Positions 1 through 64,000 of a stretch of 64,000 nucleotides of DNA are shown piece by piece (position 1 is the stretch's first letter; every line of letters begins with the position of its first letter). A model generated the notes under the pieces. The model ran no database searches, was not told where the DNA came from, and was given only the letters and a program-made list of their open reading frames with translations. Made by a program: the position numbers and the translations under genes. Source of the stretch: an uncultured Scytonema sp. Its GTDB lineage: Bacteria; Cyanobacteriota; Cyanobacteriia; Cyanobacteriales; Nostocaceae. Where the stretch lies: contig CALMVQ010000309.1 in assembly GCA_937873135.1 (NCBI GenBank), positions 1 to 64,000 of the forward strand. Direction: 5' to 3'.

Positions 1-660
1 ATTCGCGAGATAGCCTCGCGAATAATGTGTTTTCTCCAAATTGGGATGCTCCCCATTAAAAATTTGTTGTGCTGTCAAGTTTAGTTCTCTTAATGCAGTA
101 GAAATAATGCGCTCTTCCCCCCTAAATTGAGACACTTGATATTCGTCATCAACTAGGTTATATATTGATAAAGTTGGTTGTTTTGGGCTACCTATATATT
201 TAATACCACCCAACCCAAGATAATCTACAATCCAATACTCAAGTATTTTTATTTCTTCATACTCACCCATCTTTTTATAATAGTCATCGCGCCAATTTGT
301 ACTAACTACCTCAACTACTAAGGGGATAGAAGAGCCACTCTGAACAGTAGAATATTTCGCCCAAAGTTCTTCTGATTTTAAAGCAGGTTTATTAAGTACT
401 AATACATCTGGAGAGTAAGTAGAATAACTAGTAGCAGATTGCACTAGTGCTGTTTTGGGAATAGAGTAAGGTAATTTTAAGCGTTTGATTTCCGAAGAAA
501 TTTCAATATTTAAAAATCCTGTAACATCTTCATACTCTCCTACTGGCTGTGACATCTCAACTATTGCCCCATTATGTAGTTCGTAACGTTTATCTGAATT
601 TTCTGGAATCCATTCCAAAAATTCTTGAACTGTTATTGGTTTGGATAATGCTTGAGTCAT
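1..660 (-). CDS. Uma2 family (DUF820) endonuclease-like protein, partial at window edge
   Basis: A frame open from an ATG at 660 to the window edge gives 220 residues with no stop. It begins MTQALSKPITVQEFLEW and contains RYELHNGAIVEM, then PDVLVL, IPLVVEVVS and LEYWIVD. These are the hallmarks of the Uma2/DUF820 family, which has a PD-(D/E)xK nuclease-like fold and is heavily expanded in cyanobacteria. The Asp of PDVLVL and the Glu of EVVS match the putative metal-binding residues. Family members usually have about 190-220 residues, so little of the C-terminus should be missing. The biological role of the family is not settled. Three other members, one truncated, lie in this window. Confidence 0.85.
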   Translation of the reverse strand, partial: MTQALSKPITVQEFLEWIPENSDKRYELHNGAIVEMSQPVGEYEDVTGFLNIEISSEIKRLKLPYSIPKTALVQSATSYSTYSPDVLVLNKPALKSEELWAKYSTVQSGSSIPLVVEVVSTNWRDDYYKKMGEYEEIKILEYWIVDYLGLGGIKYIGSPKQPTLSIYNLVDDEYQVSQFRGEERIISTALRELNLTAQQIFNGEHPNLEKTHYSRGYLAN

Positions 661-752
661 ATTACCCCTTTGTACATTGTTACTATACCAACCAAACCCA
701 TAATTTTTACAATCCTAAAGTATCAAGATAAGTAACACTGCCCGCGAGAGAA

Positions 753-823
753 TTAATTTTTCAACTGATGAATATTCTCCTCCCAATTTTGTCCATTAAA
801 AAGGACTATCTCAAACTGTGCGA
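753..823 (-). pseudogene. 3' remnant of a GFA-family gene
   Basis: About 75 bp nearly repeats the last codons of the intact GFA gene at 3908-4300. The remnant reads QFEIVLFNGQNWEENIHQL and then a stop; the intact gene reads QFEIVPFDGQNWEENIHQL. Only about four substitutions separate the copies over this stretch, and similarity ends at a HIP1-rich sequence near 823. Nothing upstream in frame resembles the zinc-binding part of the family, so this is a dead 3' fragment. Confidence 0.65.
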
Positions 824-851
824 TCGCGATCAACATTACCACCATCAGTTA

Positions 852-1300
852 TTAACTTGCTTTGCTATATCTTTCCTGGGATTGAAACTCCTTGTAAAGA
901 GATCTTTTTAGCAATTTACCCAAAACAGAAATCCCTTGCTCAATATCCTGTGGGGAATTAGCGAAAGTCAATCGCATAGCTGGGTACCCTTGTTTATCTG
1001 GGAAAAACCCCGAACCTCCGAAAATTAATATATTGTGCGATAAGGCTTCTTTACTAATTACCTGAATAGGAACATTATCTGGTAATTGCACCCAAAGAAA
1101 TAACCCTCCTTTGGGAATTGTCCACTTTGCCGATGCCAGAAAATAATGCTCCATAGCTTGCACTGTAAAATTACGGCTTTGGATATTTTCCGATCACAGT
1201 TGGTTGAGGTGACGGCGATAATGTCCTGATGCCAGGTACTCACTGACAATTGCTTGAGAAACGGTGGATACATGGACACGCTGACAGTGTACCTCCAATA
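852..1300 (-). pseudogene. C-terminal remnant of a PLP-dependent (MocR/GntR-type) aminotransferase
   Basis: The minus-strand frame reads VHVSTVSQAIVSEYLASGHY, then RRHLNQL, a TGA at about 1196, and continues in the same frame as SENIQSRNFTVQAMEHYFLA, KGGLFLWVQLP and a terminal YPAMRLTFA. This is the C-terminal third of fold-type I aminotransferases attached to GntR regulators or of the 2-aminoadipate aminotransferase type. The PLP lysine region and everything upstream are absent; the sequence beyond 1300 belongs to an IS630 remnant. The TGA sits where an Arg codon is expected (CGA to TGA), so the fragment is broken twice, by truncation and by a nonsense change. Confidence 0.75.
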
Positions 1301-1301
1301 G

Positions 1302-1601
1302 TAATACCAATTTTATATGAAGGTGCATAGAACTGTAGAATGGGGTAAGTAAGAGAAAAAATTAAACCGTGCTTGGTAAGCAAGCACCTATGGGGAAATC
1401 GTAGAGTGGCTAAAGCAAGAATTTAATTTAGAAATCAAATATCAGACGGTATATCGTGTGGTACGCTATCAACTCGCCCGCGAAACTCAAAATACCGCGA
1501 CCTGTAAGCAAACATCAGAAAGTGATTTACTGTTTTGTTTGTTACTAAACGTCCAGAGACGAACTCTGGTTGGCTTTCTTCAGTACTGCCCTACAGACTA
1601 G
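1302..1601 (+). mobile_element. IS630-type element remnant (left end plus helix-turn-helix fragment)
   Basis: From 1383 an open frame reads TYGEIVEWLKQEFNLEIKYQ and TVYRVVRYQLARE, the second helix-turn-helix of IS630-family transposases, and stops at 1599-1601. The DDE catalytic region is missing. Upstream, 1302-1345 carries an AATACCAATTTTATATGAAG-type end that recurs in the small element at 45713-45809, so it is probably the terminal inverted repeat. The aminotransferase remnant ends where this element starts, which suggests insertion into that gene. The fragment stops four bases before the AAA ATPase start codon. Confidence 0.7.
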
Positions 1602-1604
1602 CTT

Positions 1605-2666
1605 ATGAAAGTTCAATCCCTACAGCTAAGATATTTTAAGAAATTCCGCTCTTCAGATTTATTTGATTTCACAGACCCAGAAACTGGGTTAGCACGGGAT
1701 ATTATTGTTCTCATCGGAATGAACGGTGCTGGAAAAACAAGTCTTTTGCAAGCGATCGCTGCAACTCTCGGCACAGCAACCGGACGATTAAAAGAACCCT
1801 CCGATTTGGAATGGGCAGGATTTAACTATGAATTACTTGGTAATAACTGGGGGGCATTTGAGCCTGAGGTGACTGTAAAGGTGCAGTTCTCATCTGGTGA
1901 ACTCCAAGCTGTGCGAGATTTTCAACAGAAATTACGAGAGAGGGGTCGTGATTTGCAGCCTCCTGCTGAAAAACATATTGTTACCCTTAAGTGGCGAAAT
2001 AAACGTGTTCAAGCAGATAGTGCTGCTGAATTATTTCAATTTAAAGGGCGAGAATATGCTAAACAATTACTCAGTGCTGAAAAATTTCAAGTATTTGAAC
2101 GAGTAGGTACAGTCCTTTGGTATACAGAACAGAGAACCTCAACTAGCTTAACTACTGAAGACCCAGATCGCAAACTAGAAATCACAGAAGACCTTTTGCG
2201 CGATCGCCTTTCTAAATGGCGACAATTCCATCAAGATGTAGAAATGGGTAAAATTCAGCATCTACGCCCAGGACAAAAGGACTTATACGCCGAAATTGAA
2301 CGCGCTTACAAAGCAGTCTTTCCAGAACGCAGTTTTGAAGGCCCAGTTCTGCGAGAGAATGTGGACGATATCTTGAGTGAACCCTGGTTTTATTTATACG
2401 ATGGGAAAAACCAGTATGAAATTTCTGAGATGTCAGGCGGTGAACGTGCTATTTTCCCAATGCTAATGGACTTTGCTAGTTGGAATATTCACAACTCTGT
2501 CATTCTTATTGATGAAATTGAATTGCACCTACATCCACCAATGCAACAGGCATTGCTTAGAGCTTTGCCCAAGTTAGGCACAAATAATCAGTTTATCATT
2601 ACAACCCACTCTGATTATGTAGAACAGCTAGTGCCGGAAGCATATATTAAGCGGCTAGAGGTGTGA
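1605..2666 (+). CDS. AAA family ATPase, PARIS AriA-like
   Basis: A 353-residue ATPase of the AAA_15/AAA_21 (ABC/SMC-like) class. Walker A is GMNGAGKTS at about residues 38-46, an ABC-type signature SGGERAIFPM lies near residue 280, and Walker B with catalytic acid is VILIDEIELHLHP near 300, followed by ITTHSDYVEQL with a D-loop/H-switch. This order fits ATPases that partner TOPRIM or nuclease effectors (OLD, Gabija, Septu, PARIS). The next gene starts in a 4-nt GTGA overlap (2663-2666), implying translational coupling, and encodes a DUF4435 protein; that pairing is the defining arrangement of PARIS (AriA-AriB). In PARIS, AriA is the sensor and holds the effector. Assignment is by architecture, not by search. 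The gene looks intact. Confidence 0.8.
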   Translation: MKVQSLQLRYFKKFRSSDLFDFTDPETGLARDIIVLIGMNGAGKTSLLQAIAATLGTATGRLKEPSDLEWAGFNYELLGNNWGAFEPEVTVKVQFSSGELQAVRDFQQKLRERGRDLQPPAEKHIVTLKWRNKRVQADSAAELFQFKGREYAKQLLSAEKFQVFERVGTVLWYTEQRTSTSLTTEDPDRKLEITEDLLRDRLSKWRQFHQDVEMGKIQHLRPGQKDLYAEIERAYKAVFPERSFEGPVLRENVDDILSEPWFYLYDGKNQYEISEMSGGERAIFPMLMDFASWNIHNSVILIDEIELHLHPPMQQALLRALPKLGTNNQFIITTHSDYVEQLVPEAYIKRLEV

Positions 2667-3532
2667 TTGTGAGTGTCGTTAGAGGCAAAGTTATTTTCTG
2701 TGAGGGCAAACAAACAAGTTTAGATTTTAGACTACTTAACAGAATTGTCGAGAACCTTTTAACAAATAAGCCTACCATTGTTCCCGCTGGTGGTAAATTT
2801 ACATTTTCGATTTTTGTTCAGGGTTATTTTTCTAAATACGGAGCGACAAATCAGGAATCCATAATTTTTCGTGATCGCGATTTTGATGCTAAACCGACTA
2901 ACGTCATCAGCTTGCTTCAACTCAACTCTATGTTACTCACCCATCGTGCTTGTGTCGAAAATTATTTATTGAATGCCGATTTAATTCATAATTATTGGAT
3001 CACAAAATATACAGAGAAACTAGACAATCCTAATTCTAAATGGGGACATAAAGGTTCACCAGGGATTGAAGTAATTTCAGCATGGATTGAAGAAGCGGCA
3101 AGAAGCATACAAGCTTACCAATCAATAAGATGGGCTTTGGCTGATTTGTTGCAATCAAGTACAACTCGACACCAACTCAAAACAACATGGACAGGTGGTA
3201 GTGGTAAGCTCCCAACTTCACTAACTCTACAAGACTGTCAGACTGAAGCTGTGGCACTAATTAACCAGTTTCAACAAGCTGTGGAAACAGTCACGCAAGA
3301 TAGATTTGAGCAAAGTCTTGCTGTATATCAACAACAGTTTGCACAAGAAGGCTTTTGGACACAGAAGCAGTATTTAATCTGGTTTCATGGTAAAGACATT
3401 CAAAAAGCCATGCAGCGACAAAAATCTCAATATATTGCTCTGGATGCTTTTTTTGATTGGGCGCTGATGAATATTGATATCAACCAATATCGCGATTTAG
3501 TTGAGTTACAAAATGTAATTAGGGAAATTTAG
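2663..3532 (+). CDS. DUF4435 (TOPRIM-like) protein, PARIS AriB-like effector candidate
   Basis: 289 residues from a GTG overlapping the ATPase stop. An early VIFCEGKQTSLDF puts a Glu at about residue 14, and IIFRDRDFD puts acidic residues at about 71, 73 and 75. This E...DxD spacing is the TOPRIM metal site, and the later ACVENYLLNAD matches the conserved ENYLL block of DUF4435. In characterised PARIS systems the DUF4435 subunit (AriB) is the toxic nuclease, released from its ATPase partner when an anti-restriction protein is sensed; here that activity is inferred. No frameshift is seen, and the stop is followed by non-coding, decayed DNA. Alternatives are other ATPase/TOPRIM defence pairs, since DUF4435 also occurs outside PARIS. 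Confidence 0.75.
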   Translation: MIVSVVRGKVIFCEGKQTSLDFRLLNRIVENLLTNKPTIVPAGGKFTFSIFVQGYFSKYGATNQESIIFRDRDFDAKPTNVISLLQLNSMLLTHRACVENYLLNADLIHNYWITKYTEKLDNPNSKWGHKGSPGIEVISAWIEEAARSIQAYQSIRWALADLLQSSTTRHQLKTTWTGGSGKLPTSLTLQDCQTEAVALINQFQQAVETVTQDRFEQSLAVYQQQFAQEGFWTQKQYLIWFHGKDIQKAMQRQKSQYIALDAFFDWALMNIDINQYRDLVELQNVIREI

Positions 3533-3589
3533 TATTTAAATTAATTGTCAGTTTACTTAGATCTTGCACCTGGAAATTTGAATGTCAAA

Positions 3590-3780
3590 TCCATGACTAA
3601 ATACCAGAGGACGCATTCGTTCAAGAGCAAGTAAAAAACAACACAGAAGTAATTGTGGCGATCAGGTGTGGATGTCCTTGTGCCTCCAAAAATAACCCCA
3701 GTATCGCTTCTAGAGCGCCGGTCAAGAAATAATGGTTGACAATATGGACATAATCTGAATTCTAGGCGATCGCGGTTTTA
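3590..3780 (-). pseudogene. Strongly decayed aminotransferase C-terminal remnant
   Basis: The minus strand reads NHYFLTGALEAILGLFLEAQ, which follows the pattern of HYFLASAKWTIPKGGLFLWV in the remnant at 852-1300. The nucleotides also align patchily (CCAAAAATAACCCC against CCCAAAGAAATAACCC). It appears to be another, older copy of the same aminotransferase tail. It has no start and is soon interrupted by stops. Confidence 0.35.
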
Positions 3781-3882
3781 TTCACCTATTTTACTTGCTT
3801 ATAGTCCGTCCGATTCTCTAAAAAAGTGGATACCCATAAATGCTAGATTCCGTCAAGTACGAATACTTGACCGGCGCTCTAG
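3710..3882. repeat. 17-bp perfect inverted repeat enclosing about 140 bp
   Basis: CTAGAGCGCCGGTCAAG at 3710-3726 returns in reverse complement at 3866-3882. An 8-bp hairpin (GTCAAGTA/TACTTGAC, 3852-3871) overlaps the right arm. The left arm lies in the decayed aminotransferase tail. The interior has no gene. The 375-bp space between the DUF4435 gene and the GFA gene contains only these remnants. Confidence 0.55.
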
Positions 3883-3907
3883 GTTTCGATGACTGCTGAT
3901 CAAAGAA

Positions 3908-4300
3908 TTAACTTCTCAACTGATGAATATTCTCCTCCCAATTTTGTCCATCAAAAGGGACTATCTCAAACTGTGGCAGGGCATCACCATCAAGACAGCG
4001 CACATTCACATCTATACAATCGGGATGACTGCGTGGAATATAAAAGGAGTTAATTCCACAAATACTGCAAAATTTATGCTGGGCAACTCCTGTATTAAAT
4101 TTGTATGTTGTCAGCACATCTTCGCCTTGCAACAGAGTAAATTTATTTTGGGCAACTATTAAATGTAAAAAGCCCTTCTTTCTACAAATAGAACAGTTAC
4201 AATCATCAGCTTTGTGCTTATCAACTTCCACCCGAAATCTTACAGCACCACAATGACATCCACCTTCATAAGTAACCGATTTATTAGTATTTGTCGTCAT
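3908..4300 (-). CDS. GFA-family protein (glutathione-dependent formaldehyde-activating enzyme fold)
   Basis: 130 residues when started at the ATG at 4300, which has GCGGAAA just upstream; an in-frame GTG at 4318 is the alternative. Zinc ligands are visible as GGCHCGAVRF near the N-terminus, CNCSICRKKG in the middle and FCSICGINSF later, the full set for the CENP-V/GFA family. The usual length is 120-150 residues, so it looks complete. The family name derives from glutathione-dependent formaldehyde handling, but most bacterial members have no proven substrate. A partial duplicate of its 3' end lies at 753-823. Confidence 0.8.
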   Translation of the reverse strand: MTTNTNKSVTYEGGCHCGAVRFRVEVDKHKADDCNCSICRKKGFLHLIVAQNKFTLLQGEDVLTTYKFNTGVAQHKFCSICGINSFYIPRSHPDCIDVNVRCLDGDALPQFEIVPFDGQNWEENIHQLRS

Positions 4301-4352
4301 TTTCCGCGTTGAGCCCACATTCTGTACCCTTAAATGTCACAATCGGTAATTA

Positions 4353-4595
4353 CTAAAAGAAAAGTGTAAATAATGATTGTGCTGCTTTTCTATTTAAAGG
4401 TATTGGGTATAACCAGCACAAATCTGAGATCAATTTAATATTTGATTCTGTAAATATATCGTAATCTGCAACTATTAAACTATCAACCTCTATCTGTTTC
4501 TGATAATCAACTGTTATTTGAGCAAAGCATGATAAGTCGGCTTGATTTCCCGATGCTAATTTCAAAAATATTGGTATATCTCCCTTCTGGTGCAT
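4353..4595 (-). pseudogene. IS1634-type transposase fragment
   Basis: The frame reads GDIPIFLKLASGNQADLSCF, then AQITVDYQKQIEVDSLIVAD and LNRKAAQSL. This is the central part of IS1634 transposases with an N-terminal DUF4277 (compare the family pattern GIPLFLQ.GSGN and LMVADSALY). The catalytic Asp of the IVAD block is kept, but the following residues (YDIF) have diverged. The N-terminal and C-terminal thirds are missing. Upstream the frame runs into a palindromic repeat, so the encoded N-terminus is not genuine. Confidence 0.65.
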
Positions 4596-4680
4596 CCGCG
4601 TAGCGTCTCCCAATGTGAGAAGATGACCGTCGCCGTGAGAGCGGGCGTGAGCCCCCTGTAGCGCTGTCTGACCATCTCCT
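4593..4680. repeat. Dispersed GC-rich palindromic repeat
   Basis: This segment (GCATCCGCGTAGCGTCTCCC onward) is far richer in GC than its surroundings and belongs to the scattered repeats also seen near 8900-8950, 13720-13885, 22085-22165, 24185-24230, 29360-29395 and 45310-45500. It has replaced or interrupted the 5' part of the IS1634 fragment. No gene function is evident. Confidence 0.5.
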
Positions 4681-4738
4681 GAAAATATTATAGCGGTTCT
4701 CAATTATATCTCCGTGCCCTCTCCAGGTGCCCTTCTCC

Positions 4739-4855
4739 CAGTCGTTGAGGTAAGGCAGCTATGCTGAGGGCAGCTATGAGTCACGGGAAGAGAGTTTTAA
4801 CCAAGTTTACGTTTCGTTACATACCTTGTAATTATAATGCCTACCTACTTAATGT
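4739..4855 (+). repeat. About 110-bp repeat, copy 1 of 2
   Basis: The stretch GGAAGAGAGTTTTAACCAAG, GTTTCGTTACATAC and AATTATAATGCC is shared, with few changes, with 22348-22455 in the same orientation. A TATAAT sequence lies near its end, so it could carry a promoter, but no gene follows on the plus strand in either place. The remaining gap to 5120 is AT-rich and I see nothing else in it. Confidence 0.55.
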
Positions 4856-5120
4856 GGGTTTTATAGGTTGTTGATAGTAGTACGTTAAACTTCCGATAAA
4901 AACTTTCAAAATCATTAAAAATTTAGAACCACACAAATAAATTCAGTGGCTCATAAGAACCGATGCGAGGTTTTTTTATTTTCTATGCTTAAAAATAGGG
5001 ATTAGTATCCTTAATTGAATGATTATAAATTATTAATAAGTTTTTAATTTTTAAGGCAAAAAATGACCATAGTTATTTATCGCCCAGTCATTTGAAAGAT
5101 TGCTTTTATAGCTGCTGTGA

Positions 5121-5774
5121 CTATTTGCGTAAAATTGAGGACAAAGAAGTTTGTTTGCGAATATCTAATGAATTCGCTAGAGAATCTTGAGCTTTATTTA
5201 CGTTCGGGCTTTTTTCTGGTGGCAGAACTGTCACAGTAGACTTAACTTTTACGGGAATTTTTGCAGAAGGCTTTTGAGGTTTTAGTTTCGCCAAAACTGG
5301 TACATTCTTCGCAGATGGTGGTTCTACTTTTTTGACGCGGCGTTTTTTCAAGCGTTCTTGATAGCGGTTGAGATGTTGCTGGACTTTTTGACGCTGTTGG
5401 GGACGGTTAAGCAATCGGAAAATTATGAAGCATCCGCTTGCACAGCTTAGTGCGATCGCTGCCACCATCCATAAGGGCATGGTATTGCTTGTTGCGGGAG
5501 GCGTATTCGTTATTGGTACAACTTCAGCTTGTACTGTTGGTTCTTCTTCTTCTGTCTTTTCAACATGCCCTACATAACCAAGACTGTACAGGGCAACACC
5601 TGCACTACCCAGAAAAATCGCTAACAACCCTGCTATCAACAGCCAAGGTTGTTGTCCGAACAGATGTATCAGAGAATTCCCGCCAGATTTTTGTTTCGAT
5701 TGACTGTTTTCTGGCTCTGATTCAGGAGTTTTTGCGGGATTTGACTGGTCCTGTACACTCTGACTATTTTCCAT
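5121..5774 (-). CDS. Hypothetical membrane protein with two transmembrane segments
   Basis: 217 residues, not recognised. The N-terminal 35 residues are polar and rich in Ser, Gln and Lys. A transmembrane segment (PWLLIAGLLAIFLGSAGVAL) follows, then a short acidic loop (KTEEEEP), a second segment (LWMVAAIALSCASGCFIIF), and a long basic, proline-rich tail with KKRRVKK and repeated KxPSAK-like patches. Both ends should lie on the same, probably cytoplasmic, face. The basic tail might bind nucleic acid or membrane, but this is a guess. It is a monocistronic unit ending before an AT-rich gap. Confidence 0.65.
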   Translation of the reverse strand: MENSQSVQDQSNPAKTPESEPENSQSKQKSGGNSLIHLFGQQPWLLIAGLLAIFLGSAGVALYSLGYVGHVEKTEEEEPTVQAEVVPITNTPPATSNTMPLWMVAAIALSCASGCFIIFRLLNRPQQRQKVQQHLNRYQERLKKRRVKKVEPPSAKNVPVLAKLKPQKPSAKIPVKVKSTVTVLPPEKSPNVNKAQDSLANSLDIRKQTSLSSILRK

Positions 5775-6066
5775 GACAACTTTCAGATTTGTACCTCTTT
5801 TGTCATCGATTGTACTCGAGTCGGTACCATGTCGTATCCGTAATATTGTCTCTATTTTTAGTACTTATTTTACATTTCATCACTTTTATCACCAATTTCT
5901 CTTCCTAAAAATTGGTGTTCTTTGCTACTTTATAGCTTAATTGCCCATCATCAAGATGTCCTTGTCTTATACATTCCCGCCAACTTTCATACAGTTCGGT
6001 TGGACAATGTTCAGTTATTAGTCAGGCAAGGGAAGAAAGAACTTGATTTTTCTTCCCCTACTTTTT

Positions 6067-7158
6067 TTATTCTCCACTCCCCGCATTTCTTGAGAGTGCT
6101 AATTGAATCAAGCGATCAACTAATTCTGGAAAAGGAACACCGCTATGTGCCCAAAGTAGAGGATACATACTACTTGTAGCCGTAAACCCCGGCATGGTGT
6201 TAATTTCATTAATAAACACTTCCCCTGTTGCTTCCACGTAGAAAAAGTCTACCCTTGCCAAGCCAGCAGCATCGACGGCGGCAAAAGCTTGTAAAGCCAT
6301 TTCTTGAATTTGATGAGTGACAGTATCTGGCACTTTTGCCGGAATCAATAAATCTGCCTTACCGTCTGTATATTTTGTTTCATAATCATAAAAGTCACTT
6401 TTGTAAGTAATTTCACCGAGAACAGAAGCTTTAGGTTGGTCATTTCCTAAAACAGCACACTCTAATTCTCGTGCGACGACTCCAGTTTCAACAACGATCC
6501 TGCGGTCATAACTCGCAGCATTATCTAAAGCCGACTCTAATTCAGAGCGCGATCGCACTTTAGCAATACCCACCGATGAACCTAAATTAGCAGGCTTGAC
6601 AAAACAGGGATAACCCAAGCTTGCCTCAATTTCATCACAAAGTTTCGGAAAAATACAAGGATTGGACCAAATTTGAGAGCGATTCACCGCCATGTATTTT
6701 ACTTGCGGCAGTCCTGCTTGAGCAAACGCCATTTTCATGGCAATCTTATCCATACCCATAGCCGAACCTAAAACGCCAGAACCCACAAAGGGAACTTGCA
6801 TTAAGGTGAGTAAGCCCTGAATTGTACCATCTTCACCATTTGGTCCGTGAAGTATTGGGAACCAAACATCCACCTCAGCAACTGGAGAGGGAGATTGCAA
6901 AAGGCTGATTTGATGTTGGGCGTTAAGTGTTGAAGCTTGAGATTCCAATTCACTCGGAATACCCGAGCCTAAAACCTTTTGAGGTTCTTCTCCCGCTATC
7001 CAACGTCCATCTTTTTGGATGTAGAAAGGCAGTACTTCGTATTTACTGGCATTTTGCTCTGCACTCAAAGCGAGCGCGATCGCTTGTGCCGAACGTATTG
7101 AAACTTCATGTTCTCCTGAACGACCACCGAACATCAACCCCACCCGTAGTTTCGTCAT
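6067..7158 (-). CDS. ddl: D-alanine--D-alanine ligase
   Basis: 363 residues from ATG 7158, chosen because GAGGTG lies about 6 nt upstream; an ATG at 7179 is possible but adds only seven residues. The enzyme makes D-Ala-D-Ala for peptidoglycan in the cytoplasm. Visible landmarks are the N-terminal [10 protein letters not shown] nucleotide/substrate loop, [16 protein letters not shown], the ATP-grasp segments [16 protein letters not shown] and RELECAVLG, and the metal-binding [19 protein letters not shown] close to the C-terminus. Length and motif order match a full DdlA/B-type enzyme. The next gene upstream on the same strand (5' side) is separated by about 280 bp, so it is probably transcribed alone. 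Confidence 0.95.
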
Positions 7159-7436
7159 TTTCAACACCTCTATCACCACTCACTGTTCAATCCCCCAGAT
7201 TTCTTTGTGGGGTTGTACTCAGGACTACTGAATACTTCATCTAAAAAAGTTCGATTCGTTAAAAACCGTGTGACTTTAGTCCACAGAGGAAAACGAACGA
7301 CTATTTTAATAGCCTGTCATTGTAGACGGTGTTTGACCACCGTAGGTAGAATTAGACTTTAGAAAACAAAGTTTAATTTTATTTCAAAAGAATCCTCGCT
7401 TTGGAGCACTTCGGGAGAATCAAGGGCAATAGATTA

Positions 7437-8825
7437 TCACAGTTGAGTTGTTAGATGTTGGTCGTTCAAAAGTACCACTAACGGCTCCACTGCTTCACCT
7501 GTTAAGCTGAAGGCACGAAAGTCGGTAATTTTCACTTTGACCAACTTGCCTTTTAGTTCGTTGATGTCGCCTGCAAAGAAAGTGAGGCGATTACCGCGTG
7601 TCCGTCCCATAACCTGGGTTTTGTCTTTAGAGTTTTGCACTTCCACCAGCACTTCTTCAATGCGTCCCATGTAACGCTGCGATCGCTCGGCTGCTTTAAT
7701 CGAGACTAAGTGATTTAATCTTTGCAGGCGATCGCTTTTGATTTCCTCACTTAGTTGTTCTTCCCATACTGCGGCTGGGGTTCCCGGACGTGGAGAATAA
7801 GCAGCTGTGTTCACAAGATCAAAGCCAATATCCGTAACTAATTGAAGTGTATTTTCAAATTGTTCTTCTGTTTCTCCTGGAAAACCCACGATTGCGTCAG
7901 CACTAATCGACGCATCTGGCATGTACTCCCGAATTGTGTTGATAATCCGGCGATATTTCTCTTTTGTGTAACCCCGCGCCATGCGTTTTAACACTTCGTT
8001 ATCTCCAGATTGGAAGGGAATGTGGAAATGCTCACATACCTTGGGTAACTCAGCACAAGCTTTAATGAGGCGTTCTGTAAAATAACGTGGATGACTAGTT
8101 GCAAACCGTATCCGTTCAATTCCGGGTACATCGTGAATGTAATAAAGCAAATCTGTCAGAGTGTGCTGATGACGACCTTCAGGTGTGACTCCTGGCAAAT
8201 CTCTTCCGTACGCATCAATATTTTGACCGAGTAGAGTGATTTCTTTATAACCCTGACGCCCGAGTTCTTCTATTTCCGTGCGAATGACGAACGGGGTGCG
8301 GGATTGTTCAACACCTCGCACATTAGGAACTACGCAGTATGTACAACGTTCGTTACAGCCGTAGATCACATTCACCCAAGCAGTCACAGTGCTATCCCGT
8401 TGCGGCTTGGTGATATCTTCCATAATATGAACTTGCTCGGTTGCCACAACTTGGTTACCGTCAAAGACTTGTTGTAGTAAATCTTTCAGACGGTTTGCAT
8501 GTTGCGGTCCCATGACCAAATCCAATTCAGGTACGCGTCGTAACAGTGCTTCTCCTTCCTGTTGAGCAACGCAACCTGCAACAATTAAAGTTAAATCAAG
8601 CTGTTCGTGCTTACGCTTTGCTTGTCTACCTAAATACGAATATACCTTCTGTTCAGCATTGTCTCTGATACTACAAGTATTATATAGTATGACTCCTGCT
8701 TGATTCGGATCTTCCGACCACTCAAATCCCATGTCCTCTAATATACCAGCCATGCGTTCTGAGTCGGCTTTATTCATCTGGCAACCGAAGGTGATTATGT
8801 GGTAGCGACGAGGTAACGTGGTCAT
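7437..8825 (-). CDS. miaB: tRNA-2-methylthio-N6-dimethylallyladenosine synthase
   Basis: 462 residues with the full methylthiotransferase layout. The N-terminal UPF0004 domain has three cluster cysteines in [20 protein letters not shown] and [10 protein letters not shown]. The radical-SAM triad is in [17 protein letters not shown] near residue 155, and a C-terminal TRAM domain ends with EAVEPLV. MiaB adds the 2-methylthio group to i6A37 of tRNAs reading UNN codons. Presence of MNKADSERM and VVPNVRG favours MiaB over RimO. The ATG at 8825 has no strong Shine-Dalgarno. The upstream gap to 8998 holds a GC-rich dispersed repeat (about 8900-8950). Confidence 0.95.
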
Positions 8826-8998
8826 GGGCGTGATAAATTTGTCTGGAGTCTAATTAATGATACCAATTTTCATCTCACACCTCCTTTGAGACTGGCACTG
8901 TACCCCGCGTCTCCCAAGAGGACACGCCAAGCGCGAACGAGGTTAGTGTCCGGAGGAATGGTTGGTTGTTGACTGTATCGCTTGTGCCCTTGGGTAAG

Positions 8999-9580
8999 TT
9001 ATTCAAGCGGACGAAAATCAACTTTATCGTAAATATCTAATAGAGAAATTTGAAATTGAACAGAGGCTAGCGATAAGAGGCTATTCTCATCTTCATATTC
9101 ACAGAATATCCATTTTTTATCCTCAGTTTTGAAATATTGTTCGACATGAATTTTGTATTGATCGATGAGAACATATTCCTGAAAGCTGGATATACTTCGA
9201 TAAGCTGCAAATTTTTCATCCAAGTCATAGCTTCTTGTTGATTTTGATAACACTTCAGCAATCATCAAGGGATTAGTAATCGTATCTTGACGACCTGTAG
9301 CAAATTCTAAGGCCCCTACAGTAACCATAACATCCGGATAGGTATGAACTTGCTTCTGTGGAATCCACAAGCGCTGATCTGTGACGAATACTCTATAGGG
9401 TTTACGCCTTAAAGCAAAATTAAGGCTACCACTGAGATTGAGAGCAATTTGATTGTGATTCGGTGTTCCACCTGCCATTTGTCTAATTTTACCGTCGATA
9501 TATTCATGACGATCCTTTGAAGCAACTTCTAAAGACAGGTATTCTTCAGGTGAATAGTAACGTTGTTCTTGGGCTTGCAT
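8999..9580 (-). CDS. Uma2 family (DUF820) endonuclease-like protein
   Basis: 193 residues, a typical full length. It begins with YYSPEEYLSLEV and HEYIDGKIRQMAGGTPNHNQ, then RLWIPQKQVHTYPDVMVTVG, LMIAEVLSKSTRSYD and SFQEYVLIDQ. The Asp of YPDVMV, the Glu of IAEVLS and the late YVLID are the expected PD-(D/E)xK-like positions. The function is unknown. It lies alone between miaB and the LabA-like gene on the same strand. Confidence 0.88.
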   Translation of the reverse strand: MQAQEQRYYSPEEYLSLEVASKDRHEYIDGKIRQMAGGTPNHNQIALNLSGSLNFALRRKPYRVFVTDQRLWIPQKQVHTYPDVMVTVGALEFATGRQDTITNPLMIAEVLSKSTRSYDLDEKFAAYRSISSFQEYVLIDQYKIHVEQYFKTEDKKWIFCEYEDENSLLSLASVQFQISLLDIYDKVDFRPLE

Positions 9581-9797
9581 ATAACATATTTAGTAATATT
9601 AACAGCGCGGAGTGAGGAATTAAGACAATACGGTTTGGATAAATCGTTTTTGCTTTTTTTTAAAAGAATTAACTTTTGTACAAATCCACCTACGGATGTA
9701 AGTGGATGTCTTAATTAGCTATACACATTGGAATCGCAGAACGGATACTCTATGAAGAATGATCGTTCGTGTTCCAAAACAGGTATTGAACTCTCGT

Positions 9798-10478
9798 TCA
9801 CAGACTAGAATCAAACGGTGGTCGGTAATTATAACTTGGATGAGTTTCTTTTTGGATATGTTGTTTGATACTGTCGAGGTCAATAAAGCAGTCAGTAACA
9901 TCAATTAAGCTATCGCTAGTCATGGAACGCACGCTGACAACCTCAACCCGAACTCCTTTGTAACTGACAGCATTCACAGCGTAGGCTAAATCTCCATCCC
10001 CACTGACTAAAACTGCAGTATCGTAGTAGGGAGCTAAATTCATGATATCTACAGCGATTTCTATATCCAAGTTTGCTTTTTTAGAACCATCTGGAAGCTG
10101 AATTAAATCTTTAGTGACAACGCGATATCCATTTCGACGCATCCAGAGCAAAAAACCCTGCTGTTTCTCATTGGTACGATCAACACCCGTGTAAAAGAAA
10201 CTACGCAACAGTCTTCCACCTTGACTTAAATAGCAAAGTAGTTTGGCGTAATCAATTTCAATACCAAGTTGCAAAGCTGCATGAAATAGGTTTGCACCAT
10301 CAATAAATATAGCAATTCGACCGCGATTGGTGTCGCTGATGGGGAGTGTTGAAACCAAAGTATCTGACATCTTAGTGTCTTCACCTTCAACATTAGAGTC
10401 CACAATACGTTCTCCTTGCCAATGCGGTCGCTCCTTGAGTAACTTATAATTATTTTTTTCGTTCGTAAAAATATTCAT
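9798..10478 (-). CDS. NYN domain protein, LabA-like (DUF88)
   Basis: 226 residues. The NYN/PIN-like nuclease core begins at GRIAIFIDGANLFHAA (about residue 53) and continues with KKANLDIEIAVDIMN and AVLVSGDGDLAYAVNAV, carrying the conserved acidic residues (D of FIDG, D of VDIM, D of DGDL). In Synechococcus elongatus LabA belongs to this family and works in negative feedback on KaiC-dependent gene expression; similar proteins are common in cyanobacteria, so the circadian role is an inference. The ATG at 10478 follows AGAGGT by five bases. A second candidate ATG is at 10370, leaving a more typical N-terminus. Confidence 0.8.
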   Translation of the reverse strand: MNIFTNEKNNYKLLKERPHWQGERIVDSNVEGEDTKMSDTLVSTLPISDTNRGRIAIFIDGANLFHAALQLGIEIDYAKLLCYLSQGGRLLRSFFYTGVDRTNEKQQGFLLWMRRNGYRVVTKDLIQLPDGSKKANLDIEIAVDIMNLAPYYDTAVLVSGDGDLAYAVNAVSYKGVRVEVVSVRSMTSDSLIDVTDCFIDLDSIKQHIQKETHPSYNYRPPFDSSL

Positions 10479-10721
10479 TGATACCTCTGTTTCTCAAATT
10501 GGGAAAATTTTTATGGAAAATGGGCAATAGATAATGTAATTTGGTAAGGATTTAGCAATCAGTTGTGAACAGACAACTTATGCAGGACATGATAAATTCA
10601 AAATCAGGACTGAACGCTTGCTTATGCAATTTGTAACAGATTTCCAGCATTATATCTTTAAATATCATCAAGACCTTTAAAATTAACTTTTTCAAAGATG
10701 AAAAAAGTTACATAGCTCTCT

Positions 10722-13214
10722 CTAGAAGACGAGACTGCTGCCGGATTTTATTAAAGAAGAGATCGCCGTGACTAATTCAGTTGGCTGAACTGGTTTAGAC
10801 ATATGTCTCTGGAAGCCTGCGGCTAGTGTCTGTTTGATATCTTCATCTCTAGCATATGCTGTTAAAGCGATCGCCAGAATGCCACCTCCCTGTTCTCGAG
10901 ATCGCGCTCTGATTTCGCGGATCAAAGCGTAACCATTTTTAGAAGGCATCCCAATGTCACTGATCAGCAAAGAAGGCCCACATCTTTCTAGTTTCTCCAA
11001 TGCTTCAGTGGCGGTTGCTGCTGAGAATACTACTGCGCCATACTGCTCTAGCATAAAGGTCAGAAATTCGCGGCTATCAGACTCATCATCAACAATCAGT
11101 ATTCTGACACCAAGAAGAGGTTGACTATGCAATGTGGTTTCGCGATATGAGCTCAACCCATTCTCTCCGTCGCTTTTTTCCACTAGAGGTAACATCACAG
11201 TGAAGGTTGCCCCCTGTTCCTCTCCCAAACTGGCAGCATGTATAGTTCCGCCGTGCAATTCCACAAGATGTCGCACAATTGCTAAACCTAGCCCGAGTCC
11301 CGATTGGTTTCTCGTCATTGAGCCATCTGCCTGACGAAAGCTTTCAAAGACGTAAGGAAGAAAGTCCGCACTGATTCCCCTACCGGTATCGCTAACCGTG
11401 ATTTTAGCAAAGTGATGTACTGTAGGGGTGTGTGAGAAGTTGTGATCCTGACTCTGTTGTATGTGTTCCAATTGGATTTCCACTCGTCCTCCAGTTGGTG
11501 TGAATTTGATGGAGTTGGAAAGCAGATTCCAGAGAATTTGTTGTATGCGGTTTGAGTCTCCCGCTACCAATAATTTTTGCTTCGCGATCTCGAATATTAC
11601 ACCTTCGCGCTGCAAGTTAGATGTGCCTGTATCCGCTCCCAATCTAAAATCTTCATCCCCTAGCTCTGGCCAAGGAATAATAGAGAATCTCAAATCAATA
11701 GACTTGACTTGAGCAGCTAGATATACCGTATCAATTGCTGCCTCAATTGATGTTGCAAGATCGACTGTAGAAACATTCATGTGAATCTTGCCACGAAGAA
11801 TGCGGGAAATGTCTAGTAAATCTTCTATAAGTTGAGTCTGCAATTTAGCGTTCCGCTCAATTGTTTCTAACGCACGAGCTACCGTTGCCGGATCGAGATT
11901 GCGAGAGCGGAGCATTTTTGACCAACCCAAGATCGAATTTAGGGGAGTCCGCAACTCATGGGATAGCGTGGCTAAAAACTCATCTTTAATGCGATTGCTC
12001 GACTCGGCTGCATTTCGGGCTTTTTGTTCCAGTTCAAACAAGTGATCGCGTTCGGCTTCTGCTAACTTGCGATCGCTAATGTCTTCTGCAATCCCAGCCA
12101 CCCGATGAATCTCATTGAACTCATCTTCGATAGGAAAGCCGCGCTCTCGAATCCAACACACTGAGCCATCTGGTCGAATAATGCGATACTCTTCATCATA
12201 TTCTCCTTGCAGCGCTTTCTCAAAGAAAGCCGTTTCCACCCGTTGGCGATCTTCTGGATGAATAGCATTGAGCCAGCCCATAAAATCCATATGTAAGCTC
12301 TCACAAGAGTGTCCCCAAAGCTGTTCGTAGGCTGGACTGACGTAAATAAACTGTCGCTTCTGCGGCTCGGACATCCAGAAAACATCGTGAATGTTCTCAG
12401 CCAACTGACGAAATCGCTTTTCACTCTCCTGCAACGCTTTCTGTGCCTGTTTGCGAGCACTGATATCACGACCTTCGGGAAGCAGCTGCAAAACTTTTCC
12501 CATGTCGTCTTTAATTGGTTTAATCGAGAAGTCAATCGTCGTGACTTGTTCTCCTGCACCTCGGATATCGACTTCGTAACGGACAAACTCACCTGCTGCT
12601 GCACAGGCAACAGCCGCTTGTAACTGCTCTTGAGTCTTAGTTGATAGTGTCCACCAAGGTGTCTCCCAAAATGGAAGTCCCACCACATCTGTTAATTCCA
12701 AGTCGGCAAAATCTAAGGCTGACTGATTTACCTCGATCACTGTGCCATCCACTTCTAGCAGTCCAACGTATTGAAACGTCTGATTAAATATGGCACGGAA
12801 TTTTTGCTCGCTTTGCCGTAATTTCTCCTCAGCTTCTTTTACGCGCAGCAATGCTTTTATTGTAGCAATTAACTCTAGTGTATTTACTGGCAAAATCAAG
12901 TATCCATCAGCACCACCATTGAGTCCTTGAACTTTGTCCTCAGAGGTAATGCGGTGGGCAGAAAGATGTAAAACGGGGATCGCGGCAGTCGTTGGGTTTG
13001 CTTTTAATTGTCGGCATACTTCAAACCCATTGATATCTGGTAGCTTGATATCAAGGATAATCAAGTCTGGTTGTTGCGCTGCCAATTTCATAGCTTCTGT
13101 GCCAGAGCTTGCTTCTTGGACCTCAAAATTATAGGAGTGCAATATACGTGAAACTACGTAACGGCTGGCATCATTGTCGTCCACTAAGAGGATGATTTGC
13201 GACTGTGTGTCCAT
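10722..13214 (-). CDS. Hybrid histidine kinase: REC-PAS-PAS-HisKA-HATPase-REC
   Basis: 830 residues. An N-terminal receiver (IILLVDDNDASRYV, phosphoacceptor in LIILDIKLPD) is followed by a coiled stretch, two PAS/PAC modules (from about 130 and 265, the second ending ISDRK), a HisKA domain with DEFLATLSHELRTPLNSIL near residue 415, an HATPase with NLLSNSIKFTPTGG, DTGRGIS and GLGLGLAIVRHL, and a C-terminal receiver (ILIVDDESDS, LLISDIGMP). No membrane segment is present, so it is cytosolic. It is the last gene of the stressosome-like cluster, 60 bp after the preceding kinase gene. It probably passes phosphate to an unlinked regulator. Confidence 0.9.
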   Translation of the reverse strand: MDTQSQIILLVDDNDASRYVVSRILHSYNFEVQEASSGTEAMKLAAQQPDLIILDIKLPDINGFEVCRQLKANPTTAAIPVLHLSAHRITSEDKVQGLNGGADGYLILPVNTLELIATIKALLRVKEAEEKLRQSEQKFRAIFNQTFQYVGLLEVDGTVIEVNQSALDFADLELTDVVGLPFWETPWWTLSTKTQEQLQAAVACAAAGEFVRYEVDIRGAGEQVTTIDFSIKPIKDDMGKVLQLLPEGRDISARKQAQKALQESEKRFRQLAENIHDVFWMSEPQKRQFIYVSPAYEQLWGHSCESLHMDFMGWLNAIHPEDRQRVETAFFEKALQGEYDEEYRIIRPDGSVCWIRERGFPIEDEFNEIHRVAGIAEDISDRKLAEAERDHLFELEQKARNAAESSNRIKDEFLATLSHELRTPLNSILGWSKMLRSRNLDPATVARALETIERNAKLQTQLIEDLLDISRILRGKIHMNVSTVDLATSIEAAIDTVYLAAQVKSIDLRFSIIPWPELGDEDFRLGADTGTSNLQREGVIFEIAKQKLLVAGDSNRIQQILWNLLSNSIKFTPTGGRVEIQLEHIQQSQDHNFSHTPTVHHFAKITVSDTGRGISADFLPYVFESFRQADGSMTRNQSGLGLGLAIVRHLVELHGGTIHAASLGEEQGATFTVMLPLVEKSDGENGLSSYRETTLHSQPLLGVRILIVDDESDSREFLTFMLEQYGAVVFSAATATEALEKLERCGPSLLISDIGMPSKNGYALIREIRARSREQGGGILAIALTAYARDEDIKQTLAAGFQRHMSKPVQPTELVTAISSLIKSGSSLVF

Positions 13215-13274
13215 ACTGCTACGTCTGCTCCATACTTACTAGATATCATAGGACATCAAGAAACATTTCCTGCT

Positions 13275-15254
13275 TCAACCAAGACAGTCGGCTGCTAGCA
13301 GTCCAGCTTTTGTCAGTGCTGCTTGAATTTGTGCGATCGTCTGCTGACGTGACCCATTTTCTTTAGAAATAACGGCAACAGCTTTTGCCACCAGACGATC
13401 ATACTCCGACGCTGCCAAATGCTTTGAGGTAAAGATAATCGTTGGCACACAGCAAGTCTCTGGATTTGATTTTAACTGTTCCAAGACTTCAAATCCTCTC
13501 ATATCTGGCATCACAAGATCCAGAAAAACAACTTGCGGTTGTTCCTCAAGTACTTGGCGCAGACCCTCAGCACCACTTGCCGCTTCCACAATTACAGCAC
13601 AGGTAATTTCTGCTAGCAGATCCTTAAGTAAATATCGAAAAGCTTCTTCATCATCAATAATTAAAATTTTTGTAGGTGTCTTTGGTGCGATGAAGTCAGT
13701 TGTCATCTCCAACTTGACCCCTTCGGGGTGACGCTCGTTCCTCGCTAACGCCAGTCGCTCATGGGGAGGCACTCCGTTGCGGGGAGGCACTCCGTTGAAG
13801 GAAGTGGCGTGGAAACCCCCAAGACGAGCCACTGCTTCAGGAGGGTCTCCCTCCGTAGGCATGTGGCGTCCGCGCTGGCTCACTTGCGGCAATTCAAAAT
13901 CCCTCAACGTGGTTCCTGAATAAACAGTAGGAAGGGTGACGAAAAATGTTGAGCCAACGCCCAAGTTACTTTGCACTTCAATTTTTCCACCCAGCAACTC
14001 TGCCAATTTTTTACAAAGAGAAAGCCCTAAACCCGTTCCTTTAAATTGTTTCTGAAGGGGATTCTCAATCTGCACAAATTCTTCAAAAATAAGTGTTTGG
14101 TTAGCTTTGGCGATGCCAATTCCTGTATCTGTTACAGAAAAGATGACAGTTTGATCATCTCCCATTCTCGCACTAACTCGGATTTCACCGGGTTCTGTAA
14201 ACTTGAGTGCGTTGGAAATCAAATTCCGCAAAATCTGAGAAACCTTTGCTTCATCCGTGTGTAGCGTGGGAATAGCGATTGGTTCTTCAAAAATTAAACT
14301 AACAGCATCACGATGATGTACAAGCGGGCGCAGCAAGCCTCGTAACGCACCAAAAAAGTCCTCTACCTCAAAGGGAGTCACTTGGACAGATACTTTCCCG
14401 GCTTCGACTTTTGCTGTATCCAGTAAGTCATTTACCAATTCCGAAAGCGACTGAGCCGATCTGCGAATGAACTCCACCTGCTTCTCTTGCTCTGGCGATA
14501 AGTCACCATCCAAATGATTAAGTAACATTTCAGAAAGACTGAGAATGGCGTTGAGTGGTGTACGGAACTCATGACTCATGTTGGAAAGGAAGCGTGTCTT
14601 TAGTTCACTGCCTCGCTGGAGGGACTCTGCTTTATCGTTCAACTCAGCGTACAGCGCCATCACTCCCCGGTTAGTATCCTGTAACTCTTGGTTGAGTTGA
14701 GCGAGTTCTTCCCGGCTTTGGCGAAGTGCGCCTAAAGTCTGGAGCAATTCTTGATTTTGCTGCTGAATTTCGCTATAAGGGTCTTCCGGAGCTTGACGCA
14801 CCAGATTCTCCACTAGCCCAGTTAATTGAGTGTTGGTCAGCTGTGGAACGTGTTTGGGAAAATGCTTCACAAGTTGCACCGTTGTTCCTCGACCGGGGTA
14901 AGACTCGATCTGCACCTCATCCATCAACTTTTTTGCTCCCACAAGTCCCAATCCCATTCCAGTTTGTGAGTGGTAGTGCCCGTCGAGAACTGCTTGCAAA
15001 TCAGCGATCCCCGGTCCAGTATCAGAAATACGAGTCAGGAATACTTGGGGAAACTGCCCTTCTACAAGAAATTCTACTTTTCCCCCACCTGCATACTTAA
15101 AGGCATTGCGGGCAATTTCTGAAACCGCTGTGGCAATACGCGTTTGCTTTTGGGTATCAAATCCTAAAAAGCTGGCAATCTGACGCGCCCGGTAACGTAC
15201 TAAGACTATATCCTGCTCAAAACGCATTTCTACTGTCAAGATTGGGTAACTCAT
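13275..15254 (-). CDS. HATPase (RsbT-like)-HisKA-HATPase-REC hybrid kinase
   Basis: 659 residues. Residues 1-140 are a GHKL domain of the anti-sigma/RsbT type (VSEIARNAFKYAGGG, DTGPGI, GMGLGLVGAKKLMDE) without a HisKA. A coiled coil (about 150-220) leads to a HisKA with FLSNMSHEFRTPLNAIL and a second HATPase (NLISNALKFTEPGE, DTGIGIA, GTGLGLSLCKKL). A receiver follows with ILIIDDEEAF and VVFLDLVMPD. Between the catalytic domain and receiver sits about 55 residues encoded by a dispersed repeat (13720-13885). It starts 8 bp after the phosphatase gene, so the two are surely co-transcribed. The RsbT-like N-terminus suggests it senses or copies the state of the switch proteins encoded upstream. Confidence 0.9.
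   Translation of the reverse strand: MSYPILTVEMRFEQDIVLVRYRARQIASFLGFDTQKQTRIATAVSEIARNAFKYAGGGKVEFLVEGQFPQVFLTRISDTGPGIADLQAVLDGHYHSQTGMGLGLVGAKKLMDEVQIESYPGRGTTVQLVKHFPKHVPQLTNTQLTGLVENLVRQAPEDPYSEIQQQNQELLQTLGALRQSREELAQLNQELQDTNRGVMALYAELNDKAESLQRGSELKTRFLSNMSHEFRTPLNAILSLSEMLLNHLDGDLSPEQEKQVEFIRRSAQSLSELVNDLLDTAKVEAGKVSVQVTPFEVEDFFGALRGLLRPLVHHRDAVSLIFEEPIAIPTLHTDEAKVSQILRNLISNALKFTEPGEIRVSARMGDDQTVIFSVTDTGIGIAKANQTLIFEEFVQIENPLQKQFKGTGLGLSLCKKLAELLGGKIEVQSNLGVGSTFFVTLPTVYSGTTLRDFELPQVSQRGRHMPTEGDPPEAVARLGGFHATSFNGVPPRNGVPPHERLALARNERHPEGVKLEMTTDFIAPKTPTKILIIDDEEAFRYLLKDLLAEITCAVIVEAASGAEGLRQVLEEQPQVVFLDLVMPDMRGFEVLEQLKSNPETCCVPTIIFTSKHLAASEYDRLVAKAVAVISKENGSRQQTIAQIQAALTKAGLLAADCLG
13720..13885. 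repeat. Dispersed GC-rich repeat inserted in frame in a kinase gene
   Basis: This part of the kinase gene matches the character of the scattered palindromic repeats elsewhere (TCCCTCCGTAGGCATGTGGC, CGCTCGTTCCTCGCTAACGC). It includes an 18-bp unit repeated in tandem at 13763-13780 and 13781-13798 (GGGGAGGCACTCCGTTG plus one base), encoding the double NGVPP. The insertion preserves the reading frame and falls in the linker before the receiver. Confidence 0.7.
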
Positions 15255-15262
15255 AAGATTTG

Positions 15263-16342
15263 TTAATTGTTAATAGGATCAGCACTCACCAATTCCCTCA
15301 TCTTTGCTACCAGCACTGTGACATCATCGTGCGATCGCTTAAAATCCCGATACAGTACACCAGCAATTAAAGCAGGATGGCGGGTGAGTAAACCGGGGTA
15401 GCGATCTAAAGACCACTGTGTGCCCAAACCATCTGAATACATAATTAGTTGCGATCTCGCCGACCAAGGGTAGACAAATTCTTCTATTTTGCGAAATTGA
15501 TGACCGATGATACCGTTATGGGACACCAAGCTGCGGTTTCCAGTGTCCGCGATCGCCACACCCGTAATATTACCAATTCCGGCGAAGCGAATAGTTTGTT
15601 GGGTGGGATTAATTTCTGCGATCGCAACTGCTGCTCCTCGCGTACCTCTTAAAGCTAAATGAGCTATTTCCAAAATTGCTTTTGGACTTTGAAGAGCGTT
15701 TGTTTGCAAGATTCGTACTGCTTCAGTAGATGCAACTGCTGCTGCCGATCCAGATCCCAATCCATCTGCTACTAGAATCAAGCTCCGCTCAAACTGTGTT
15801 TCCACTGCCCAAGCATCACCACAAACCTCTTGTCCTGGTTTCGCCAACTGCACGACACCAAGTTCTAAGAAATCAGAGCGTTCTCTGGTTTTCACCAAAG
15901 ACGGATGTTGAGAATTCAAAAGTCTCCTATCCCCACTCTCTTTGCCACCCCAAAGTTGCGCTACCAATGCCGTCCCTAATCCAACGACAGAATGAATGTC
16001 AAAAACATCACATAGGCGCTGAATTGCTCCTAAACCGATTCCAGAAGTTCCTTTCGTCGAGAACCCATCCCGTAAGCACTCTTGCACATTCGCCATGCCA
16101 GTTCCGGAGTCTAAAGCTAAAATCTCGAGCCCATTTTGCCGATCACTTCTTACGGAGCGCAGGCTCAGTTCTCCGTTTTTAGCGTGCTTAATTAAGTTAT
16201 TAGCCACTTCCGTGACTACAATAGCTACTTTTCCTTGCTCCGTATGACTAAATCCCGAAGCCGCCGCCATTAATATTGCCTGCCTCCTTGCGTCTCCCAC
16301 TTGGCTCGTTTCTGTAACCGGAAGGACAATGCAATCTTTCAT
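15263..16342 (-). CDS. RsbX/SpoIIE-type phosphatase with N-terminal RsbT-like HATPase
   Basis: 359 residues. The first 135 form a GHKL ATPase of the anti-sigma type (VVTEVANNLIKHAKNG, DSGTGM, GTSGIGLGAIQRL). The rest is a PP2C/SpoIIE-like phosphatase: GDAWAVE, ILVADGLGSGSAAAVAS, FAGIGNITG, LIMYSDGLGTQW and a final SHDDVTVLVA, keeping the acidic metal ligands. RsbX in Bacillus dephosphorylates RsbR and RsbS and resets the stressosome; the small phosphatase half fits that role better than the larger RsbU. It lies 183 bp after the RsbT-like gene and 8 bp before the kinase. Confidence 0.88.
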   Translation of the reverse strand: MKDCIVLPVTETSQVGDARRQAILMAAASGFSHTEQGKVAIVVTEVANNLIKHAKNGELSLRSVRSDRQNGLEILALDSGTGMANVQECLRDGFSTKGTSGIGLGAIQRLCDVFDIHSVVGLGTALVAQLWGGKESGDRRLLNSQHPSLVKTRERSDFLELGVVQLAKPGQEVCGDAWAVETQFERSLILVADGLGSGSAAAVASTEAVRILQTNALQSPKAILEIAHLALRGTRGAAVAIAEINPTQQTIRFAGIGNITGVAIADTGNRSLVSHNGIIGHQFRKIEEFVYPWSARSQLIMYSDGLGTQWSLDRYPGLLTRHPALIAGVLYRDFKRSHDDVTVLVAKMRELVSADPINN

Positions 16343-16525
16343 AGCGGCATCACTTTTTTATTTTATGGCTCTTGGCTTCTAAGCTGTATCTGTGTGGGCA
16401 AAAAGAGATTAGGGATAATTTTTGTAGCCTAGAGCATAAGTATACAACTTTATCATCATTTAATACCTTTAGACAGATGTATAAAACCTTGCAGGATATA
16501 TAAAAAAGAAAATAGTTATTAATCC

Positions 16526-16939
16526 CTACCGACGATTGAAATAACGCCAGCGTGTAATTGTGACGCGAGTTCCTTGATTAACTTCAGAGGTAATTTCAAA
16601 CTCGTCCATCAGCCGTTTTGCACCACTTAAACCTAAACCTAAACCACCCCCGGTAGTATAACCGTCATTCATTGCCAGAGCAATGTTTGGAATCCCCGGA
16701 CCCTCGTCTTCAAATGTTAAGCGCAACCCGTGACGGTTCCCATCATTCAGTTCTTCCAATTGAACAGTTCCGCCTTTGCCATACTCCATTGTGTTGCGTG
16801 CCAATTCGCTGGCTGCTGTGACAATTTTAGTCTGATCCACTAGACTAAATCCTAACTGTTGTGTCCACATCCGTACCTTCTGACGAACTTGGACAATGTC
16901 TGATGATGAGCGAATGTCTAGTGTCTCACTTCTTTGCAC
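16526..16939 (-). CDS. RsbT-like switch protein kinase (anti-sigma factor family)
   Basis: 137 residues from a GTG at 16939 that overlaps the end of the RsbS-like gene by 14 nt. An in-frame ATG at 17002 would add 21 residues unlike the family, so the GTG is preferred. The GHKL domain is complete: ASELARNTMEYGKGG (N-box), FEDEGPGIP (G1) and GGGLGLGLSGAKRLMDEFEI (G2). RsbT phosphorylates RsbR/RsbS under stress and, when freed, activates a partner. Cyanobacteria lack the SigB branch of Bacillus, so the output here is likely one of the downstream signalling proteins in the same operon. Confidence 0.9.
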   Translation of the reverse strand: MQRSETLDIRSSSDIVQVRQKVRMWTQQLGFSLVDQTKIVTAASELARNTMEYGKGGTVQLEELNDGNRHGLRLTFEDEGPGIPNIALAMNDGYTTGGGLGLGLSGAKRLMDEFEITSEVNQGTRVTITRWRYFNRR

Positions 16940-17318
16940 GGTTAACGCTCTCCCCAGGCGGGAACTCCAACGATGCGCGCAGGAGATCCATCCCCTTTTC
17001 AATATTCAACGCTGTGCGGATGCCAGCAAGGGAAAGCCCTAACTCCACTAATGTAATGGCAACTGCTGGCTGCATACCGACTATGACAGTTTCAGCGTCT
17101 AGAATGCGAGACATCGAGGCAATGTTGCTGAGGATCAGCCCAATGAATGAATCCACAATCTCTAAAGACGAGATATCAATTAGAACACCCTTTGCCCCAG
17201 TTTTCACAATGCGGTTGGTCAAGTCTTCTTGTAATGTTAGCGCTAGGCGATCGTGCATATCTACCTGGATGCTTACCAGAAGATACTCACCCATCTTTAG
17301 TATGGGAATGCTGTCCAC
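16926..17318 (-). CDS. RsbS-like STAS domain protein
   Basis: 130 residues, a single STAS domain. It opens with DSIPILKMGEYLLVSIQVDM and contains GVLIDISSLEIVDSFIG, where the Ser of VDSF corresponds to the RsbT target Ser59 of Bacillus RsbS, then AVAITLVELGLSL. RsbS forms the stressosome core with RsbR and holds RsbT. The length is slightly above the Bacillus protein because of a C-terminal tail (PPGESVNRAKK). It begins 35 bp after the RsbR-like gene and overlaps the RsbT-like gene. Confidence 0.9.
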   Translation of the reverse strand: MDSIPILKMGEYLLVSIQVDMHDRLALTLQEDLTNRIVKTGAKGVLIDISSLEIVDSFIGLILSNIASMSRILDAETVIVGMQPAVAITLVELGLSLAGIRTALNIEKGMDLLRASLEFPPGESVNRAKK

Positions 17319-17353
17319 AAAAGTACCTCTTTTAAATCTTAGTAGGAAATCAG

Positions 17354-18226
17354 CTACTCCCTATTCCTCTCTGGCTTATGAGGCGTCACAAAACCTTGGC
17401 GTTTCAAGGCTAAGGCAAAAGCATCTGCTAGGCTAGCTTTTGTCACTACATCTGTTAAATCTACACCTAAGTGAACAATTGTTTGGGCAATTTGGGGACG
17501 GATACCGCTGATAATACAATCAGATCCCATTAAACGGGCAGCAGCTACGGTTTTTAACAAGTGCTGGGCAACAAGCGTATCTACAGTTGGTACACCTGTA
17601 ATATCAATGATGACGACTGGGGAGTTAGTCTCCACAATTTGCTGTAAGAGAGTCTCCATGACGATTTGAGTGCGGGCACTGTCGAGTGTCCCAATCATGG
17701 GCAAAGCTAAAATACCATCCCATAGTTTTATAACAGGGGTCGAAAGTTCGAGTAATTCCTCGTGTTGCCGCCCGATGACTTCCTCACGAGTTTTTTGAAA
17801 GACTTCTGTCGTCCAAAGTCCGAGTTGATCTAATAAGTGAGTAGATAACCAAATGTTTTCGGCAAACGCTTCGTCATCCTTCAATTCTTGACGTAACCGT
17901 TCAAAGAAAGGCTTCTTAAACGAAAAAACAAAAATCGCTATTTCCGATGGGGTAAAGCCTTGTTGAACGCGAGAACGGGAAACACCTGCTAGCATCTGTC
18001 GTAAATTTCCCCATTCAGGGGCCTCAATGTCACTCAAGTTGCCATGCTGTACTGCATTACGCAACAGGCTGAGGAACTCCTCGCACTGTTGGCGCATCTC
18101 GTTTGCCCTCATCAAGTCATCTCGGCGAATGCCAGAGCTTTCCAATTCTTTCAGCCAGTCCACTAACAAATCTGCTTCACATTTTTCTAAAATTTCTGCT
18201 ATTGTGTTCCTACTTTTTAAAGGCAT
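17354..18226 (-). CDS. RsbR-like stressosome sensor (RsbRD-type N-domain plus STAS)
   Basis: 290 residues from ATG 18226, chosen for the GGGGA nine bases upstream; an upstream ATG at 18280 is less likely. The helical N-terminal half (about 1-165, starting MPLKSRNTIAEILEKCE and containing RSRVQQGFTPSEIAIFV) resembles the RsbRD sensor domain. The C-terminal STAS has VVIIDITGVPTVDTLVAQHL, with Thr residues at the positions phosphorylated in RsbR, and GIRPQIAQTIVHLGVD. It should be the sensory subunit of the stressosome. It is the first gene of the six-gene cluster and so probably follows the promoter in the 230-bp gap upstream. Confidence 0.88.
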   Translation of the reverse strand: MPLKSRNTIAEILEKCEADLLVDWLKELESSGIRRDDLMRANEMRQQCEEFLSLLRNAVQHGNLSDIEAPEWGNLRQMLAGVSRSRVQQGFTPSEIAIFVFSFKKPFFERLRQELKDDEAFAENIWLSTHLLDQLGLWTTEVFQKTREEVIGRQHEELLELSTPVIKLWDGILALPMIGTLDSARTQIVMETLLQQIVETNSPVVIIDITGVPTVDTLVAQHLLKTVAAARLMGSDCIISGIRPQIAQTIVHLGVDLTDVVTKASLADAFALALKRQGFVTPHKPERNRE

Positions 18227-18458
18227 TTGACTCGTCCCCTTTGACAAGCTGAAATTACTGCTAAATGTAAAATATCCCACATAACAGGAGATAGGAGACA
18301 GGAGTTAAGAGTTATTATTTCTCCCACATCATCCACAGCGAAGTCTCTCACCATCTCCACGATTGGTGAGAGTGAACTATCTACAGTGATGCAACGCATA
18401 CACAGTAGGCTTCTGACACTCGTTTAAGAACTATCAGAACTTACGAGTGCGAGGTATA

Positions 18459-18908
18459 TTATGATCGCATTGCTTCTCGACCTAAGATGAACATCCCCGC
18501 TACACCCAAACTGACAAACCAAACATATTGATGCCAATATTTTCTCCAAAGCTCAACTGTACTCAGTTCCGGATGTAGTGTGTTGAGGTAAAGCAGTAGT
18601 ACAACTATCATCAGCGCCCCAAATCCCACGAAGCTCAAACCAATCTGAATCCTTGGCGATCGCATCTCCAAGTCGCCGATCTTCTCTAAGTCAACGGATG
18701 CTAGCTCTTTCAATGAATCATCTGCTATCGATGACGCTGCAAGCAATTGGTTTCCCACCTTTTGTGGTAAAATTGGCACCAGTGTTGCGACTGTTGGGCG
18801 GCGCAGTAAAGACTCTGTGTCTCGCAGTAATTTTAGTGGTTGACGCTTCACTGCTAGCTGAGTAATTTCTATTTTTTTGGGAGCCGTTTGGGTTTTAAAA
18901 TCCATCAT
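18459..18908 (-). CDS. Hypothetical two-TM membrane protein
   Basis: 149 residues, not recognised. The N-terminal 85 residues are soluble and basic with LRRPTVATLVPILPQK. Two hydrophobic segments follow (IGLSFVGFGALMIVVLLLYL and YVWFVSLGVAGMFILGREAM) separated by a loop with several Trp and His residues. The layout predicts a cytosolic N-terminus and a short exposed loop. It is on the same strand as the stressosome cluster but 230 bp upstream of it, so co-transcription is uncertain. Confidence 0.65.
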   Translation of the reverse strand: MMDFKTQTAPKKIEITQLAVKRQPLKLLRDTESLLRRPTVATLVPILPQKVGNQLLAASSIADDSLKELASVDLEKIGDLEMRSPRIQIGLSFVGFGALMIVVLLLYLNTLHPELSTVELWRKYWHQYVWFVSLGVAGMFILGREAMRS

Positions 18909-19193
18909 TGCAGCTTTTTTCAGAAGCTATTAGCTTCTGGCGTTCAGTAATTTGTTGGAAATATACTGCCAGATATCAATTCTAACTAATAATGTAAGTT
19001 GACCTATTACCATTTACCACATATGCTGCGCCTAACAACTTGTATCTTGACACTCCTCTCAACAAGCGGGTTTGTCTATGTATTAGCATAACTGTCTTTT
19101 TTTTAGATGCTGCATACAATCTCCGCTTATTTAATCGCTTTTGTGACATCCTTGTGGTATCCCTAACATGGCAGGCGATCGCCTGGACGCCCC

Positions 19194-19250
19194 TAGTACC
19201 GCAAGGCGAAAGTCAAAAGTCACTCATTCAAAAGTATTATGGAATGTGCT
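19194..19250 (+). repeat. Partial TAGTAC-family small element
   Basis: CTAGTACCGCAAGGCGAAAG, AAAAGTCACTCATTCAAAAG and TATTATGGAATG match the left half of the element at 58158-58267. The right end (GCTTTGTACTA) is not present. It lies in the 430-bp gap upstream of serC; the rest of that gap is AT-rich with no gene seen. Confidence 0.55.
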
Positions 19251-19339
19251 TCTTAGTTTATGTAAAAAAAGATTAACTCACCAACAAAACCAAACAAAAA
19301 GCAAAGTCTTATTTATTCCCACCGACCTATTTAACACCG

Positions 19340-20518
19340 ATGTCAAATCACCTTACACTCCCATCAACCAAGCCTCAAACTACCCATTTTTCATCTGGTC
19401 CTTGTGCAAAGCGTCCCGGTTGGGCTGTAGCAGAACTGAAAAATGCTTGTGTGGGTCGTTCCCATCGTTCCAGTGCTGGCAAAGCTAAGTTAGCAGAAGT
19501 TATCGAACGCTCTCAGAAAATTCTCGGTGTTCCTGCAGACTATCGCTTAGGTATCGTTCCTGCTTCTGATACGGGTGCGGTAGAAATGGCGTTGTGGTCG
19601 CTTCTAGGACAGCGCCCCCTGGATATCTTGGCGTGGGAAAGCTTTGGTCAGGAATGGGTTAAAGATGTTGCCGATGAACTTAAGTTGCCTGATACACGCA
19701 TCCTTAAAGCAGACTATGGCAGTTTGCCCAATCTTGACGAAGTTGACTTTAACCGAGACGTAGTGTTTTTATGGAATGGCACAACCTCAGGTGCCAGAGT
19801 ACCTAATGGCGATTGGATAAAAGCTGACCGTAGTGGACTGACTATTTGCGATGCCACATCAGCTGCATTCGCAATGGATATCCCTTGGGAGAAACTGGAT
19901 GTGGTTACCTATTCTTGGCAAAAGGTATTGGGTGGAGAAGCACAACATGGTGTCATCGTGCTTTCACCTCGTGCTGTATCGCGCCTGGAAAGCTATCAAC
20001 CTGCTTGGCCCGTGCCGAAACTTTTCCGCCTCACGCAAAAAGGCAAACTAATCGAAGGTATTTTTAAAGGAGATACGATCAACACGCCGTCGATGCTGTG
20101 TGTAGAAGATGCGATCGATGGACTCATGTGGGCAGAAAGTATCGGCGGACTTCCTGCCTTGATTCGTCGCAGTGAGGCTAACCTGGCAACAATTGCTAAA
20201 TGGGTTGAACAAAGCAACTGGGCAGATTTTTTAGCTCAGGAACCAAAAATTCGCTCCTGTACATCAATTTGTCTTAAAATTGTCGATGCTTGGTTTACGG
20301 CTTTAAGTCCACAACAGCAAGCAGAATCGGCACAAAAACTAGCCAAACTACTCGAAAAGCAGGAAGTCGCTTTCGATATTGCATCTTACCGTTCCGCACC
20401 ACCTGGAATTAGGATTTGGGGTGGAGCTACGGTAGAAACTTCTGATATCGAAGCTTTACTCCCGTGGTTAGATTGGGCATACGCAACTATCAAAGCTGAA
20501 GTTGCACAAACAGTATAA
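19340..20518 (+). CDS. serC: Phosphoserine transaminase
   Basis: 392 residues. The protein begins [15 protein letters not shown] after a short leader and continues with [64 protein letters not shown] and [20 protein letters not shown]. The Lys of SWQKVLGG is the PLP-binding lysine. This is the fold-type I, class V, alphaproteobacterial/cyanobacterial form of SerC. It converts 3-phosphohydroxypyruvate and glutamate to phosphoserine. A strong intrinsic terminator follows the stop, and no gene precedes it closely, so it is a single-gene unit. Confidence 0.9.
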
Positions 20519-20568
20519 ACAAACTGTCGTTTCCATAACAGTCTGCACATCAAACCTGTTCCAAAAAA

Positions 20569-20596
20569 GACACCCGACTCAAAGAAGTCGGGTGTC
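20569..20596 (+). terminator. Intrinsic terminator of serC
   Basis: GACACCCGACT and AGTCGGGTGTC form a perfect 11-bp stem with a 6-nt loop, 50 bp after the serC stop, followed by TTGTTCT. A run of A precedes the stem, so it could also work in the other direction. Confidence 0.85.
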
Positions 20597-20772
20597 TTGT
20601 TCTGAGCTATTCTAAAGACGGGAAAATTAAGACGAGTTTGCTCTTTGAAATTTAACCTCGTTTTAGGCGACGAGAGCTCGGGAATTTAGTCGGGCGCGAT
20701 CACACAAAAACAACGCCTGACAAATACTGCATATTGACACTCTCCGCTCCTTACACACCTTACCCCGAAAGC

Positions 20773-21279
20773 TTACTCAGGATCATTCAGTCGGCAACGC
20801 CCCTGAGTCTTAGTTTCAATCCGCTTGTTGCGATCGGCAATAATTGTTGCTAAATTTGGTCGTCCAGTGAGTGTGAGGCGCAAATTAGCCCAAATCGCAT
20901 ACAGTCTATCAAAGATGGGACCGATAATCGACCATTTGGTGACAGCATAAACCCAGCCCATCCCAAGGGTTTCGTAGACTCGACGAAGAACTGCCACATT
21001 TTTAATGAGGGTACCATCAGCAAGCACAGCATGAATTCTCCCCATCGCCGTTTCAAAGTCAACACCGCCATGGGTTTCAGGGGTGTAGTCATCATCCGCA
21101 ATATCTACAAACGCGACTAAACCTCGGCCGGCATCGCGTTTTTTCAAGAAGTTGACCTCTCGCAGACACAATGGACACTGACCATCGTACAGAAGCTTGA
21201 TTTGCCAAGACGGCGAGGAAGGAAAGGACTCTTGCTCGACTTCAACGGATTTGGGGGACTGAGTTTTCGACGAGGGCAT
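20773..21279 (-). CDS. DCC family (DUF393) thiol-disulfide oxidoreductase-like protein
   Basis: 168 residues from ATG 21279; earlier in-frame starts lack an ATG. The signature is IKLLYDGQCPLCLREVNFLK, which holds the DxxCxxC thioredoxin-like motif that gives the DCC family its name. It is followed by LVAFVDIADDDY, then GRIHAVLADGTLIKNVAVLR and YAVTKWSIIGPIFDRLYAIW. A proline/serine-rich N-terminal extension of about 35 residues precedes the core. The partners and substrates of the family are largely unknown. Confidence 0.85.
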   Translation of the reverse strand: MPSSKTQSPKSVEVEQESFPSSPSWQIKLLYDGQCPLCLREVNFLKKRDAGRGLVAFVDIADDDYTPETHGGVDFETAMGRIHAVLADGTLIKNVAVLRRVYETLGMGWVYAVTKWSIIGPIFDRLYAIWANLRLTLTGRPNLATIIADRNKRIETKTQGRCRLNDPE

Positions 21280-21390
21280 AGACTGAAACTGGAGAAACAG
21301 ACACACACAATTATTTTAGGAAAACTTAAGAGTACATTGCACAAAGTCTCAAAAATTCATAGCAATACTAAATATTTTGTAAAACGAGTA

Positions 21391-21430
21391 CGTTTCGAGC
21401 GTTTAAGGTTCACTGTTAACGCTCGAAACG
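21391..21430. terminator. Hairpin, possible terminator
   Basis: CGTTTCGAGCGTT and AACGCTCGAAACG form a perfect 13-bp stem with a 14-nt loop. It lies between two minus-strand genes. No clear U-tract follows on either strand, so a repeat or protein-binding palindrome is also possible. Confidence 0.4.
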
Positions 21431-21493
21431 CGAACACCCACTTAAAGGGGTTTCTCACAACTCAAATTGGATGTAAATAACTGCTATATTTTT

Positions 21494-21772
21494 CTACCTT
21501 TTCAGCAATACAGTTATAATTATACTTAAAATAATTGCTTGAATAAAGAGCAGTACTATTGCTGAAATTATTAAAGCAATCAAGTAACGTCGCAATAAAG
21601 AGAAAATAACTCTTTCAACTGCTTGAACGATAATTTCTTCTATTTTTTCATTTTCTAAAGTTTTATTAACTAATTCTTCAAATTCATAGTTAAAGTTAAC
21701 TACTGCTTGACGAGATACTTTATTAAATCGTCTATCAAAAAAAGGTTGAGTTTTTCTAAAGATTTTTATCAT
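21494..21772 (-). CDS. Small hypothetical protein with C-terminal membrane anchor
   Basis: 92 residues, not recognised. The first 55 are charged and helical (YEFEELVNKTLENEKIEEII), and the last 30 are strongly hydrophobic (LIALIISAIVLLFIQAIILS) ending in LLKR. The shape is that of a tail-anchored protein. The surrounding DNA is AT-rich. Confidence 0.5.
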   Translation of the reverse strand: MIKIFRKTQPFFDRRFNKVSRQAVVNFNYEFEELVNKTLENEKIEEIIVQAVERVIFSLLRRYLIALIISAIVLLFIQAIILSIIITVLLKR

Positions 21773-22084
21773 TTTTTTTATTCTAAAAAATTTAGTTTTT
21801 CTAAAAATCAGCGTGACAAATTTAATTAATAAAATGTTTGAAAATTATTGTCATAACTCCTAAAATGAAGACAATATATAGTTAAGAGAGCGAACCGTTC
21901 ATCAAGAGCAAAGAAGATATTGTATTTGTGTTTAATCTTAGCCATTAATTTAATATATTTTCTATAAAACTATTTGGGAAAAGATATTCATAAAAGCTTT
22001 CAAGGTCATTCATAAAATATAAATAAAATAACTATATTAGCATATATAGCGTTCCTAAATGAGTCGTGAAAATTATTTTTGGAA

Positions 22085-22165
22085 TGTAGACGCGGAGCGG
22101 CAAGCCTGTGGCTACCGCCAAGACGAGGACAGTTCGCAGTCGGGTTTCCCTCCGTAAGAATCTGT
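22085..22165. repeat. Dispersed GC-rich palindromic repeat
   Basis: GACGCGGAGCGGCAAGCCTG onward, including TTTCCCTCCGTAAG, is GC-rich and resembles the repeat inside the kinase gene at 13720-13885. It lies in an 880-bp AT-rich gap (21773-22654) upstream of the P450 gene, which otherwise holds the repeat at 22348-22455 and no convincing gene. Confidence 0.5.
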
Positions 22166-22347
22166 CCGTGCCAAGAACGCGCCTGTAAAGAAAGAGAGAA
22201 AATTTTACGCTCTGATACGCGGATTGCTATATAAAGAATTTCTCAAAGAGTGAAGTACATCCGTAGGGGTGAAGGGCTGTTCCCTCTTACAACTTGGTTT
22301 ACCTAATTCAAACGAAACCTGCGCGCGTAGATTGGCATGAAAAATTG

Positions 22348-22455
22348 TCGTTAAGGTAAGGTAGAGGACAGTTATGCTGAAGGCTGAAAGGAAGAGAGTT
22401 TTAACCAAGTTTAAGTTTCGTTACATACATAAAAATTATAATGCCGATTTACTTA
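22348..22455 (+). repeat. About 110-bp repeat, copy 2 of 2
   Basis: Same orientation and close match to 4739-4855: GGAAGAGAGTTTTAACCAAG, TTTCGTTACATAC and AATTATAATGCC. It ends 200 bp before the P450 gene, so any promoter it carries could serve that gene; this is not shown. Confidence 0.5.
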
Positions 22456-22654
22456 TCTCTCTCAAAATGGTGTAGAAAATACTGTTTTAGTGAATTGGTA
22501 AAGTGTAAGTTAGTATTATTCGCGAATGAGTTGTAATACCTCTATAAATTATCTATTACTTATTGAACATTAGTGAGAAATTATATAACTAGTGAAGTTG
22601 TTTTGTTTAATTTAATTATACCGTTCTTACTAAATTATTGATCTGATATTAATA

Positions 22655-24136
22655 ATGATAGCCATCAATGATAAATCGATATTGAGTGTTCCTGGTCCTC
22701 GTCCCTTACCCATCATTGGACGTGCGGCTCATCTGTTTTGCTTTGCAAAAGACTCTATTGGGTATACGTGTCAACTGTTTCAAACTTATGGTTCAGTTGT
22801 TTCTTTAGTACAAGGCGGTGCAACCAATGTTTACTCACCACTTCCCCACTGTCCCGGCACAGTGTTTGCTTATGGACCAGAGTGTGTTCGTCAAATAACC
22901 AGCCAGCATGAAATTTACCATAAATATCCGTTGTCTGGAAGGTTATACAGTAAGCGGCATGACTCAAAGCGTACAGAACCTTTAAAGCATTTTGGCGCAG
23001 GACTTTTTGGTGTTAATAGTTTCACTCACCGTCAGCACCGCCAGCTTTTAATGCCCGCCTTTCACAAGCACCGGATTGCATCTTATCGCGATGATATAGT
23101 TACTATTACTCAATCGGTACTAGAACAATTACAACTTGACAAGCAAACTGACATCGCTCAAGTGATGCGACTCCTTAGCTTACGCATTGCGACGAAAACG
23201 CTGTTTGGAAATGATGTTGGCTCACAAGGAGCAAAAAGTGCCGTTCTGTTACAAGAAGTCTTAGCTTTGATGAGTAAGCTCAAAGTTGTCCTCTTGCCTT
23301 TTGATATACCAGGACTACCCTACCATCGCTTATTTAATTCTATGGCGCAGTTAGATGATGAGATGCGATCACTCATCAGATGTAAACATGAGAGTGGCAC
23401 TGATGATAAAGATGTACTTTCGATGCTTATACAGGCACGGGATGTAGAGACTGGGATGGCATTAAGCGAAGAGGAACTACTAGGACATACAAGTGTAATT
23501 TTTGCGGCAGGGCATGAAACGAGTGCTAATGCCTTAGTTTGGACACTCTTTCTACTTTCACAACACCCGCAAGTCGCTGCCGATTTACTTGACGAACTAG
23601 AAAGCGTACTACAAGGGGAAGCACCAACGGTTGCACAACTCCAGCAATTGCCAATGCTTGAGCGAGTGATTAAAGAGAGTATGCGCGTACTCCCACCAGT
23701 ACCTTGGAATGGGCGTGTAACATCACAACCAACTGTCCTTGGTAATTATACCCTACCAGCCGGAACAGAAGTTTTCCTGAGTATCTACCAAACTCATCAT
23801 ATGCCGGAAATCTATCCAGAACCGGAAAGATTTCATCCACAGCGTTGGGAAGGATTTGAACCCACAATGTTTGAGTACAACCCCTTTAGTGCTGGATCAC
23901 GTGCCTGTATTGGAGCTGGTTTTGCAATGATGGAAATTAAGATTGTATTAGCAATGCTTTTACAAAGATACCGTCTGCAATATCTACCTCAAAAACGTAT
24001 CGATCGTACGGGAATAGTTGTCATGGCATCTAAGTATGGTATGCCAATGATCATTCGTAAACAAGACCGTCAGTTCACTCAAGGAGTAGGGGGTGTATGG
24101 GGCAATGTACGCGAGATGGTGCAATTACCCAAATAA
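22655..24136 (+). CDS. Cytochrome P450, CYP110-like
   Basis: 493 residues. The I-helix oxygen-activation motif is FAAGHETSANALVW, the ExxR pair is in KESMRVLPPVPWNGR, and the haem loop is NPFSAGSRACIGAGFAM with the Cys ligand. The N-terminal LPGPRPLPIIGRA-like proline hinge and absence of a clear membrane anchor match the soluble CYP110 group of filamentous cyanobacteria. Some CYP110 members oxidise fatty acids or sesquiterpenes; the substrate here cannot be read from sequence. No terpene synthase or ferredoxin gene is adjacent. A 30-residue tail extends past the usual C-terminus. Confidence 0.9.
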   Translation: MIAINDKSILSVPGPRPLPIIGRAAHLFCFAKDSIGYTCQLFQTYGSVVSLVQGGATNVYSPLPHCPGTVFAYGPECVRQITSQHEIYHKYPLSGRLYSKRHDSKRTEPLKHFGAGLFGVNSFTHRQHRQLLMPAFHKHRIASYRDDIVTITQSVLEQLQLDKQTDIAQVMRLLSLRIATKTLFGNDVGSQGAKSAVLLQEVLALMSKLKVVLLPFDIPGLPYHRLFNSMAQLDDEMRSLIRCKHESGTDDKDVLSMLIQARDVETGMALSEEELLGHTSVIFAAGHETSANALVWTLFLLSQHPQVAADLLDELESVLQGEAPTVAQLQQLPMLERVIKESMRVLPPVPWNGRVTSQPTVLGNYTLPAGTEVFLSIYQTHHMPEIYPEPERFHPQRWEGFEPTMFEYNPFSAGSRACIGAGFAMMEIKIVLAMLLQRYRLQYLPQKRIDRTGIVVMASKYGMPMIIRKQDRQFTQGVGGVWGNVREMVQLPK

Positions 24137-24297
24137 CACTCACTTATTGGCGTTGCTGAACCAAAATATGAATTACGCGAGTCCTAAGGGGCAAGCCGCC
24201 AAGGGCGGCATCACCTCAAGTTTGCGGGGAGAAACTAACAACGGAGAGCGTGGTATCGCTCTAACTAGATGAACAAGTAGGAGAAGTGTTAGACTTA

Positions 24298-27270
24298 CTA
24301 GTGATTATTAGTACATCTATACACGATTATAGATTCCTGCTCTCTGGTAAACTCAATCTCATTTTCTTTACTTATAGATGCTCCATAAGCAGAACGACTC
24401 GACCAGCACGTAACAATAAGGCACAGATTATAGTCCCGCATCAGCGTTTCAAGAAAATCCTTGGATAAAATAAGACGATTTCCATGTCCAACCAGTTTTC
24501 TGCGGCTATAACCAATCTCAAAACCATCGCACCAAGAAACTAGTCTTTGAGCAGAATTTCCCTTGAATACGAGATTTAAATTATTGGAGTCATCCCATAA
24601 CAACTCGTATCGTCGAATCCACTCACCCGTGATACTTGCTAGCATAGATCTCGTGAAATGCCACCAATTTCCCCAATGTATAGAAACCAGTGGAATTGTT
24701 GCAAATGGGTGAGGAGCGATACGAGTTCGGCTACGTTCGAGACAGGATCGAGCCTCGTCAATTGTCAACGAATAGTAAGGCGGCTCTAGAGCAAGTTTCC
24801 GAATTGCCTCGCCTGATTGTACCCTACTATCACCTCTAAGAATTGTATCGGCGAGCGTATGTGAAGCAAGAAAAGATGTGGACAGACGTTTTTCAACCAC
24901 TAGACCTGCTTGCTGGTAGTATTCATCTACCACAGTAATCCAAGAATCGTTTAGAGGTTGCTCCTTCAGTACCTCTTCCTTCTCAAAATTCAGCCATACT
25001 CGTGATTGTTCTGTTAATTCTTCGCCACCGTAGCCTTTTTGAACAAATGGCACATTTATATCACTTGGCTTTGGATTGATCTCATTAAATGGAAATCCAG
25101 GATCATAAAGACGTACAAGTGCATCGACCGCTATCTGTGCGGAAGGATCTACTACATTCTCTCGAAGTTCTCTTTCAAGAATCCGATTAAAAGCGTGCCA
25201 AACATAATAGTCATCATAAGTTTCAAATGGTATACAACTATTATCCCGATTGTTGCAATAGGCTTGACCCCGCTTGTTAAACTCCTGTTTAGCTATTTCG
25301 TGGTCAAAATTCATCATTTCTATCTCTTGCTCAATTTGCCAATCCAGCTTGTCTAAATTTAAATCTAAGCCTTGGCAAATTGTGCTAATGGTTTTACGTA
25401 TTGATCGTGCTGTCCTTGCTAAGATTTGCGTTTGGAAATCAGAAGATGGTCTCAGGGTGTTAGGAAGAATTACGAGACCTGTACCTGCAATGCGAGGACG
25501 TAGAGACCTCAGTTTCTCAACAATTCTTGTGCTGTCCTCAAAATTGTTAGCAATTGCTTCGAGAGTTTTTTTGAGATAGTAAACTCTTTCCGTATGTGGT
25601 TTGTCTACCGCAGCTATTAAGGTATCAACATACTCAGTCAGCAGATCTGGTCTATTCAAAGCTATAGAAGCAATGACTAAAGCTGATTGCGTATTCACTG
25701 TGTAATTTTTGTGCTGCAGCAGACCGATCAGCCAAGGTATGGTTGAATTAGTTTGGTAAAGTGCAAGATCTTTTAAGAGGTGAACAAGATGTTGACGGCA
25801 ATGAAGCAATGGTGCTGACCATGCCTGTTCAATAAGTCTTTGTGCAATCTCTTCAAAACTTCTGATTTGATAATTTGGTTCCCGCAACCATTTATAAGGA
25901 CTGGGAGAAGTCCTTGGAAGATGCCCAAATTGATTTTGAATGAATTCGTGAAAAGCTTCATAGAGTTCTATCGCACTCTGAAGATAGTTTTCTCCAAGGG
26001 CTAAAGCTCCCTTCAGGAACAATAAGAAAATGGTTTCCCCACCCCAAGAGTAGTCTCTAAGATGATGATCAATGAACTCAAATAATGTGTGAAATGCTTG
26101 CTCCGGATTAATTTCCGCAAGTTGCTTAAATTCCTCTAGTCTGGGATTCCATAGGTCAAACTTGTTCTTACTCATGAAGGCTGCTTTATATAATTCAGCA
26201 GCCCTATCAAGACGACCAAAGTTTAGGTAGCCTCTTGCTAAGAAACTATATCCCTCCTTCGCTATTTCATCATTGTTTTGTAAATAATTAGCAAGCTTAT
26301 CAAGCTCAGAAATTCCTCTGGCTTTGTGAACTAATTGCTCAATTGCCTGTTGAACGGAAGGCTGCAAACGGTAAGCACTATATTTTTCAAGAAGCTGCTC
26401 AATACCTTGAGACAAATTTTCAAAAGATACTGAGAGTTTCTGAGCTAAGGTGTCAGTTGGAATTTCCTCTCCTTCTAATTCTACACAGGCAGGTAGTTCA
26501 ATATCTGCATTAGACGTGTTTTTATCAGTTTTTGGATAAGTTGAGCAGGTTTGTATTGGAAGCAGGTTAATTTCTAAAACATACTTATTGAAAATTTCAA
26601 TAAAAGAAAGACGCTCAGTAGGTGGAACTTCTGTAAGAAGAAATTGTCTAATGCGCTTTGCTATCCAATGAATTATATTTTGATTTCCTTGTTGCACTGC
26701 GGTTTGCAAGAGGTGAAATCTTACATAAAATTTTTCTTTATAGCTATCTTCATACCCAGTTCCCTCTTCATGAATAAGCTCCGATAAAGTATAAGCTAGT
26801 ACAAGATTATCGTCATTAAGGGAACGGAGAAAGCTTGCTAAAACGGCTGAAAATTTCCATTCAGCTACATGATTGTAGTATGTTAATAATAACTCTCTAG
26901 CTATTTCTGGACTTAAACATAGGGTTGTATTGTAAAGTTCTATTGGGAACCATTTTATTCCTTTGCCATCCTCTGTAACTTGTGGCATTAAGAGATTCCA
27001 CTCAGCAATATCTGCAACACGTTGTCGAAGCAGTTCTGGCTGTAAACTGCTCACTTCTTCCAAAGCTTGGATTAATAGACCCACTGTAGAATCTTTTCGA
27101 TAACCGTACCCCCTCAGCGCCAAAACTGCTTCTTGCAGCCAATCACGTCCGAGGCTGAAGTGCCCGCAATGACAGGCAAGTTCTGCGATCGAAAGTAGCT
27201 CGTTTGTTCGACATTGAGTTCCGAATTCAGTATTAAAGACATGATCATGAATTTCTACTATAGGAATCAT
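24298..27270 (-). CDS. Large helical-repeat protein, unknown function (possibly N-terminally truncated)
   Basis: 990 residues from ATG 27270; a TTG at 27333 would add 21 residues that overlap an IS630 fragment on the other strand. I do not recognise a catalytic domain. The protein is almost wholly alpha-helical: TPR-like pairs (AELACHCGHFSLGRDWLQEA, YLNFGRLDRAAELYKAAF) and a HEAT-like stretch around residues 500-600 (IPWLIGLLQHKNYTVNTQSA). The last 200 residues include VVDEYYQQAGLVVEKRLSTS and a compact end domain. No Walker motif is visible. The arrangement resembles the sensor half of STAND/NACHT-type proteins whose ATPase is missing. The start codon lies inside a 15-bp sequence repeated at 27530, so the 5' end may have been lost by insertion. 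Confidence 0.6.
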   Translation of the reverse strand: MIPIVEIHDHVFNTEFGTQCRTNELLSIAELACHCGHFSLGRDWLQEAVLALRGYGYRKDSTVGLLIQALEEVSSLQPELLRQRVADIAEWNLLMPQVTEDGKGIKWFPIELYNTTLCLSPEIARELLLTYYNHVAEWKFSAVLASFLRSLNDDNLVLAYTLSELIHEEGTGYEDSYKEKFYVRFHLLQTAVQQGNQNIIHWIAKRIRQFLLTEVPPTERLSFIEIFNKYVLEINLLPIQTCSTYPKTDKNTSNADIELPACVELEGEEIPTDTLAQKLSVSFENLSQGIEQLLEKYSAYRLQPSVQQAIEQLVHKARGISELDKLANYLQNNDEIAKEGYSFLARGYLNFGRLDRAAELYKAAFMSKNKFDLWNPRLEEFKQLAEINPEQAFHTLFEFIDHHLRDYSWGGETIFLLFLKGALALGENYLQSAIELYEAFHEFIQNQFGHLPRTSPSPYKWLREPNYQIRSFEEIAQRLIEQAWSAPLLHCRQHLVHLLKDLALYQTNSTIPWLIGLLQHKNYTVNTQSALVIASIALNRPDLLTEYVDTLIAAVDKPHTERVYYLKKTLEAIANNFEDSTRIVEKLRSLRPRIAGTGLVILPNTLRPSSDFQTQILARTARSIRKTISTICQGLDLNLDKLDWQIEQEIEMMNFDHEIAKQEFNKRGQAYCNNRDNSCIPFETYDDYYVWHAFNRILERELRENVVDPSAQIAVDALVRLYDPGFPFNEINPKPSDINVPFVQKGYGGEELTEQSRVWLNFEKEEVLKEQPLNDSWITVVDEYYQQAGLVVEKRLSTSFLASHTLADTILRGDSRVQSGEAIRKLALEPPYYSLTIDEARSCLERSRTRIAPHPFATIPLVSIHWGNWWHFTRSMLASITGEWIRRYELLWDDSNNLNLVFKGNSAQRLVSWCDGFEIGYSRRKLVGHGNRLILSKDFLETLMRDYNLCLIVTCWSSRSAYGASISKENEIEFTREQESIIVYRCTNNH

Positions 27271-27332
27271 ATTTGATTTCTGAAAAAAACTACGAGATAA
27301 TACGTAGTGATATCTCTGTCTAACAGCGAACA

Positions 27333-27527
27333 ATGATAAACCAGCATCTACAAGCTGCGATCGCAGAACTACAAGAATTTATAGATAATCGCCCAGATGC
27401 TCGTGAGGTGAGAAAAGCTTTGGCGGTGAAATTGGTTTATCAAGGCTACAAGTATGAGGAAATTCAAACAATTTTAGATGTGTCGCTTGGTTCGATAACA
27501 AGCTGGAAACAAGCCTACGAGGTATAG
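27333..27527 (+). pseudogene. IS630-type transposase N-terminal fragment
   Basis: 64 residues, with VRKALAVKLVYQGYKYEEIQ and ILDVSLGSITSWKQAYEV. This is the first helix-turn-helix domain of cyanobacterial IS630 transposases, where the frame normally continues into the DDE domain. Here it ends in a stop at a small inverted-repeat element (27524-27606). It could still make a DNA-binding peptide. Confidence 0.65.
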
Positions 27528-27606
27528 CAATCATATTTGATTTGTGAGAGCAGAGAAACCCGGTAATTTTTGCTTTCACCGGGTTTCTGATGCTGTACAT
27601 TGCTAT
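27524..27606. mobile_element. 83-bp palindromic element (MITE-like)
   Basis: Ends ATAGCAAT (27524-27531) and ATTGCTAT (27599-27606) are inverted repeats. Inside, AGAAACCCGGT (27554-27564) and ACCGGGTTTCT (27578-27588) form a perfect 11-bp stem. The first 20 bp, with AATCATATTTGATTT, also occur at about 27266-27280 over the start of the large helical gene. The hairpin could act as a terminator. The rest of the gap to 27826 shows nothing clear. Confidence 0.55.
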
Positions 27607-27826
27607 GTATTTATCTTTAGTTATTAAGTCATGTCTTTAGCAATAGCGCTCGACGGATTCGATGAACAGGGTTCGCGTCTAAATAGCATTTCACATGAGA
27701 GTCAAGTTCAATTTGGGAAGTATGAACAATTAGGAGCGATCGCACTTTCAAGCTTCAGGATGATACAATTGCTATAATTAGTTATATATTTATAAAACTA
27801 TATACAATTTAAATGGCTAAGGTAGA

Positions 27827-28741
27827 GTGTTGATGAGTTGGTTGAAATACGGTATAGATGAGAATGGGGTATTAGTATTTATTGAGGATATTACTAAGGG
27901 AAAAACTCAACTTAAGTGTCCTTACTGTCATAGTGGGTTAACTGCAAAAAAAGGCAAGATAAAAGAGCATCACTTTGCACATACTGAAGAAACTTGCCAT
28001 CCGGTAGCTAAGCAAGAATTTCCAGTTCTGCCACTGTACGATAACTTCAATATACATTTGTCAGGTAAAGATTTAGAGAAATTAAAACTGCTCTGGAATG
28101 AGTACGGAACGAAAAATTATCCTGTTGATTCTAAGTTGCTTTCTCCTGGTTTAATTAAAGCGGGAATATTGCAAAAAAATGTCTACAAATTCCGCTCTGA
28201 ATACGAATTCACTAACTTAGGCAAAATCCCTGTTGGAGCGCTAGAGTTAATGCTATTTAATGAAGTGCAAGAGCCACTCTTGGGGAAAAAGCTACTGAAG
28301 CTAGAGCTAGCATATAAACATGCTCTTCATAAAAATGATCCGGATTTACAACACAGACTTACTGATTTAAAACTGTACTGCGCTCAACTCAAACGCATTC
28401 TCTTATGCACTTTATATTTTTTAGAAATTCAAACGAATAAAGGAACTTTGTATAAGATAGGAGTTACTCAAAGACCTATTAAAGAGCGAGTTGCAGAAGT
28501 AGAAAGAGATTTACTGGCGCACTACCAGATTGCAGTTATTAAAGTATTAGATAGTTGGGAACATAGGGGAAATGTGGAACTGTATTTTAAACATCGCTAT
28601 CACGACTTTAATTACCCGATTGGTAGTCTGACAGAATACTACCAATTTACGACTAACGAACTCAATATTGTACTGGGCGACCTACAACAAATGAAGCCAA
28701 AAGTACTTTGTCAAGAGGAATGGGAGTGCGATTCGTTCTGA
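27827..28741 (+). CDS. CoiA-like zinc-finger protein with C-terminal GIY-YIG (MUG113-like) nuclease domain
   Basis: 304 residues. Residues about 8-55 hold LKCPYCHSGLTAKKGKIKEH and HFAHTEETCH, a Cys/His cluster like the zinc ribbon at the start of CoiA-type competence proteins. A middle helical region (about 75-195) is unrecognised. The last third contains LYFLEIQTNKGTLYKIGVTQ, RPIKERVAEVERDL, GNVELYFKHRYHDFNYPIGS and TEYYQF. This is the GIY-YIG nuclease pattern of the T5orf172/MUG113 type, with Tyr, Arg/Lys and Glu at expected places. It is a plausible DNA-processing or defence nuclease. It stands alone between mobile DNA on both sides. The ATG at 27827 has an alternative at 27833. Confidence 0.7.
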   Translation: MLMSWLKYGIDENGVLVFIEDITKGKTQLKCPYCHSGLTAKKGKIKEHHFAHTEETCHPVAKQEFPVLPLYDNFNIHLSGKDLEKLKLLWNEYGTKNYPVDSKLLSPGLIKAGILQKNVYKFRSEYEFTNLGKIPVGALELMLFNEVQEPLLGKKLLKLELAYKHALHKNDPDLQHRLTDLKLYCAQLKRILLCTLYFLEIQTNKGTLYKIGVTQRPIKERVAEVERDLLAHYQIAVIKVLDSWEHRGNVELYFKHRYHDFNYPIGSLTEYYQFTTNELNIVLGDLQQMKPKVLCQEEWECDSF

Positions 28742-29083
28742 GTGGCGCGATTTGAAAAAGGTTATTTAGGACGGTAAGCCTATTTCTCTAGAAGGACGTG
28801 TTTGAAAATAAGGACATCGGTTTTGGAAAATAGCGGAAGTTAATCAAGCCATTTACAAGCTAAACACTACTTATTGCTACGTAATATCAATGTTTTTGAC
28901 TTATAGACTCTATAAAATAACGGAAGTGGTTTCAGAAAAATAACGTCTATTTAGTCGCTTTTGAGCCAATGTTATGTTGTCACGATATGCAATCGCCTTT
29001 ACGCATAATTTCCGCAAACACTGAACCCCACCACGCCAGTCACCTACGGCGGGAAAACGCCTCATGCGTGATGGCTCCCCAAC

Positions 29084-29146
29084 CGAATGGCACTAAGAAA
29101 TCGTAAAAATCAGGCGACACGGAGACTTTGAGACGCGGTGACGCGG
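29084..29146. repeat. Left arm of a 63-bp inverted repeat
   Basis: The arm includes CGACACGGAGACTTTGAGAC and GCGGTGACGCGG and is matched in reverse complement by 31707-31769 with two differences in 63 bp. Together the arms enclose about 2.6 kb with the broken four-helix gene and IS4 element. The 490-bp gap 28742-29228 otherwise shows no gene. Confidence 0.75.
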
Positions 29147-29240
29147 AGAGATGAAATAGAGTAGGAAGAAGAGATGAGGAGGAAACAAGCAATTAATCAT
29201 AAAATTCTAAGTAGAGGATTATTTAGAGTTGCATAGCGCT

Positions 29241-29653
29241 ATGGGAAATATTCGCTCGTTTAAAGAGTTAAGAGTGTGGCAGAAGAAAAGTGATGTTGCA
29301 ATGAGAATTTTTGAATTGACTAAATCCTTTCCGGTCGAAGAGCGCTTTTCTTTAACAGATCAAATACGCCGTTCTGACGCTCGAAGACTCGCTAACGCTA
29401 CGCTATCACGTTCTGTAGCTGCCAACAATTGAAAGCTTGGAGAAAAAGAAGGTATTCAGCAGCTTTTGTAAGCAAGCTTTCGGATGCAGAAAGTGAAGCA
29501 GCAGAAACTCAAACTTGGGTGGAAATTTCTTTGAGATGCTGTTATATAAGTCAAGAAGAAGCTTTAGAGTTAGATCAGCGTTATGAAGAAATATTAAGTC
29601 AATTAGTAACCATGGCTTCACAGCCAGAAAAATGGACAATTAAAGATAAGTAG
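29241..29653 (+). pseudogene. Four-helix bundle protein (IVP/S23-type), broken by a short repeat insertion
   Basis: The 5' part reads MGNIRSFKELRVWQKKSDVA and SLTDQIRRS; the 3' part reads KAWRKRRYSAAFVSKLSDAE, EAAETQTWVE and EEALELDQRYEEIL. Together they are the well-known cyanobacterial four-helix bundle family related to the 23S rRNA intervening-sequence protein. At about 29367-29402 a GC-rich insert (CTCGCTAACGCTACGC) lies between RRS and RSVAAN, with TTCT or CGTTCT on both sides. A further indel after AAN gives a TGA and a frame change at about 29430. The gene is probably dead. Confidence 0.8.
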
Positions 29654-29800
29654 AAATGTGGAACAGCTTATCAAGTAGAGGATAGTTATGTCTCAAAAAC
29701 CCACCTATAAACAAAGTATTAATCATCACGTATATAGTGCTGTAGAAAATGCCTTGCGTGTTCAGTCAAACTAGATTGACACACAGCAAGGCTATCAAAA

Positions 29801-31357
29801 ATGTCTACACATACTATGCCAAATCGTGACGAAATTCTCAAGCAGAAATTTGCCCAAAGTATAGGTTTACCATTTCAAGAAATTCTATCAGCATCTCAAA
29901 TTGAGAAAGCAATAAAAGAATTATCGATAAAATATAAAAAGCGTTTGTTCAGTCCGGCAGTGACAATCTGGGCATTTTTATCACAACTTTTGGACTTTGA
30001 TAAAAGTTGTCAAAATGCGGTTTCAAGGATAATTACTTGGTTATCGGGAGAAAATGTGGAACTTCCTTCAACTGATACGAGTGCATATTGCCAAGCACGA
30101 AAAAGGCTACCAGAAAAATTATTACAACGACTTTTTGAAGAGTGCGGTGAAAATTTAGAATCAAAAGTCACTTCATTAAATTTATGGTGCGGTCGTCATG
30201 TTAAACTAATCGACTGTTCAACTGTATCAATGCCAGATACTCCGGAAAATCAACAAGCATATCCGATTGGCAGTTAGCCAACAACCTGGATGTGGTTTTC
30301 CTATCGCGAGTATATGTGTTGTTTTCAGCCTGATAACTGGTGGGGTTGGGTGATGTCTGGACAAAAACGGACAACAGAGATACAAAATCCTCACGCTCAT
30401 TCGACGATCTGGGAGCATTTTGAGGCGGTTATTGACAACAATCGCAACATCACAACAGATCAACCGCCTCAAAAAGAAGACGGTTGTCCGTTTTTGTCAA
30501 GTAAAAATGTAGCGGCAACGGCTTTAGCTATTGATATATTAAATACTAACGATATCAAATTAGCTAGAAGAATATATCAGTTTTTCAATCCGCTAGATAT
30601 TCTATTAGGTGATAGTGCTTTTTGCTCTTATGCTGATTTTGTCTGGATTTCTAATAATGGTTGTGATGCTGTTGTCAGAAAACATGATGGTCGATGCCAA
30701 AAATTACAAGGTGGTCGTCTAGTTGGCAAGAATGATAAAATCTTAACTTGGTATAAACCAAAAACTTGCCCAACAACATTAACCAAAAAAGAATTTGCGG
30801 CTTTACCTAATAGCTTGACAATTCGAGAAATATTTTATTCAACGGAGATTCCTGGTTTCCGAACTAAATCAGTTACTTTAATTACAACTTTACTGGACAC
30901 TAAAGCTTTCCCAACTCACAAACTCATAGAACTTTACTACTCTCGTTGGAATGTGGAGTTAGATTTAAGACATTTAAAAACTTCTCTCGGTATGGACATT
31001 TTACGAAGCAAAACTCCAGATATGGTTCGTAAAGAAATCTACGCTTATTTGCTTGCTTATAATTTATTACGTAGTATTATGTGGTCTGCTGGAATTGCTC
31101 ATAGTACACCTCCATTAAGATTATCTCTTCAAGGAACTCGTCGTCATTTAATAAATTTTCTTCCAAAGTTATTATCTGTTTCTCCTTCATTACGTTATAA
31201 AGTTTACTCTACGCTCCTAAAAATTGTTGTTCATAAAGCTGTACCACAACGTCCTGAACGTTTTGAACCAAGAAAACTAAAAAGGCGTCCTAAATCTTAT
31301 CCTTATATGATTCAAAGTAGAAAATCATTACATAATATAATGAAAATTGCATCATAA
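29801..31357 (+). pseudogene. IS4-family transposase, interrupted
   Basis: The protein starts MSTHTMPNRDEILKQKFAQS and has the IS4 landmarks: LWCGRHVKLIDCSTVSMPDT (first Asp), FNPLDILLGDSAFCSY (second Asp) and LIELYYSRWNVELDLRHLKT (Y-R-E signature with Glu). It is broken twice. After NQQAYP a frame change occurs near 30265-30283: the correct continuation PGCGFPIASICVVFSLITG lies in another frame. Then a foldback element (30360-30498) is inserted, after which the first frame resumes at ATALAIDILNTNDIKLARRI. It cannot make an intact transposase without suppression. Confidence 0.85.
30360..30498. mobile_element. Foldback element, copy A, inside the IS4 transposase gene
   Basis: Outer arms GACAAAAACGGACAAC (30360-30375) and GTTGTCCGTTTTTGTC (30483-30498) are perfectly complementary over 16 bp. 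Inner arms TTTTGAGGCGGTT (30418-30430) and AACCGCCTCAAAA (30462-30474) pair over 13 bp. The core CTCATTCGACGATCTGGGAG is shared with copies near 45811 and 52785. Confidence 0.8.
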
Positions 31358-31706
31358 TCTCGTCAGAAATTATGATGTGAAACGTTCATTTTTAATGAAA
31401 AATTAGATGAGTGTCTATTTTTTTCTCAAATTTATACTCTTAATTATCTGATGTTGATGGGACTTGCTATTAGCGTCTCTTTTGACTTGTAATTACTAAT
31501 GAAAGCAATTAGTAATTACCGACTCGAACCTTACCTTAATAGTACGCTTGAAAAGCTTCTCTATAGAAATAAAACAGAGATTTGGGCAGTTGAAGACGCG
31601 GTGAGGACAATTAAACTTATTCTTGGTAAAAGAAGTAAACTACCCTCACTTCCTTAATTTAGCCAAGCCTAACCTTACAGTCTCTCAGTCATCAAGTCTT
31701 TCCTCA

Positions 31707-31769
31707 CCGCGTCACCGCGTCTCAAAGTCTCCGTGTCGCCTGATTTTTACAACTTCTTAGTGCCATTCG
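31707..31769. repeat. Right arm of the 63-bp inverted repeat
   Basis: This is the reverse complement of 29084-29146 with 61 of 63 positions matching. Directly after it comes a GC-rich palindrome (CCCCGCTCGCGGGGAGGGG, about 31780-31800) and a GCGGGGTGGGGTTCAGAGG tail. The region 31358-31700 is AT-rich IS-flanking DNA with no gene seen. Confidence 0.75.
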
Positions 31770-31846
31770 CTCCCCAACCCCTCCCCGCTCGCGGGGAGGG
31801 GAGACAAAGCACCGCTTTGGCGGGGTGGGGTTCAGAGGTATTAAGG

Positions 31847-32135
31847 TTATGCTACCGGACATGATATTACCATTAAATCTGGAAACAACAGCTTGAGATA
31901 ATCCGCAGCTAATCTTTCAATCGCCGAAGCGATCGCGTACATCCTTAGTCTCTAAAATTTGCCCGTAAGTCGTCATGTATTCTGTATATCCGGCACGTTG
32001 ACGTAAACTATGGAGAACTTCCCCCAAAAAATCGGCTTTGAAACCAATGTGGTTAGAAATTGCAGTATCTTGAATTCGTGGCAGCTTCTAACCAGGGAAG
32101 ATACCATGAACGCTACAAAAATCTGCTTCCAAGTC
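31847..32135 (-). pseudogene. Relic resembling the C-terminal part of BrxL/Lon-like BREX protease
   Basis: Minus-strand reading gives DLEADFCSVHGIFPG, a TAG, then KLPRIQDTAISNHIGFKADF and LGEVLHSLRQRAGY in the same frame. After a shift near 31930 it reads AIERLAADYLKLLFPDL. The order HG-hPGW-xLPRI, then NhxGFxxDfxxExLxxLRxR, then RDxxAIxxxxxxxLKLLxPD is how I remember the C-terminal region of BrxL-family proteins; the TAG replaces the Trp codon TGG. The rest of the gene and other BREX genes are absent. This is family recognition without a search. Confidence 0.45.
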
Positions 32136-32217
32136 TTTAAACTGCTATCCTCGAGCGATCGCCCGATAGCAGTAAATATGAGGATGATAGTTTCTTGATT
32201 GAAAGCAGCGAGATAAC

Positions 32218-32964
32218 TTAGGCAGCCATTAACTCCGAATCACTTTCTGAAGGCGTAGCATCTTGTACCAAAGAACGATTGCTGTTTTTACTTTGCAACA
32301 TATTGCTAGCAAATGCCATCAAAGCATCTACCTTGCGAGTGCGCCACTCATCTACGAGTTTCTGCACTTGAGTTGCAGACATCCGCCGCATCATTGCTTC
32401 ATAGAGATATGCGGCATGCCCTGTTTCATCTTGGGCAATGTTTAACATTCCCAACTTGAGGTTGCGAGCAGTTGGATCACTTTCTGGTAAAACATTCGCC
32501 ATCCGGGCAAAGTCTTTACTAGCATCTAACTCCAAAATATAAGTGCTGGGCATAAAGACATCCCAAGCAGTCACAGCAGGTTTTAGCTGTTCTGGGGAAT
32601 AACCTTTGAAGTAAGCGGCAAAAAAGGGACTACGTCCTTCTTGGGATTTACTTTCTTTTCTGGTTTCCTTTGAACTTTTGAAGTCTATGACTTTTTTATC
32701 TAGCTGTTTTAAAGCGTGAGCAAAAATTTGACCATGTCTTTTTTCATCTTCAGCGTGTTTTGCCAGTTTTTCTGCCAGCCAAGTGTCGCCTTCTGCTGTA
32801 GCGCGATCCGAGAGCGTTTGTAGAAAAGGAACGGAACCGGATTCTGCAAGCTGGAACCCCGCAAGAACATTAGGGCGAGTTTTGGGATCGCGGATTTGTG
32901 CGGCTGAGTAATACGCAATTGCACCAGAACCTGCTAAGTGCATGACGTATGTCAATAAGTTCAT
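32218..32964 (-). CDS. Ferritin-like di-iron domain protein
   Basis: 248 residues from ATG 32964 (GGGA nine bases upstream); longer in-frame starts add a non-homologous leader. The helical bundle has two E-x-x-H motifs, AEDEKRHGQIFAHAL near residue 70 and AQDETGHAAYLYEAM near 190, plus conserved Glu in QLAESGSVPFL. These are the usual ligands of a carboxylate-bridged di-iron centre. A basic linker (KSSKETRKESKSQEG) divides the halves. Oxygenase or iron-handling activity is possible; no substrate is suggested by neighbours. Confidence 0.75.
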   Translation of the reverse strand: MNLLTYVMHLAGSGAIAYYSAAQIRDPKTRPNVLAGFQLAESGSVPFLQTLSDRATAEGDTWLAEKLAKHAEDEKRHGQIFAHALKQLDKKVIDFKSSKETRKESKSQEGRSPFFAAYFKGYSPEQLKPAVTAWDVFMPSTYILELDASKDFARMANVLPESDPTARNLKLGMLNIAQDETGHAAYLYEAMMRRMSATQVQKLVDEWRTRKVDALMAFASNMLQSKNSNRSLVQDATPSESDSELMAA

Positions 32965-33122
32965 GGAGATTCCCAGTGAGTGTGAGGAGTTTACATTTCT
33001 TATATTAATAATTATTTTTGCTTCTGGTATGAATATTGGCTGATCGTCCTGCATAGCCCCTGCTTTGCATCGCACAGTAAAATATAGTTAAAAGTGATTG
33101 GGATTGGGAAAATGCAGAGTTA

Positions 33123-34646
33123 TCACACCTTTGCTTTGCGGCGCTTGATAGGATTCATCTGTGTCTCCAACCAACTAAATGCTTGTGAAGACAGGAGTGT
33201 TAAGCATAAGTAAACGAGAGCTACAGCTAAATAAATCTGAAACGCTCGGTAGTTTTCAGCAACAATCAACTGCCCTTTGCGGAACAATTCTTCAAACCCG
33301 ATAATCGCAACTAAGCTAGTATCTTTTAGCATACTGATAAACTCATTCCCGAGTGGTGGTAACATTCGCCGCAAAGCTTGGGGAAAAATTACATAGCGCA
33401 TCGTTTGCACGGAACTTAAACCGAGTGATTGTGAAGCTTCCGCTTGCCCAAGTTCAATAGATTGAATACCAGCACGGACAATTTCTGCAATGTAAGCAGC
33501 GCTATTCAAACTTAAAGCGATGACTGCTGCTGTCAAGCGATCAAAGGAAAAGGTAAAACCAAGTTCTTGAATGACGGCAGGTATGCCAAAGTAAATCATG
33601 AAAATTTGCACCAGCAAAGGCGTACCTCGAAAAAAATCTACATACGCTCTTGCCAGCCAACGCACTAGGGCGACATGGGAAAGACGTATAATTCCCACTA
33701 GCGAACCTCCAATCAAACCTAGAACAATAGAAAATGCCGTAAGTTCAAGTGTGACTAACGCTCCTTGTAGGAGGAAGGGAAATGCCTGTAAAATGATGCC
33801 AATGGAGGTGGAGATTGCACTACCAGTTTGGGTAGATTCTTTCTGAAATGGTGCTTTGTCTGGTAATGCTGGCGGTGTTGCCTTGAACCATTTTTGGTAA
33901 ATTTGAGTATAGGTGTCATTTTTTAACACCTTTGCCAAGCCCTGATTAATCAGCGCTAGATTAGGTGAATTTTTTGCTGTGGCAATACCATAGTATTCTT
34001 GTGTAAGCAGTTGCTGGACCACTTTAATTCCGTTGAGATTACCCGTATTTATTGCGTATAAAGTAACGGGAGCATCATTAATCACAGCATCTACATTACC
34101 GTTGAGCAATTCCTGTAACGCTAAAGGAGCAGAGTCAAAGCTGCGGATTTGGACTCCGGGAATACTTTTAGCTTTTAAAGCACCTGTTGTGCCAAGTTGT
34201 ACCGCAATTTTTTTATTTTTTAGACTATCAAAGCCAGTAATATCCTGATTATTTTGGCGGATAGCGATCGCCAACCCCGATTTAAAATAAGGGCGGGAGA
34301 AGGAAACGCTTTTAGCTCGTGCTTCGGTGATTGTAATCGAACTAATCGCGGCATCCATTGTTTTTGCTTGCAATGCGGGGATAATACCGTCAAAAGGTAT
34401 ACTTTGAAAATTCACTTGAAAATTAGCCGCAGTTGCGATCGCTCTCATTAAATCAATCGAAAAGCCTTGCAACACACCACCTTGCCCTTGAAACTCAAAA
34501 GGTGGAAAAGCAGGTTCTGTGGCTACCTTCAACGTTTTTCCTTCTCCACTAACACGGTTATCTAAACTACAACTATTAAGCAGCAGACAACACAATCCCA
34601 CAACCAAAACAAAGCGCCACCAACTTCCAAACCTAAATCCCACCAT
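33123..34646 (-). CDS. Polar amino-acid ABC transporter, fused substrate-binding protein and permease
   Basis: 507 residues from ATG 34646, which has AAGGAGG seven bases upstream. A lipoprotein signal (VGLCCLLLNSCSL) ends in a lipobox Cys. Residues about 30-255 are a family 3 binding domain (KVATEPAFPPFEFQ, FSIDLMRAIATAANF, DAAISSITITEARAKSVSFS). After a linker, about 290-495 is a HisM/GlnP-type permease with the EAA loop EASQSLGLSSVQTMRYVIFP. Such fusions are common in cyanobacteria. The matching ATPase is divergently transcribed from 34730; the 83-bp space must hold both promoters. Glutamine-like substrates are likely but unproven. Confidence 0.92.
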   Translation of the reverse strand: MVGFRFGSWWRFVLVVGLCCLLLNSCSLDNRVSGEGKTLKVATEPAFPPFEFQGQGGVLQGFSIDLMRAIATAANFQVNFQSIPFDGIIPALQAKTMDAAISSITITEARAKSVSFSRPYFKSGLAIAIRQNNQDITGFDSLKNKKIAVQLGTTGALKAKSIPGVQIRSFDSAPLALQELLNGNVDAVINDAPVTLYAINTGNLNGIKVVQQLLTQEYYGIATAKNSPNLALINQGLAKVLKNDTYTQIYQKWFKATPPALPDKAPFQKESTQTGSAISTSIGIILQAFPFLLQGALVTLELTAFSIVLGLIGGSLVGIIRLSHVALVRWLARAYVDFFRGTPLLVQIFMIYFGIPAVIQELGFTFSFDRLTAAVIALSLNSAAYIAEIVRAGIQSIELGQAEASQSLGLSSVQTMRYVIFPQALRRMLPPLGNEFISMLKDTSLVAIIGFEELFRKGQLIVAENYRAFQIYLAVALVYLCLTLLSSQAFSWLETQMNPIKRRKAKV

Positions 34647-34729
34647 ACTTTTCCTCCTTTGCTGTATCTTCCGCACAGTAGTGTAGTTCGTTAAAATCAA
34701 CTGTAGTGCAATCGATCCCAATACCACAA

Positions 34730-35506
34730 ATGAACACTTCTCACTCTGTCATTTTTTTTGAAAATCTTGAAAAAGACTTTGGTTCCTTAAAAGTCCTTAA
34801 AGGAATCACTGGCGAAGTTCATCGGGGAGAAGTCATTGCAGTCATTGGTTCTTCTGGATGCGGCAAAAGCACTCTACTCCGTTGCTTCAACCGTTTAGAG
34901 ACTATTAATGGTGGACGTTTAGTTATAAACGATATTGATTTATCGCAACCTAGTCTCAACAATCAGCAACTGCGGCAGTTACGAACACAAGTCGGCATGG
35001 TTTTCCAGCAGTTTAACTTATTTCCCCATCTCAGTGTGTTGGAAAATTTAACACTTGCTCCGCAAAAGGTTTTGGGCAAATCCCCCAAAGAAAGTACGCA
35101 ATTAGCTGGGTTGTATCTGGAAAAAGTGGGACTCTTTGACAAAGCATCTGCTTATCCCGAACAACTTTCAGGTGGGCAAAAGCAACGAGTCGCTATTGCC
35201 AGGAGTTTGTGTATGAACCCTCAAATTATGCTCTTTGATGAACCAACCAGTGCCCTAGATCCGGAACTTGTTGGTGAAGTGTTGCAAGTCATGCAGCAAC
35301 TAGCAGCTGAGGGCATGACTATGGTGGTTGTTACCCATGAAATGCAATTTGCTCGTGAAGTCGCCCATCGTGTCATATTTTTAGATAAAGGTATTGTGGA
35401 AGAACAAGGTTCCGCTCGTGAAGTTCTCTCAAATCCTCAAAGCGATCGCCTGCGTGCTTTCCTCAGTCGCCTCAATCCCTCATCAGTGCTGAGTACTGAG
35501 TGCTGA
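34730..35506 (+). CDS. Polar amino-acid ABC transporter ATP-binding protein
   Basis: 258 residues from ATG 34730. Walker [11 protein letters not shown]-loop [11 protein letters not shown], signature [15 protein letters not shown], Walker [15 protein letters not shown] and H-switch [12 protein letters not shown] are all present, matching GlnQ/HisP. It should energise the fused binding protein/permease encoded on the other strand. The last codons (SVLSTEC) are encoded by a TGAGTGC-type heptad repeat that continues past the stop, so the native C-terminus may have been changed. Confidence 0.93.
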
Positions 35507-35621
35507 GTGCTGAGGAAAGGAGGAGACTATTCTGACTTTGTACTTCGTACTCAACATTCATCACTCAATACTCATATTTCTGACTCCGTACTCAGCACCC
35601 AGCACTCAGCACTCAGCACTC
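35484..35621. repeat. Inverted arrays of the heptad TGAGTGC
   Basis: Heptad arrays at 35484-35515 (units such as TGAGTAC, TGAGTGC) and 35590-35621 (GCACTCA units) are reverse complements and can pair over about 30 bp. This is the short tandemly repeated repetitive sequence class known in cyanobacteria. It starts within the glnQ-like gene and ends two bases before the stop codon of the small gene opposite, so it may also terminate both transcripts. Confidence 0.8.
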
Positions 35622-35622
35622 A

Positions 35623-35868
35623 TTAAAGGTATTCTCGCAAGAAATCAAACGGATCGTCTTCTCCCCAAGGTGGTTCAGGTACCATCAATTGTAGTTTTCT
35701 GTCGATGTCGGCTTCAATTTCATCGTAATCGCCGCGATCAAACAGTTCTACCAAGGCTTTCCAGTCACGTTCTCTCAAGGGTATTAATGATGGTGTATAT
35801 AGATCCGGATTTGCCAAGGAATTCACACGCCAGGTTTCAGTTGACTTTTGCGAAATATTAATCGTCAC
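35623..35868 (-). CDS. Small hypothetical acidic protein
   Basis: 81 residues, not recognised. It contains LANPDLYTPSLIPLRERDWK and a C-terminal acidic/aromatic stretch (PEPPWGEDDPFDFLREYL). No membrane segment or signal is seen. The composition is that of a real protein rather than a shadow. Its last codons adjoin the heptad repeat. Confidence 0.6.
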   Translation of the reverse strand: MTINISQKSTETWRVNSLANPDLYTPSLIPLRERDWKALVELFDRGDYDEIEADIDRKLQLMVPEPPWGEDDPFDFLREYL

Positions 35869-35966
35869 AATTATATATATATTAGATTACGCACTATATC
35901 CAGTTGCTCAGGAAATATTCTACCGAAGAAGGATGATGATAATTCGTAATTAGAAGTAATGAGAAG

Positions 35967-36656
35967 TTAATAATTGTCGTGACACGGCGATTCAGACTCG
36001 ACTAATTCGATCTCAAAGACTTCAGAAAAAGACTGTACAACACAGGGGCGAATCTCCTCACAGGTGATGCTGGGAATCCATTCAGCTAAACTGCCTACAG
36101 GTTTATCTGAAATACCGCAGGGTATAATGCGCTCAAATCCTGTCATATCCGGACAAACGTTTAACGCAAAGCCGTGCATGGTAACCCAACGGCTGACTTT
36201 GATGCCTACTGCGGCAACTTTACGCCCCTCGAGCCAAACACCTGTCAAAGAGGGAATGCGCTCTCCGTGCAACCCGTAGACTGCCAGTACGCGAATTAAC
36301 ACTGATTCAAGTTGTCGTAAGTACCAGTGGAGATCTTTGCAATAATTTTGCAGATTCAAAATAGGATACCCTACAAGTTGACCAGGACAGTGGTAAGTAA
36401 CTTCGCCGCCTCGCTCAACTTTATGTACCTCATACTCACTCTGATCAAGGTCAAATTTGATAAATTCCAGACTGCGTTCTTTTGACCAAGTGTAGACTGG
36501 TGGATGCTCTAGTAAGATTAACACGTCGTCCAAGTTGGAGTTATTCATGCGCTCTGTCTGAAGCGATCGCTGCCACATCAAAGTATCTAAGTATGGCATC
36601 ACTCCTTGGTTATATAACAAACCTTTATGTGGGTACAAATTTTTACCATAGTTCAT
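35967..36656 (-). CDS. lipB: Octanoyltransferase
   Basis: 229 residues from ATG 36656. LipB moves octanoyl from acyl-carrier protein to lipoyl domains. Motifs are [40 protein letters not shown] with the catalytic Lys, and [15 protein letters not shown] with the catalytic Cys. The length is normal. A later ATG (36599) would cut into homologous sequence (GLLYNQG before [10 protein letters not shown]), so the longer form is kept. The gene stands alone. Confidence 0.92.
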
Positions 36657-36910
36657 ATAAAAAAACAACTATTCCAGGTTCTAATAATGTATTGAAAATT
36701 ACAAGATAAGCAAAAAAATGTCAAGGTATGCAAAGGATTCTAAAGGAAAGTCAAGGGAACTGGTTTTACAAAAAACAAAGTGCTAGCTTGAATAAATCAC
36801 CTCAAGAGTATTAGGAGGAATTCTCTGCAACAATCATCATGCCAAGAGAATTAACAACAAATAATCAAAAATCAAATTCACATCAACAAACATTAAGCGG
36901 GAGAGTTTAC

Positions 36911-37561
36911 ATGGAACTTGTCATCCACGGCAAAAATATTGAAATCACCGATAGCATCCGCGAGTACGTCCATCAAAAAATTGAGAAGGCGGTGAATCAT
37001 TTTCAGAACATCACAAATGAAGTGGATGTCCATCTTAGCGTAGCTCGCAATCCCCGAATTAATCCTAGGCAAGCGGCTGAAGTGACGATTTATGCTAACG
37101 GTAACGTCATTCGTGCCGAGGAGAGCAGCGAGAACCTATATGCGAGCATAGACTTGGTTGCCGACAAAATTGCCCGTCAACTGCGTAAATACAAAGAACG
37201 GCGTCAAGATCGGAAAACTCATGGACAAACAACTGTCGATGAATTATCAACAGATGCGATAGTCACAGATTTAATTGGCGATCGCACACCTGAACTACCC
37301 AGCGAAGTCGTTCGGACCAAATATTTTGCGATGTCACCTATGACTACTACAGAAGCTTTAGAACAATTGCAAATGGTGGGACACGACTTTTATATGTTCC
37401 GCAATTCTGAAACAGACGAGATTAACGTCATTTACGAACGCAACCACGGTGGTTTTGGTGTCATTCAACCCCGTAACGCCAACGCTCATACCAACGGAAA
37501 TGGTAAAAACGGCAAGACAGCCCATAGCGCACATGAAAAGGGAGTAAGCAGTAGGCAGTAA
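36911..37561 (+). CDS. hpf: Ribosome hibernation promoting factor, long form (LrtA)
   Basis: 216 residues from ATG 36911, preceded by GGGAGA at a good distance; an ATG at 36839 would add 24 polar residues. The N-terminal HPF/S30AE domain ([29 protein letters not shown]) binds the 30S decoding region. The C-terminal domain ([40 protein letters not shown]) mediates 100S dimers. A 45-residue tail rich in Asn, Gly and His follows. LrtA transcripts in cyanobacteria are light-repressed with a long leader; about 240 bp free of other genes lie upstream. Confidence 0.92.
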
Positions 37562-37676
37562 AGGAAAGAAGGGAGGAGCTGGGGGAGAAAAAAGACTCCT
37601 GTAGAGGCGGGTTTGACATGCGGATTCGGATGTACCCAAATGTTATCTGTATTAAACCCGCTTTTTCCCACATCCT

Positions 37677-38129
37677 TCATACAAGTTGTTGTAAGGTTTT
37701 GATTGCTTCCTCAACGTGAGCTTTAAAGTTAAACATTGAGTTGAATATATGGCGCACAACTCCAGAAGGGTCTATAATATAAGTCACGCGACCGGGGACT
37801 AAACCGAAAGCAGTTGTTGCACCGTAAAGCTTCCGCACTTGATCGCCTTTGTCACTCAAGAGGGTAAATGGAAGTTGGTACTTATTAGCAAATTTTTGGT
37901 GAGACTCTGATGAGTCGCCACTCACACCGATGACTTCTGCTCCAGATGTTTCAAACACTTCATATTGATCGCGAAAATTACAAGACTCTGCCGTACATCC
38001 AGGTGTGTCGTCTTTGGGATAAAAGTATAAGACAACAGCTTTGCCACGAAAGTCTTTCAGACTCACCGAGGACCCATTTTGGGAAGGTAAGGTAAAATCG
38101 GGTGCGGGATCTCCAACTTTGATAGCCAT
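37677..38129 (-). CDS. bcp: Peroxiredoxin, BCP/PrxQ type
   Basis: 150 residues. [20 protein letters not shown], then [20 protein letters not shown] with the peroxidatic Cys of the PGCT motif and the resolving Cys five residues later, define the atypical PrxQ/BCP class. [20 protein letters not shown] completes the fold. It reduces hydrogen and organic peroxides using thioredoxin. It converges with hpf; the two stops are about 115 bp apart. Confidence 0.93.
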
Positions 38130-38254
38130 AAAATATTGACGTTTTTTATAAACTTATCTTAATAAATTATTGCGAAAATGTTCTCTGAATTGGTTTTCCC
38201 CAAATCAATCCTCAGTATATCTACATTACACCCTACGCCTAAATTCCATTCTGG

Positions 38255-38680
38255 TCAATCACCAGGAGGATGCCAACCAATAATTGTCCAACGTCGTCGG
38301 GCAACAACTATTACTGGATTATTCATTCGCAGGCAAACAATGGTAGCTCTACCAATAGTAGTTAAACCTTCAACTTTTGTAGCATCAGAACTCCAGGTAA
38401 AATGGTCAGACCATCTCTGTGTGCGCGGATTAAATAGAGGTGTTGTTTGCCCAGTTAAAGGGTCTATAGCTTCGATTGAATCAGCTTTAAATTCATTGCA
38501 AGAGCGACAGGCTAAACACAGATTTTCAAAGGTCGTTTCTCCAGCTTTTGAGAGAGGTTGAATATGGTCATGGCTCATCAGAAGGCCGCTATTAGCTTCA
38601 GTTGTTAAGCAATAACAGCAACGTCCTTTATCGCTAGCAGCTATTTGATTTCGTAAGCTTTCAGAAATGTATTTAGACAC
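38255..38680 (-). CDS. HNH endonuclease
   Basis: 141 residues. The zinc knuckle/HNH core reads RCCYCLTTEANSGLLMSHDH, IQPLSKAG, NLCLACRSCNEFKADSIEA; His-His-Asn and four Cys are in place. The rest includes LFNPRTQRWSDHFTW and IGRATIVCLRMN, seen in a cyanobacterial HNH subfamily. It starts 6 bp after the upstream small gene, so they form a two-gene unit that recurs in cyanobacteria as I recall; the purpose is unknown. Confidence 0.85.
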   Translation of the reverse strand: MSKYISESLRNQIAASDKGRCCYCLTTEANSGLLMSHDHIQPLSKAGETTFENLCLACRSCNEFKADSIEAIDPLTGQTTPLFNPRTQRWSDHFTWSSDATKVEGLTTIGRATIVCLRMNNPVIVVARRRWTIIGWHPPGD

Positions 38681-38686
38681 AACAAT

Positions 38687-39091
38687 TTAAGAAGTTGGCA
38701 CATAATGTCCTCGCCAACGGAGTAACACAGCAGCTTGAGCAATACGTAGCATAAAACGGTCAGCTTCGTGACGCAGTTTTATTAGTTCCAGTCGTTCTGC
38801 ATCTGTAATATTACCACTAGAGTTACGCTCCAGTAGAAAGTTGTATTGCTCCATTTGGTCTGCTGTTTTGCAACTACGGACAATTTGCCACAAGCTATTG
38901 TCATCTAGTTTATCTAAAGCTGCGAGGTCAGCTTGGAATTCCTCTGGTACATCATCCCATTCTGGAGGACTACCCACCTCTAAAGCATGGACGATTACCT
39001 CTTCAATGGGGCGACGTTGCGCGTGGGCAGTGTTGACTAAACGCTGATAGAGTATTTCTGGGATTTGAAGAGTTACTGTCTCTGTTGCCAT
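38687..39091 (-). CDS. Small protein paired with the HNH nuclease
   Basis: 134 residues. The first 45 (TETVTLQIPEILYQRLVNTA, QRRPIEEVIVHALEV) look like a ribbon-helix-helix-type DNA-binding start, the rest is helical with many charges (LVERNS-type LLERNSSGNITDAERLELIK). It lies 6 bp upstream of the HNH gene. An antitoxin-like or regulatory role for the pair is conceivable but not shown. Confidence 0.7.
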   Translation of the reverse strand: MATETVTLQIPEILYQRLVNTAHAQRRPIEEVIVHALEVGSPPEWDDVPEEFQADLAALDKLDDNSLWQIVRSCKTADQMEQYNFLLERNSSGNITDAERLELIKLRHEADRFMLRIAQAAVLLRWRGHYVPTS

Positions 39092-39305
39092 TGTTCAATT
39101 CCCTACCCATGCCTTGATTAAACCATCTCAATTTTAGCGTAGTTCAAACCCAGCTACGGCATCCGCCAAATTTGGATGGTTTTCTGACAAGGGTTTTACC
39201 ATCTAGACTGATGACAACGGAACGAACCCATCAGCCTTAGTTCCGTATGTTTGACTTTGCGTCAGCGAAAATAGATCTCTTCCAAAAGTGATATTTTACC
39301 GAAGA

Positions 39306-39514
39306 AAGGCAGCTATGCTGCTATGCTGAAGGAAAGAAAAGTTTTTGGTTTGCCCGATGCTAATGGGTTTAAAGCCCCTAACTTTAGTTATGAAAAAATA
39401 AAGAAATATGTATTTCGAGACGCAAAGCGCTTCGGAATACTGTGTCCTTGCTAAATCCCCTGAATTTATTTATGGGGATTCCTTCTGCCCTCAGCATAGC
39501 AGCATAGCTGCCTT
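39306..39514. mobile_element. 209-bp inverted-repeat element (MITE-like)
   Basis: AGGCAGCTATGCTGCTATGC at 39306-39332 returns as the reverse complement at 39488-39514 over 27 bp with one change. The interior has no gene. Similar half-sites (AAGGCAGCTATGCTGAGGG) occur at 4752-4772, within the repeat copy there. It fills most of the 460-bp gap between the RHH-like gene and the next gene's end. Confidence 0.6.
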
Positions 39515-39557
39515 CTTAAGAGGTTCTGTACAGTATTGCTTGCTTGAGTGGAATTCC

Positions 39558-40694
39558 TCAAATCTTAAGAAACCATCGTCGCTGATACATTACATAACCA
39601 ACTGCCATCCAGAGTAATACAGTGACAATGGCGAAAAGTAAAGAACCATTCACCTCACCAGCCCAAGATGCAAAGACATTCAGGTAAATCCAATCATAAG
39701 TGTTAGGAGCATTTTCCCCAGACCCGACTTTAGTTCTCACCAAAATTTTAATTAGCAGTACAGAAGCAACGAAAACAGAGATAGCATTTAATCCCAGCAC
39801 TTCAAAAGGTTTATCCCAACGCCGTACCAGGCGCACTTCAATAAGTTCATAACAGGCTCCAAGTAATAATAATGCCCAACCACTAGTGAAAATTACATAA
39901 GAACTTGTCCATAGCTTTTTGTTAATTGGGAATGTCCAGCCCCATGCCCAACCAATCATTAAGCAACCAATACCAAATAAAACTAAACCTATGCTTGTAC
40001 GAGACTTCACTGGTTGAGCGCGTATCCATTGTCCAGCGAAATATCCCGCCAATACGCTCACAATAGCGGGAATAGTGCCAAAAAGTCCCTCTGGATCTCC
40101 TAAATTCTTAAAACCATCACCTTTGTAAAGATGTACTTGAGGAATAATTAAGCGGTCTATATAAGCACCGAAATTCCCCTCCCGCGTCGTCAGCACTCCA
40201 GCGCCATAACCGGGAACAGGTACATACATCATGGCTATCCAATAGCCGATGAGTAACACTCCTGTCAGTATCCATTGTCCTTTACGTGGGAGTTTAAGAA
40301 CGGCAACAGAAGCAAGGAGGTATGTTAAGCTAATGCGTTGCAACACTCCCATAATGCGGATAGTACTCAAATCAAAAGTCCCAGGACCTTTATTCCAAAA
40401 ACCATTGAGTAATAACCCCAAAGCGAATAAAATCGCAGCGCGACGCAAAATACGCCAGTAAACAGACGCTGAGGGTTTATTTTCGCCAGTGTACTTTGAC
40501 AAGGAGAAAGTCATCGCCACACCAACAATAAACAGAAAGAAAGGAAAGACTAAATCAGTCGGAGTACAGCCGTGCCAATCTGCATGGAGTAGTGGAGGAT
40601 AGACTTTAGGTTCGGCAACACCCGCCATGTTCACAAGAATCATGGCTGCAATAGTTATGCCGCGAAAAACATCAAGTGAAGTCAGACGACCCAT
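39558..40694 (-). CDS. DUF5009-like multipass membrane acyltransferase
   Basis: 378 residues with about ten hydrophobic segments. The start MGRLTSLDVFRGITIAAMIL, LHADWHGCTPTDLVFPFFLF and the later LRRAAILFALGLLLNGFW match the DUF5009 family, relatives of heparan-alpha-glucosaminide N-acetyltransferase. Conserved Asp and His in the first loop (DWHG, TDLVFP) are probably functional. It may acetylate a cell-envelope sugar using cytosolic acetyl-CoA. It is a single-gene unit. Confidence 0.85.
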   Translation of the reverse strand: MGRLTSLDVFRGITIAAMILVNMAGVAEPKVYPPLLHADWHGCTPTDLVFPFFLFIVGVAMTFSLSKYTGENKPSASVYWRILRRAAILFALGLLLNGFWNKGPGTFDLSTIRIMGVLQRISLTYLLASVAVLKLPRKGQWILTGVLLIGYWIAMMYVPVPGYGAGVLTTREGNFGAYIDRLIIPQVHLYKGDGFKNLGDPEGLFGTIPAIVSVLAGYFAGQWIRAQPVKSRTSIGLVLFGIGCLMIGWAWGWTFPINKKLWTSSYVIFTSGWALLLLGACYELIEVRLVRRWDKPFEVLGLNAISVFVASVLLIKILVRTKVGSGENAPNTYDWIYLNVFASWAGEVNGSLLFAIVTVLLWMAVGYVMYQRRWFLKI

Positions 40695-40911
40695 AAGCAG
40701 AATATTGGATGAAATACTACAAATTACTCTGCATCGTAGAGATAATCAAGATAAATTTGTAGAACGAAATACAACTTAAAATGTTGTTAACATAAACATT
40801 TTTTGCATTCTTGTCTCTCCATACTATATGCAATTTTTAACCTAGCCACACAGAATGTACCGACAACGGTGATTTATTAAAATTTGAGTGTTTTTAGTTG
40901 CCTGATCGCTC

Positions 40912-42447
40912 TTATCTAGGAGTGAAAATAGTGTCTGGAGCTACTGAATTCTCAATGTTTAATCGTAAGCGTTCTCTTTGTTGCTGTTTTTGAGCTTGAC
41001 GTTCTCGTCTTCTTTTTTGCTGAAGTTCCTGAGCTTGACGTACTCGTTCGCGGGCTTGACGCTCAAAGTCAGAACCCGGTTTGGCAAAGTTAACTGCCGC
41101 TTGTATGTGCTGCTCGCTATCTGTGGATACGAACTTCCACTTCTTCTTTACGGTTTCCATGACTTCTTGATCGAGATTATCGTGACCGGTAGATTCGACC
41201 ATTTGTACATCTTTGACACTACCATCTCTTTCAACATCAATTTCCACAACTGCTCGACCCTCCATACCCTCAGATCCTGATGGATAATTTGGGGGAGGGC
41301 AACGACGGCAAGCCAAACCATCAGAACCCGAGCCAGTTCCCAAACCGTTGCCATGCCCATTTCTATTACCTGTGGCGATCGCTCTTGTATTTCCCGAACT
41401 ATTGCCAGAACCAGGAAGCGCTCCATTATCGCCATTGCCTTCACGGTTTCTATTTCCTAGAGCAGTCGCAATGTTGGAGAGCGAGCCTGTGCTATTGTTG
41501 TTTTTTGGCTGCTCTACGTTGTTATCGTTCGCTACAGATGATGCGGTGGGAAAGGGTAGCTGGGAGGAGGTTGACGTTGGTTTTGGAGTTGTGGTTGAGC
41601 TTTTCGATGGCGTAAAAGCTGGCCTTGCAGTCTCCGTTGGGGTTGGTTTAGATGATAAGCTCGATCTAGTTGTCTGTACTACTTTGGGTGTTGATGTCGG
41701 TTTTAATAGTGGCGTTTGAGTTGGTTTTGGTGACGGTAGCGGTGTTATAGTCTCAGCAATTTTGGGCAACGGTGGTATTGGGGTTGGTTTGATTGTCGGT
41801 AGCGGTGTTATAGTCTCAGCAATTTTGGGCAACGGTGGTATTGGGGTTGGTTTGAGTGTCGGTAGCGGTGGTAGAGTCTCAGCAATTTTGGGCAACGGTG
41901 GTATTGGGGTTGGTTCTGGGGAAGGTAGCGGTGGTATCGGGTCGAGAGATGATAAATTTGGTTTGGGCTTCAAAGCTACGACGGATTTTGGCGGGCTAGG
42001 AGTTTTAAATGGCTTGGATTGCGTTCTAGCTGTCGTATTTTGTTTGATGCTTGGGATGGAAGCATCTGGGTTAGAGAGCAACTTAGATGGAGTACTATTT
42101 GTTCGACTTCCACTTTTACCACCACTGGCGATCGCACGAATAGCGGCTCCCGATGTCAGTGATTTTGTGATTGTCTTAAATTTAGGAGTCGTGTGGTTTA
42201 CTGCAACTGGCTTGTCTTTTGGTGGCGTATTTTGTTTTATTTTTACTGCTTTAGGAGTGGATGGCTCATCAACAAGAATGATTTCTATCGGTTTTTCTGC
42301 AAGCTTGGGCGTTTTAAACCAGAGACTGCCAAGAGTAAGTATCGCAATATGCAGTACTGCTGAACCAATGAAGCTCAAAACCAGAAAAGAAGTGAGAACT
42401 TTCTCTTCTTTTTCTCGCTGTTCTGCCACACTCCTGGAAAAGCTCAT
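40912..42447 (-). CDS. TonB family protein with proline-rich repeats
   Basis: 511 residues. One N-terminal membrane segment (VLSFIGSAVLHIAILTLGSL) precedes a periplasm-spanning region rich in Pro, Lys and Thr. It has three near-identical units of about 20 residues (PIPPLPKIAETITPLPTIKP) at about 180-245. A Ser/Asn/Gly-rich spacer follows, then a TonB C-terminal domain (GRAVVEIDVERDGSVKDVQM, LDQEVMETVKKKWKF). A basic, Gln-rich tail (QQKRRRERQAQKQQQRER) follows the domain, which is unusual. TonB energises outer-membrane receptors. No ExbB/ExbD gene is next to it. Confidence 0.85.
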   Translation of the reverse strand: MSFSRSVAEQREKEEKVLTSFLVLSFIGSAVLHIAILTLGSLWFKTPKLAEKPIEIILVDEPSTPKAVKIKQNTPPKDKPVAVNHTTPKFKTITKSLTSGAAIRAIASGGKSGSRTNSTPSKLLSNPDASIPSIKQNTTARTQSKPFKTPSPPKSVVALKPKPNLSSLDPIPPLPSPEPTPIPPLPKIAETLPPLPTLKPTPIPPLPKIAETITPLPTIKPTPIPPLPKIAETITPLPSPKPTQTPLLKPTSTPKVVQTTRSSLSSKPTPTETARPAFTPSKSSTTTPKPTSTSSQLPFPTASSVANDNNVEQPKNNNSTGSLSNIATALGNRNREGNGDNGALPGSGNSSGNTRAIATGNRNGHGNGLGTGSGSDGLACRRCPPPNYPSGSEGMEGRAVVEIDVERDGSVKDVQMVESTGHDNLDQEVMETVKKKWKFVSTDSEQHIQAAVNFAKPGSDFERQARERVRQAQELQQKRRRERQAQKQQQRERLRLNIENSVAPDTIFTPR

Positions 42448-42910
42448 AAAGACTGGATCTCCTGTGTTTTAAGTAGCACGCACCAATGTAAGGAAGGCGC
42501 ACTATTATATCTACAAACTCCAAATTTACCAAAAAATCTGGGACGCTTGGAAGCCATATATATTTGTCATTTTTTCTGAACTTACGCCTGCCGTCAAACG
42601 ACAGAGTGTCAAACTTCATCCTTCTTTATTGGGAACCCTTGCTTGCAAGAAGCATTCTTGATTAAAAATGCTCGTTGAATTAAACTCAGTCAGATGCATC
42701 TGTAGGTACGTATATTGTTGAAAATAATTGTCAAATCAAAACGCAGATCGCTCATTCTGATGGCGGCTGTAACCTTATAAACGAGTCTCTATTGCAGATG
42801 TGCTAGTACTAAGATCAGAATTGTTGCTGCTTGATGAACCGACTGCATATCTAGACAGGTTACATACTCGTAATTTAATGTCAACTCTAAAAAAGATTCA
42901 TGCAGATGAC

Positions 42911-43016
42911 ACAACAAGGCAAAAGTAAAAAGTAAAAAGTAAAAAGTTTGAACACCTACTTTGTAAGCTTTTTACCTATTTCAGATGGGTGGTTTATTTC
43001 CGCGCCCACTGTACTA
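42911..43016 (+). mobile_element. TAGTACA-family small element, copy inside the ECF ATPase gene
   Basis: ACAACAAGGCAAAAGTAAAA, tandem AAAAAGT heptads, TTTTTACCTATTTCAGATGG, TTATTTCCGC and CTGTACTA are shared with 57010-57117 (reverse strand) and 58044-58159. The left tip has lost its TAGT. Confidence 0.75.
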
Positions 43017-43049
43017 GACTTAGTCTATCGTTCGACAGACTAAGTCTAG
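43014..43049. repeat. Perfect 13-bp hairpin
   Basis: CTAGACTTAGTCT and AGACTAAGTCTAG are separated by 10 nt. It abuts the right end of the TAGTACA-family element and precedes the resumed ECF ATPase frame. Confidence 0.6.
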
Positions 43050-43406
43050 GTCATGGATCGGGGAAGGCTAGTTTTAGAGGGCAAACCTCAGGATGTGTTT
43101 ACCCAACGTGATGTCTTAGAAGAGTTACAGCTAGGAGTTCCACTCATATATGAGATGTTGTTTGCTGACGGAGTCGCAGAAGAAGGACCTGTTTTAGAAC
43201 GCTTACGACGGCGAATATTGAATTTATTTCGTTACTTTTAGCTGCGAATAGGAAGTTAAGAATGTTTGCCTTAACTAGATAATTTATCAGTGCTAAACCG
43301 ATGAATCCCTTCCCCTTGTGAGATGACCTATTTTGTTTCTTCACTTCCTTAGCTGAATATCGGTTTTGATAGTCAGTATTCGTTTCTGACTATCAGGTAG
43401 TAATTA

Positions 43407-43718
43407 CTACAAAGTTTCTATGTTAGACCGAAAGGCGATCACGGCCTGCTTACCCTGATAGTCTTTGATAGAGCGAAGAATATCATTAGATACTTCTATT
43501 GACAAAATTGTTTTAATTTCGATGTTGGTGTTGTAGCCCGCCATGTCTCCCATGCGTCGGCCGTGGCTACCCTCACCCTGCACTTGAGTGATGGTGTAGC
43601 CGTTGACACCGTAACTTTTCAACAGATTGACAATAGCCTCTTTGAGCACTGTTTCACCAATGATTGTCAGGAGGACAGCAGGTTTGACTAAATCGGCTTC
43701 GAGGGACATGGGTTCCAT
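43407..43718 (-). CDS. P-II-like signalling protein
   Basis: 103 residues. AVLLTIIGETVLKEAIVNLL, GVNGYTITQVQGEGSHGRRM and IEIKTILSIEVSNDILRSIK follow the beta-alpha-beta pattern of GlnB-like proteins. GYTITQVQGEGSHG resembles the region that in SbtB/P-II leads into the T-loop, but the T-loop is short and lacks the uridylylated Tyr motif. It resembles the SbtB/CutA-like branch, with an adenylyl ligand possible. No transporter gene is adjacent. It lies downstream of cysE on the same strand (about 90 bp). Confidence 0.65.
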   Translation of the reverse strand: MEPMSLEADLVKPAVLLTIIGETVLKEAIVNLLKSYGVNGYTITQVQGEGSHGRRMGDMAGYNTNIEIKTILSIEVSNDILRSIKDYQGKQAVIAFRSNIETL

Positions 43719-43811
43719 AGAACAGGTTTTATGTTGGTGGGTTAGTTGAAGATTTCTTTAATCTTCACATGATTGGGTTTTTTTGTGCAAACCTACTGAT
43801 AGCATTTCCAA

Positions 43812-44579
43812 CTAAATGCCAGAGCCATCCAAGAATTCTTCGATCACCCGATCTTGAATACCACAAGAGATCCGATTTTCTCTTGAAGTTGCTTTATCGA
43901 TTAAAAATTGAGCATTCGCAGCATGACTCACTTTCAAAGCCGACGGCACTGGTTGCATTTGTTGAACTTGTTGTTCAAGTTGCTCAATTCGATCTACCAG
44001 AAGACGTATAACTTGAGCCTCAGCATCTGGCAAGCTTCCGTGTTCTAACGGATCGACTCGAACGCCAGCACGATGAACAATTCGACCGGGAACACCAACG
44101 ACAGTACAGTCAGCAGGCACATCTCGCAAGACAACAGATCCGGCCCCAATCCGAACGTTGTTACCAAGTTGAATGTTACCCAAAACTTTTGCGCCTGCGC
44201 CAACGACGACATTTTCGCCTATGGTAGGATGGCGCTTACCGCATTCTTTACCAGTACCGCCAAGGGTAACACCTTGGTAAATTAGGCTATAGTTTCCGAC
44301 AATAGCTGTTTCGCCAATAACCACGCCCATTCCGTGATCTATAAAAACACCAATGCCTATCGCTGCACCAGGGTGAATTTCTATTCCGGTTAAAAACCGA
44401 GCAATGTGGGAAATCAAGCGAGGGATAAAGGGTATGTTGATACTATACAGACTGTGAGCCAACCGATAGAGTAACAGAGCTTGCAAACCGGGGTAGCAAA
44501 ACAATACTTCCAACCAGCTACGGGCAGCTGGATCACGTTCAAAGATAATGCGAAAATCAGTCAGGAGCGTAGATAGCAC
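43812..44579 (-). CDS. cysE: Serine O-acetyltransferase
   Basis: 255 residues from a GTG at 44579 with GAGGG ten bases upstream; the longer frame to 44603 would need a [23 protein letters not shown] opens the helical domain. The left-handed beta-helix has [40 protein letters not shown] and [17 protein letters not shown], with catalytic Asp and His in FIDHG. It makes O-acetylserine for cysteine synthesis. A 60-residue C-terminal extension with a leucine-rich coiled stretch ([12 protein letters not shown]) follows, common in cyanobacterial CysE. Confidence 0.93.
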
Positions 44580-44684
44580 GGGATTTGTACCCTCGTTTTG
44601 CAAAACAAGTTACAATCTATTTTAATACGTTGATTGCTAATTGTTTATTTTTCCTGATTGATTGTAGGTTTATGTACTTACCGC

Positions 44685-45170
44685 TTACTCCTGCACAGAA
44701 AGAGTGTAATTACGCCTTTCGCCAGAATTGAAGGTGCCAACCCACACGCGATAAGTTCCTGCTTTCCATGTACTATTATCAACGCTGGCATCTTTACTTT
44801 GACCGCTATCATCACCGCAACGAATGATATCGTCTGGTCCTTTCACAAGTAAAGTAGTGTCAGATCCACCAGTATTAACTTGTATTCTGAAGTGGGAAAA
44901 GTCTTTTTGCAAAACTATAACAGCATCCGGGGTAGGATCTGCAAAGCCAATACAGGCATTTCTGTTTTGATCGCGGTTACTAATAGTGGATAATGAGTAA
45001 GATCCGCCAGTATAGCCGGATATCGTTTCTTTCTCTGCTTGAAAACCTGGTGATAAGATTAATTTTCCAAAATGAGGTGGATCGGCTAATACTTGAGTGG
45101 GTATAATAGTAGTAAGTATAGCTAAAAGGCATCCGCTCTGCATAAGAAGTCGGGGGCAAAAGAAATTCAT
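44685..45170 (-). CDS. Secreted protein with PPC-like beta-sandwich
   Basis: 161 residues. A signal peptide (LMQSGCLLAILTTIIPTQVL followed by ADP) precedes GKLILSPGFQAEKETISGYT. The C-terminal part (SHFRIQVNTGGSDTTLLVKG, IRCGDDSG, WKAGTYRVWVGTF, YTLSVQE) resembles the bacterial pre-peptidase C-terminal (PPC) domain. Cysteines in NACIGFAD and IIRCGDD may form a disulfide. The protein is probably periplasmic or extracellular; its partner is unknown. Confidence 0.7.
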   Translation of the reverse strand: MNFFCPRLLMQSGCLLAILTTIIPTQVLADPPHFGKLILSPGFQAEKETISGYTGGSYSLSTISNRDQNRNACIGFADPTPDAVIVLQKDFSHFRIQVNTGGSDTTLLVKGPDDIIRCGDDSGQSKDASVDNSTWKAGTYRVWVGTFNSGERRNYTLSVQE

Positions 45171-45309
45171 AATAGCCCTCCAACAAGCTATTTATAGTTG
45201 TCTTAGTATATATATCCTATCTAGAAAAACTTGTAACCATATTAGCGGTGTGACACAATCATAGGTGCCACATAATTTTGGCGTTGCATAATTGAAGTAT
45301 GAATTAGCC

Positions 45310-45500
45310 TCACGCATTCGGCGTACTCCGTTGGAGAAGCCGCAAGCTAGCCGTTCAAAGCAGAGTATGCAAGGCAGTGCGTTGGCTCGCTGTGCGCTCT
45401 CACTGCGACTGGCGATCTTGGTTCCCCGACTTAAAGCAACTGCCGCGCTTAGACGAGGTAGCGCGTTGCGGAACTCAGAGGGCATGAGGCGGGTTTCCCG
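45310..45500. repeat. Cluster of GC-rich dispersed repeats
   Basis: The stretch from CTCACGCATTCGGCGTACTC through GGCGGGTTTCCCGCGCCCAG is GC-rich and strongly palindromic, unlike its neighbours, and is open in several frames only because of composition. It is the same repeat class as 13720-13885. No protein is called here. Confidence 0.55.
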
Positions 45501-45712
45501 CGCCCAGGCGACTGGCGAGCAATATGTTGGTGGTTGGAGCCGATGAAACCAGTTTCGCCCCTTCGGGTTATTTCTTGGCAATATGCTTATCTGCCGTTTC
45601 ATTTTTCAAGCGACAAAAACTAACAACCATTAAAGAGAGGAGTGAAAATTAATTATGCGTTTGTCAAAACGAAGGTTAGGGCGAACAGATGTTTGCCCTA
45701 CACAGAACGCCC

Positions 45713-45809
45713 TTATACCAATTTTATGTGAAGCTGCATAGAAACAATCCTTATCTATCAAGGCTTTGGATCAATTCATTATGTGTAGCTTCATAATAAA
45801 ATGGTATTA
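45713..45809. mobile_element. 97-bp MITE with ends like the IS630 remnant
   Basis: The left end (TATACCAATTTTATGTGAAG) and right end (reverse complement of TGTAGCTTCATAATAAAATG) pair over about 28 bp with about seven mismatches. The left end matches the start of the IS630 remnant at 1302-1345. It is likely a non-autonomous derivative of that element and abuts foldback copy B. Confidence 0.6.
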
Positions 45810-45810
45810 G

Positions 45811-45926
45811 ATCATTTCTCTCATTCGACGATGTGGAAGCATTTTGAGGTAGTTTCTGACGTTGCTCCCAACAAGAAAACAGTAAAACCGTCTCAAAATG
45901 CAAAGCTCTGTTATCCGTATTTGTCA
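45811..45926. mobile_element. Foldback element, copy B (left-truncated)
   Basis: CTCATTCGACGATGTGGAAG, CATTTTGAGGTAGTTTCTGA, AAAACCGTCTCAAAATG and TTATCCGTATTTGTCA parallel copy A (30360-30498). The left outer arm is missing where the IS630-like MITE ends. Confidence 0.65.
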
Positions 45927-45953
45927 GCTCCTTTCTCTCAACCCAAAGGGAGT

Positions 45954-47621
45954 TTATTCAGTTGTAAAGAAGATCCCACCTTTAAGCAGTCTTCTCTCGC
46001 TACCGTAGCTACTAACTGTCAGCGATCGCAAGTTGTGGAAAAATGGTTTGCCAACGACTTTCAAAAGCTTGAGAATTGGGAATTCGGACTCTAATATCGG
46101 TTGACTTTTTGTCCAATCCAGATATACGTATCCTTCGTTGGGTTGGGGGATGGCAGCGATACTATCTTGAAAATTGCGATTGTTAATTAGGGAATTTTCC
46201 ATGTTTTTCAAGACTTCATCCATCGTCTCGATAGAGTTGGTGAAAATCTCGTAATTTCCTACTGTTGTGTGCACACCATCCACCTTCGCCTGGATGGTAA
46301 ACGATTGTCGATCTTTGAGAGCGGTTTTAGTTGTTGTCAACTCTGTCCAAGCAGTGATTTTTTGTGTATCGAGGTTGATAGAATTCAGCGAGAGTCCATT
46401 TGACGAAGCAATTTCATCTAAACGTGCAATTCCTCGTGGTGTTGTCTCTGATTTTTCCGCGACAAAAATCCATTCAGGAGTTGTTTGTTCTCTTGGTAAC
46501 AATCCTATGGCGTATTCTCCATGTACCCAGCTAAAAATATCCTCTTTCCAGTTGATCCCAGTGCTTTTTTGCCAATCGCCCAAAGGTTTTGCCAATCGAG
46601 AAATCACATCTTCTTGAGAACCAGATATCGCTGCAGTCACTTGAAACCAGAGTTGGGCTAAATTGCTGTTACTCAAGCTGCTTAAATTCGTTCCCGCAAC
46701 TGCCAAAGCTGCTGAGCTGGGGATATATTGCAATGCCCCTACAGGTTTGGACAATTGTGCTGATGAAGTCAAATCCTCTTTTGCGATCAAGGTTGTTTCT
46801 GCCAGCAAGCCTTTAGGGTTTGAGACTAGAGAAAGCATTTGGCTATCATAGGTTTGGGAGGTAAGTTTTAACCCTTGCCATTCTGCTACTGTCGGGAGAT
46901 TGAGGAAAGTCAAAGCTAACGCTCCAGTCGGGAGTTGTTTGCTAGCTTGCTGGTATTGAATAGAACTCGTTAAATTAAGTTCAGCCGCTTGAACGTTGTT
47001 AATTGCTTCTCGCAGCACTTTTGGATGGTTGGCAAATAAGACAAAGCGATCGCCTACTACTGCACCTGCAATGGAATTTGAAGATGAGGAATTGCTATGT
47101 TGTTCTTCAGGTGACTTTTCCTCCTGAGTGTCATAAATCAGCTTAACGCCTTTGTACTGTTCAACAGTTAAGGTTGCCCCAGCTAATGCCCGCTTGGAAA
47201 AAAATAACTCTACAAACTCACGACTTTTTTCTGGTTGCTGAATTGCTAGTGCCATCAAATACCCTGGCTGCCGTCCGTTTTCTGAGTTGCGATCAATATC
47301 TAAGGTACTGACAGCCAAAGTCACTTCTTTCCCCAGCCAAGGTTGAATATCTTGTTGGTAATCAATATCAGTGTTGGCTAGTAAACTTGTTTTTAGCTTA
47401 GACAATTCTGCATCACGCTGCAACGCGGGCAACTGATCTGGATTCACCAGCACTGATACCATCACTGGTGCATTTTTGGACACGAATATGGCAGCCCCTG
47501 GCGATTCTGTTGTTCCAGTACCAACACTGTGGGAATTCCTAGCGTTACAACCAGTGGTACTAATTAGTAGCAGCATCATGACAGTTGCTGCTAAAAAACT
47601 CATTAGTGGACGTTGTCTCAT
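45954..47621 (-). CDS. DUF3352 domain protein, putative lipoprotein
   Basis: 555 residues. The N-terminus MRQRPLMSFLAATVMMLLLI ends in STTGCNA, a lipobox. The mature protein opens with PGAAIFVSKNAPVMVSVLVN and has DIQPWLGKEVTLAVSTLDID, FLNLPTVAEW and GINWKEDIFSWVHGEYAIGL, characteristic of the cyanobacterial DUF3352 family. The function is unknown; it is likely anchored in the membrane facing the periplasm. No partner gene is adjacent. Confidence 0.85.
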   Translation of the reverse strand: MRQRPLMSFLAATVMMLLLISTTGCNARNSHSVGTGTTESPGAAIFVSKNAPVMVSVLVNPDQLPALQRDAELSKLKTSLLANTDIDYQQDIQPWLGKEVTLAVSTLDIDRNSENGRQPGYLMALAIQQPEKSREFVELFFSKRALAGATLTVEQYKGVKLIYDTQEEKSPEEQHSNSSSSNSIAGAVVGDRFVLFANHPKVLREAINNVQAAELNLTSSIQYQQASKQLPTGALALTFLNLPTVAEWQGLKLTSQTYDSQMLSLVSNPKGLLAETTLIAKEDLTSSAQLSKPVGALQYIPSSAALAVAGTNLSSLSNSNLAQLWFQVTAAISGSQEDVISRLAKPLGDWQKSTGINWKEDIFSWVHGEYAIGLLPREQTTPEWIFVAEKSETTPRGIARLDEIASSNGLSLNSINLDTQKITAWTELTTTKTALKDRQSFTIQAKVDGVHTTVGNYEIFTNSIETMDEVLKNMENSLINNRNFQDSIAAIPQPNEGYVYLDWTKSQPILESEFPILKLLKVVGKPFFHNLRSLTVSSYGSERRLLKGGIFFTTE

Positions 47622-47981
47622 ATTTCTTTATACATAGTGCTACACGCCTCACACAAACTAATGATAAGCCGCTTTGTCCTTCCTAGAAAGCAGCAAAGAG
47701 TGCTAAAATTTAGTGTAGTACTTTAAAATACGTAGAAATCTCATATTTTCTGATAGCGCTCTTAAATGATTTGTGACATAGAAGCTTGGTAACTGTTGCG
47801 CTTACCGGATTCGATACAGCTTTGGCTCACAACATAAGTAAGATTGCTATATAGCCATGTATACTGTATGTATGTTCCAAAGGTATTTTTCGCACCGTTA
47901 TATTAATGAACCCAAAAATGAAAATTTTCTGCCAACATAATAATATTAGGCTCAAAATCATAGAGCTTTTACAAAAACCTC

Positions 47982-48323
47982 ATGTTTAGTATTAGTGAAA
48001 TTAGTGTAGAGGAACTGGCAGAACGTCTATCTTCAGACGCTGACAGTATTCAGTTAGTTGATGTACGCGAACCGCAAGAAGTGGCGATCGCCTGCATTGA
48101 TGGCTTTATCAATCTACCTTTGAGTCAATTTTCCGACTGGGCAAAGCAAGTCCCTACCCGCTTAGATTTCCAGACTGAAACCCTTGTACTTTGTCACCAC
48201 GGCGTTCGTTCCGCTCAAATGTGTCGTTGGTTAATTTCTCAAGGATTTACAAATGTGAAGAATATTGTCGGTGGTATTGATGCTTACTCCGCAATCGTCG
48301 ATCATTCGATTCCCCAGTATTAG
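47982..48323 (+). CDS. Rhodanese-like domain protein
   Basis: 113 residues, one complete domain. LVDVREPQEVAIACIDGFIN and TLVLCHHGVRSAQMCRWLIS contain the active loop CHHGVRS with the persulfide Cys; GFTNVKNIVGGIDAY follows. Single-domain rhodaneses carry sulfur between donors and acceptors. The 360 bp upstream contain no other gene seen. It lies alone. Confidence 0.9.
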   Translation: MFSISEISVEELAERLSSDADSIQLVDVREPQEVAIACIDGFINLPLSQFSDWAKQVPTRLDFQTETLVLCHHGVRSAQMCRWLISQGFTNVKNIVGGIDAYSAIVDHSIPQY

Positions 48324-48572
48324 TTTCTTTGTTAATAAGTTCTCTCGTACCACAGTCTTAACAGCCTAAAGCTGAAAAGCTTGATATTTGCTGTATGAAA
48401 TAAAATTGCCTTGTTAGCATGAGCGCCCGAAGTACCGCTACTCAGTCAGCGAAGAAAGGAATTTTGTAGAGAAAGGTAAAGATAATAAAATTCGAGTTCT
48501 GACAATTTATGCCTGCCAATCAAGTCGCAACAGCCTTGGCTGCCGAATGCTTTCCTTGCCTTTTGTCGCTCA

Positions 48573-48713
48573 TTACAGCAGTTTTCACATTGATAGACTA
48601 CATAACTTGTGTAGGGGCAGGTTTAATATTATATCGGATGTACTCAGATATTATCTATATAAAACCTGCCCTTACTCCAAAACTGTGGTCTATACATCTG
48701 AAAATTGCTGTAA
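48573..48713. mobile_element. 141-bp foldback MITE
   Basis: The left half (TTACAGCAGTTTTCACATTG, ending GGGGCAGGTTT) and right half (AAACCTGCCCTTACTCC, ending AAAATTGCTGTAA) are imperfect inverted repeats of about 52 bp. Ends read TACAGCA and TGCTGTA, and a TA target is possible. It lies in the 850-bp gap between the rhodanese gene and hrcA; the remainder of that gap has no gene. Confidence 0.65.
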
Positions 48714-49173
48714 GGTAAGCATTCAACTATGAACTCAATTGTGTCAACCATTAAACAAAGCTGTCTAACTATGATGATGATGGTTAATAGCTAGTTGCTG
48801 ATAGCTGATAGCTTAGGAAATAAGTGCCTGGAAATACAGCGATTTTATGGGAATAATGTAACTATGAATAGATAGTTGTGCTTTCTCCTTCAAGCTTACC
48901 GATATTCAGTTACTCCCGAACCCTTGTAAGATTACCTATTTTCTTTTTGAATTACAAGAGCGTCCTTGGCTCAGAAGCTGTTAATTAAATTTAGGTATTC
49001 TTCTGGCAGTTCGGGAGTAAGCTATATAAACACAACAAAAAATTTACTTTTACTTATCTTAACGGAAGAAAACTATTTGCTCTCTTGTTTTGCAACTATT
49101 AATCCTTCTTTGGGATCAATTCCACAATTTTTTTTAACTTTAATTAAAAGTTTGCTTTAGCAAAATATATCTT

Positions 49174-50259
49174 ATGCAAGTTAAGCTAACTAATCGACAA
49201 CAGCATATACTCTGGGCAACAGTACGTCATTATATTGCCACAGCAGAGCCAGTTGGTTCCAAAGCTTTGGTAGACGAGTACAAACTGGGTGTAAGCTCAG
49301 CGACAATTCGCAATATTATGGGCGTGTTAGAAAAAGCCGGGTTACTTTACCAACCCCATACATCTGCCGGGCGCATACCTTCCGACTCTGGCTATCGTAT
49401 TTATGTGGATAACTTAATGACACCATCTGAAACTTTAGCACGAGAAGTAGAGGGAACTCTACAAAAGCATCTCAAGTGGGAAGATTGGAGTTTGGAAGCT
49501 TTGCTGCAAGGAGCCGCACAAATTTTGGCAACCTTGAGTGGGTGTATTAGCCTGATTACTATGCCACAGACAAGTGTAGCCGTCTTGCGGCATTTGCAAT
49601 TGGTGCAAATTGAAACGGGACGAGTCATGCTGATTGTGGTGACGGATACTTATGAAACACACTCGGCAATGATGGATTTGCCCAGAGCAGACGAAACACT
49701 ACCGGATGTTGAGGTGATTGATCGCGAGTTGCAGATAGTGTCTAACTTTTTGAATAGCCACTTGCGGGGACAAAGTTTGGTGAAATTAAATGCTCTCGAT
49801 TGGAGTCAATTAGATCGGGAGTTCCAATACTACGGAGAATATCTCAAAAAATCCTTTGTGGAACTATCTCGTCGCACTCACACACCATATGCCACTCAAA
49901 TTATGGTTCGCGGTGTAGCAGAGTTTTTGCGTCAACCGGAATTTTCTCAACTACAGCAAGTGCAAACAATCATCCAGCTGCTGGAAGAGGAACAAGAGGA
50001 TCTGTGGCGATTAATCTTTGAGGAGCCAGATGTCGATGAGGTAGGCAAGCGGCGCGTAAGTGTACGCATTGGCGCAGAAAATCCTCTAGAGCCGATACGT
50101 ACTTGTTCGTTAATTTCTTCTATCTATCACCGAGGTTCATTACCTATAGGTAGTGTTGGAGTGTTGGGACCAACACGGCTAAACTATGAAAGTGCGATTA
50201 CTGTTGTCACTGCCGCAGCTGATTACCTTTCGGAATCTTTAAGTTATTTTAACAGCTGA
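49174..50259 (+). CDS. hrcA: Heat-inducible transcription repressor HrcA
   Basis: 361 residues. The winged-helix start ([60 protein letters not shown]) is followed by [19 protein letters not shown], a GAF-like middle and a C-terminal [17 protein letters not shown]. HrcA represses groESL/dnaK promoters through CIRCE operators, which are not in this window. A terminator hairpin follows the stop. Confidence 0.95.
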
Positions 50260-50303
50260 GTTGTCAATGAATAGGTAAGTGAGGTTAAGCATAAGTATAT
50301 AAA

Positions 50304-50337
50304 CGTAGTTGCCAGAGAGTGTTCTCTGGCAACTACG
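50304..50337 (+). terminator. Terminator hairpin after hrcA
   Basis: CGTAGTTGCCAGAGA and TCTCTGGCAACTACG form a perfect 15-bp stem with GTGT loop, 45 bp after the hrcA stop. No U-tract follows, so a rho-independent role is likely but not proven. Confidence 0.65.
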
Positions 50338-50388
50338 AACTTTAAGCAATATTTATTCATTCTGGAGATTTGACAAATATAGGGAATT

Positions 50389-51063
50389 ATGGTATATAAG
50401 ATTATCTTTGGAGCGTTGTGGTTGGGATTTGTGACTTATGCCTTTCTCTTCGCCCCTCCCAATCAACCGGATACATTCGAGTTGATTAAAAATCTTTCGA
50501 CTGGTCAATGGCAGGGTATTAACCCTCTCATAGTAGCACTCTTTAATATCATGGGTGTTTGGCCGATGATTTACAGTTGCTTGGCGTTTTTTGATGGCAG
50601 GGGACAAAAAATACCAGCTTGGCCTTTTGTGACAGCTTCATTCGCTGTGGGAGCATTTGCCTTGCTACCTTACTTAACTTTAAGAGAATCAAATCCACAA
50701 TTCTCAGGTAAAAAGAATTTATTTCTATCGCTTTTAGATTCTCGTCTCACTGGCGTTGTGCTGACTCTAGGCACAGCTATTATCGTTGCCTATGGTTGGG
50801 GTGGAGACTGGGGAAATTTTGTCCAACAGTGGCAGACTGATCGGTTTATTCATGTGATGAGCTTAGATTTCTGTCTGCTTTGCCTACTGTTTCCCGCACT
50901 ATTGAGGGATGACATGGAACGTCGGGGAATGAAAAATTCTCAATTGTTCTGGTTGAGCACTTTGATCCCCCTATTCGGAGCAGTGATTTATTTGTGCGTG
51001 CGATCGCCTTTAGTTGAAGTGGAAGGAGAACGACTCTTTTCCAACAGCAAGATTACTGGTTAG
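50389..51063 (+). CDS. Conserved cyanobacterial multipass membrane protein (paralog 1)
   Basis: 224 residues with about five hydrophobic segments (IIFGALWLGFVTYAFLFAPP, GINPLIVALFNIMGVWPMIY, FVTASFAVGAFALLPYLTLR). The sequence is shared closely with the next gene, including FAPP near the N-terminus, the SGKK/SGHK loop and DRFIH. The family is not named here by me. It may be a photosynthetic-membrane protein; this is only a guess. It is 68 bp upstream of its paralog. Confidence 0.75.
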   Translation: MVYKIIFGALWLGFVTYAFLFAPPNQPDTFELIKNLSTGQWQGINPLIVALFNIMGVWPMIYSCLAFFDGRGQKIPAWPFVTASFAVGAFALLPYLTLRESNPQFSGKKNLFLSLLDSRLTGVVLTLGTAIIVAYGWGGDWGNFVQQWQTDRFIHVMSLDFCLLCLLFPALLRDDMERRGMKNSQLFWLSTLIPLFGAVIYLCVRSPLVEVEGERLFSNSKITG

Positions 51064-51131
51064 GGGAGTCGCGAAAGCAGAGTACGAACGGCTAATTTTA
51101 CAGATGTGTTGCAAGTAAGCTTTTCACAATT

Positions 51132-51812
51132 ATGACCGAGAAAATTGTACTTTGGCTATTTTGGATTGGATTTATTACCTACGTTTTACTGTTTGCGCCA
51201 CCACTGCATGTAGAGGAAACACTGGCGCTGCTGAGGAATATTTTGACTCTTCATTGGGCAGAGATAAATCCGATCATTCTATCCTTATTCGGGCTTGTGG
51301 GCATCTGGCTACTGATTTATAGTGGTATTCTATTCTTTGATGGCAGGATGCAATGGATTCCTTTTTGGCCCTTTGCATTGGTTTCAGTGGCATCGGGTAT
51401 ACTTGGACTTTTGCCATACTTGGCTATACGATCACCGAACCAAGAATTTTCCGGACACAAAGATACTTTTTTAAAGCTGTTAGATTCTCGCTTTTTTGGT
51501 GTTGCTCTAAGCTTTACAACAATTTGCTTGTTAGCCTACGCTCTGATCTTCGGTCATTGGGGAGATTTTTGGCAACAATTCCAAGGCGATCGCTTTATTC
51601 ACGGTATGAGTTTGGCTTTTTACCTTTTTTGCTTATTGTTTCCAACGATCTTGGGAGATGATATGGCACGAAGGGGATGGAGTTCTTCTGGGGTATTCTG
51701 GTCTGTATCACTTATCCCGCTTCTTGGTTCACTTGTTTATATGAGCTTACGTGTACCACTTCGGGATCATACCAATCAAGTACCGGAGGCACCTGTCAAC
51801 CGTTTTTCGTAA
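51132..51812 (+). CDS. Conserved cyanobacterial multipass membrane protein (paralog 2)
   Basis: 226 residues with the same topology as the preceding gene (LVLLFAPP-like LLFAPPLHVEETL, NPIILSLFGLVGIWLLIYSG, FDGRMQWIPFWPFALVS, LLDSRFFGVALS, DRFIHGMSLAFYLF). Tandem duplication is evident. Its last 37 bases overlap the 3' end of crtW on the other strand. It has a strong local Shine-Dalgarno only weakly visible. Role unknown. Confidence 0.75.
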   Translation: MTEKIVLWLFWIGFITYVLLFAPPLHVEETLALLRNILTLHWAEINPIILSLFGLVGIWLLIYSGILFFDGRMQWIPFWPFALVSVASGILGLLPYLAIRSPNQEFSGHKDTFLKLLDSRFFGVALSFTTICLLAYALIFGHWGDFWQQFQGDRFIHGMSLAFYLFCLLFPTILGDDMARRGWSSSGVFWSVSLIPLLGSLVYMSLRVPLRDHTNQVPEAPVNRFS

Positions 51813-52567
51813 ATCTCTGGCAACTGCCACCAAGCAGCATGAGGATGTTCGTGATGTTCCTCGTGGTAACCGAAATGATAGCAAGCGATAAATGATAACC
51901 AAATTGGCAGTGAGATAGTTGTGGCGTGGGATGGTGTTGTGTAACCGCCGACTGGTTCCCGATGGGGCAGAAAAGTCCCAAAATAAAACAGTTGTACTGA
52001 ACTTAAGAGTGACGGTATGACAAAGAAGTAATTTAGATTACCGTGAGGTATATGGAATATGTGAGCTACAGAGTGATAGACAACCATCAAAGCAATGAGT
52101 TGCCGCCAATCAAAGTAAGCTTTCATAAAATGAAAATACCAAGCGAAGAAATTTTTCTGTTCGCCATTGTGAAAATCCGGATCTGCTTCACGAGCCGGAT
52201 TATGGTGATGCTTCCAGTGGTTTTTTAATAATTTTTGGTAGGAAAAACAGCTATAAAGTAATACGCATACCGATCCAATCAAATGATTGATTTTGCTGTT
52301 TGAAGGAAATACGACTCCATGCATGGCATCATGGGCAGTAATAAACAGTCCTGTGTAAAGAAATGTTTGCCCAAGTATGGCAGCTAACAAGGTCAATTTA
52401 TTGAAATGAGATAAATCAACACAGAGCAATGAAACCAAGCTCGTTGCCCATGAGATCATGATTACAAGAGCAATCAGCAGCCCTGTATTAGTAGATGGCC
52501 GTGAATGCTCTGATGAACTTATTGGTAGTTGCTCTGATTGATGCTGGATCGCCGTCTTACTTTGCAT
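51776..52567 (-). CDS. crtW: Beta-carotene ketolase
   Basis: 263 residues, membrane di-iron ketolase. Histidine boxes are ITAHDAMHGVVF, KNHWKHHHNPAREADPDFHN and GYHEEHHEHPHAAWWQLP; the layout and length match CrtW, which makes echinenone/canthaxanthin from beta-carotene. Two hydrophobic hairpins (MISWATSLVSLLCVDLSHF, LLAAILGQTFLYTGLFITA) precede the first box. CrtW is preferred over BKT/desaturase relatives because of HDAMHG and the EEHHEHP end. It overlaps the upstream membrane gene tail to tail. Confidence 0.9.
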   Translation of the reverse strand: MQSKTAIQHQSEQLPISSSEHSRPSTNTGLLIALVIMISWATSLVSLLCVDLSHFNKLTLLAAILGQTFLYTGLFITAHDAMHGVVFPSNSKINHLIGSVCVLLYSCFSYQKLLKNHWKHHHNPAREADPDFHNGEQKNFFAWYFHFMKAYFDWRQLIALMVVYHSVAHIFHIPHGNLNYFFVIPSLLSSVQLFYFGTFLPHREPVGGYTTPSHATTISLPIWLSFIACYHFGYHEEHHEHPHAAWWQLPEIYEKRLTGASGT

Positions 52568-52784
52568 GTCTGTAAATCATCTCAAAAGTGTTGTCTTGTA
52601 AATCACAGTTAACTACTGAAAGTAAAAACTCCTTTAGTGGTTAACACTGTACATTAAGCTACATTAACAGTATTTTATAAATAAATGTTAAGTTTAATTA
52701 ATTTATTTTACGGATAAATTTAGAATGAAGACAATATTGATTCTGTTTAAGTCTCATTTACTACTTGAGCGGGGTTGAGATAAT

Positions 52785-52977
52785 TGGAAAAACGGGCAGC
52801 TTTACATAAAATGTCCACCCTCGCTTCGATATCGTCAGAGCTATTTGAGACAGTTCTGTTCGTTGCTCGATAGAAACACAACAGATAATCCGTCTCAAAA
52901 TTCACCTGCGAAATCGGAAAGTGTGGAAGCCCCGTCTTTTTAAAGCGGGGTTGCTGACTCTGTCGTCCGTTTTTGCC
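52785..52977. mobile_element. Foldback element, copy C (with internal insertion)
   Basis: GGAAAAACGGGCAGC at the left, CTATTTGAGACAGTTCTGTT, AATCCGTCTCAAAA and TGTCGTCCGTTTTTGCC at the right align with copy A (30360-30498). An extra segment near 52907-52960 contains its own CCCCG/CGGGG hairpin. It lies in the 1-kb gap between crtW and ispG. That gap also has a possible 23-codon frame at 53282 after an AGGAGG that is too far away, and nothing else convincing. Confidence 0.6.
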
Positions 52978-53593
52978 TTTGCAAATATGAAGTGCTGACT
53001 CCGTGTGCATCACAATTAGATTCAGTCCGGAAAAATAATAATTCCCCTTGTTGATTCCAAAATTGTTAAGTTTCTTAAATTTTTATAGACATTTTTATCT
53101 TAGTTGTATATATAGATCGTGCTATCTGTCTATAGTGGCAAAGTTCAACCAAGTCCAAAGGATGAGACTTTGAGTATAATATGCATCAAGTAAAGGATTG
53201 TTACGACTAGTATGTAGTGAATCTCAGACAATAAGTATAAAGAGAGACAAAGCTATAGGAGGAGAGAGGCTAATCACAACGATGCTCAGCCAATGGCGAT
53301 GTTTCTCGCAATTACGTATCATACAGTCTTTGTGCAATTTTGAGGATGATTGACAGAATAGTTGCAGACTTGGGTTTCTGTCAAAGCCGCATTAACAGGA
53401 ACCGAATTGATGACAAGGATAGTCATAAGTGAGTAGTTAATCTTTAGTCGTTAACTGTAAAAACTACCACTAATGACTCTCCTGGGCTTTTCGGTGCAAT
53501 ACCGTCAACTAAATTTTTTCCTCCTGTAGCACTCTAAAAAACAGATGATTTTCTAATATGATATTTTCGCTACTGAAATTTACTTAACAAAAT

Positions 53594-54817
53594 ATGCAAA
53601 CCTTGCCTACACTTACAACTTCCAATATTGCTTCTCCTCAAGTCACAGACACGACAGTAAAGAGGCGCAAAACTCGTACCGTTAAAGTTGGTAATGTCGC
53701 TATTGGGGGTAGTAACCCCGTAGTAGTGCAGTCGATGATTAACGAAGATACCTTAGACATAGATGGTTCTGTTGCAGGTATTCGTCGTCTACATGAAATC
53801 GGCTGCGAAATTGTACGCGTTACTGTACCAAGTATGGCTCATGCCAAAGCATTAGCAGAAATTAAACAAAAATTAATCAAAACTTACCAAGATGTTCCCA
53901 TCGTTGCGGACGTACATCACAATGGGATGAAAATTGCCCTGGAAGTTGCCCAGCATATAGAGAAAGTGCGAATTAATCCTGGGTTGTATGTGTTTGAAAA
54001 GCCAGATTTCAAGAGAACTGAGTATACTCAAGCTGAATTTGACGAAATCGGCGAAAAAATTGGAGAAACCTTAGCTCCTTTGGTGATTGCTTTGCGCGAT
54101 CAAGGGAAAGCTATGCGAATCGGCGTTAATCACGGTTCTCTTGCTGAAAGGATGCTGTTCACTTACGGCGACACTCCGGAAGGAATGGTTGAGTCGGCCA
54201 TAGAATTCATTCGCATCTGTGAATCGCTTGATTATCACAACCTGGTGATTTCTCTGAAAGCTTCACGAGTTCCAGTGATGGTAGCAGCATACCGCCTAAT
54301 GGCTCGTCGGATGGATGAGCTAGGTATGGATTATCCCTTGCATTTGGGTGTGACTGAAGCAGGAGATGGAGAATACGGACGGATTAAATCTACTGCAGGC
54401 ATGGCGACGCTATTAACTGATGGCATTGGTGATACAATTCGCGCATCGCTTACAGAAGCACCAGAAAAAGAAATTCCCGTTTGCTACAGCATTTTGCAAG
54501 CTTTGGGATTGCGGAAAACAATGGTGGAGTACGTCGCGTGTCCTTCTTGTGGACGCACTTTATTCAACCTTGAAGAAGTGTTGCATGTCGTTCGAGAAGC
54601 AACCAAGCACCTCACAGGTTTGGACATAGCGGTTATGGGTTGCATTGTCAACGGGCCAGGAGAAATGGCTGACGCTGACTATGGCTATGTTGGTAAAACT
54701 CCAGGGTATATTTCTCTTTACCGTGGAAGACAAGAAATCAAAAAAGTTCCGGAAGAAAAAGGTGTAGAGGAATTGATTAACCTGATTAAAGCGGATGGAC
54801 GCTGGGTAGATCCTTAA
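53594..54817 (+). CDS. ispG: 4-hydroxy-3-methylbut-2-enyl diphosphate synthase
   Basis: 407 residues, single-domain bacterial type (not the plant long form). [46 protein letters not shown] and [16 protein letters not shown] plus [19 protein letters not shown] show the TIM barrel and the [4Fe-4S] ligands (Cys-Cys-Cys-Glu). It converts MEcPP to HMBPP in the MEP pathway using ferredoxin. A 30-residue Thr-rich N-terminal lead-in is present. It is 156 bp upstream of the processing protease on the same strand. Confidence 0.95.
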
Positions 54818-54972
54818 CATTTACAACAATTTTACTCTTCAACGACCACAAAGGTCGCCGGATTGCACAGTATTATTTGGAAATAACAAAGTATGCTCAG
54901 TCTCTACACTAATACCCTGTGTTAGATTGAGCATACTAACCACCAACTTTCCGACACTGCTCAGCTTTCACT

Positions 54973-56256
54973 ATGGGAATTACAAGAAATGGGCTTGTTT
55001 TGGGTGCTACGGCGGTGACGCTATCAACGATCGCAGTCACAAGTTTGGGCATTCATTCGCAAGGGCAGGCTTTATTTAAAAACGATCCGAAGGGATTAAT
55101 AGACGAAGTTTGGCAAATTGTTGATCATAGCTATGTAGACGGGACTTTCAATAAACTAGATTGGCCAAATGTTCGTCGTGAGTATCTAAACAAGTCTTAC
55201 AGCAGTAAACAAGAAGCTTACAAGTCTATCCGAGAAATGCTGAAGAAGCTTGATGATCCTTACACTCGGTTTATGAATCCAGAGGAATTCAAAAGTTTAC
55301 AAGTTGATACCTCTGGTGAACTGACAGGTATTGGAATCACAATCGGTCAAGATGAAAAGACGAAAAAGCTGACTGTGATTGCACCAATTGAAGATACACC
55401 AGCATTCAAGGCTGGTTTGTTGGCAAAAGACATTATTACTAAAATTAACGCTAAAAGCACAGAGGGTATGGATACTAACGTGGCAGTATCCTTAATCCGA
55501 GGTGAAGCGGGAACTTCAGTGAACCTGACAATTAACAGGAATGGTCAACAAAAAGACTTTAAGATCACACGGGCGAAGATAGAAATTCATCCTGTGAAGT
55601 ATTCCGAACAAAAAACCCCCATAGGCGACGTAGGCTATATTCGCTTGAACCAGTTCAGCGCCAATGCTGGTAAGGAAATGCAAAACGCCATCACAAATTT
55701 AGAAAACAAACAGGTGGTGGGATATATTTTGGATTTGCGTAATAATCCAGGTGGCTTATTATTTGCCAGCGTAGAAATTGCCAAGATGTGGCTGGATAAA
55801 GGCACGATTGTCTCTACCAGGGAACGTCAAGGAAACGGCGATCGCGAAATAGCAGACGGACATCCTTTGACTAATAAACAGCTAGTTATACTGGTAGATA
55901 AAGGTTCAGCAAGTGCTAGTGAAATTCTCTCCGGAGCCTTGCAGGATAACAAGCGTGCTGAATTGGTAGGGACTCGCACCTTTGGAAAAGGACTGGTGCA
56001 ATCGGTGCGTCCCTTAGAAGATGGTTCGGGGATGGCAGTCACAATTGCTAAATACTATACACCACTCAATCATGATATTAATAAGCGTGGGATTGAACCA
56101 GATGTCAAAGTGGAATTGACAGATGCCCAGCGTCAAAACCTGTGGCTCCATGAACGCGATAAAATTGGTACTCTACAAGATCCTCAGTTTGCCAAAGCCG
56201 TGGAAGTTTTAGGCAAAGAAATCGCTGCTAAAGGTAATACAAACGCACAAAAATGA
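54973..56256 (+). CDS. C-terminal processing peptidase, S41 family
   Basis: 427 residues. An N-terminal hydrophobic signal (LVLGATAVTLSTIAVTSLGI) targets the envelope or lumen. A PDZ domain (LTGIGITIGQDEKTKKLTV to GEAGTSVNLTINRNG) is followed by the catalytic region: VGYIRLNQFSANAGKEMQNA, DLRNNPGGLLFASVEI, VDKGSASASEILSGALQ (catalytic Ser) and RTFGKGLVQSVRPL (catalytic Lys). In cyanobacteria three paralogs exist; CtpA processes the D1 protein of photosystem II, but this sequence could be CtpB or CtpC, so no letter is given. Confidence 0.92.
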   Translation: MGITRNGLVLGATAVTLSTIAVTSLGIHSQGQALFKNDPKGLIDEVWQIVDHSYVDGTFNKLDWPNVRREYLNKSYSSKQEAYKSIREMLKKLDDPYTRFMNPEEFKSLQVDTSGELTGIGITIGQDEKTKKLTVIAPIEDTPAFKAGLLAKDIITKINAKSTEGMDTNVAVSLIRGEAGTSVNLTINRNGQQKDFKITRAKIEIHPVKYSEQKTPIGDVGYIRLNQFSANAGKEMQNAITNLENKQVVGYILDLRNNPGGLLFASVEIAKMWLDKGTIVSTRERQGNGDREIADGHPLTNKQLVILVDKGSASASEILSGALQDNKRAELVGTRTFGKGLVQSVRPLEDGSGMAVTIAKYYTPLNHDINKRGIEPDVKVELTDAQRQNLWLHERDKIGTLQDPQFAKAVEVLGKEIAAKGNTNAQK

Positions 56257-56271
56257 AGATACACGGAAATG

Positions 56272-56300
56272 TAGAGACGCTCCGTTTTCTAGCGTCTCTA
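56272..56300. terminator. Palindrome after the processing peptidase gene
   Basis: TAGAGACGCT and AGCGTCTCTA pair over 10 bp, 16 bp past the stop. The same GTAGAGA..GC / GCGTCTCTAC palindrome lies at 63968-63998, so it is a repeat that can double as a terminator. Confidence 0.55.
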
Positions 56301-56403
56301 TAGTCCGGCTTACTGTTAGCACCGCACTTGGTGTTATTTCTTTTTTCCTAAATAGACTTCCCAATACGTGGTCAGCAGAGTCGCAACGGGCGATCACTTC
56401 CCC

Positions 56404-56532
56404 TTACGAAGAAAATGGTCCCCCCAGATCAATCATTTCCGGATTCTTCTCCTCAGTAACTTCATTGCTAGGCATTATTTTGCATTTTCCAGCCATACAC
56501 TTGACAAGATGCCAGAATTGTGCATCGTTCAT
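56404..56532 (-). CDS. Possible 42-residue peptide
   Basis: Start ATG 56532, stop at 56404. It begins MNDAQFWHLVKCMAGKCKIM and ends DLGGPFSS. Two Cys separated by four residues could bind metal, but the peptide is not recognised and has no clear ribosome-binding site. It may be chance. Confidence 0.25.
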   Translation of the reverse strand: MNDAQFWHLVKCMAGKCKIMPSNEVTEEKNPEMIDLGGPFSS

Positions 56533-56683
56533 GGTTGAAATCAAAATAGTTTCGTAATGAACAAATTTTAAGGCTTTGAGGTTGCTACGTTCTCAACAAA
56601 TCAAACTCTCATCGGTGGCAGTTATCCTCTAGTAAAAACACTTATCGGTAGTTAAGTAGGTCGGTACAAATAAATACATGTTT

Positions 56684-56732
56684 GTAGTTGCGCTCGAGAG
56701 CGCCCTAGATATCAGCGCTGAAGCGCAACTAC
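56684..56732. repeat. Palindromic repeat
   Basis: GTAGTTGCGCT and AGCGCAACTAC form an 11-bp stem around a 27-nt interior. The GTAGTTGC start is shared with the hairpin after hrcA. Confidence 0.5.
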
Positions 56733-56756
56733 GAGCCTTTACATAAATTCATTAGG

Positions 56757-56921
56757 TCATGGTATTCTCATCTCCAAGGTTCCCCGACTGTAAGCCAATC
56801 GAGTCGCTCGGCGATCGCCAAGCTCTTCTAAAATAGCCTCAAATTCTCGCCAGCTGATGTCGTGCAACATCACTCTGTGTCCGGGCGGAACACTTAATTG
56901 CCGTAATTGAAGTGTTACCAT
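56757..56921 (-). pseudogene. Truncated Uma2 family gene
   Basis: 54 residues beginning VTLQLRQLSVPPGHRVMLHD and ending SRGTLEMRIP then a stop. This is the N-terminal quarter of a cyanobacterial Uma2 subfamily in which LEMRIPLPEHE normally continues. The nuclease core is missing. The 900-bp gap between the peptidase and Nudix genes holds only this, the palindromes, and one TAGTACA element. Confidence 0.65.
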
Positions 56922-57009
56922 TTTAACCTCTAAAATATTAAGTTCGAGTTTAAAAAAGCCAATATGGAACTATGATATCTTCTCTCCACTTCAATAAGGT
57001 GTCTGAGGC

Positions 57010-57117
57010 TAGTACAGATCGGCGGAAATAAACCACCCATCTGAAATAGTTAAAACCCTTACAAAATAAGGTTCTTTCTTTTTACTTTTTACTTTTTACT
57101 TTTGCCTTGTTGTACTA
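57010..57117 (-). mobile_element. TAGTACA-family small element, complete copy
   Basis: It starts TAGTACA, contains CGGAAATAAACCACCCATCT and tandem ACTTTTT heptads, and ends TTGTTGTACTA. Both ends are intact inverted repeats, 108 bp in total, in reverse orientation to 58044-58159. Confidence 0.75.
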
Positions 57118-57151
57118 GGTCCTGCTGAGGTAAAGTAAAGCAGTGCTATTC

Positions 57152-57556
57152 TTACTTGAGTTTCTTCAGGATTCGTTTGAGAGAAGCTTTCTTAACTCGC
57201 TTAACGGCTAATGAGATATTAAGCCACTGCCGCTGTCTTAGAAAGGCTTCCGGATAATCTTCACTCACAATCTCGACTGGTAACAAAAATGTCTGGACTC
57301 GGTAAGTTTTGCCTCGTTTGGAATACTTATAACTGCCTAGTTCTGTTGCAAATACTTGACCGATAACTCCAGCTTCTTCCCACGCCTCTTTTGCGGCTGA
57401 ATCAGCTGGACTCATGCCATTGGAGATGTCTCCTTTCGGAATTGCCCAGTCTTGACTATTACGGGTTGTAATTAATAAGACTTCGAGCTTCCCGTCTCTA
57501 ATTCGATACGGAATTACCCCAGACTGTGAAAACTTTTTACTAGCTTTTCGACTCAT
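57152..57556 (-). CDS. Nudix hydrolase
   Basis: 134 residues. SGVIPYRIRDGKLEVLLITT leads to AIPKGDISNGMSPADSAAKE and AWEEAGVIGQV. The box reads G(x)n...KEAWEEAG, with Lys in place of the usual Arg and no Glu at the first box position, so it deviates slightly from GX5EX7REUXEEXGU. The long IPKGD lead is typical of the diadenosine-polyphosphate or (d)NTP-cleaning group. The C-terminal helix is rich in Lys (RVKKASLKRILKKLK). Confidence 0.85.
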   Translation of the reverse strand: MSRKASKKFSQSGVIPYRIRDGKLEVLLITTRNSQDWAIPKGDISNGMSPADSAAKEAWEEAGVIGQVFATELGSYKYSKRGKTYRVQTFLLPVEIVSEDYPEAFLRQRQWLNISLAVKRVKKASLKRILKKLK

Positions 57557-58043
57557 GCGACGCGAACACAGATATTGCCAAATTTTAGTTTATCTCTGTT
57601 AGCCAATAAATCAGTCTATCCAAAGAACATCTTGATATTAAGTTTACAGGTGATCGCATATACAAATGGGAGTACGTTTTCACCGCAACTGCTTTTAAGA
57701 GTCCTTCCATAATCAAATCCTTTCCTCGGCCTCAAAGGTAACGCAAGGAAGTGTCCTTCGGGAGCGAATATTTACAATTGCTTTACGCTAATATTGCAAT
57801 ATTTTTAGGTAATATTTACACAAAATTGCTTAATAAATTCTCATTAGCTGCTTAAAATTTTGATAGTAATGCAGTTATACTCCAGTTGAACTCAGATGAT
57901 TTCCATTCCTTCATAACCTTTTTAGAGGTGCTGACAACAGCGCTTCTCTCTTGAGATTGGAAAGACAGTCAATAGCAATATTTGTCACATCATCAGATAT
58001 TTTTTCCGTAAATCCCACAAAAGCTATTGTAGATACTACAACT

Positions 58044-58159
58044 AGTACAACAAGGCAAAAGTAAAAAGTAAAAAGTAAAAAGTAAAAAGTAAGAACACTT
58101 ATTTTATAAGCTTTTTACCTATTTCAGATGGGTGGGTTATTTCCGCCGCTCTGTACTAG
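58044..58159 (+). mobile_element. TAGTACA-family small element, complete copy
   Basis: From TAGTACAACAAGGC through five AAAAAGT heptads, TTTTTACCTATTTCAGATGG and ATTTCCGCCGCTCTGTACTA. It closely resembles 42911-43016. The next element begins in its last two bases. Confidence 0.8.
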
Positions 58160-58267
58160 TACCGCTGCGGAGTTCGTCAAAAGTCACTCATTCAAAAGTC
58201 AAAAGTATTATGGAATGGGCTTTTTATGAATTTGAAATGGTTGCCTTATTTCCGCCGCTTTGTACTA
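58158..58267 (+). mobile_element. TAGTAC-family small element, second subtype, complete copy
   Basis: TAGTACCGCTGCGG at the left and CCGCCGCTTTGTACTA at the right are inverted ends; the interior has AAAAGTCACTCATTCAAAAG and TATTATGGAATGGGC, matched at 19194-19250. Two elements are joined head to tail sharing the TA. The 780-bp gap between the Nudix gene and the next gene otherwise shows no gene. Confidence 0.75.
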
Positions 58268-58335
58268 GCGAGTTTTCCTATCAGCATTCTACCAACTACG
58301 CTGATGAATTTGAGAAACATAGATAACGTAACCTT

Positions 58336-59214
58336 ATGAGGCAATCTCTAGGAATTTTTCAACATGTTTTGCTATTGGTGACTCCATTGATAGCAACTTC
58401 TGCGCTTTTCATCCCACCTGGGAAGGCTGCAACTCTAGCGACATCGGAAGGAGACTTAAGTTTTACCAACTTTAGCGAAAGTTTTTCGACAATCGTAAAA
58501 CAAAATCAGGGTGAGACTTCGGCTTTTTCTAACGGTGGCATTGTCAACGTTCAGAATCAAGCAAATACAAATTCTACAGATAATCCACCTACAGCATCGA
58601 CTTCGGCTTTGAGTTCAGCTTTTGGTGAGAGTAAAGATTACTTGGGATTAGCAGAAACAAGAGCGAAAATTATTAGTAACTTTGATGTAGATGCTAGTAA
58701 ACCTTTTTCTTTTGACTTCAACACGACTTTAGATTTGGAAACATCAATCGATCAGTCACCTATTGAAAATGCTCGAGCAATTGGAAATATATCTTTCTTA
58801 CTATTCGACACTAGTGATATTCCAAAACCAAATCTTCCCGACTTTTTGTCTCACTTATTAGATAAGACAAATAATAGTATTCAAAAAAGCCCTTTAGACT
58901 TCTTCTTTCTGACAGGCAATTTAAATATTTTAAGTAATAATAATGTTATCACATATCAAAAAAGTCAAAATATTACCTTAAGTAATGAATTTAAACAGTT
59001 TAGTTTTGAAGGAAATCAAGAAATTGCTCAAGTTTCAATTACAGGTTCTTTTCAGCGTTCCTTTAATAATCCAGCTAATTTAACATTAATAGCAGTTAGG
59101 AGCAATCAAGCGAGAGTTGTTGCTCCCGAACCTTCACTAAACCTAGCTTTAATCTTATTCTGTGGGTTAGTTGTCGTTGCTACTAAAAAAAGACATCAAG
59201 CAACTCATCGGTAA
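58336..59214 (+). CDS. Secreted PEP-CTERM-like protein
   Basis: 292 residues. A signal peptide (IFQHVLLLVTPLIATSALFI) is followed by an acidic, Asn/Ser-rich mature domain with GGIVNVQNQANTNST and FDFNTTLDLETSI. The C-terminus VVAPEPSLNLALILFCGLVV then ATKKRHQ has the PEP motif, hydrophobic helix and basic tail of PEP-CTERM sorting signals handled by exosortase. The mature domain is not recognised. The ATG has no strong Shine-Dalgarno. Confidence 0.7.
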   Translation: MRQSLGIFQHVLLLVTPLIATSALFIPPGKAATLATSEGDLSFTNFSESFSTIVKQNQGETSAFSNGGIVNVQNQANTNSTDNPPTASTSALSSAFGESKDYLGLAETRAKIISNFDVDASKPFSFDFNTTLDLETSIDQSPIENARAIGNISFLLFDTSDIPKPNLPDFLSHLLDKTNNSIQKSPLDFFFLTGNLNILSNNNVITYQKSQNITLSNEFKQFSFEGNQEIAQVSITGSFQRSFNNPANLTLIAVRSNQARVVAPEPSLNLALILFCGLVVVATKKRHQATHR

Positions 59215-59916
59215 AACAGCAAGCCCTACGTACTTTCTGGTGAGAGTCGTCTTTCGTCATTCGTCATTTGTCTTTTATCACAAATAATTAAGGAGCGAGG
59301 ACAAATGACAGTTTTAACGAAAAGGCGAGAGAATCTGCTCTCAAGCACAAATGATTAAAACTCCACTTGCGGAAATAGAATTGCGTATATTCCCGATCTA
59401 TGTTGTATAAACAGGTTGCAATTAGAAACAGTATCTACTATAATTGGAAAGTTCTGTATTCATCCAGGGGTGCCAGCAGAGCAGATTATCTATGCTGTTA
59501 TGGTTCTGCTTAACTATACCCGTTTGCGTTTGGGTCAAATTAGCTGCTTCCTTACTTACCCTAATGCCATTGATAAGTTAGAGGAAAGGGAAGCAGTTGG
59601 ACGAGTCAGCGTCAGGAAAGTTTTGCCAAAATTGTTCAAATTGCTAGGAACTTTGCATCATTGCTTAGTGTCAATCACTAATGATGCAATCCCCTTGATA
59701 AGTTCCACCCCATAACGCGAAGGCATCTAAGTCTTCTGCGGCTTCAGCATCCCTTTATTCATTGTGTTACCCTTGGCACAACAGACTAACTGGATGTTCG
59801 GCTTTGATGAAGTTATCACCCAATCGGGTGCTGACCGCTTTCTTGAGAGTTGATATAATTAGTGAGGAGAGGTTAATTGCTATACAGAGTAGCACTCCAA
59901 ATGTTTATGTCGGCAC

Positions 59917-60393
59917 TTAGAAATCGTAAGTGCGACTGTAGACACTATTATATAGATTGTCAGGATGAATTTTTGGTTCCTCAATAACAGATTGAATTGG
60001 TTCAGATACGTAAACACTATTGAACTCGTGGTTGGGATGAATTTTTTGCTCCTCCACAACTGCTTTGACAGCGTCAGATGCGGCTAGTGCCTTAACACCA
60101 GCAGCAGATATTTCAATTGGAACCGAACCTAATACATCAGGATCGGCAAGTTCTTTGCCGCCAAAGTCCTGGATAATTTTCCGAATATAGTCTAAAGCCA
60201 GCTTTGCTGAGTGGCGTATTGCTTCCATCGCCACTCTTCTCTCAGCACGCGATAACCGCGAGTTATTCCGTCTTCCAGCTTGCTCAACATCCAGAAAGAC
60301 GATCACGCTCACTTTCTGTTGCGGCGCTAAATTTTTTAATCGACAGGCAAACTCAGAACTGATCTTGTTTTTAAATGGATTTTGTTGATACAT
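59917..60393 (-). CDS. Free-standing propeptide-like (inhibitor I9-type) partner of the adjacent protease
   Basis: 158 residues. Residues about 25-125 (KVSVIVFLDVEQAG, ERRVAMEAIRHSAKLALDYI, VPIEISAAGVKALAASDAVK, AVVEEQKIHPN) line up with the N-terminal prodomain of the protease encoded just upstream (AIVIYETPQIEGS, RRVAIRAAKELHDDYQEASQ, VTRKTLEALAEQPNVVAVLP, NQKIHL). The C-terminal 45 residues hold a tandem repeat: EEQKIHPNHEFNSVY and EEPKIHPDNLYNSVY. No signal peptide is seen. The gene starts 25 bp after the protease stop, so they are co-transcribed. It may be an intramolecular-chaperone homolog acting in trans, or an inhibitor; neither is proven. Confidence 0.75.
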   Translation of the reverse strand: MYQQNPFKNKISSEFACRLKNLAPQQKVSVIVFLDVEQAGRRNNSRLSRAERRVAMEAIRHSAKLALDYIRKIIQDFGGKELADPDVLGSVPIEISAAGVKALAASDAVKAVVEEQKIHPNHEFNSVYVSEPIQSVIEEPKIHPDNLYNSVYSRTYDF

Positions 60394-60418
60394 AATGATA
60401 CAATCCCCAAGATGCTCC

Positions 60419-61777
60419 TTAACTAAGAGCTTTTAGAGCGTCTAAAGGTTGAACTAAGCCCCATCCCCAACGATTGTCTGGGCGACGACCGTTTCCCTTC
60501 GGGTGTGTTGCTGTTTTCTTTAGAACATCAATTATATCTGTTATGTCTGCTGTTGGCTCAGCTGCCATTAGTAAGGCAGCAATGCCTGCAACGTGCGGGG
60601 TTGCCATAGAAGTGCCATCCATGTAGTTATATTCGTAGGTTCCATGTGGAGTTTTCGTCGGCGGTATACAAGAGTAGATCTGACCACCTGGGGCAACAAC
60701 ATCAGGTTTTGTTACCAAATGTCTCAGTTCATCTCCTGGGAATACGAGGCTTGCGCCGCTACTAAAGAAAGCGACATCAACCTGATTGTCTGGCAGCTTT
60801 TCTATTGCACCCACACTAAAGGCATTGTAAGCATTGCCAGGTGAGCTGGTATTACCGTGGTTTTCGTTGCCGATCGCCACTACAGGTAAAATACCATACT
60901 GCTTCACTAGTATGTCAAGTACCTCAGCGAATAATGGTTCGTAATAGCTTAAGCCTAAGGACATATTGATAATATCCGCTCCTTTTTCGATCGCCCAGGA
61001 AATCCCCTCCAATAAGGTTCGCAATGTCGTATCGCCGATCAGCACACCACCGACTAACAAATTAGCTTGCGGTGCGACGCCAATAGAAACACCTTTTGAG
61101 GTCTTACCGCCGACGATCGTGCCACAAACGTGAGTCCCATGCTGTGCGCTATCAAAGGCTGGAGATGCACTTATCCTCCTCCCTAGCGGATCGATAACGA
61201 CAAATTCTTTGACTCGGTCTTTAAGTGCTGGGTGAGCCGCATACACGCCAGTGTCAAGCACCGCTACGTTGATATTCTCTCCCAAGGTGGTTTCCCATAG
61301 CTGAGGAATCCCTAGCTGTTTCAATCCCCAAGTGAGGTTATCTTTGTGTTCCAAAGCAATTAATTCAGAATAATCAACCTTTCGGGGCTGAATAAGATGA
61401 ATTTTCTGATTGGGTAAAACAGCAACGACATTAGGCTGTTCTGCTAAGGCTTCTAGGGTCTTGCGAGTTACCTCAACCGACGCCACTGGCAATGCACCAG
61501 ATCCAATGGTAGAAACTTCTAGCAGTCCATCCCGATAACCCAAGTCTTGACTTGCTTCTTGATAATCATCATGAAGCTCTTTAGCTGCTCTGATGGCAAC
61601 CCGTCGTTGAACTTGAAGTTGCTCCAGGCGTTGTTTGAGTTCACGCAGACGACCCCGTGGCGGCGAACCCTCAATTTGCGGTGTTTCGTAGATCACAATT
61701 GCATCCCGCTTGTCGTCTTGCCCCATTTCGGCAAGGAACGGCTCAAAAGCTGGGGAAATTTTATTTTCTGGATCCAC
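60419..61777 (-). CDS. Subtilisin-like serine protease, S8 family
   Basis: 452 residues. Residues about 20-130 are an I9-like prodomain. The catalytic triad lies in VAVLDTGVYAAHP (Asp), QHGTHVCGTIVGG (His) and MDGTSMATPHVAGIAALLMA (Ser); the oxyanion Asn is in VAIGNENHGNTSSPGNA. No signal peptide is visible, so it may act in the cytosol or be exported unconventionally. The operon contains the free prodomain-like gene downstream. Family length is normal. Confidence 0.92.
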   Translation of the reverse strand: MDPENKISPAFEPFLAEMGQDDKRDAIVIYETPQIEGSPPRGRLRELKQRLEQLQVQRRVAIRAAKELHDDYQEASQDLGYRDGLLEVSTIGSGALPVASVEVTRKTLEALAEQPNVVAVLPNQKIHLIQPRKVDYSELIALEHKDNLTWGLKQLGIPQLWETTLGENINVAVLDTGVYAAHPALKDRVKEFVVIDPLGRRISASPAFDSAQHGTHVCGTIVGGKTSKGVSIGVAPQANLLVGGVLIGDTTLRTLLEGISWAIEKGADIINMSLGLSYYEPLFAEVLDILVKQYGILPVVAIGNENHGNTSSPGNAYNAFSVGAIEKLPDNQVDVAFFSSGASLVFPGDELRHLVTKPDVVAPGGQIYSCIPPTKTPHGTYEYNYMDGTSMATPHVAGIAALLMAAEPTADITDIIDVLKKTATHPKGNGRRPDNRWGWGLVQPLDALKALS

Positions 61778-62374
61778 TGCGATCTACCTCCTCTATTTAA
61801 TGAACGTGAACTCGATTTTTGACTATAGTGTAATTGCGGAACTTTTCTTTTACCCTGTGTTTAAATTTTCAAGACAATCTTTCCTGCTCGGATGTCCTTA
61901 CAGGGTCGAGTGTAGATGCTGTCTGTCTCCAACAGTAAATTCCACTATGCCAATCGGCATATGACAAAAGGACGATAACGATCCCCCTAATGTCCCTTCT
62001 TGCTTTTAAAATAGCAAAAATTTCATCAGAACATAAATTTTTGTGCTATATTTGACTACTATTCCTAAACTAGGTTAAGCATTTTTACTGTCAGTCCTAA
62101 ATTGTATTCAAATAAACATAGATAGTTGTTAACTTTTAGCAGATCGCGACTTAGTCATTTTCACGAGCGCAAAATAAGTAACAAGCTTAATTGTTCTGAC
62201 TAAAACACAGTTGCGATTACCCAGATTTCAGTCAAGGCGGTAACGACAGAAAGCTTACATTTGTAACAATTGTGACTATCGATAAAAGCCCTGGTAAGAT
62301 TTGATGTCTCTCGATGCAGGAAAAAGACATCTGGCGATGAGAAGAAGTTGCCTGAGTTATACAAGCAAGGCTAA

Positions 62375-62403
62375 GTTCGAGCGGAAGTTTTCTGCGCTCG
62401 AAC
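62375..62403. repeat. Hairpin in a long gap
   Basis: GTTCGAGCG and CGCTCGAAC pair over 9 bp with 11 nt between. It lies in the 720-bp gap 61778-62494, in which no other gene or element was recognised. Confidence 0.4.
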
Positions 62404-62470
62404 CTCTCAATGCCTATGCACGCTATACAATCTGCTTTTTGATTTCCGGATTCTTATTCTAACACATGGA

Positions 62471-62500
62471 ACATAGTCAGGACTTTATACCTGACTATGT
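62471..62500 (-). terminator. Terminator overlapping the end of the coiled-coil membrane gene
   Basis: ACATAGTCAGG and CCTGACTATGT form a perfect 11-bp stem with an 8-nt loop. The stem includes the TAG stop of the minus-strand gene. A short U-rich tract follows only weakly. Confidence 0.6.
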
Positions 62501-63205
62501 TGCTCCACCTTCTCGTTCAGCTAAAATAACTGCAGCTTGTTGTAAAAGTTCATTTTGTTCAGTCTGAATTTCTTCTAGCCTTTGGGATATTTCTGCAAGT
62601 TTTTGCTGCTGCTCTTTATAAATAGATTGAGAGGTAGCAGCAGGTAAAGCTAATAATGTTTTATCACTCTTTTGCTCATTTCTCAATTGTTTAACAGCTA
62701 AGGTTCCCAAATTGCTAAAAAATAACAAGCTAAAGTGAATAACAGCTTGAAGGAATTTGAGAGGAACTCGTAATATTGATAAACTAGCTAACTCAATTAA
62801 ACGACCAATTGCTTTAATAATATTCCAAACTAAAGCTAGGGTGAAAAGCAGTATTATTAAACTGATGATTGGGTGGTTAACAGCCCAGTTAAGGATCTGG
62901 AGTAGCTGTAAAAATCTTGGGTGTTCGCTAAGCCAATTGTTTAGAGAAGAGGCGATCGCTGTTTGAATAGCTTCTGACGTTGTACTCTTAATTTGATCGG
63001 CTGTTTGTACTGTCTGTTGTAAAGATGCCTTCGCTTGTTCAAGATTTGTGGTTACCGTATTAACTGCGCGATCGCTTGCTTGAGTTGCTGTTTCCTTCAA
63101 AGCCTCTCCAGCTAGCTGCGCCGATTCAGTTAAAGAGTTAACTCTTGCGTCCACAAAATCTTTCGCCTGCTGAAATTTTTGTAAAAAACCTTGAGATATA
63201 TTCAT
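62495..63205 (-). CDS. Membrane protein with amphipathic helices and coiled coil
   Basis: 236 residues from ATG 63205 (a longer frame to 63283 has an ATG but no family support). The N-terminal half is a repetitive amphipathic helix (QQAKDFVDARVNSLTESAQL, TTNLEQAKASLQQTVQTADQ) like LEA/apolipoprotein-type helices. A membrane hairpin (HPIISLIILLFTLALVWNII, FSLLFFSNLGTLAVKQL) follows, then a coiled coil (QQQKLAEISQRLEEIQTEQN). It is unrecognised but clearly coding. Confidence 0.7.
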   Translation of the reverse strand: MNISQGFLQKFQQAKDFVDARVNSLTESAQLAGEALKETATQASDRAVNTVTTNLEQAKASLQQTVQTADQIKSTTSEAIQTAIASSLNNWLSEHPRFLQLLQILNWAVNHPIISLIILLFTLALVWNIIKAIGRLIELASLSILRVPLKFLQAVIHFSLLFFSNLGTLAVKQLRNEQKSDKTLLALPAATSQSIYKEQQQKLAEISQRLEEIQTEQNELLQQAAVILAEREGGAT

Positions 63206-63330
63206 GTTTCTAGGTAAATATAGTAAATGGACAGTATTAATCTCCATTTCCATTTTTGCAAATGCTATCTTAAGACTAAGCATTCTCTACAGGAACATGG
63301 CAACATGGAAAGCAAGTGAGGTAAGCTCTA

Positions 63331-63921
63331 ATGACAGTCGCTAAACCAAGATTTTCAACGTTTGAAGCCTATTTAACCTATGACGATGGAACGGATAATC
63401 GTTATGAACTCATGAATGGGGAGTTAGTTGAGTTGCCACCAGAAGCTGAACCGAATAGCGCGATCACTACGTTTATGTTAGTAGCGCTGATGAATGCAGG
63501 TGTTTCACTTCGCCTCATTAAGCCCTATACCTGCGAAATTCAGGTTCCTGTCATTCAAACAGGAGATACCCAGAATCGTTATCCCGATTTGGTGGTTCTT
63601 GGTGAGCAACATTTAGCGCTTACCCAGAAACGCCTGACAATCACACTAGATATGCCACCCCCTAGACTTATTATAGAAGTGGTCAGTCCAGGAAAAACAA
63701 ACCGCGAGCGCGACTACACCCGTAAACGCGTACAGTATTGCGAAATAGGTGTCTCGGAGTATTGGATTGTCGATCCTGAACAGCAAACAGTTTTAGTGCT
63801 GGAGTTGCAAAACAATCGGTACGCTGAAGTAGGGAGATTCAAAAGCAGCGATCAAATTGTTTCTCCTCATTTCTCAAGTTTAAAATTAACCCCTGAAGAA
63901 ATCTTTGCTGTAGCACAATAA
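63331..63921 (+). CDS. Uma2 family (DUF820) endonuclease-like protein
   Basis: 196 residues, complete. YLTYDDGTDNRYELMNGELV, NRYPDLVVLGEQHLAL, PPRLIIEVVSPGKTNRERDY, VSEYWIVDPEQQTVLVLEL. The Asp of YPDLVV, the Glu of IEVVSP and the Lys/Arg of TNRERDY are in the expected order for the PD-(D/E)xK-like site. The start ATG at 63331 follows GAGGTAAGC. Divergent from the coiled-coil membrane gene by about 125 bp. Function unknown, as for the family. Confidence 0.9.
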   Translation: MTVAKPRFSTFEAYLTYDDGTDNRYELMNGELVELPPEAEPNSAITTFMLVALMNAGVSLRLIKPYTCEIQVPVIQTGDTQNRYPDLVVLGEQHLALTQKRLTITLDMPPPRLIIEVVSPGKTNRERDYTRKRVQYCEIGVSEYWIVDPEQQTVLVLELQNNRYAEVGRFKSSDQIVSPHFSSLKLTPEEIFAVAQ

Positions 63922-63967
63922 ATAGATATGGAGTAGCAATAAATTATGCGCGACTCCGAAATTTTTT

Positions 63968-63998
63968 GTAGAGATGCTCCGCTTTGTTGCGTCTCTAC
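63968..63998. repeat. GTAGAGAYGC palindrome, second copy
   Basis: GTAGAGATGC and GCGTCTCTAC pair with one G-T type change; the unit is nearly that at 56272-56300. It lies just after the Uma2 gene and may terminate it. Confidence 0.55.
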
Positions 63999-64000
63999 CC

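Follow-up and report, generated by a model that had tools for sequence, protein, structure and literature searches.

The window, the entire stretch of 64,000 nucleotides analysed here, carries a gene for a subtilisin-like (S8) protease and, directly downstream on the same strand, a small gene whose product resembles the N-terminal prodomain of the protease itself (Table 1). The protease scored 171.6 bits with the Pfam Peptidase_S8 model (cut-off 21.8 bits), which places it in the S8 family, and its triad and oxyanion residues (D175, H213, N304 and S390) are invariant in eight aligned protease homologues. All four catalytic motif patterns are complete in 16 of 17 distinct protease frames longer than 400 aa that were picked for carrying LD[TS]GV, the remaining frame (L064) missing the exact GNENHG pattern only. 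The prodomain that precedes the catalytic domain, here termed the cis prodomain, is a divergent I9-like region in which Pfam Inhibitor_I9 aligns with residues 100-128 at 17.3 bits (E 0.008), under the 21.2-bit cut-off. In PADLOC the protease weakly resembles the 'subtilase' and IetS models, and we do not claim it as a defence gene.

The earlier note, seeing no signal peptide on either protein, had supposed that the system may be cytosolic. Crude hydropathy agrees with this proposal: no signal-like N-terminus was seen on the protease or the small protein, the best 12-residue means of the pair being 0.70 and 1.53 where three exported proteins reach 2.0-2.5, and the protease is probably cytosolic. 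The window genome has further S8 genes (L005-L010); in the flanks fetched for these, no small open reading frame convincingly matched the profiles of the small-protein (trans) family, the flanks giving two weak A6 matches at E 0.03 and 0.09. A scan of viral contigs returned 18 loci at 26-34% identity, and a phage search 30 records.

Table 1. Coordinates of the protease gene, the small gene and their parts in the window
Feature	Position	Strand	Basis
S8 (subtilisin-like) protease, 452 aa, GTG start	60419..61777	-	Pfam Peptidase_S8, 3.1e-50
Cis prodomain, protease residues 1-131, divergent I9-like	61385..61777	-	Sub-threshold Pfam Inhibitor_I9
L-I-Q-P (LI.P) closing the cis prodomain; possible plug	61385..61396	-	LI.P in 18/18 cis sequences
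Catalytic domain, protease residues 166-440	60458..61282	-	Pfam match
Gap, protease stop to small-gene start, 25 nt	60394..60418	-	
Trans prodomain-like protein, 158 aa	59917..60393	-	ORF; homology to cis prodomain
Prodomain-homologous core, small-protein residues 8-119	60037..60372	-	BLASTP alignment; hhalign
E114-x-Q116 of the trans protein; cis counterpart P-N-Q	60046..60054	-	Alignments
Repeat copy 1, VVEEQKIHPNHEFNSVY, residues 112-128	60010..60060	-	Repeat comparison
Repeat copy 2, VIEEPKIHPDNLYNSVY, residues 136-152, Rhizonema only	59938..59988	-	Repeat comparison

Homology of the small protein to the cis prodomain

That the 158-residue protein matches the prodomain of the protease in order and lacks a catalytic domain, as the earlier note had claimed, was borne out. 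BLASTP aligned it collinearly with protease residues 4-127 (30% identity, E 5e-6), and comparison of the small-protein family with the cis-prodomain family by hhalign gave a probability of 98% and an E value of 2.2e-13 over 119 columns. Homology to an S8 prodomain is the I9-family feature that the small protein displays; none of the 11 members of the cyanobacterial trans alignment matched the I9 family (PF05922) at its gathering score, PF05922 had no match at E 0.01 in the whole window genome, and the small protein itself had no Pfam, NCBIfam or PADLOC match at the limits used. Searched against the whole window genome, it recovered itself, the N-terminus of the protease (E 0.11) and one other match (E 0.42), located in a frame read as a peptide synthetase. 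Profile searches of the PDB with the cyanobacterial trans family, or with the cis prodomain alone, returned no propeptide, and AlphaFold models were of low confidence both for the small protein (pLDDT 45.7, pTM 0.38) and for the docking model, a Brasilonema read-through of protease and partner (pLDDT 38.1). A putative I9 fold of the small protein is suggested by its homology to the cis prodomain together with the weak I9 matches. An N-terminal coding extension of the small gene in L035 and L036 was dismissed (dN/dS 1.2 on 9 differences); with the extension judged to be non-coding, MKIS was taken as the start.

When 18 cis and 13 trans domains were placed in one tree, each kind formed a single clade (100/100), indicating that the duplication is older than the sampled cyanobacteria. 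The dN/dS values of eight pairs of trans sequences were 0.157, 0.181, 0.175, 0.441, 0.074, 0.021, 0.23 and 0.032, seven of them below 0.25 (the pair at 0.074 has a dS of 2.7), and a ninth pair was saturated. Judged by these ratios, the small gene is under purifying selection.

Beyond the pair, a frame at window positions 59359-59712 matches an oxidoreductase-like gene and looks decayed; the gene is present at full length beside the pair in Brasilonema (L014:5456-6640). Positions 58336-59214 encode a protein with an N-terminal hydrophobic segment and a C-terminus that we read as PEP-CTERM-like, with relatives encoded next to the pair in Brasilonema and in genus g28.

The C-terminal ends and the repeat tail

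The tandem repeat that the earlier note had seen at the C-terminus of the small protein proved to be real, and is restricted to Rhizonema among the homologues compared. The two 17-residue copies are identical at 37 of 51 nt, and none of 20,000 shuffles was as good, the boundaries having been chosen after the repeat was seen. All four Rhizonema sequences (the window, L011, L012 and L013) contain the repeat, and it is absent from both Brasilonema sequences (128 aa) and from the more distant homologues compared, which is the variation across cyanobacteria that the earlier note had proposed to look for.

The trans and cis domains also differ at their ends. All 13 trans tails carry E-x-Q, the E and Q being invariant in the 11 aligned trans sequences, and all 18 cis tails carry P-N-Q...L-I-x-P, the L-I-x-P element being absent from the 13 trans tails compared. 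The trans proteins that are least like that of the window (L035-L038) reach no further than the alignment position at which the cis L-I ends, and in this they resemble a released propeptide; the other nine of the 13 extend 1-37 residues beyond that point, 37 being reached in Rhizonema only.

Co-inheritance of the two genes in Cyanobacteria

Within the order, the small gene was matched in 12 of 388 genomes (narrow profile A1, E 0.001) and the protease in 17 of 388, in every case at E 1.4e-231 or better; the two draws of 388 genomes were taken as the same set, and the wider alignment used for the protease supersedes an earlier search with a narrow alignment that had found it in 3 of 195 genomes at E 1e-90. 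The earlier note would have given up its proposal had the small protein not co-occurred with a protease in other genomes. Co-occurrence was found: ten of the 12 genomes with the small gene also encode the protease and, in all ten, the small gene lies directly downstream on the same strand, indicating that the pair is co-inherited. Fisher tests gave 6.5e-14 for genomes, related genomes not being independent, and 1e-9 for genera, which are likewise not independent (small gene in 7 of 8 genera with the protease versus 2 of 141 others). Comparison of 11 loci points the same way, as the protease/small-gene family was the sole one common to all, g83 having the protease alone and g56 the small gene alone, and other neighbour families were common to at most three lineages.

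Outside this set, the wider profile matched four of 386 genomes in a phylum-wide sample, namely the window, a fragment in G155, the N-terminus of the protease in G140, and G395. The last belongs to another order and has protease and small gene side by side on one strand, separated by at least 360 nt. A scan of GTDB contigs yielded five loci, all five with the pair. Altogether the adjacent pair was seen in 15 distinct genomes, L013 and G361 being the same contig.

The partnership is, however, not obligatory. Seven genomes of seven species, all of genus g83, carry the protease without the small gene, and their proteases keep the four catalytic motifs; the small gene was sought in G140 with the wider profile as well, which matched only the N-terminus of the protease, and in the other six with A1. 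Conversely, G024 has an intact small gene near a contig end and no orthologous protease (its best S8 match being at 2.6e-30), and G155 retains a 55-codon fragment of the small gene and has no close protease match. The absence from g83 is most simply read as loss, since g83 nests, with weak support, among gene-bearing lineages in the cis tree. Stops apparently inside the small gene of G300, G200 and G358 were read as matches running beyond the end of the gene, and were discounted because stop-free frames there span the core. In G216, one of the 15 genomes with the adjacent pair, a TAA (L032:7304-7306) separates the prodomain of the orthologous protease from its catalytic domain at a position where relatives have Q; this may be a sequencing error, a pseudogene or a split gene.

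Similar gene pairs on plasmids of other bacteria

A tblastn search of plasmids with the window protease gave five records at 1e-40, three of them with a small downstream gene. On an Azospirillum plasmid the S8 gene is followed by a small gene of 114 aa; the small gene of a Rhizobium plasmid encodes 102 aa that are 39.6% identical to the Azospirillum protein (3e-16), the S8 domain there forming the C-terminal end of a 1652-residue protein; and on a Piscinibacter plasmid the small downstream gene is an unannotated frame of 130 codons, the next annotated gene not being I9-like. No small downstream partner was found for two haloarchaeal plasmid S8 genes; in Haloarcula, a hypothetical gene of 99 aa located 430 nt downstream was compared with the Deinococcus profile only. 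A Vibrio protease is followed by a gene of 75 aa, and its relatives at 1e-45 comprise 11 records (three identical Vibrio, four Deinococcus, two Streptomyces, Methylobacterium and Palleronia), every one with a small downstream gene. One Deinococcus partner lies 300 nt away and was detected by profile at 2e-9, and one Streptomyces small gene overlaps the protease gene by 4 nt. On the crude hydropathy scale, the sole basis on which signal-like N-termini were judged, intermediate values were obtained for AzoP (1.68) and D. deserti (1.70).

Pfam I9 was listed for five of 14 plasmid-type small proteins, solo relatives included, at E 0.066-0.2, all under the cut-off, not significant for the whole library and top-ranked in only two; when ten of them were scanned in both directions I9 was listed for four forwards and none reversed. 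A profile of eight plasmid small proteins had as its best PDB match 8c4x_B (E 0.0058), an 81-residue chain labelled 'Protease' that, on our own reading of the alignment, appears to be a propeptide. Propeptide-type chains made up five of the 15 matches, among them weak matches to the propeptides of Tk-subtilisin (3vv2_B, E 0.32) and subtilisin E (1scj_B, E 1.2), the remainder being acyl carrier proteins, designed proteins and aldolases. The propeptides of Tk-subtilisin and subtilisin E are a portion of the protease precursor, with no separate gene. Among comparison S8 genes, which were hand-chosen rather than random, I9 was listed for none of six small neighbours scanned in Geobacillus, Bacillus licheniformis, Cytobacillus and Paenibacillus, and a transporter gene follows a second Deinococcus S8 gene; the downstream sides of the S8 genes in Bacillus velezensis, two Streptomyces and Halocatena fall wholly or partly outside this comparison.

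A common origin of all the trans groups was considered and is not established, as comparisons of profiles with column-shuffled versions were mixed. Eight of the 15 pairs compared without Piscinibacter were at 0/60 shuffles, two at 1/60 and five at 4-15/60 (cyTrans-viTrans 10, cyTrans-viCis 9, alTrans-alCis 15, alTrans-viTrans 13 and alTrans-viCis 4), and the hhalign probability was high for cyTrans-cyCis (98%) and alCis-viCis (95%) only, the rest being below 10%. Five of the six Piscinibacter pairs were at 0/100 shuffles and alCis-pisTrans at 1/100, with probabilities of 3-55%.

Several single loci are recorded here in their own right. On a second Piscinibacter plasmid, an unannotated frame (L084:4686-5405) shares the I9-like end, with no S8 gene found in the 6.8 kb fetched. 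Vibrio relatives of the plasmid small protein stand beside toxin-antitoxin genes (L115:2501-2728 and L116:2501-2728), no annotated S8 gene lying within 2.5 kb of them, and the Vibrio pair (L106) is flanked by a gene annotated as DndB on one side and a gene for a DNA cytosine methyltransferase on the other, a few small genes intervening. The Streptomyces avidinii protease (L111:1146-2457) is annotated as two overlapping genes, one for the prodomain and one for the catalytic domain, through a frameshift or recoding. In a Bradyrhizobium gene annotated as an IS110 transposase (L082:2743-4344), the N-terminal part of the product is an S8 protease that the element has apparently cut.

Discussion

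The comparisons of sequence and gene order support the view that the window encodes a separate, second prodomain-like protein that is co-inherited with the protease. What such a protein would do is a matter of weighing several roles. One might argue that it aids the folding of the catalytic domain in trans, for in mesophilic bacterial subtilases the propeptide is described as an obligatory chaperone as well as an inhibitor (PMC10580911), and the order of the genes, protease and then partner, can be counted in favour. The protease, however, retains its own prodomain in all 18 cis sequences, and the persistence of a conserved protease with intact catalytic motifs in the seven g83 species, among 17 protease genomes, argues against an obligate folding partner; the intermolecular chaperone put forward in the earlier note is thus unlikely. 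The small protein could act as an activator or competitor: by displacing the cis prodomain, whose L-I-x-P may be a plug resistant to cleavage, it would free or prime the enzyme. The restriction of L-I-x-P to the cis tails fits such a role, as does the LIPY/F motif that plugs the active site of intracellular subtilisins (PMC6220982). In PMC6993865, however, the stand-alone propeptide-like proteins that are named act as inhibitors, and we regard activation as quite improbable.

A target other than the neighbouring enzyme, such as other or foreign subtilases, is still less probable: solo copies do occur, in G024 and among those relatives of the plasmid-encoded small proteins whose fetched surroundings showed no protease, but the two genes are adjacent in every cyanobacterial genome seen with both. 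Even less credence is due to the proposal that the protease cuts the C-terminal repeats of the protein, which would then be a substrate or a signal precursor; the 17-residue repeat of Rhizonema invites it, but the core is conserved in Brasilonema and distant homologues that have no repeat, and a tail confined to one genus leaves this suggestion of the earlier note unsupported. It is barely conceivable that the gene is what remains, in decay, of a protease gene that had been duplicated: its absence from g83 and the fragment in G155 could be cited for this, but its dN/dS is low and it has been kept across two orders of Cyanobacteria.

The reading that we favour, at a probability of roughly 0.6, is that the small protein is a dedicated, propeptide-like inhibitor acting in trans on the neighbouring, probably cytosolic subtilase, derived from an old duplication of the prodomain and inherited together with its target. 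A trans inhibitor was among the proposals of the earlier note, and it fits best with the homology, adjacency, purifying selection and separate clades; inhibition itself is a prediction from sequence, made because the named stand-alone propeptide-like proteins are inhibitors (PMC6993865). According to this model, duplication of the protease's own I9-like prodomain would have given rise to a separate small gene, and the two would have been passed on as a two-gene unit. The catalytic domain would receive the trans protein on the face that binds propeptides, and the C-terminal strand of the trans protein would lie close to the active site. E114 and Q116, presumably the equivalents of acidic residues of the BPN' propeptide by our own alignment to a BPN' sequence, would cap two surface helices of the catalytic domain. 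In the propeptides of BPN' and SUB1-ProM, acidic residues are described as capping two such helices (PMC6993865). The trans protein would restrain protease molecules whose own prodomain is gone, such that the ratio of protease to inhibitor would determine intracellular proteolysis. By analogy, the cis L-I-x-P may work like the LIPY/F motif, which blocks the active site of intracellular subtilisins (PMC6220982) and whose proline shifts the bond away from the catalytic serine (PMC6220982; PMC3901451).

Stand-alone I9-like inhibitors are known from eukaryotes (PMC6993865). The closest parallel is SUB1-ProM of Plasmodium, a stand-alone propeptide-like protein encoded by a conserved gene adjoining subtilisin genes, as is the case here, and a potent, selective inhibitor, whereas the window protein is a candidate inhibitor by its sequence; SUB1-ProM is eukaryotic with a predicted secretory signal, in contrast to a bacterial protein encoded directly downstream on the same strand and with no signal-like N-terminus (PMC6993865). 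Pleurotus peptidase A inhibitor 1, yeast peptidase B inhibitor, Arabidopsis subtilisin propeptide-like inhibitor 1 and TgMIC5 are likewise small, separate propeptide mimics of eukaryotes (PMC6993865). Eukaryotic inhibitors of this type were compared with the proteins studied here through the Pfam and PDB searches only. To our knowledge, they have no cognate operon partner. Our search of the open-access literature, with subscription papers and preprints outside its scope, turned up no bacterial protein described as a separately encoded, I9-like partner of an S8 protease.

Among bacteria, silencing of cytosolic subtilases is known to us mainly from Bacillus-type intracellular subtilisins (ISP) and their inhibitor IPI. 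Like that system, the pair combines an S8 protease, here probably cytosolic, with an L-I motif that includes proline, here a possible plug, and with a separate small protein, here a candidate inhibitor (PMC6220982; PMC3901451). The ISP propeptide, however, has about 18-20 residues and LIPY/F, in contrast to a cis prodomain of about 130 residues with LI.P (PMC6220982), so that the window protease lacks the short LIPY/F propeptide of an ISP, and IPI has an Ig-like fold whereas the partner here is homologous to the cis prodomain (PMC3901451). Trypsin-Trypco pairs of conflict systems also couple a peptidase with a small co-occurring neighbour, the peptidase and the domain both being different from those of the window pair (PMC7159879).

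The similar, unlabelled pairs on plasmids of distant bacteria suggest that a bacterial means of controlling dangerous proteases may have been overlooked. We tentatively put forward a general, unrecognised bacterial module, in which a cytosolic subtilase with a cis prodomain would be held in check by a downstream I9-like, antitoxin-like brake on a potentially lethal protease; its range would cover Cyanobacteria, Pseudomonadota, Deinococcota and Actinomycetota, and it would often be plasmid-borne. A prodomain copy encoded in trans would be a natural experiment that sets inhibition apart from intramolecular chaperoning, and such pairs would be a source of selective subtilase inhibitors. With the pair kept in two cyanobacterial orders and look-alikes in other phyla, this reading would assign a function to many small 'hypothetical' or unannotated genes adjoining S8 proteases.
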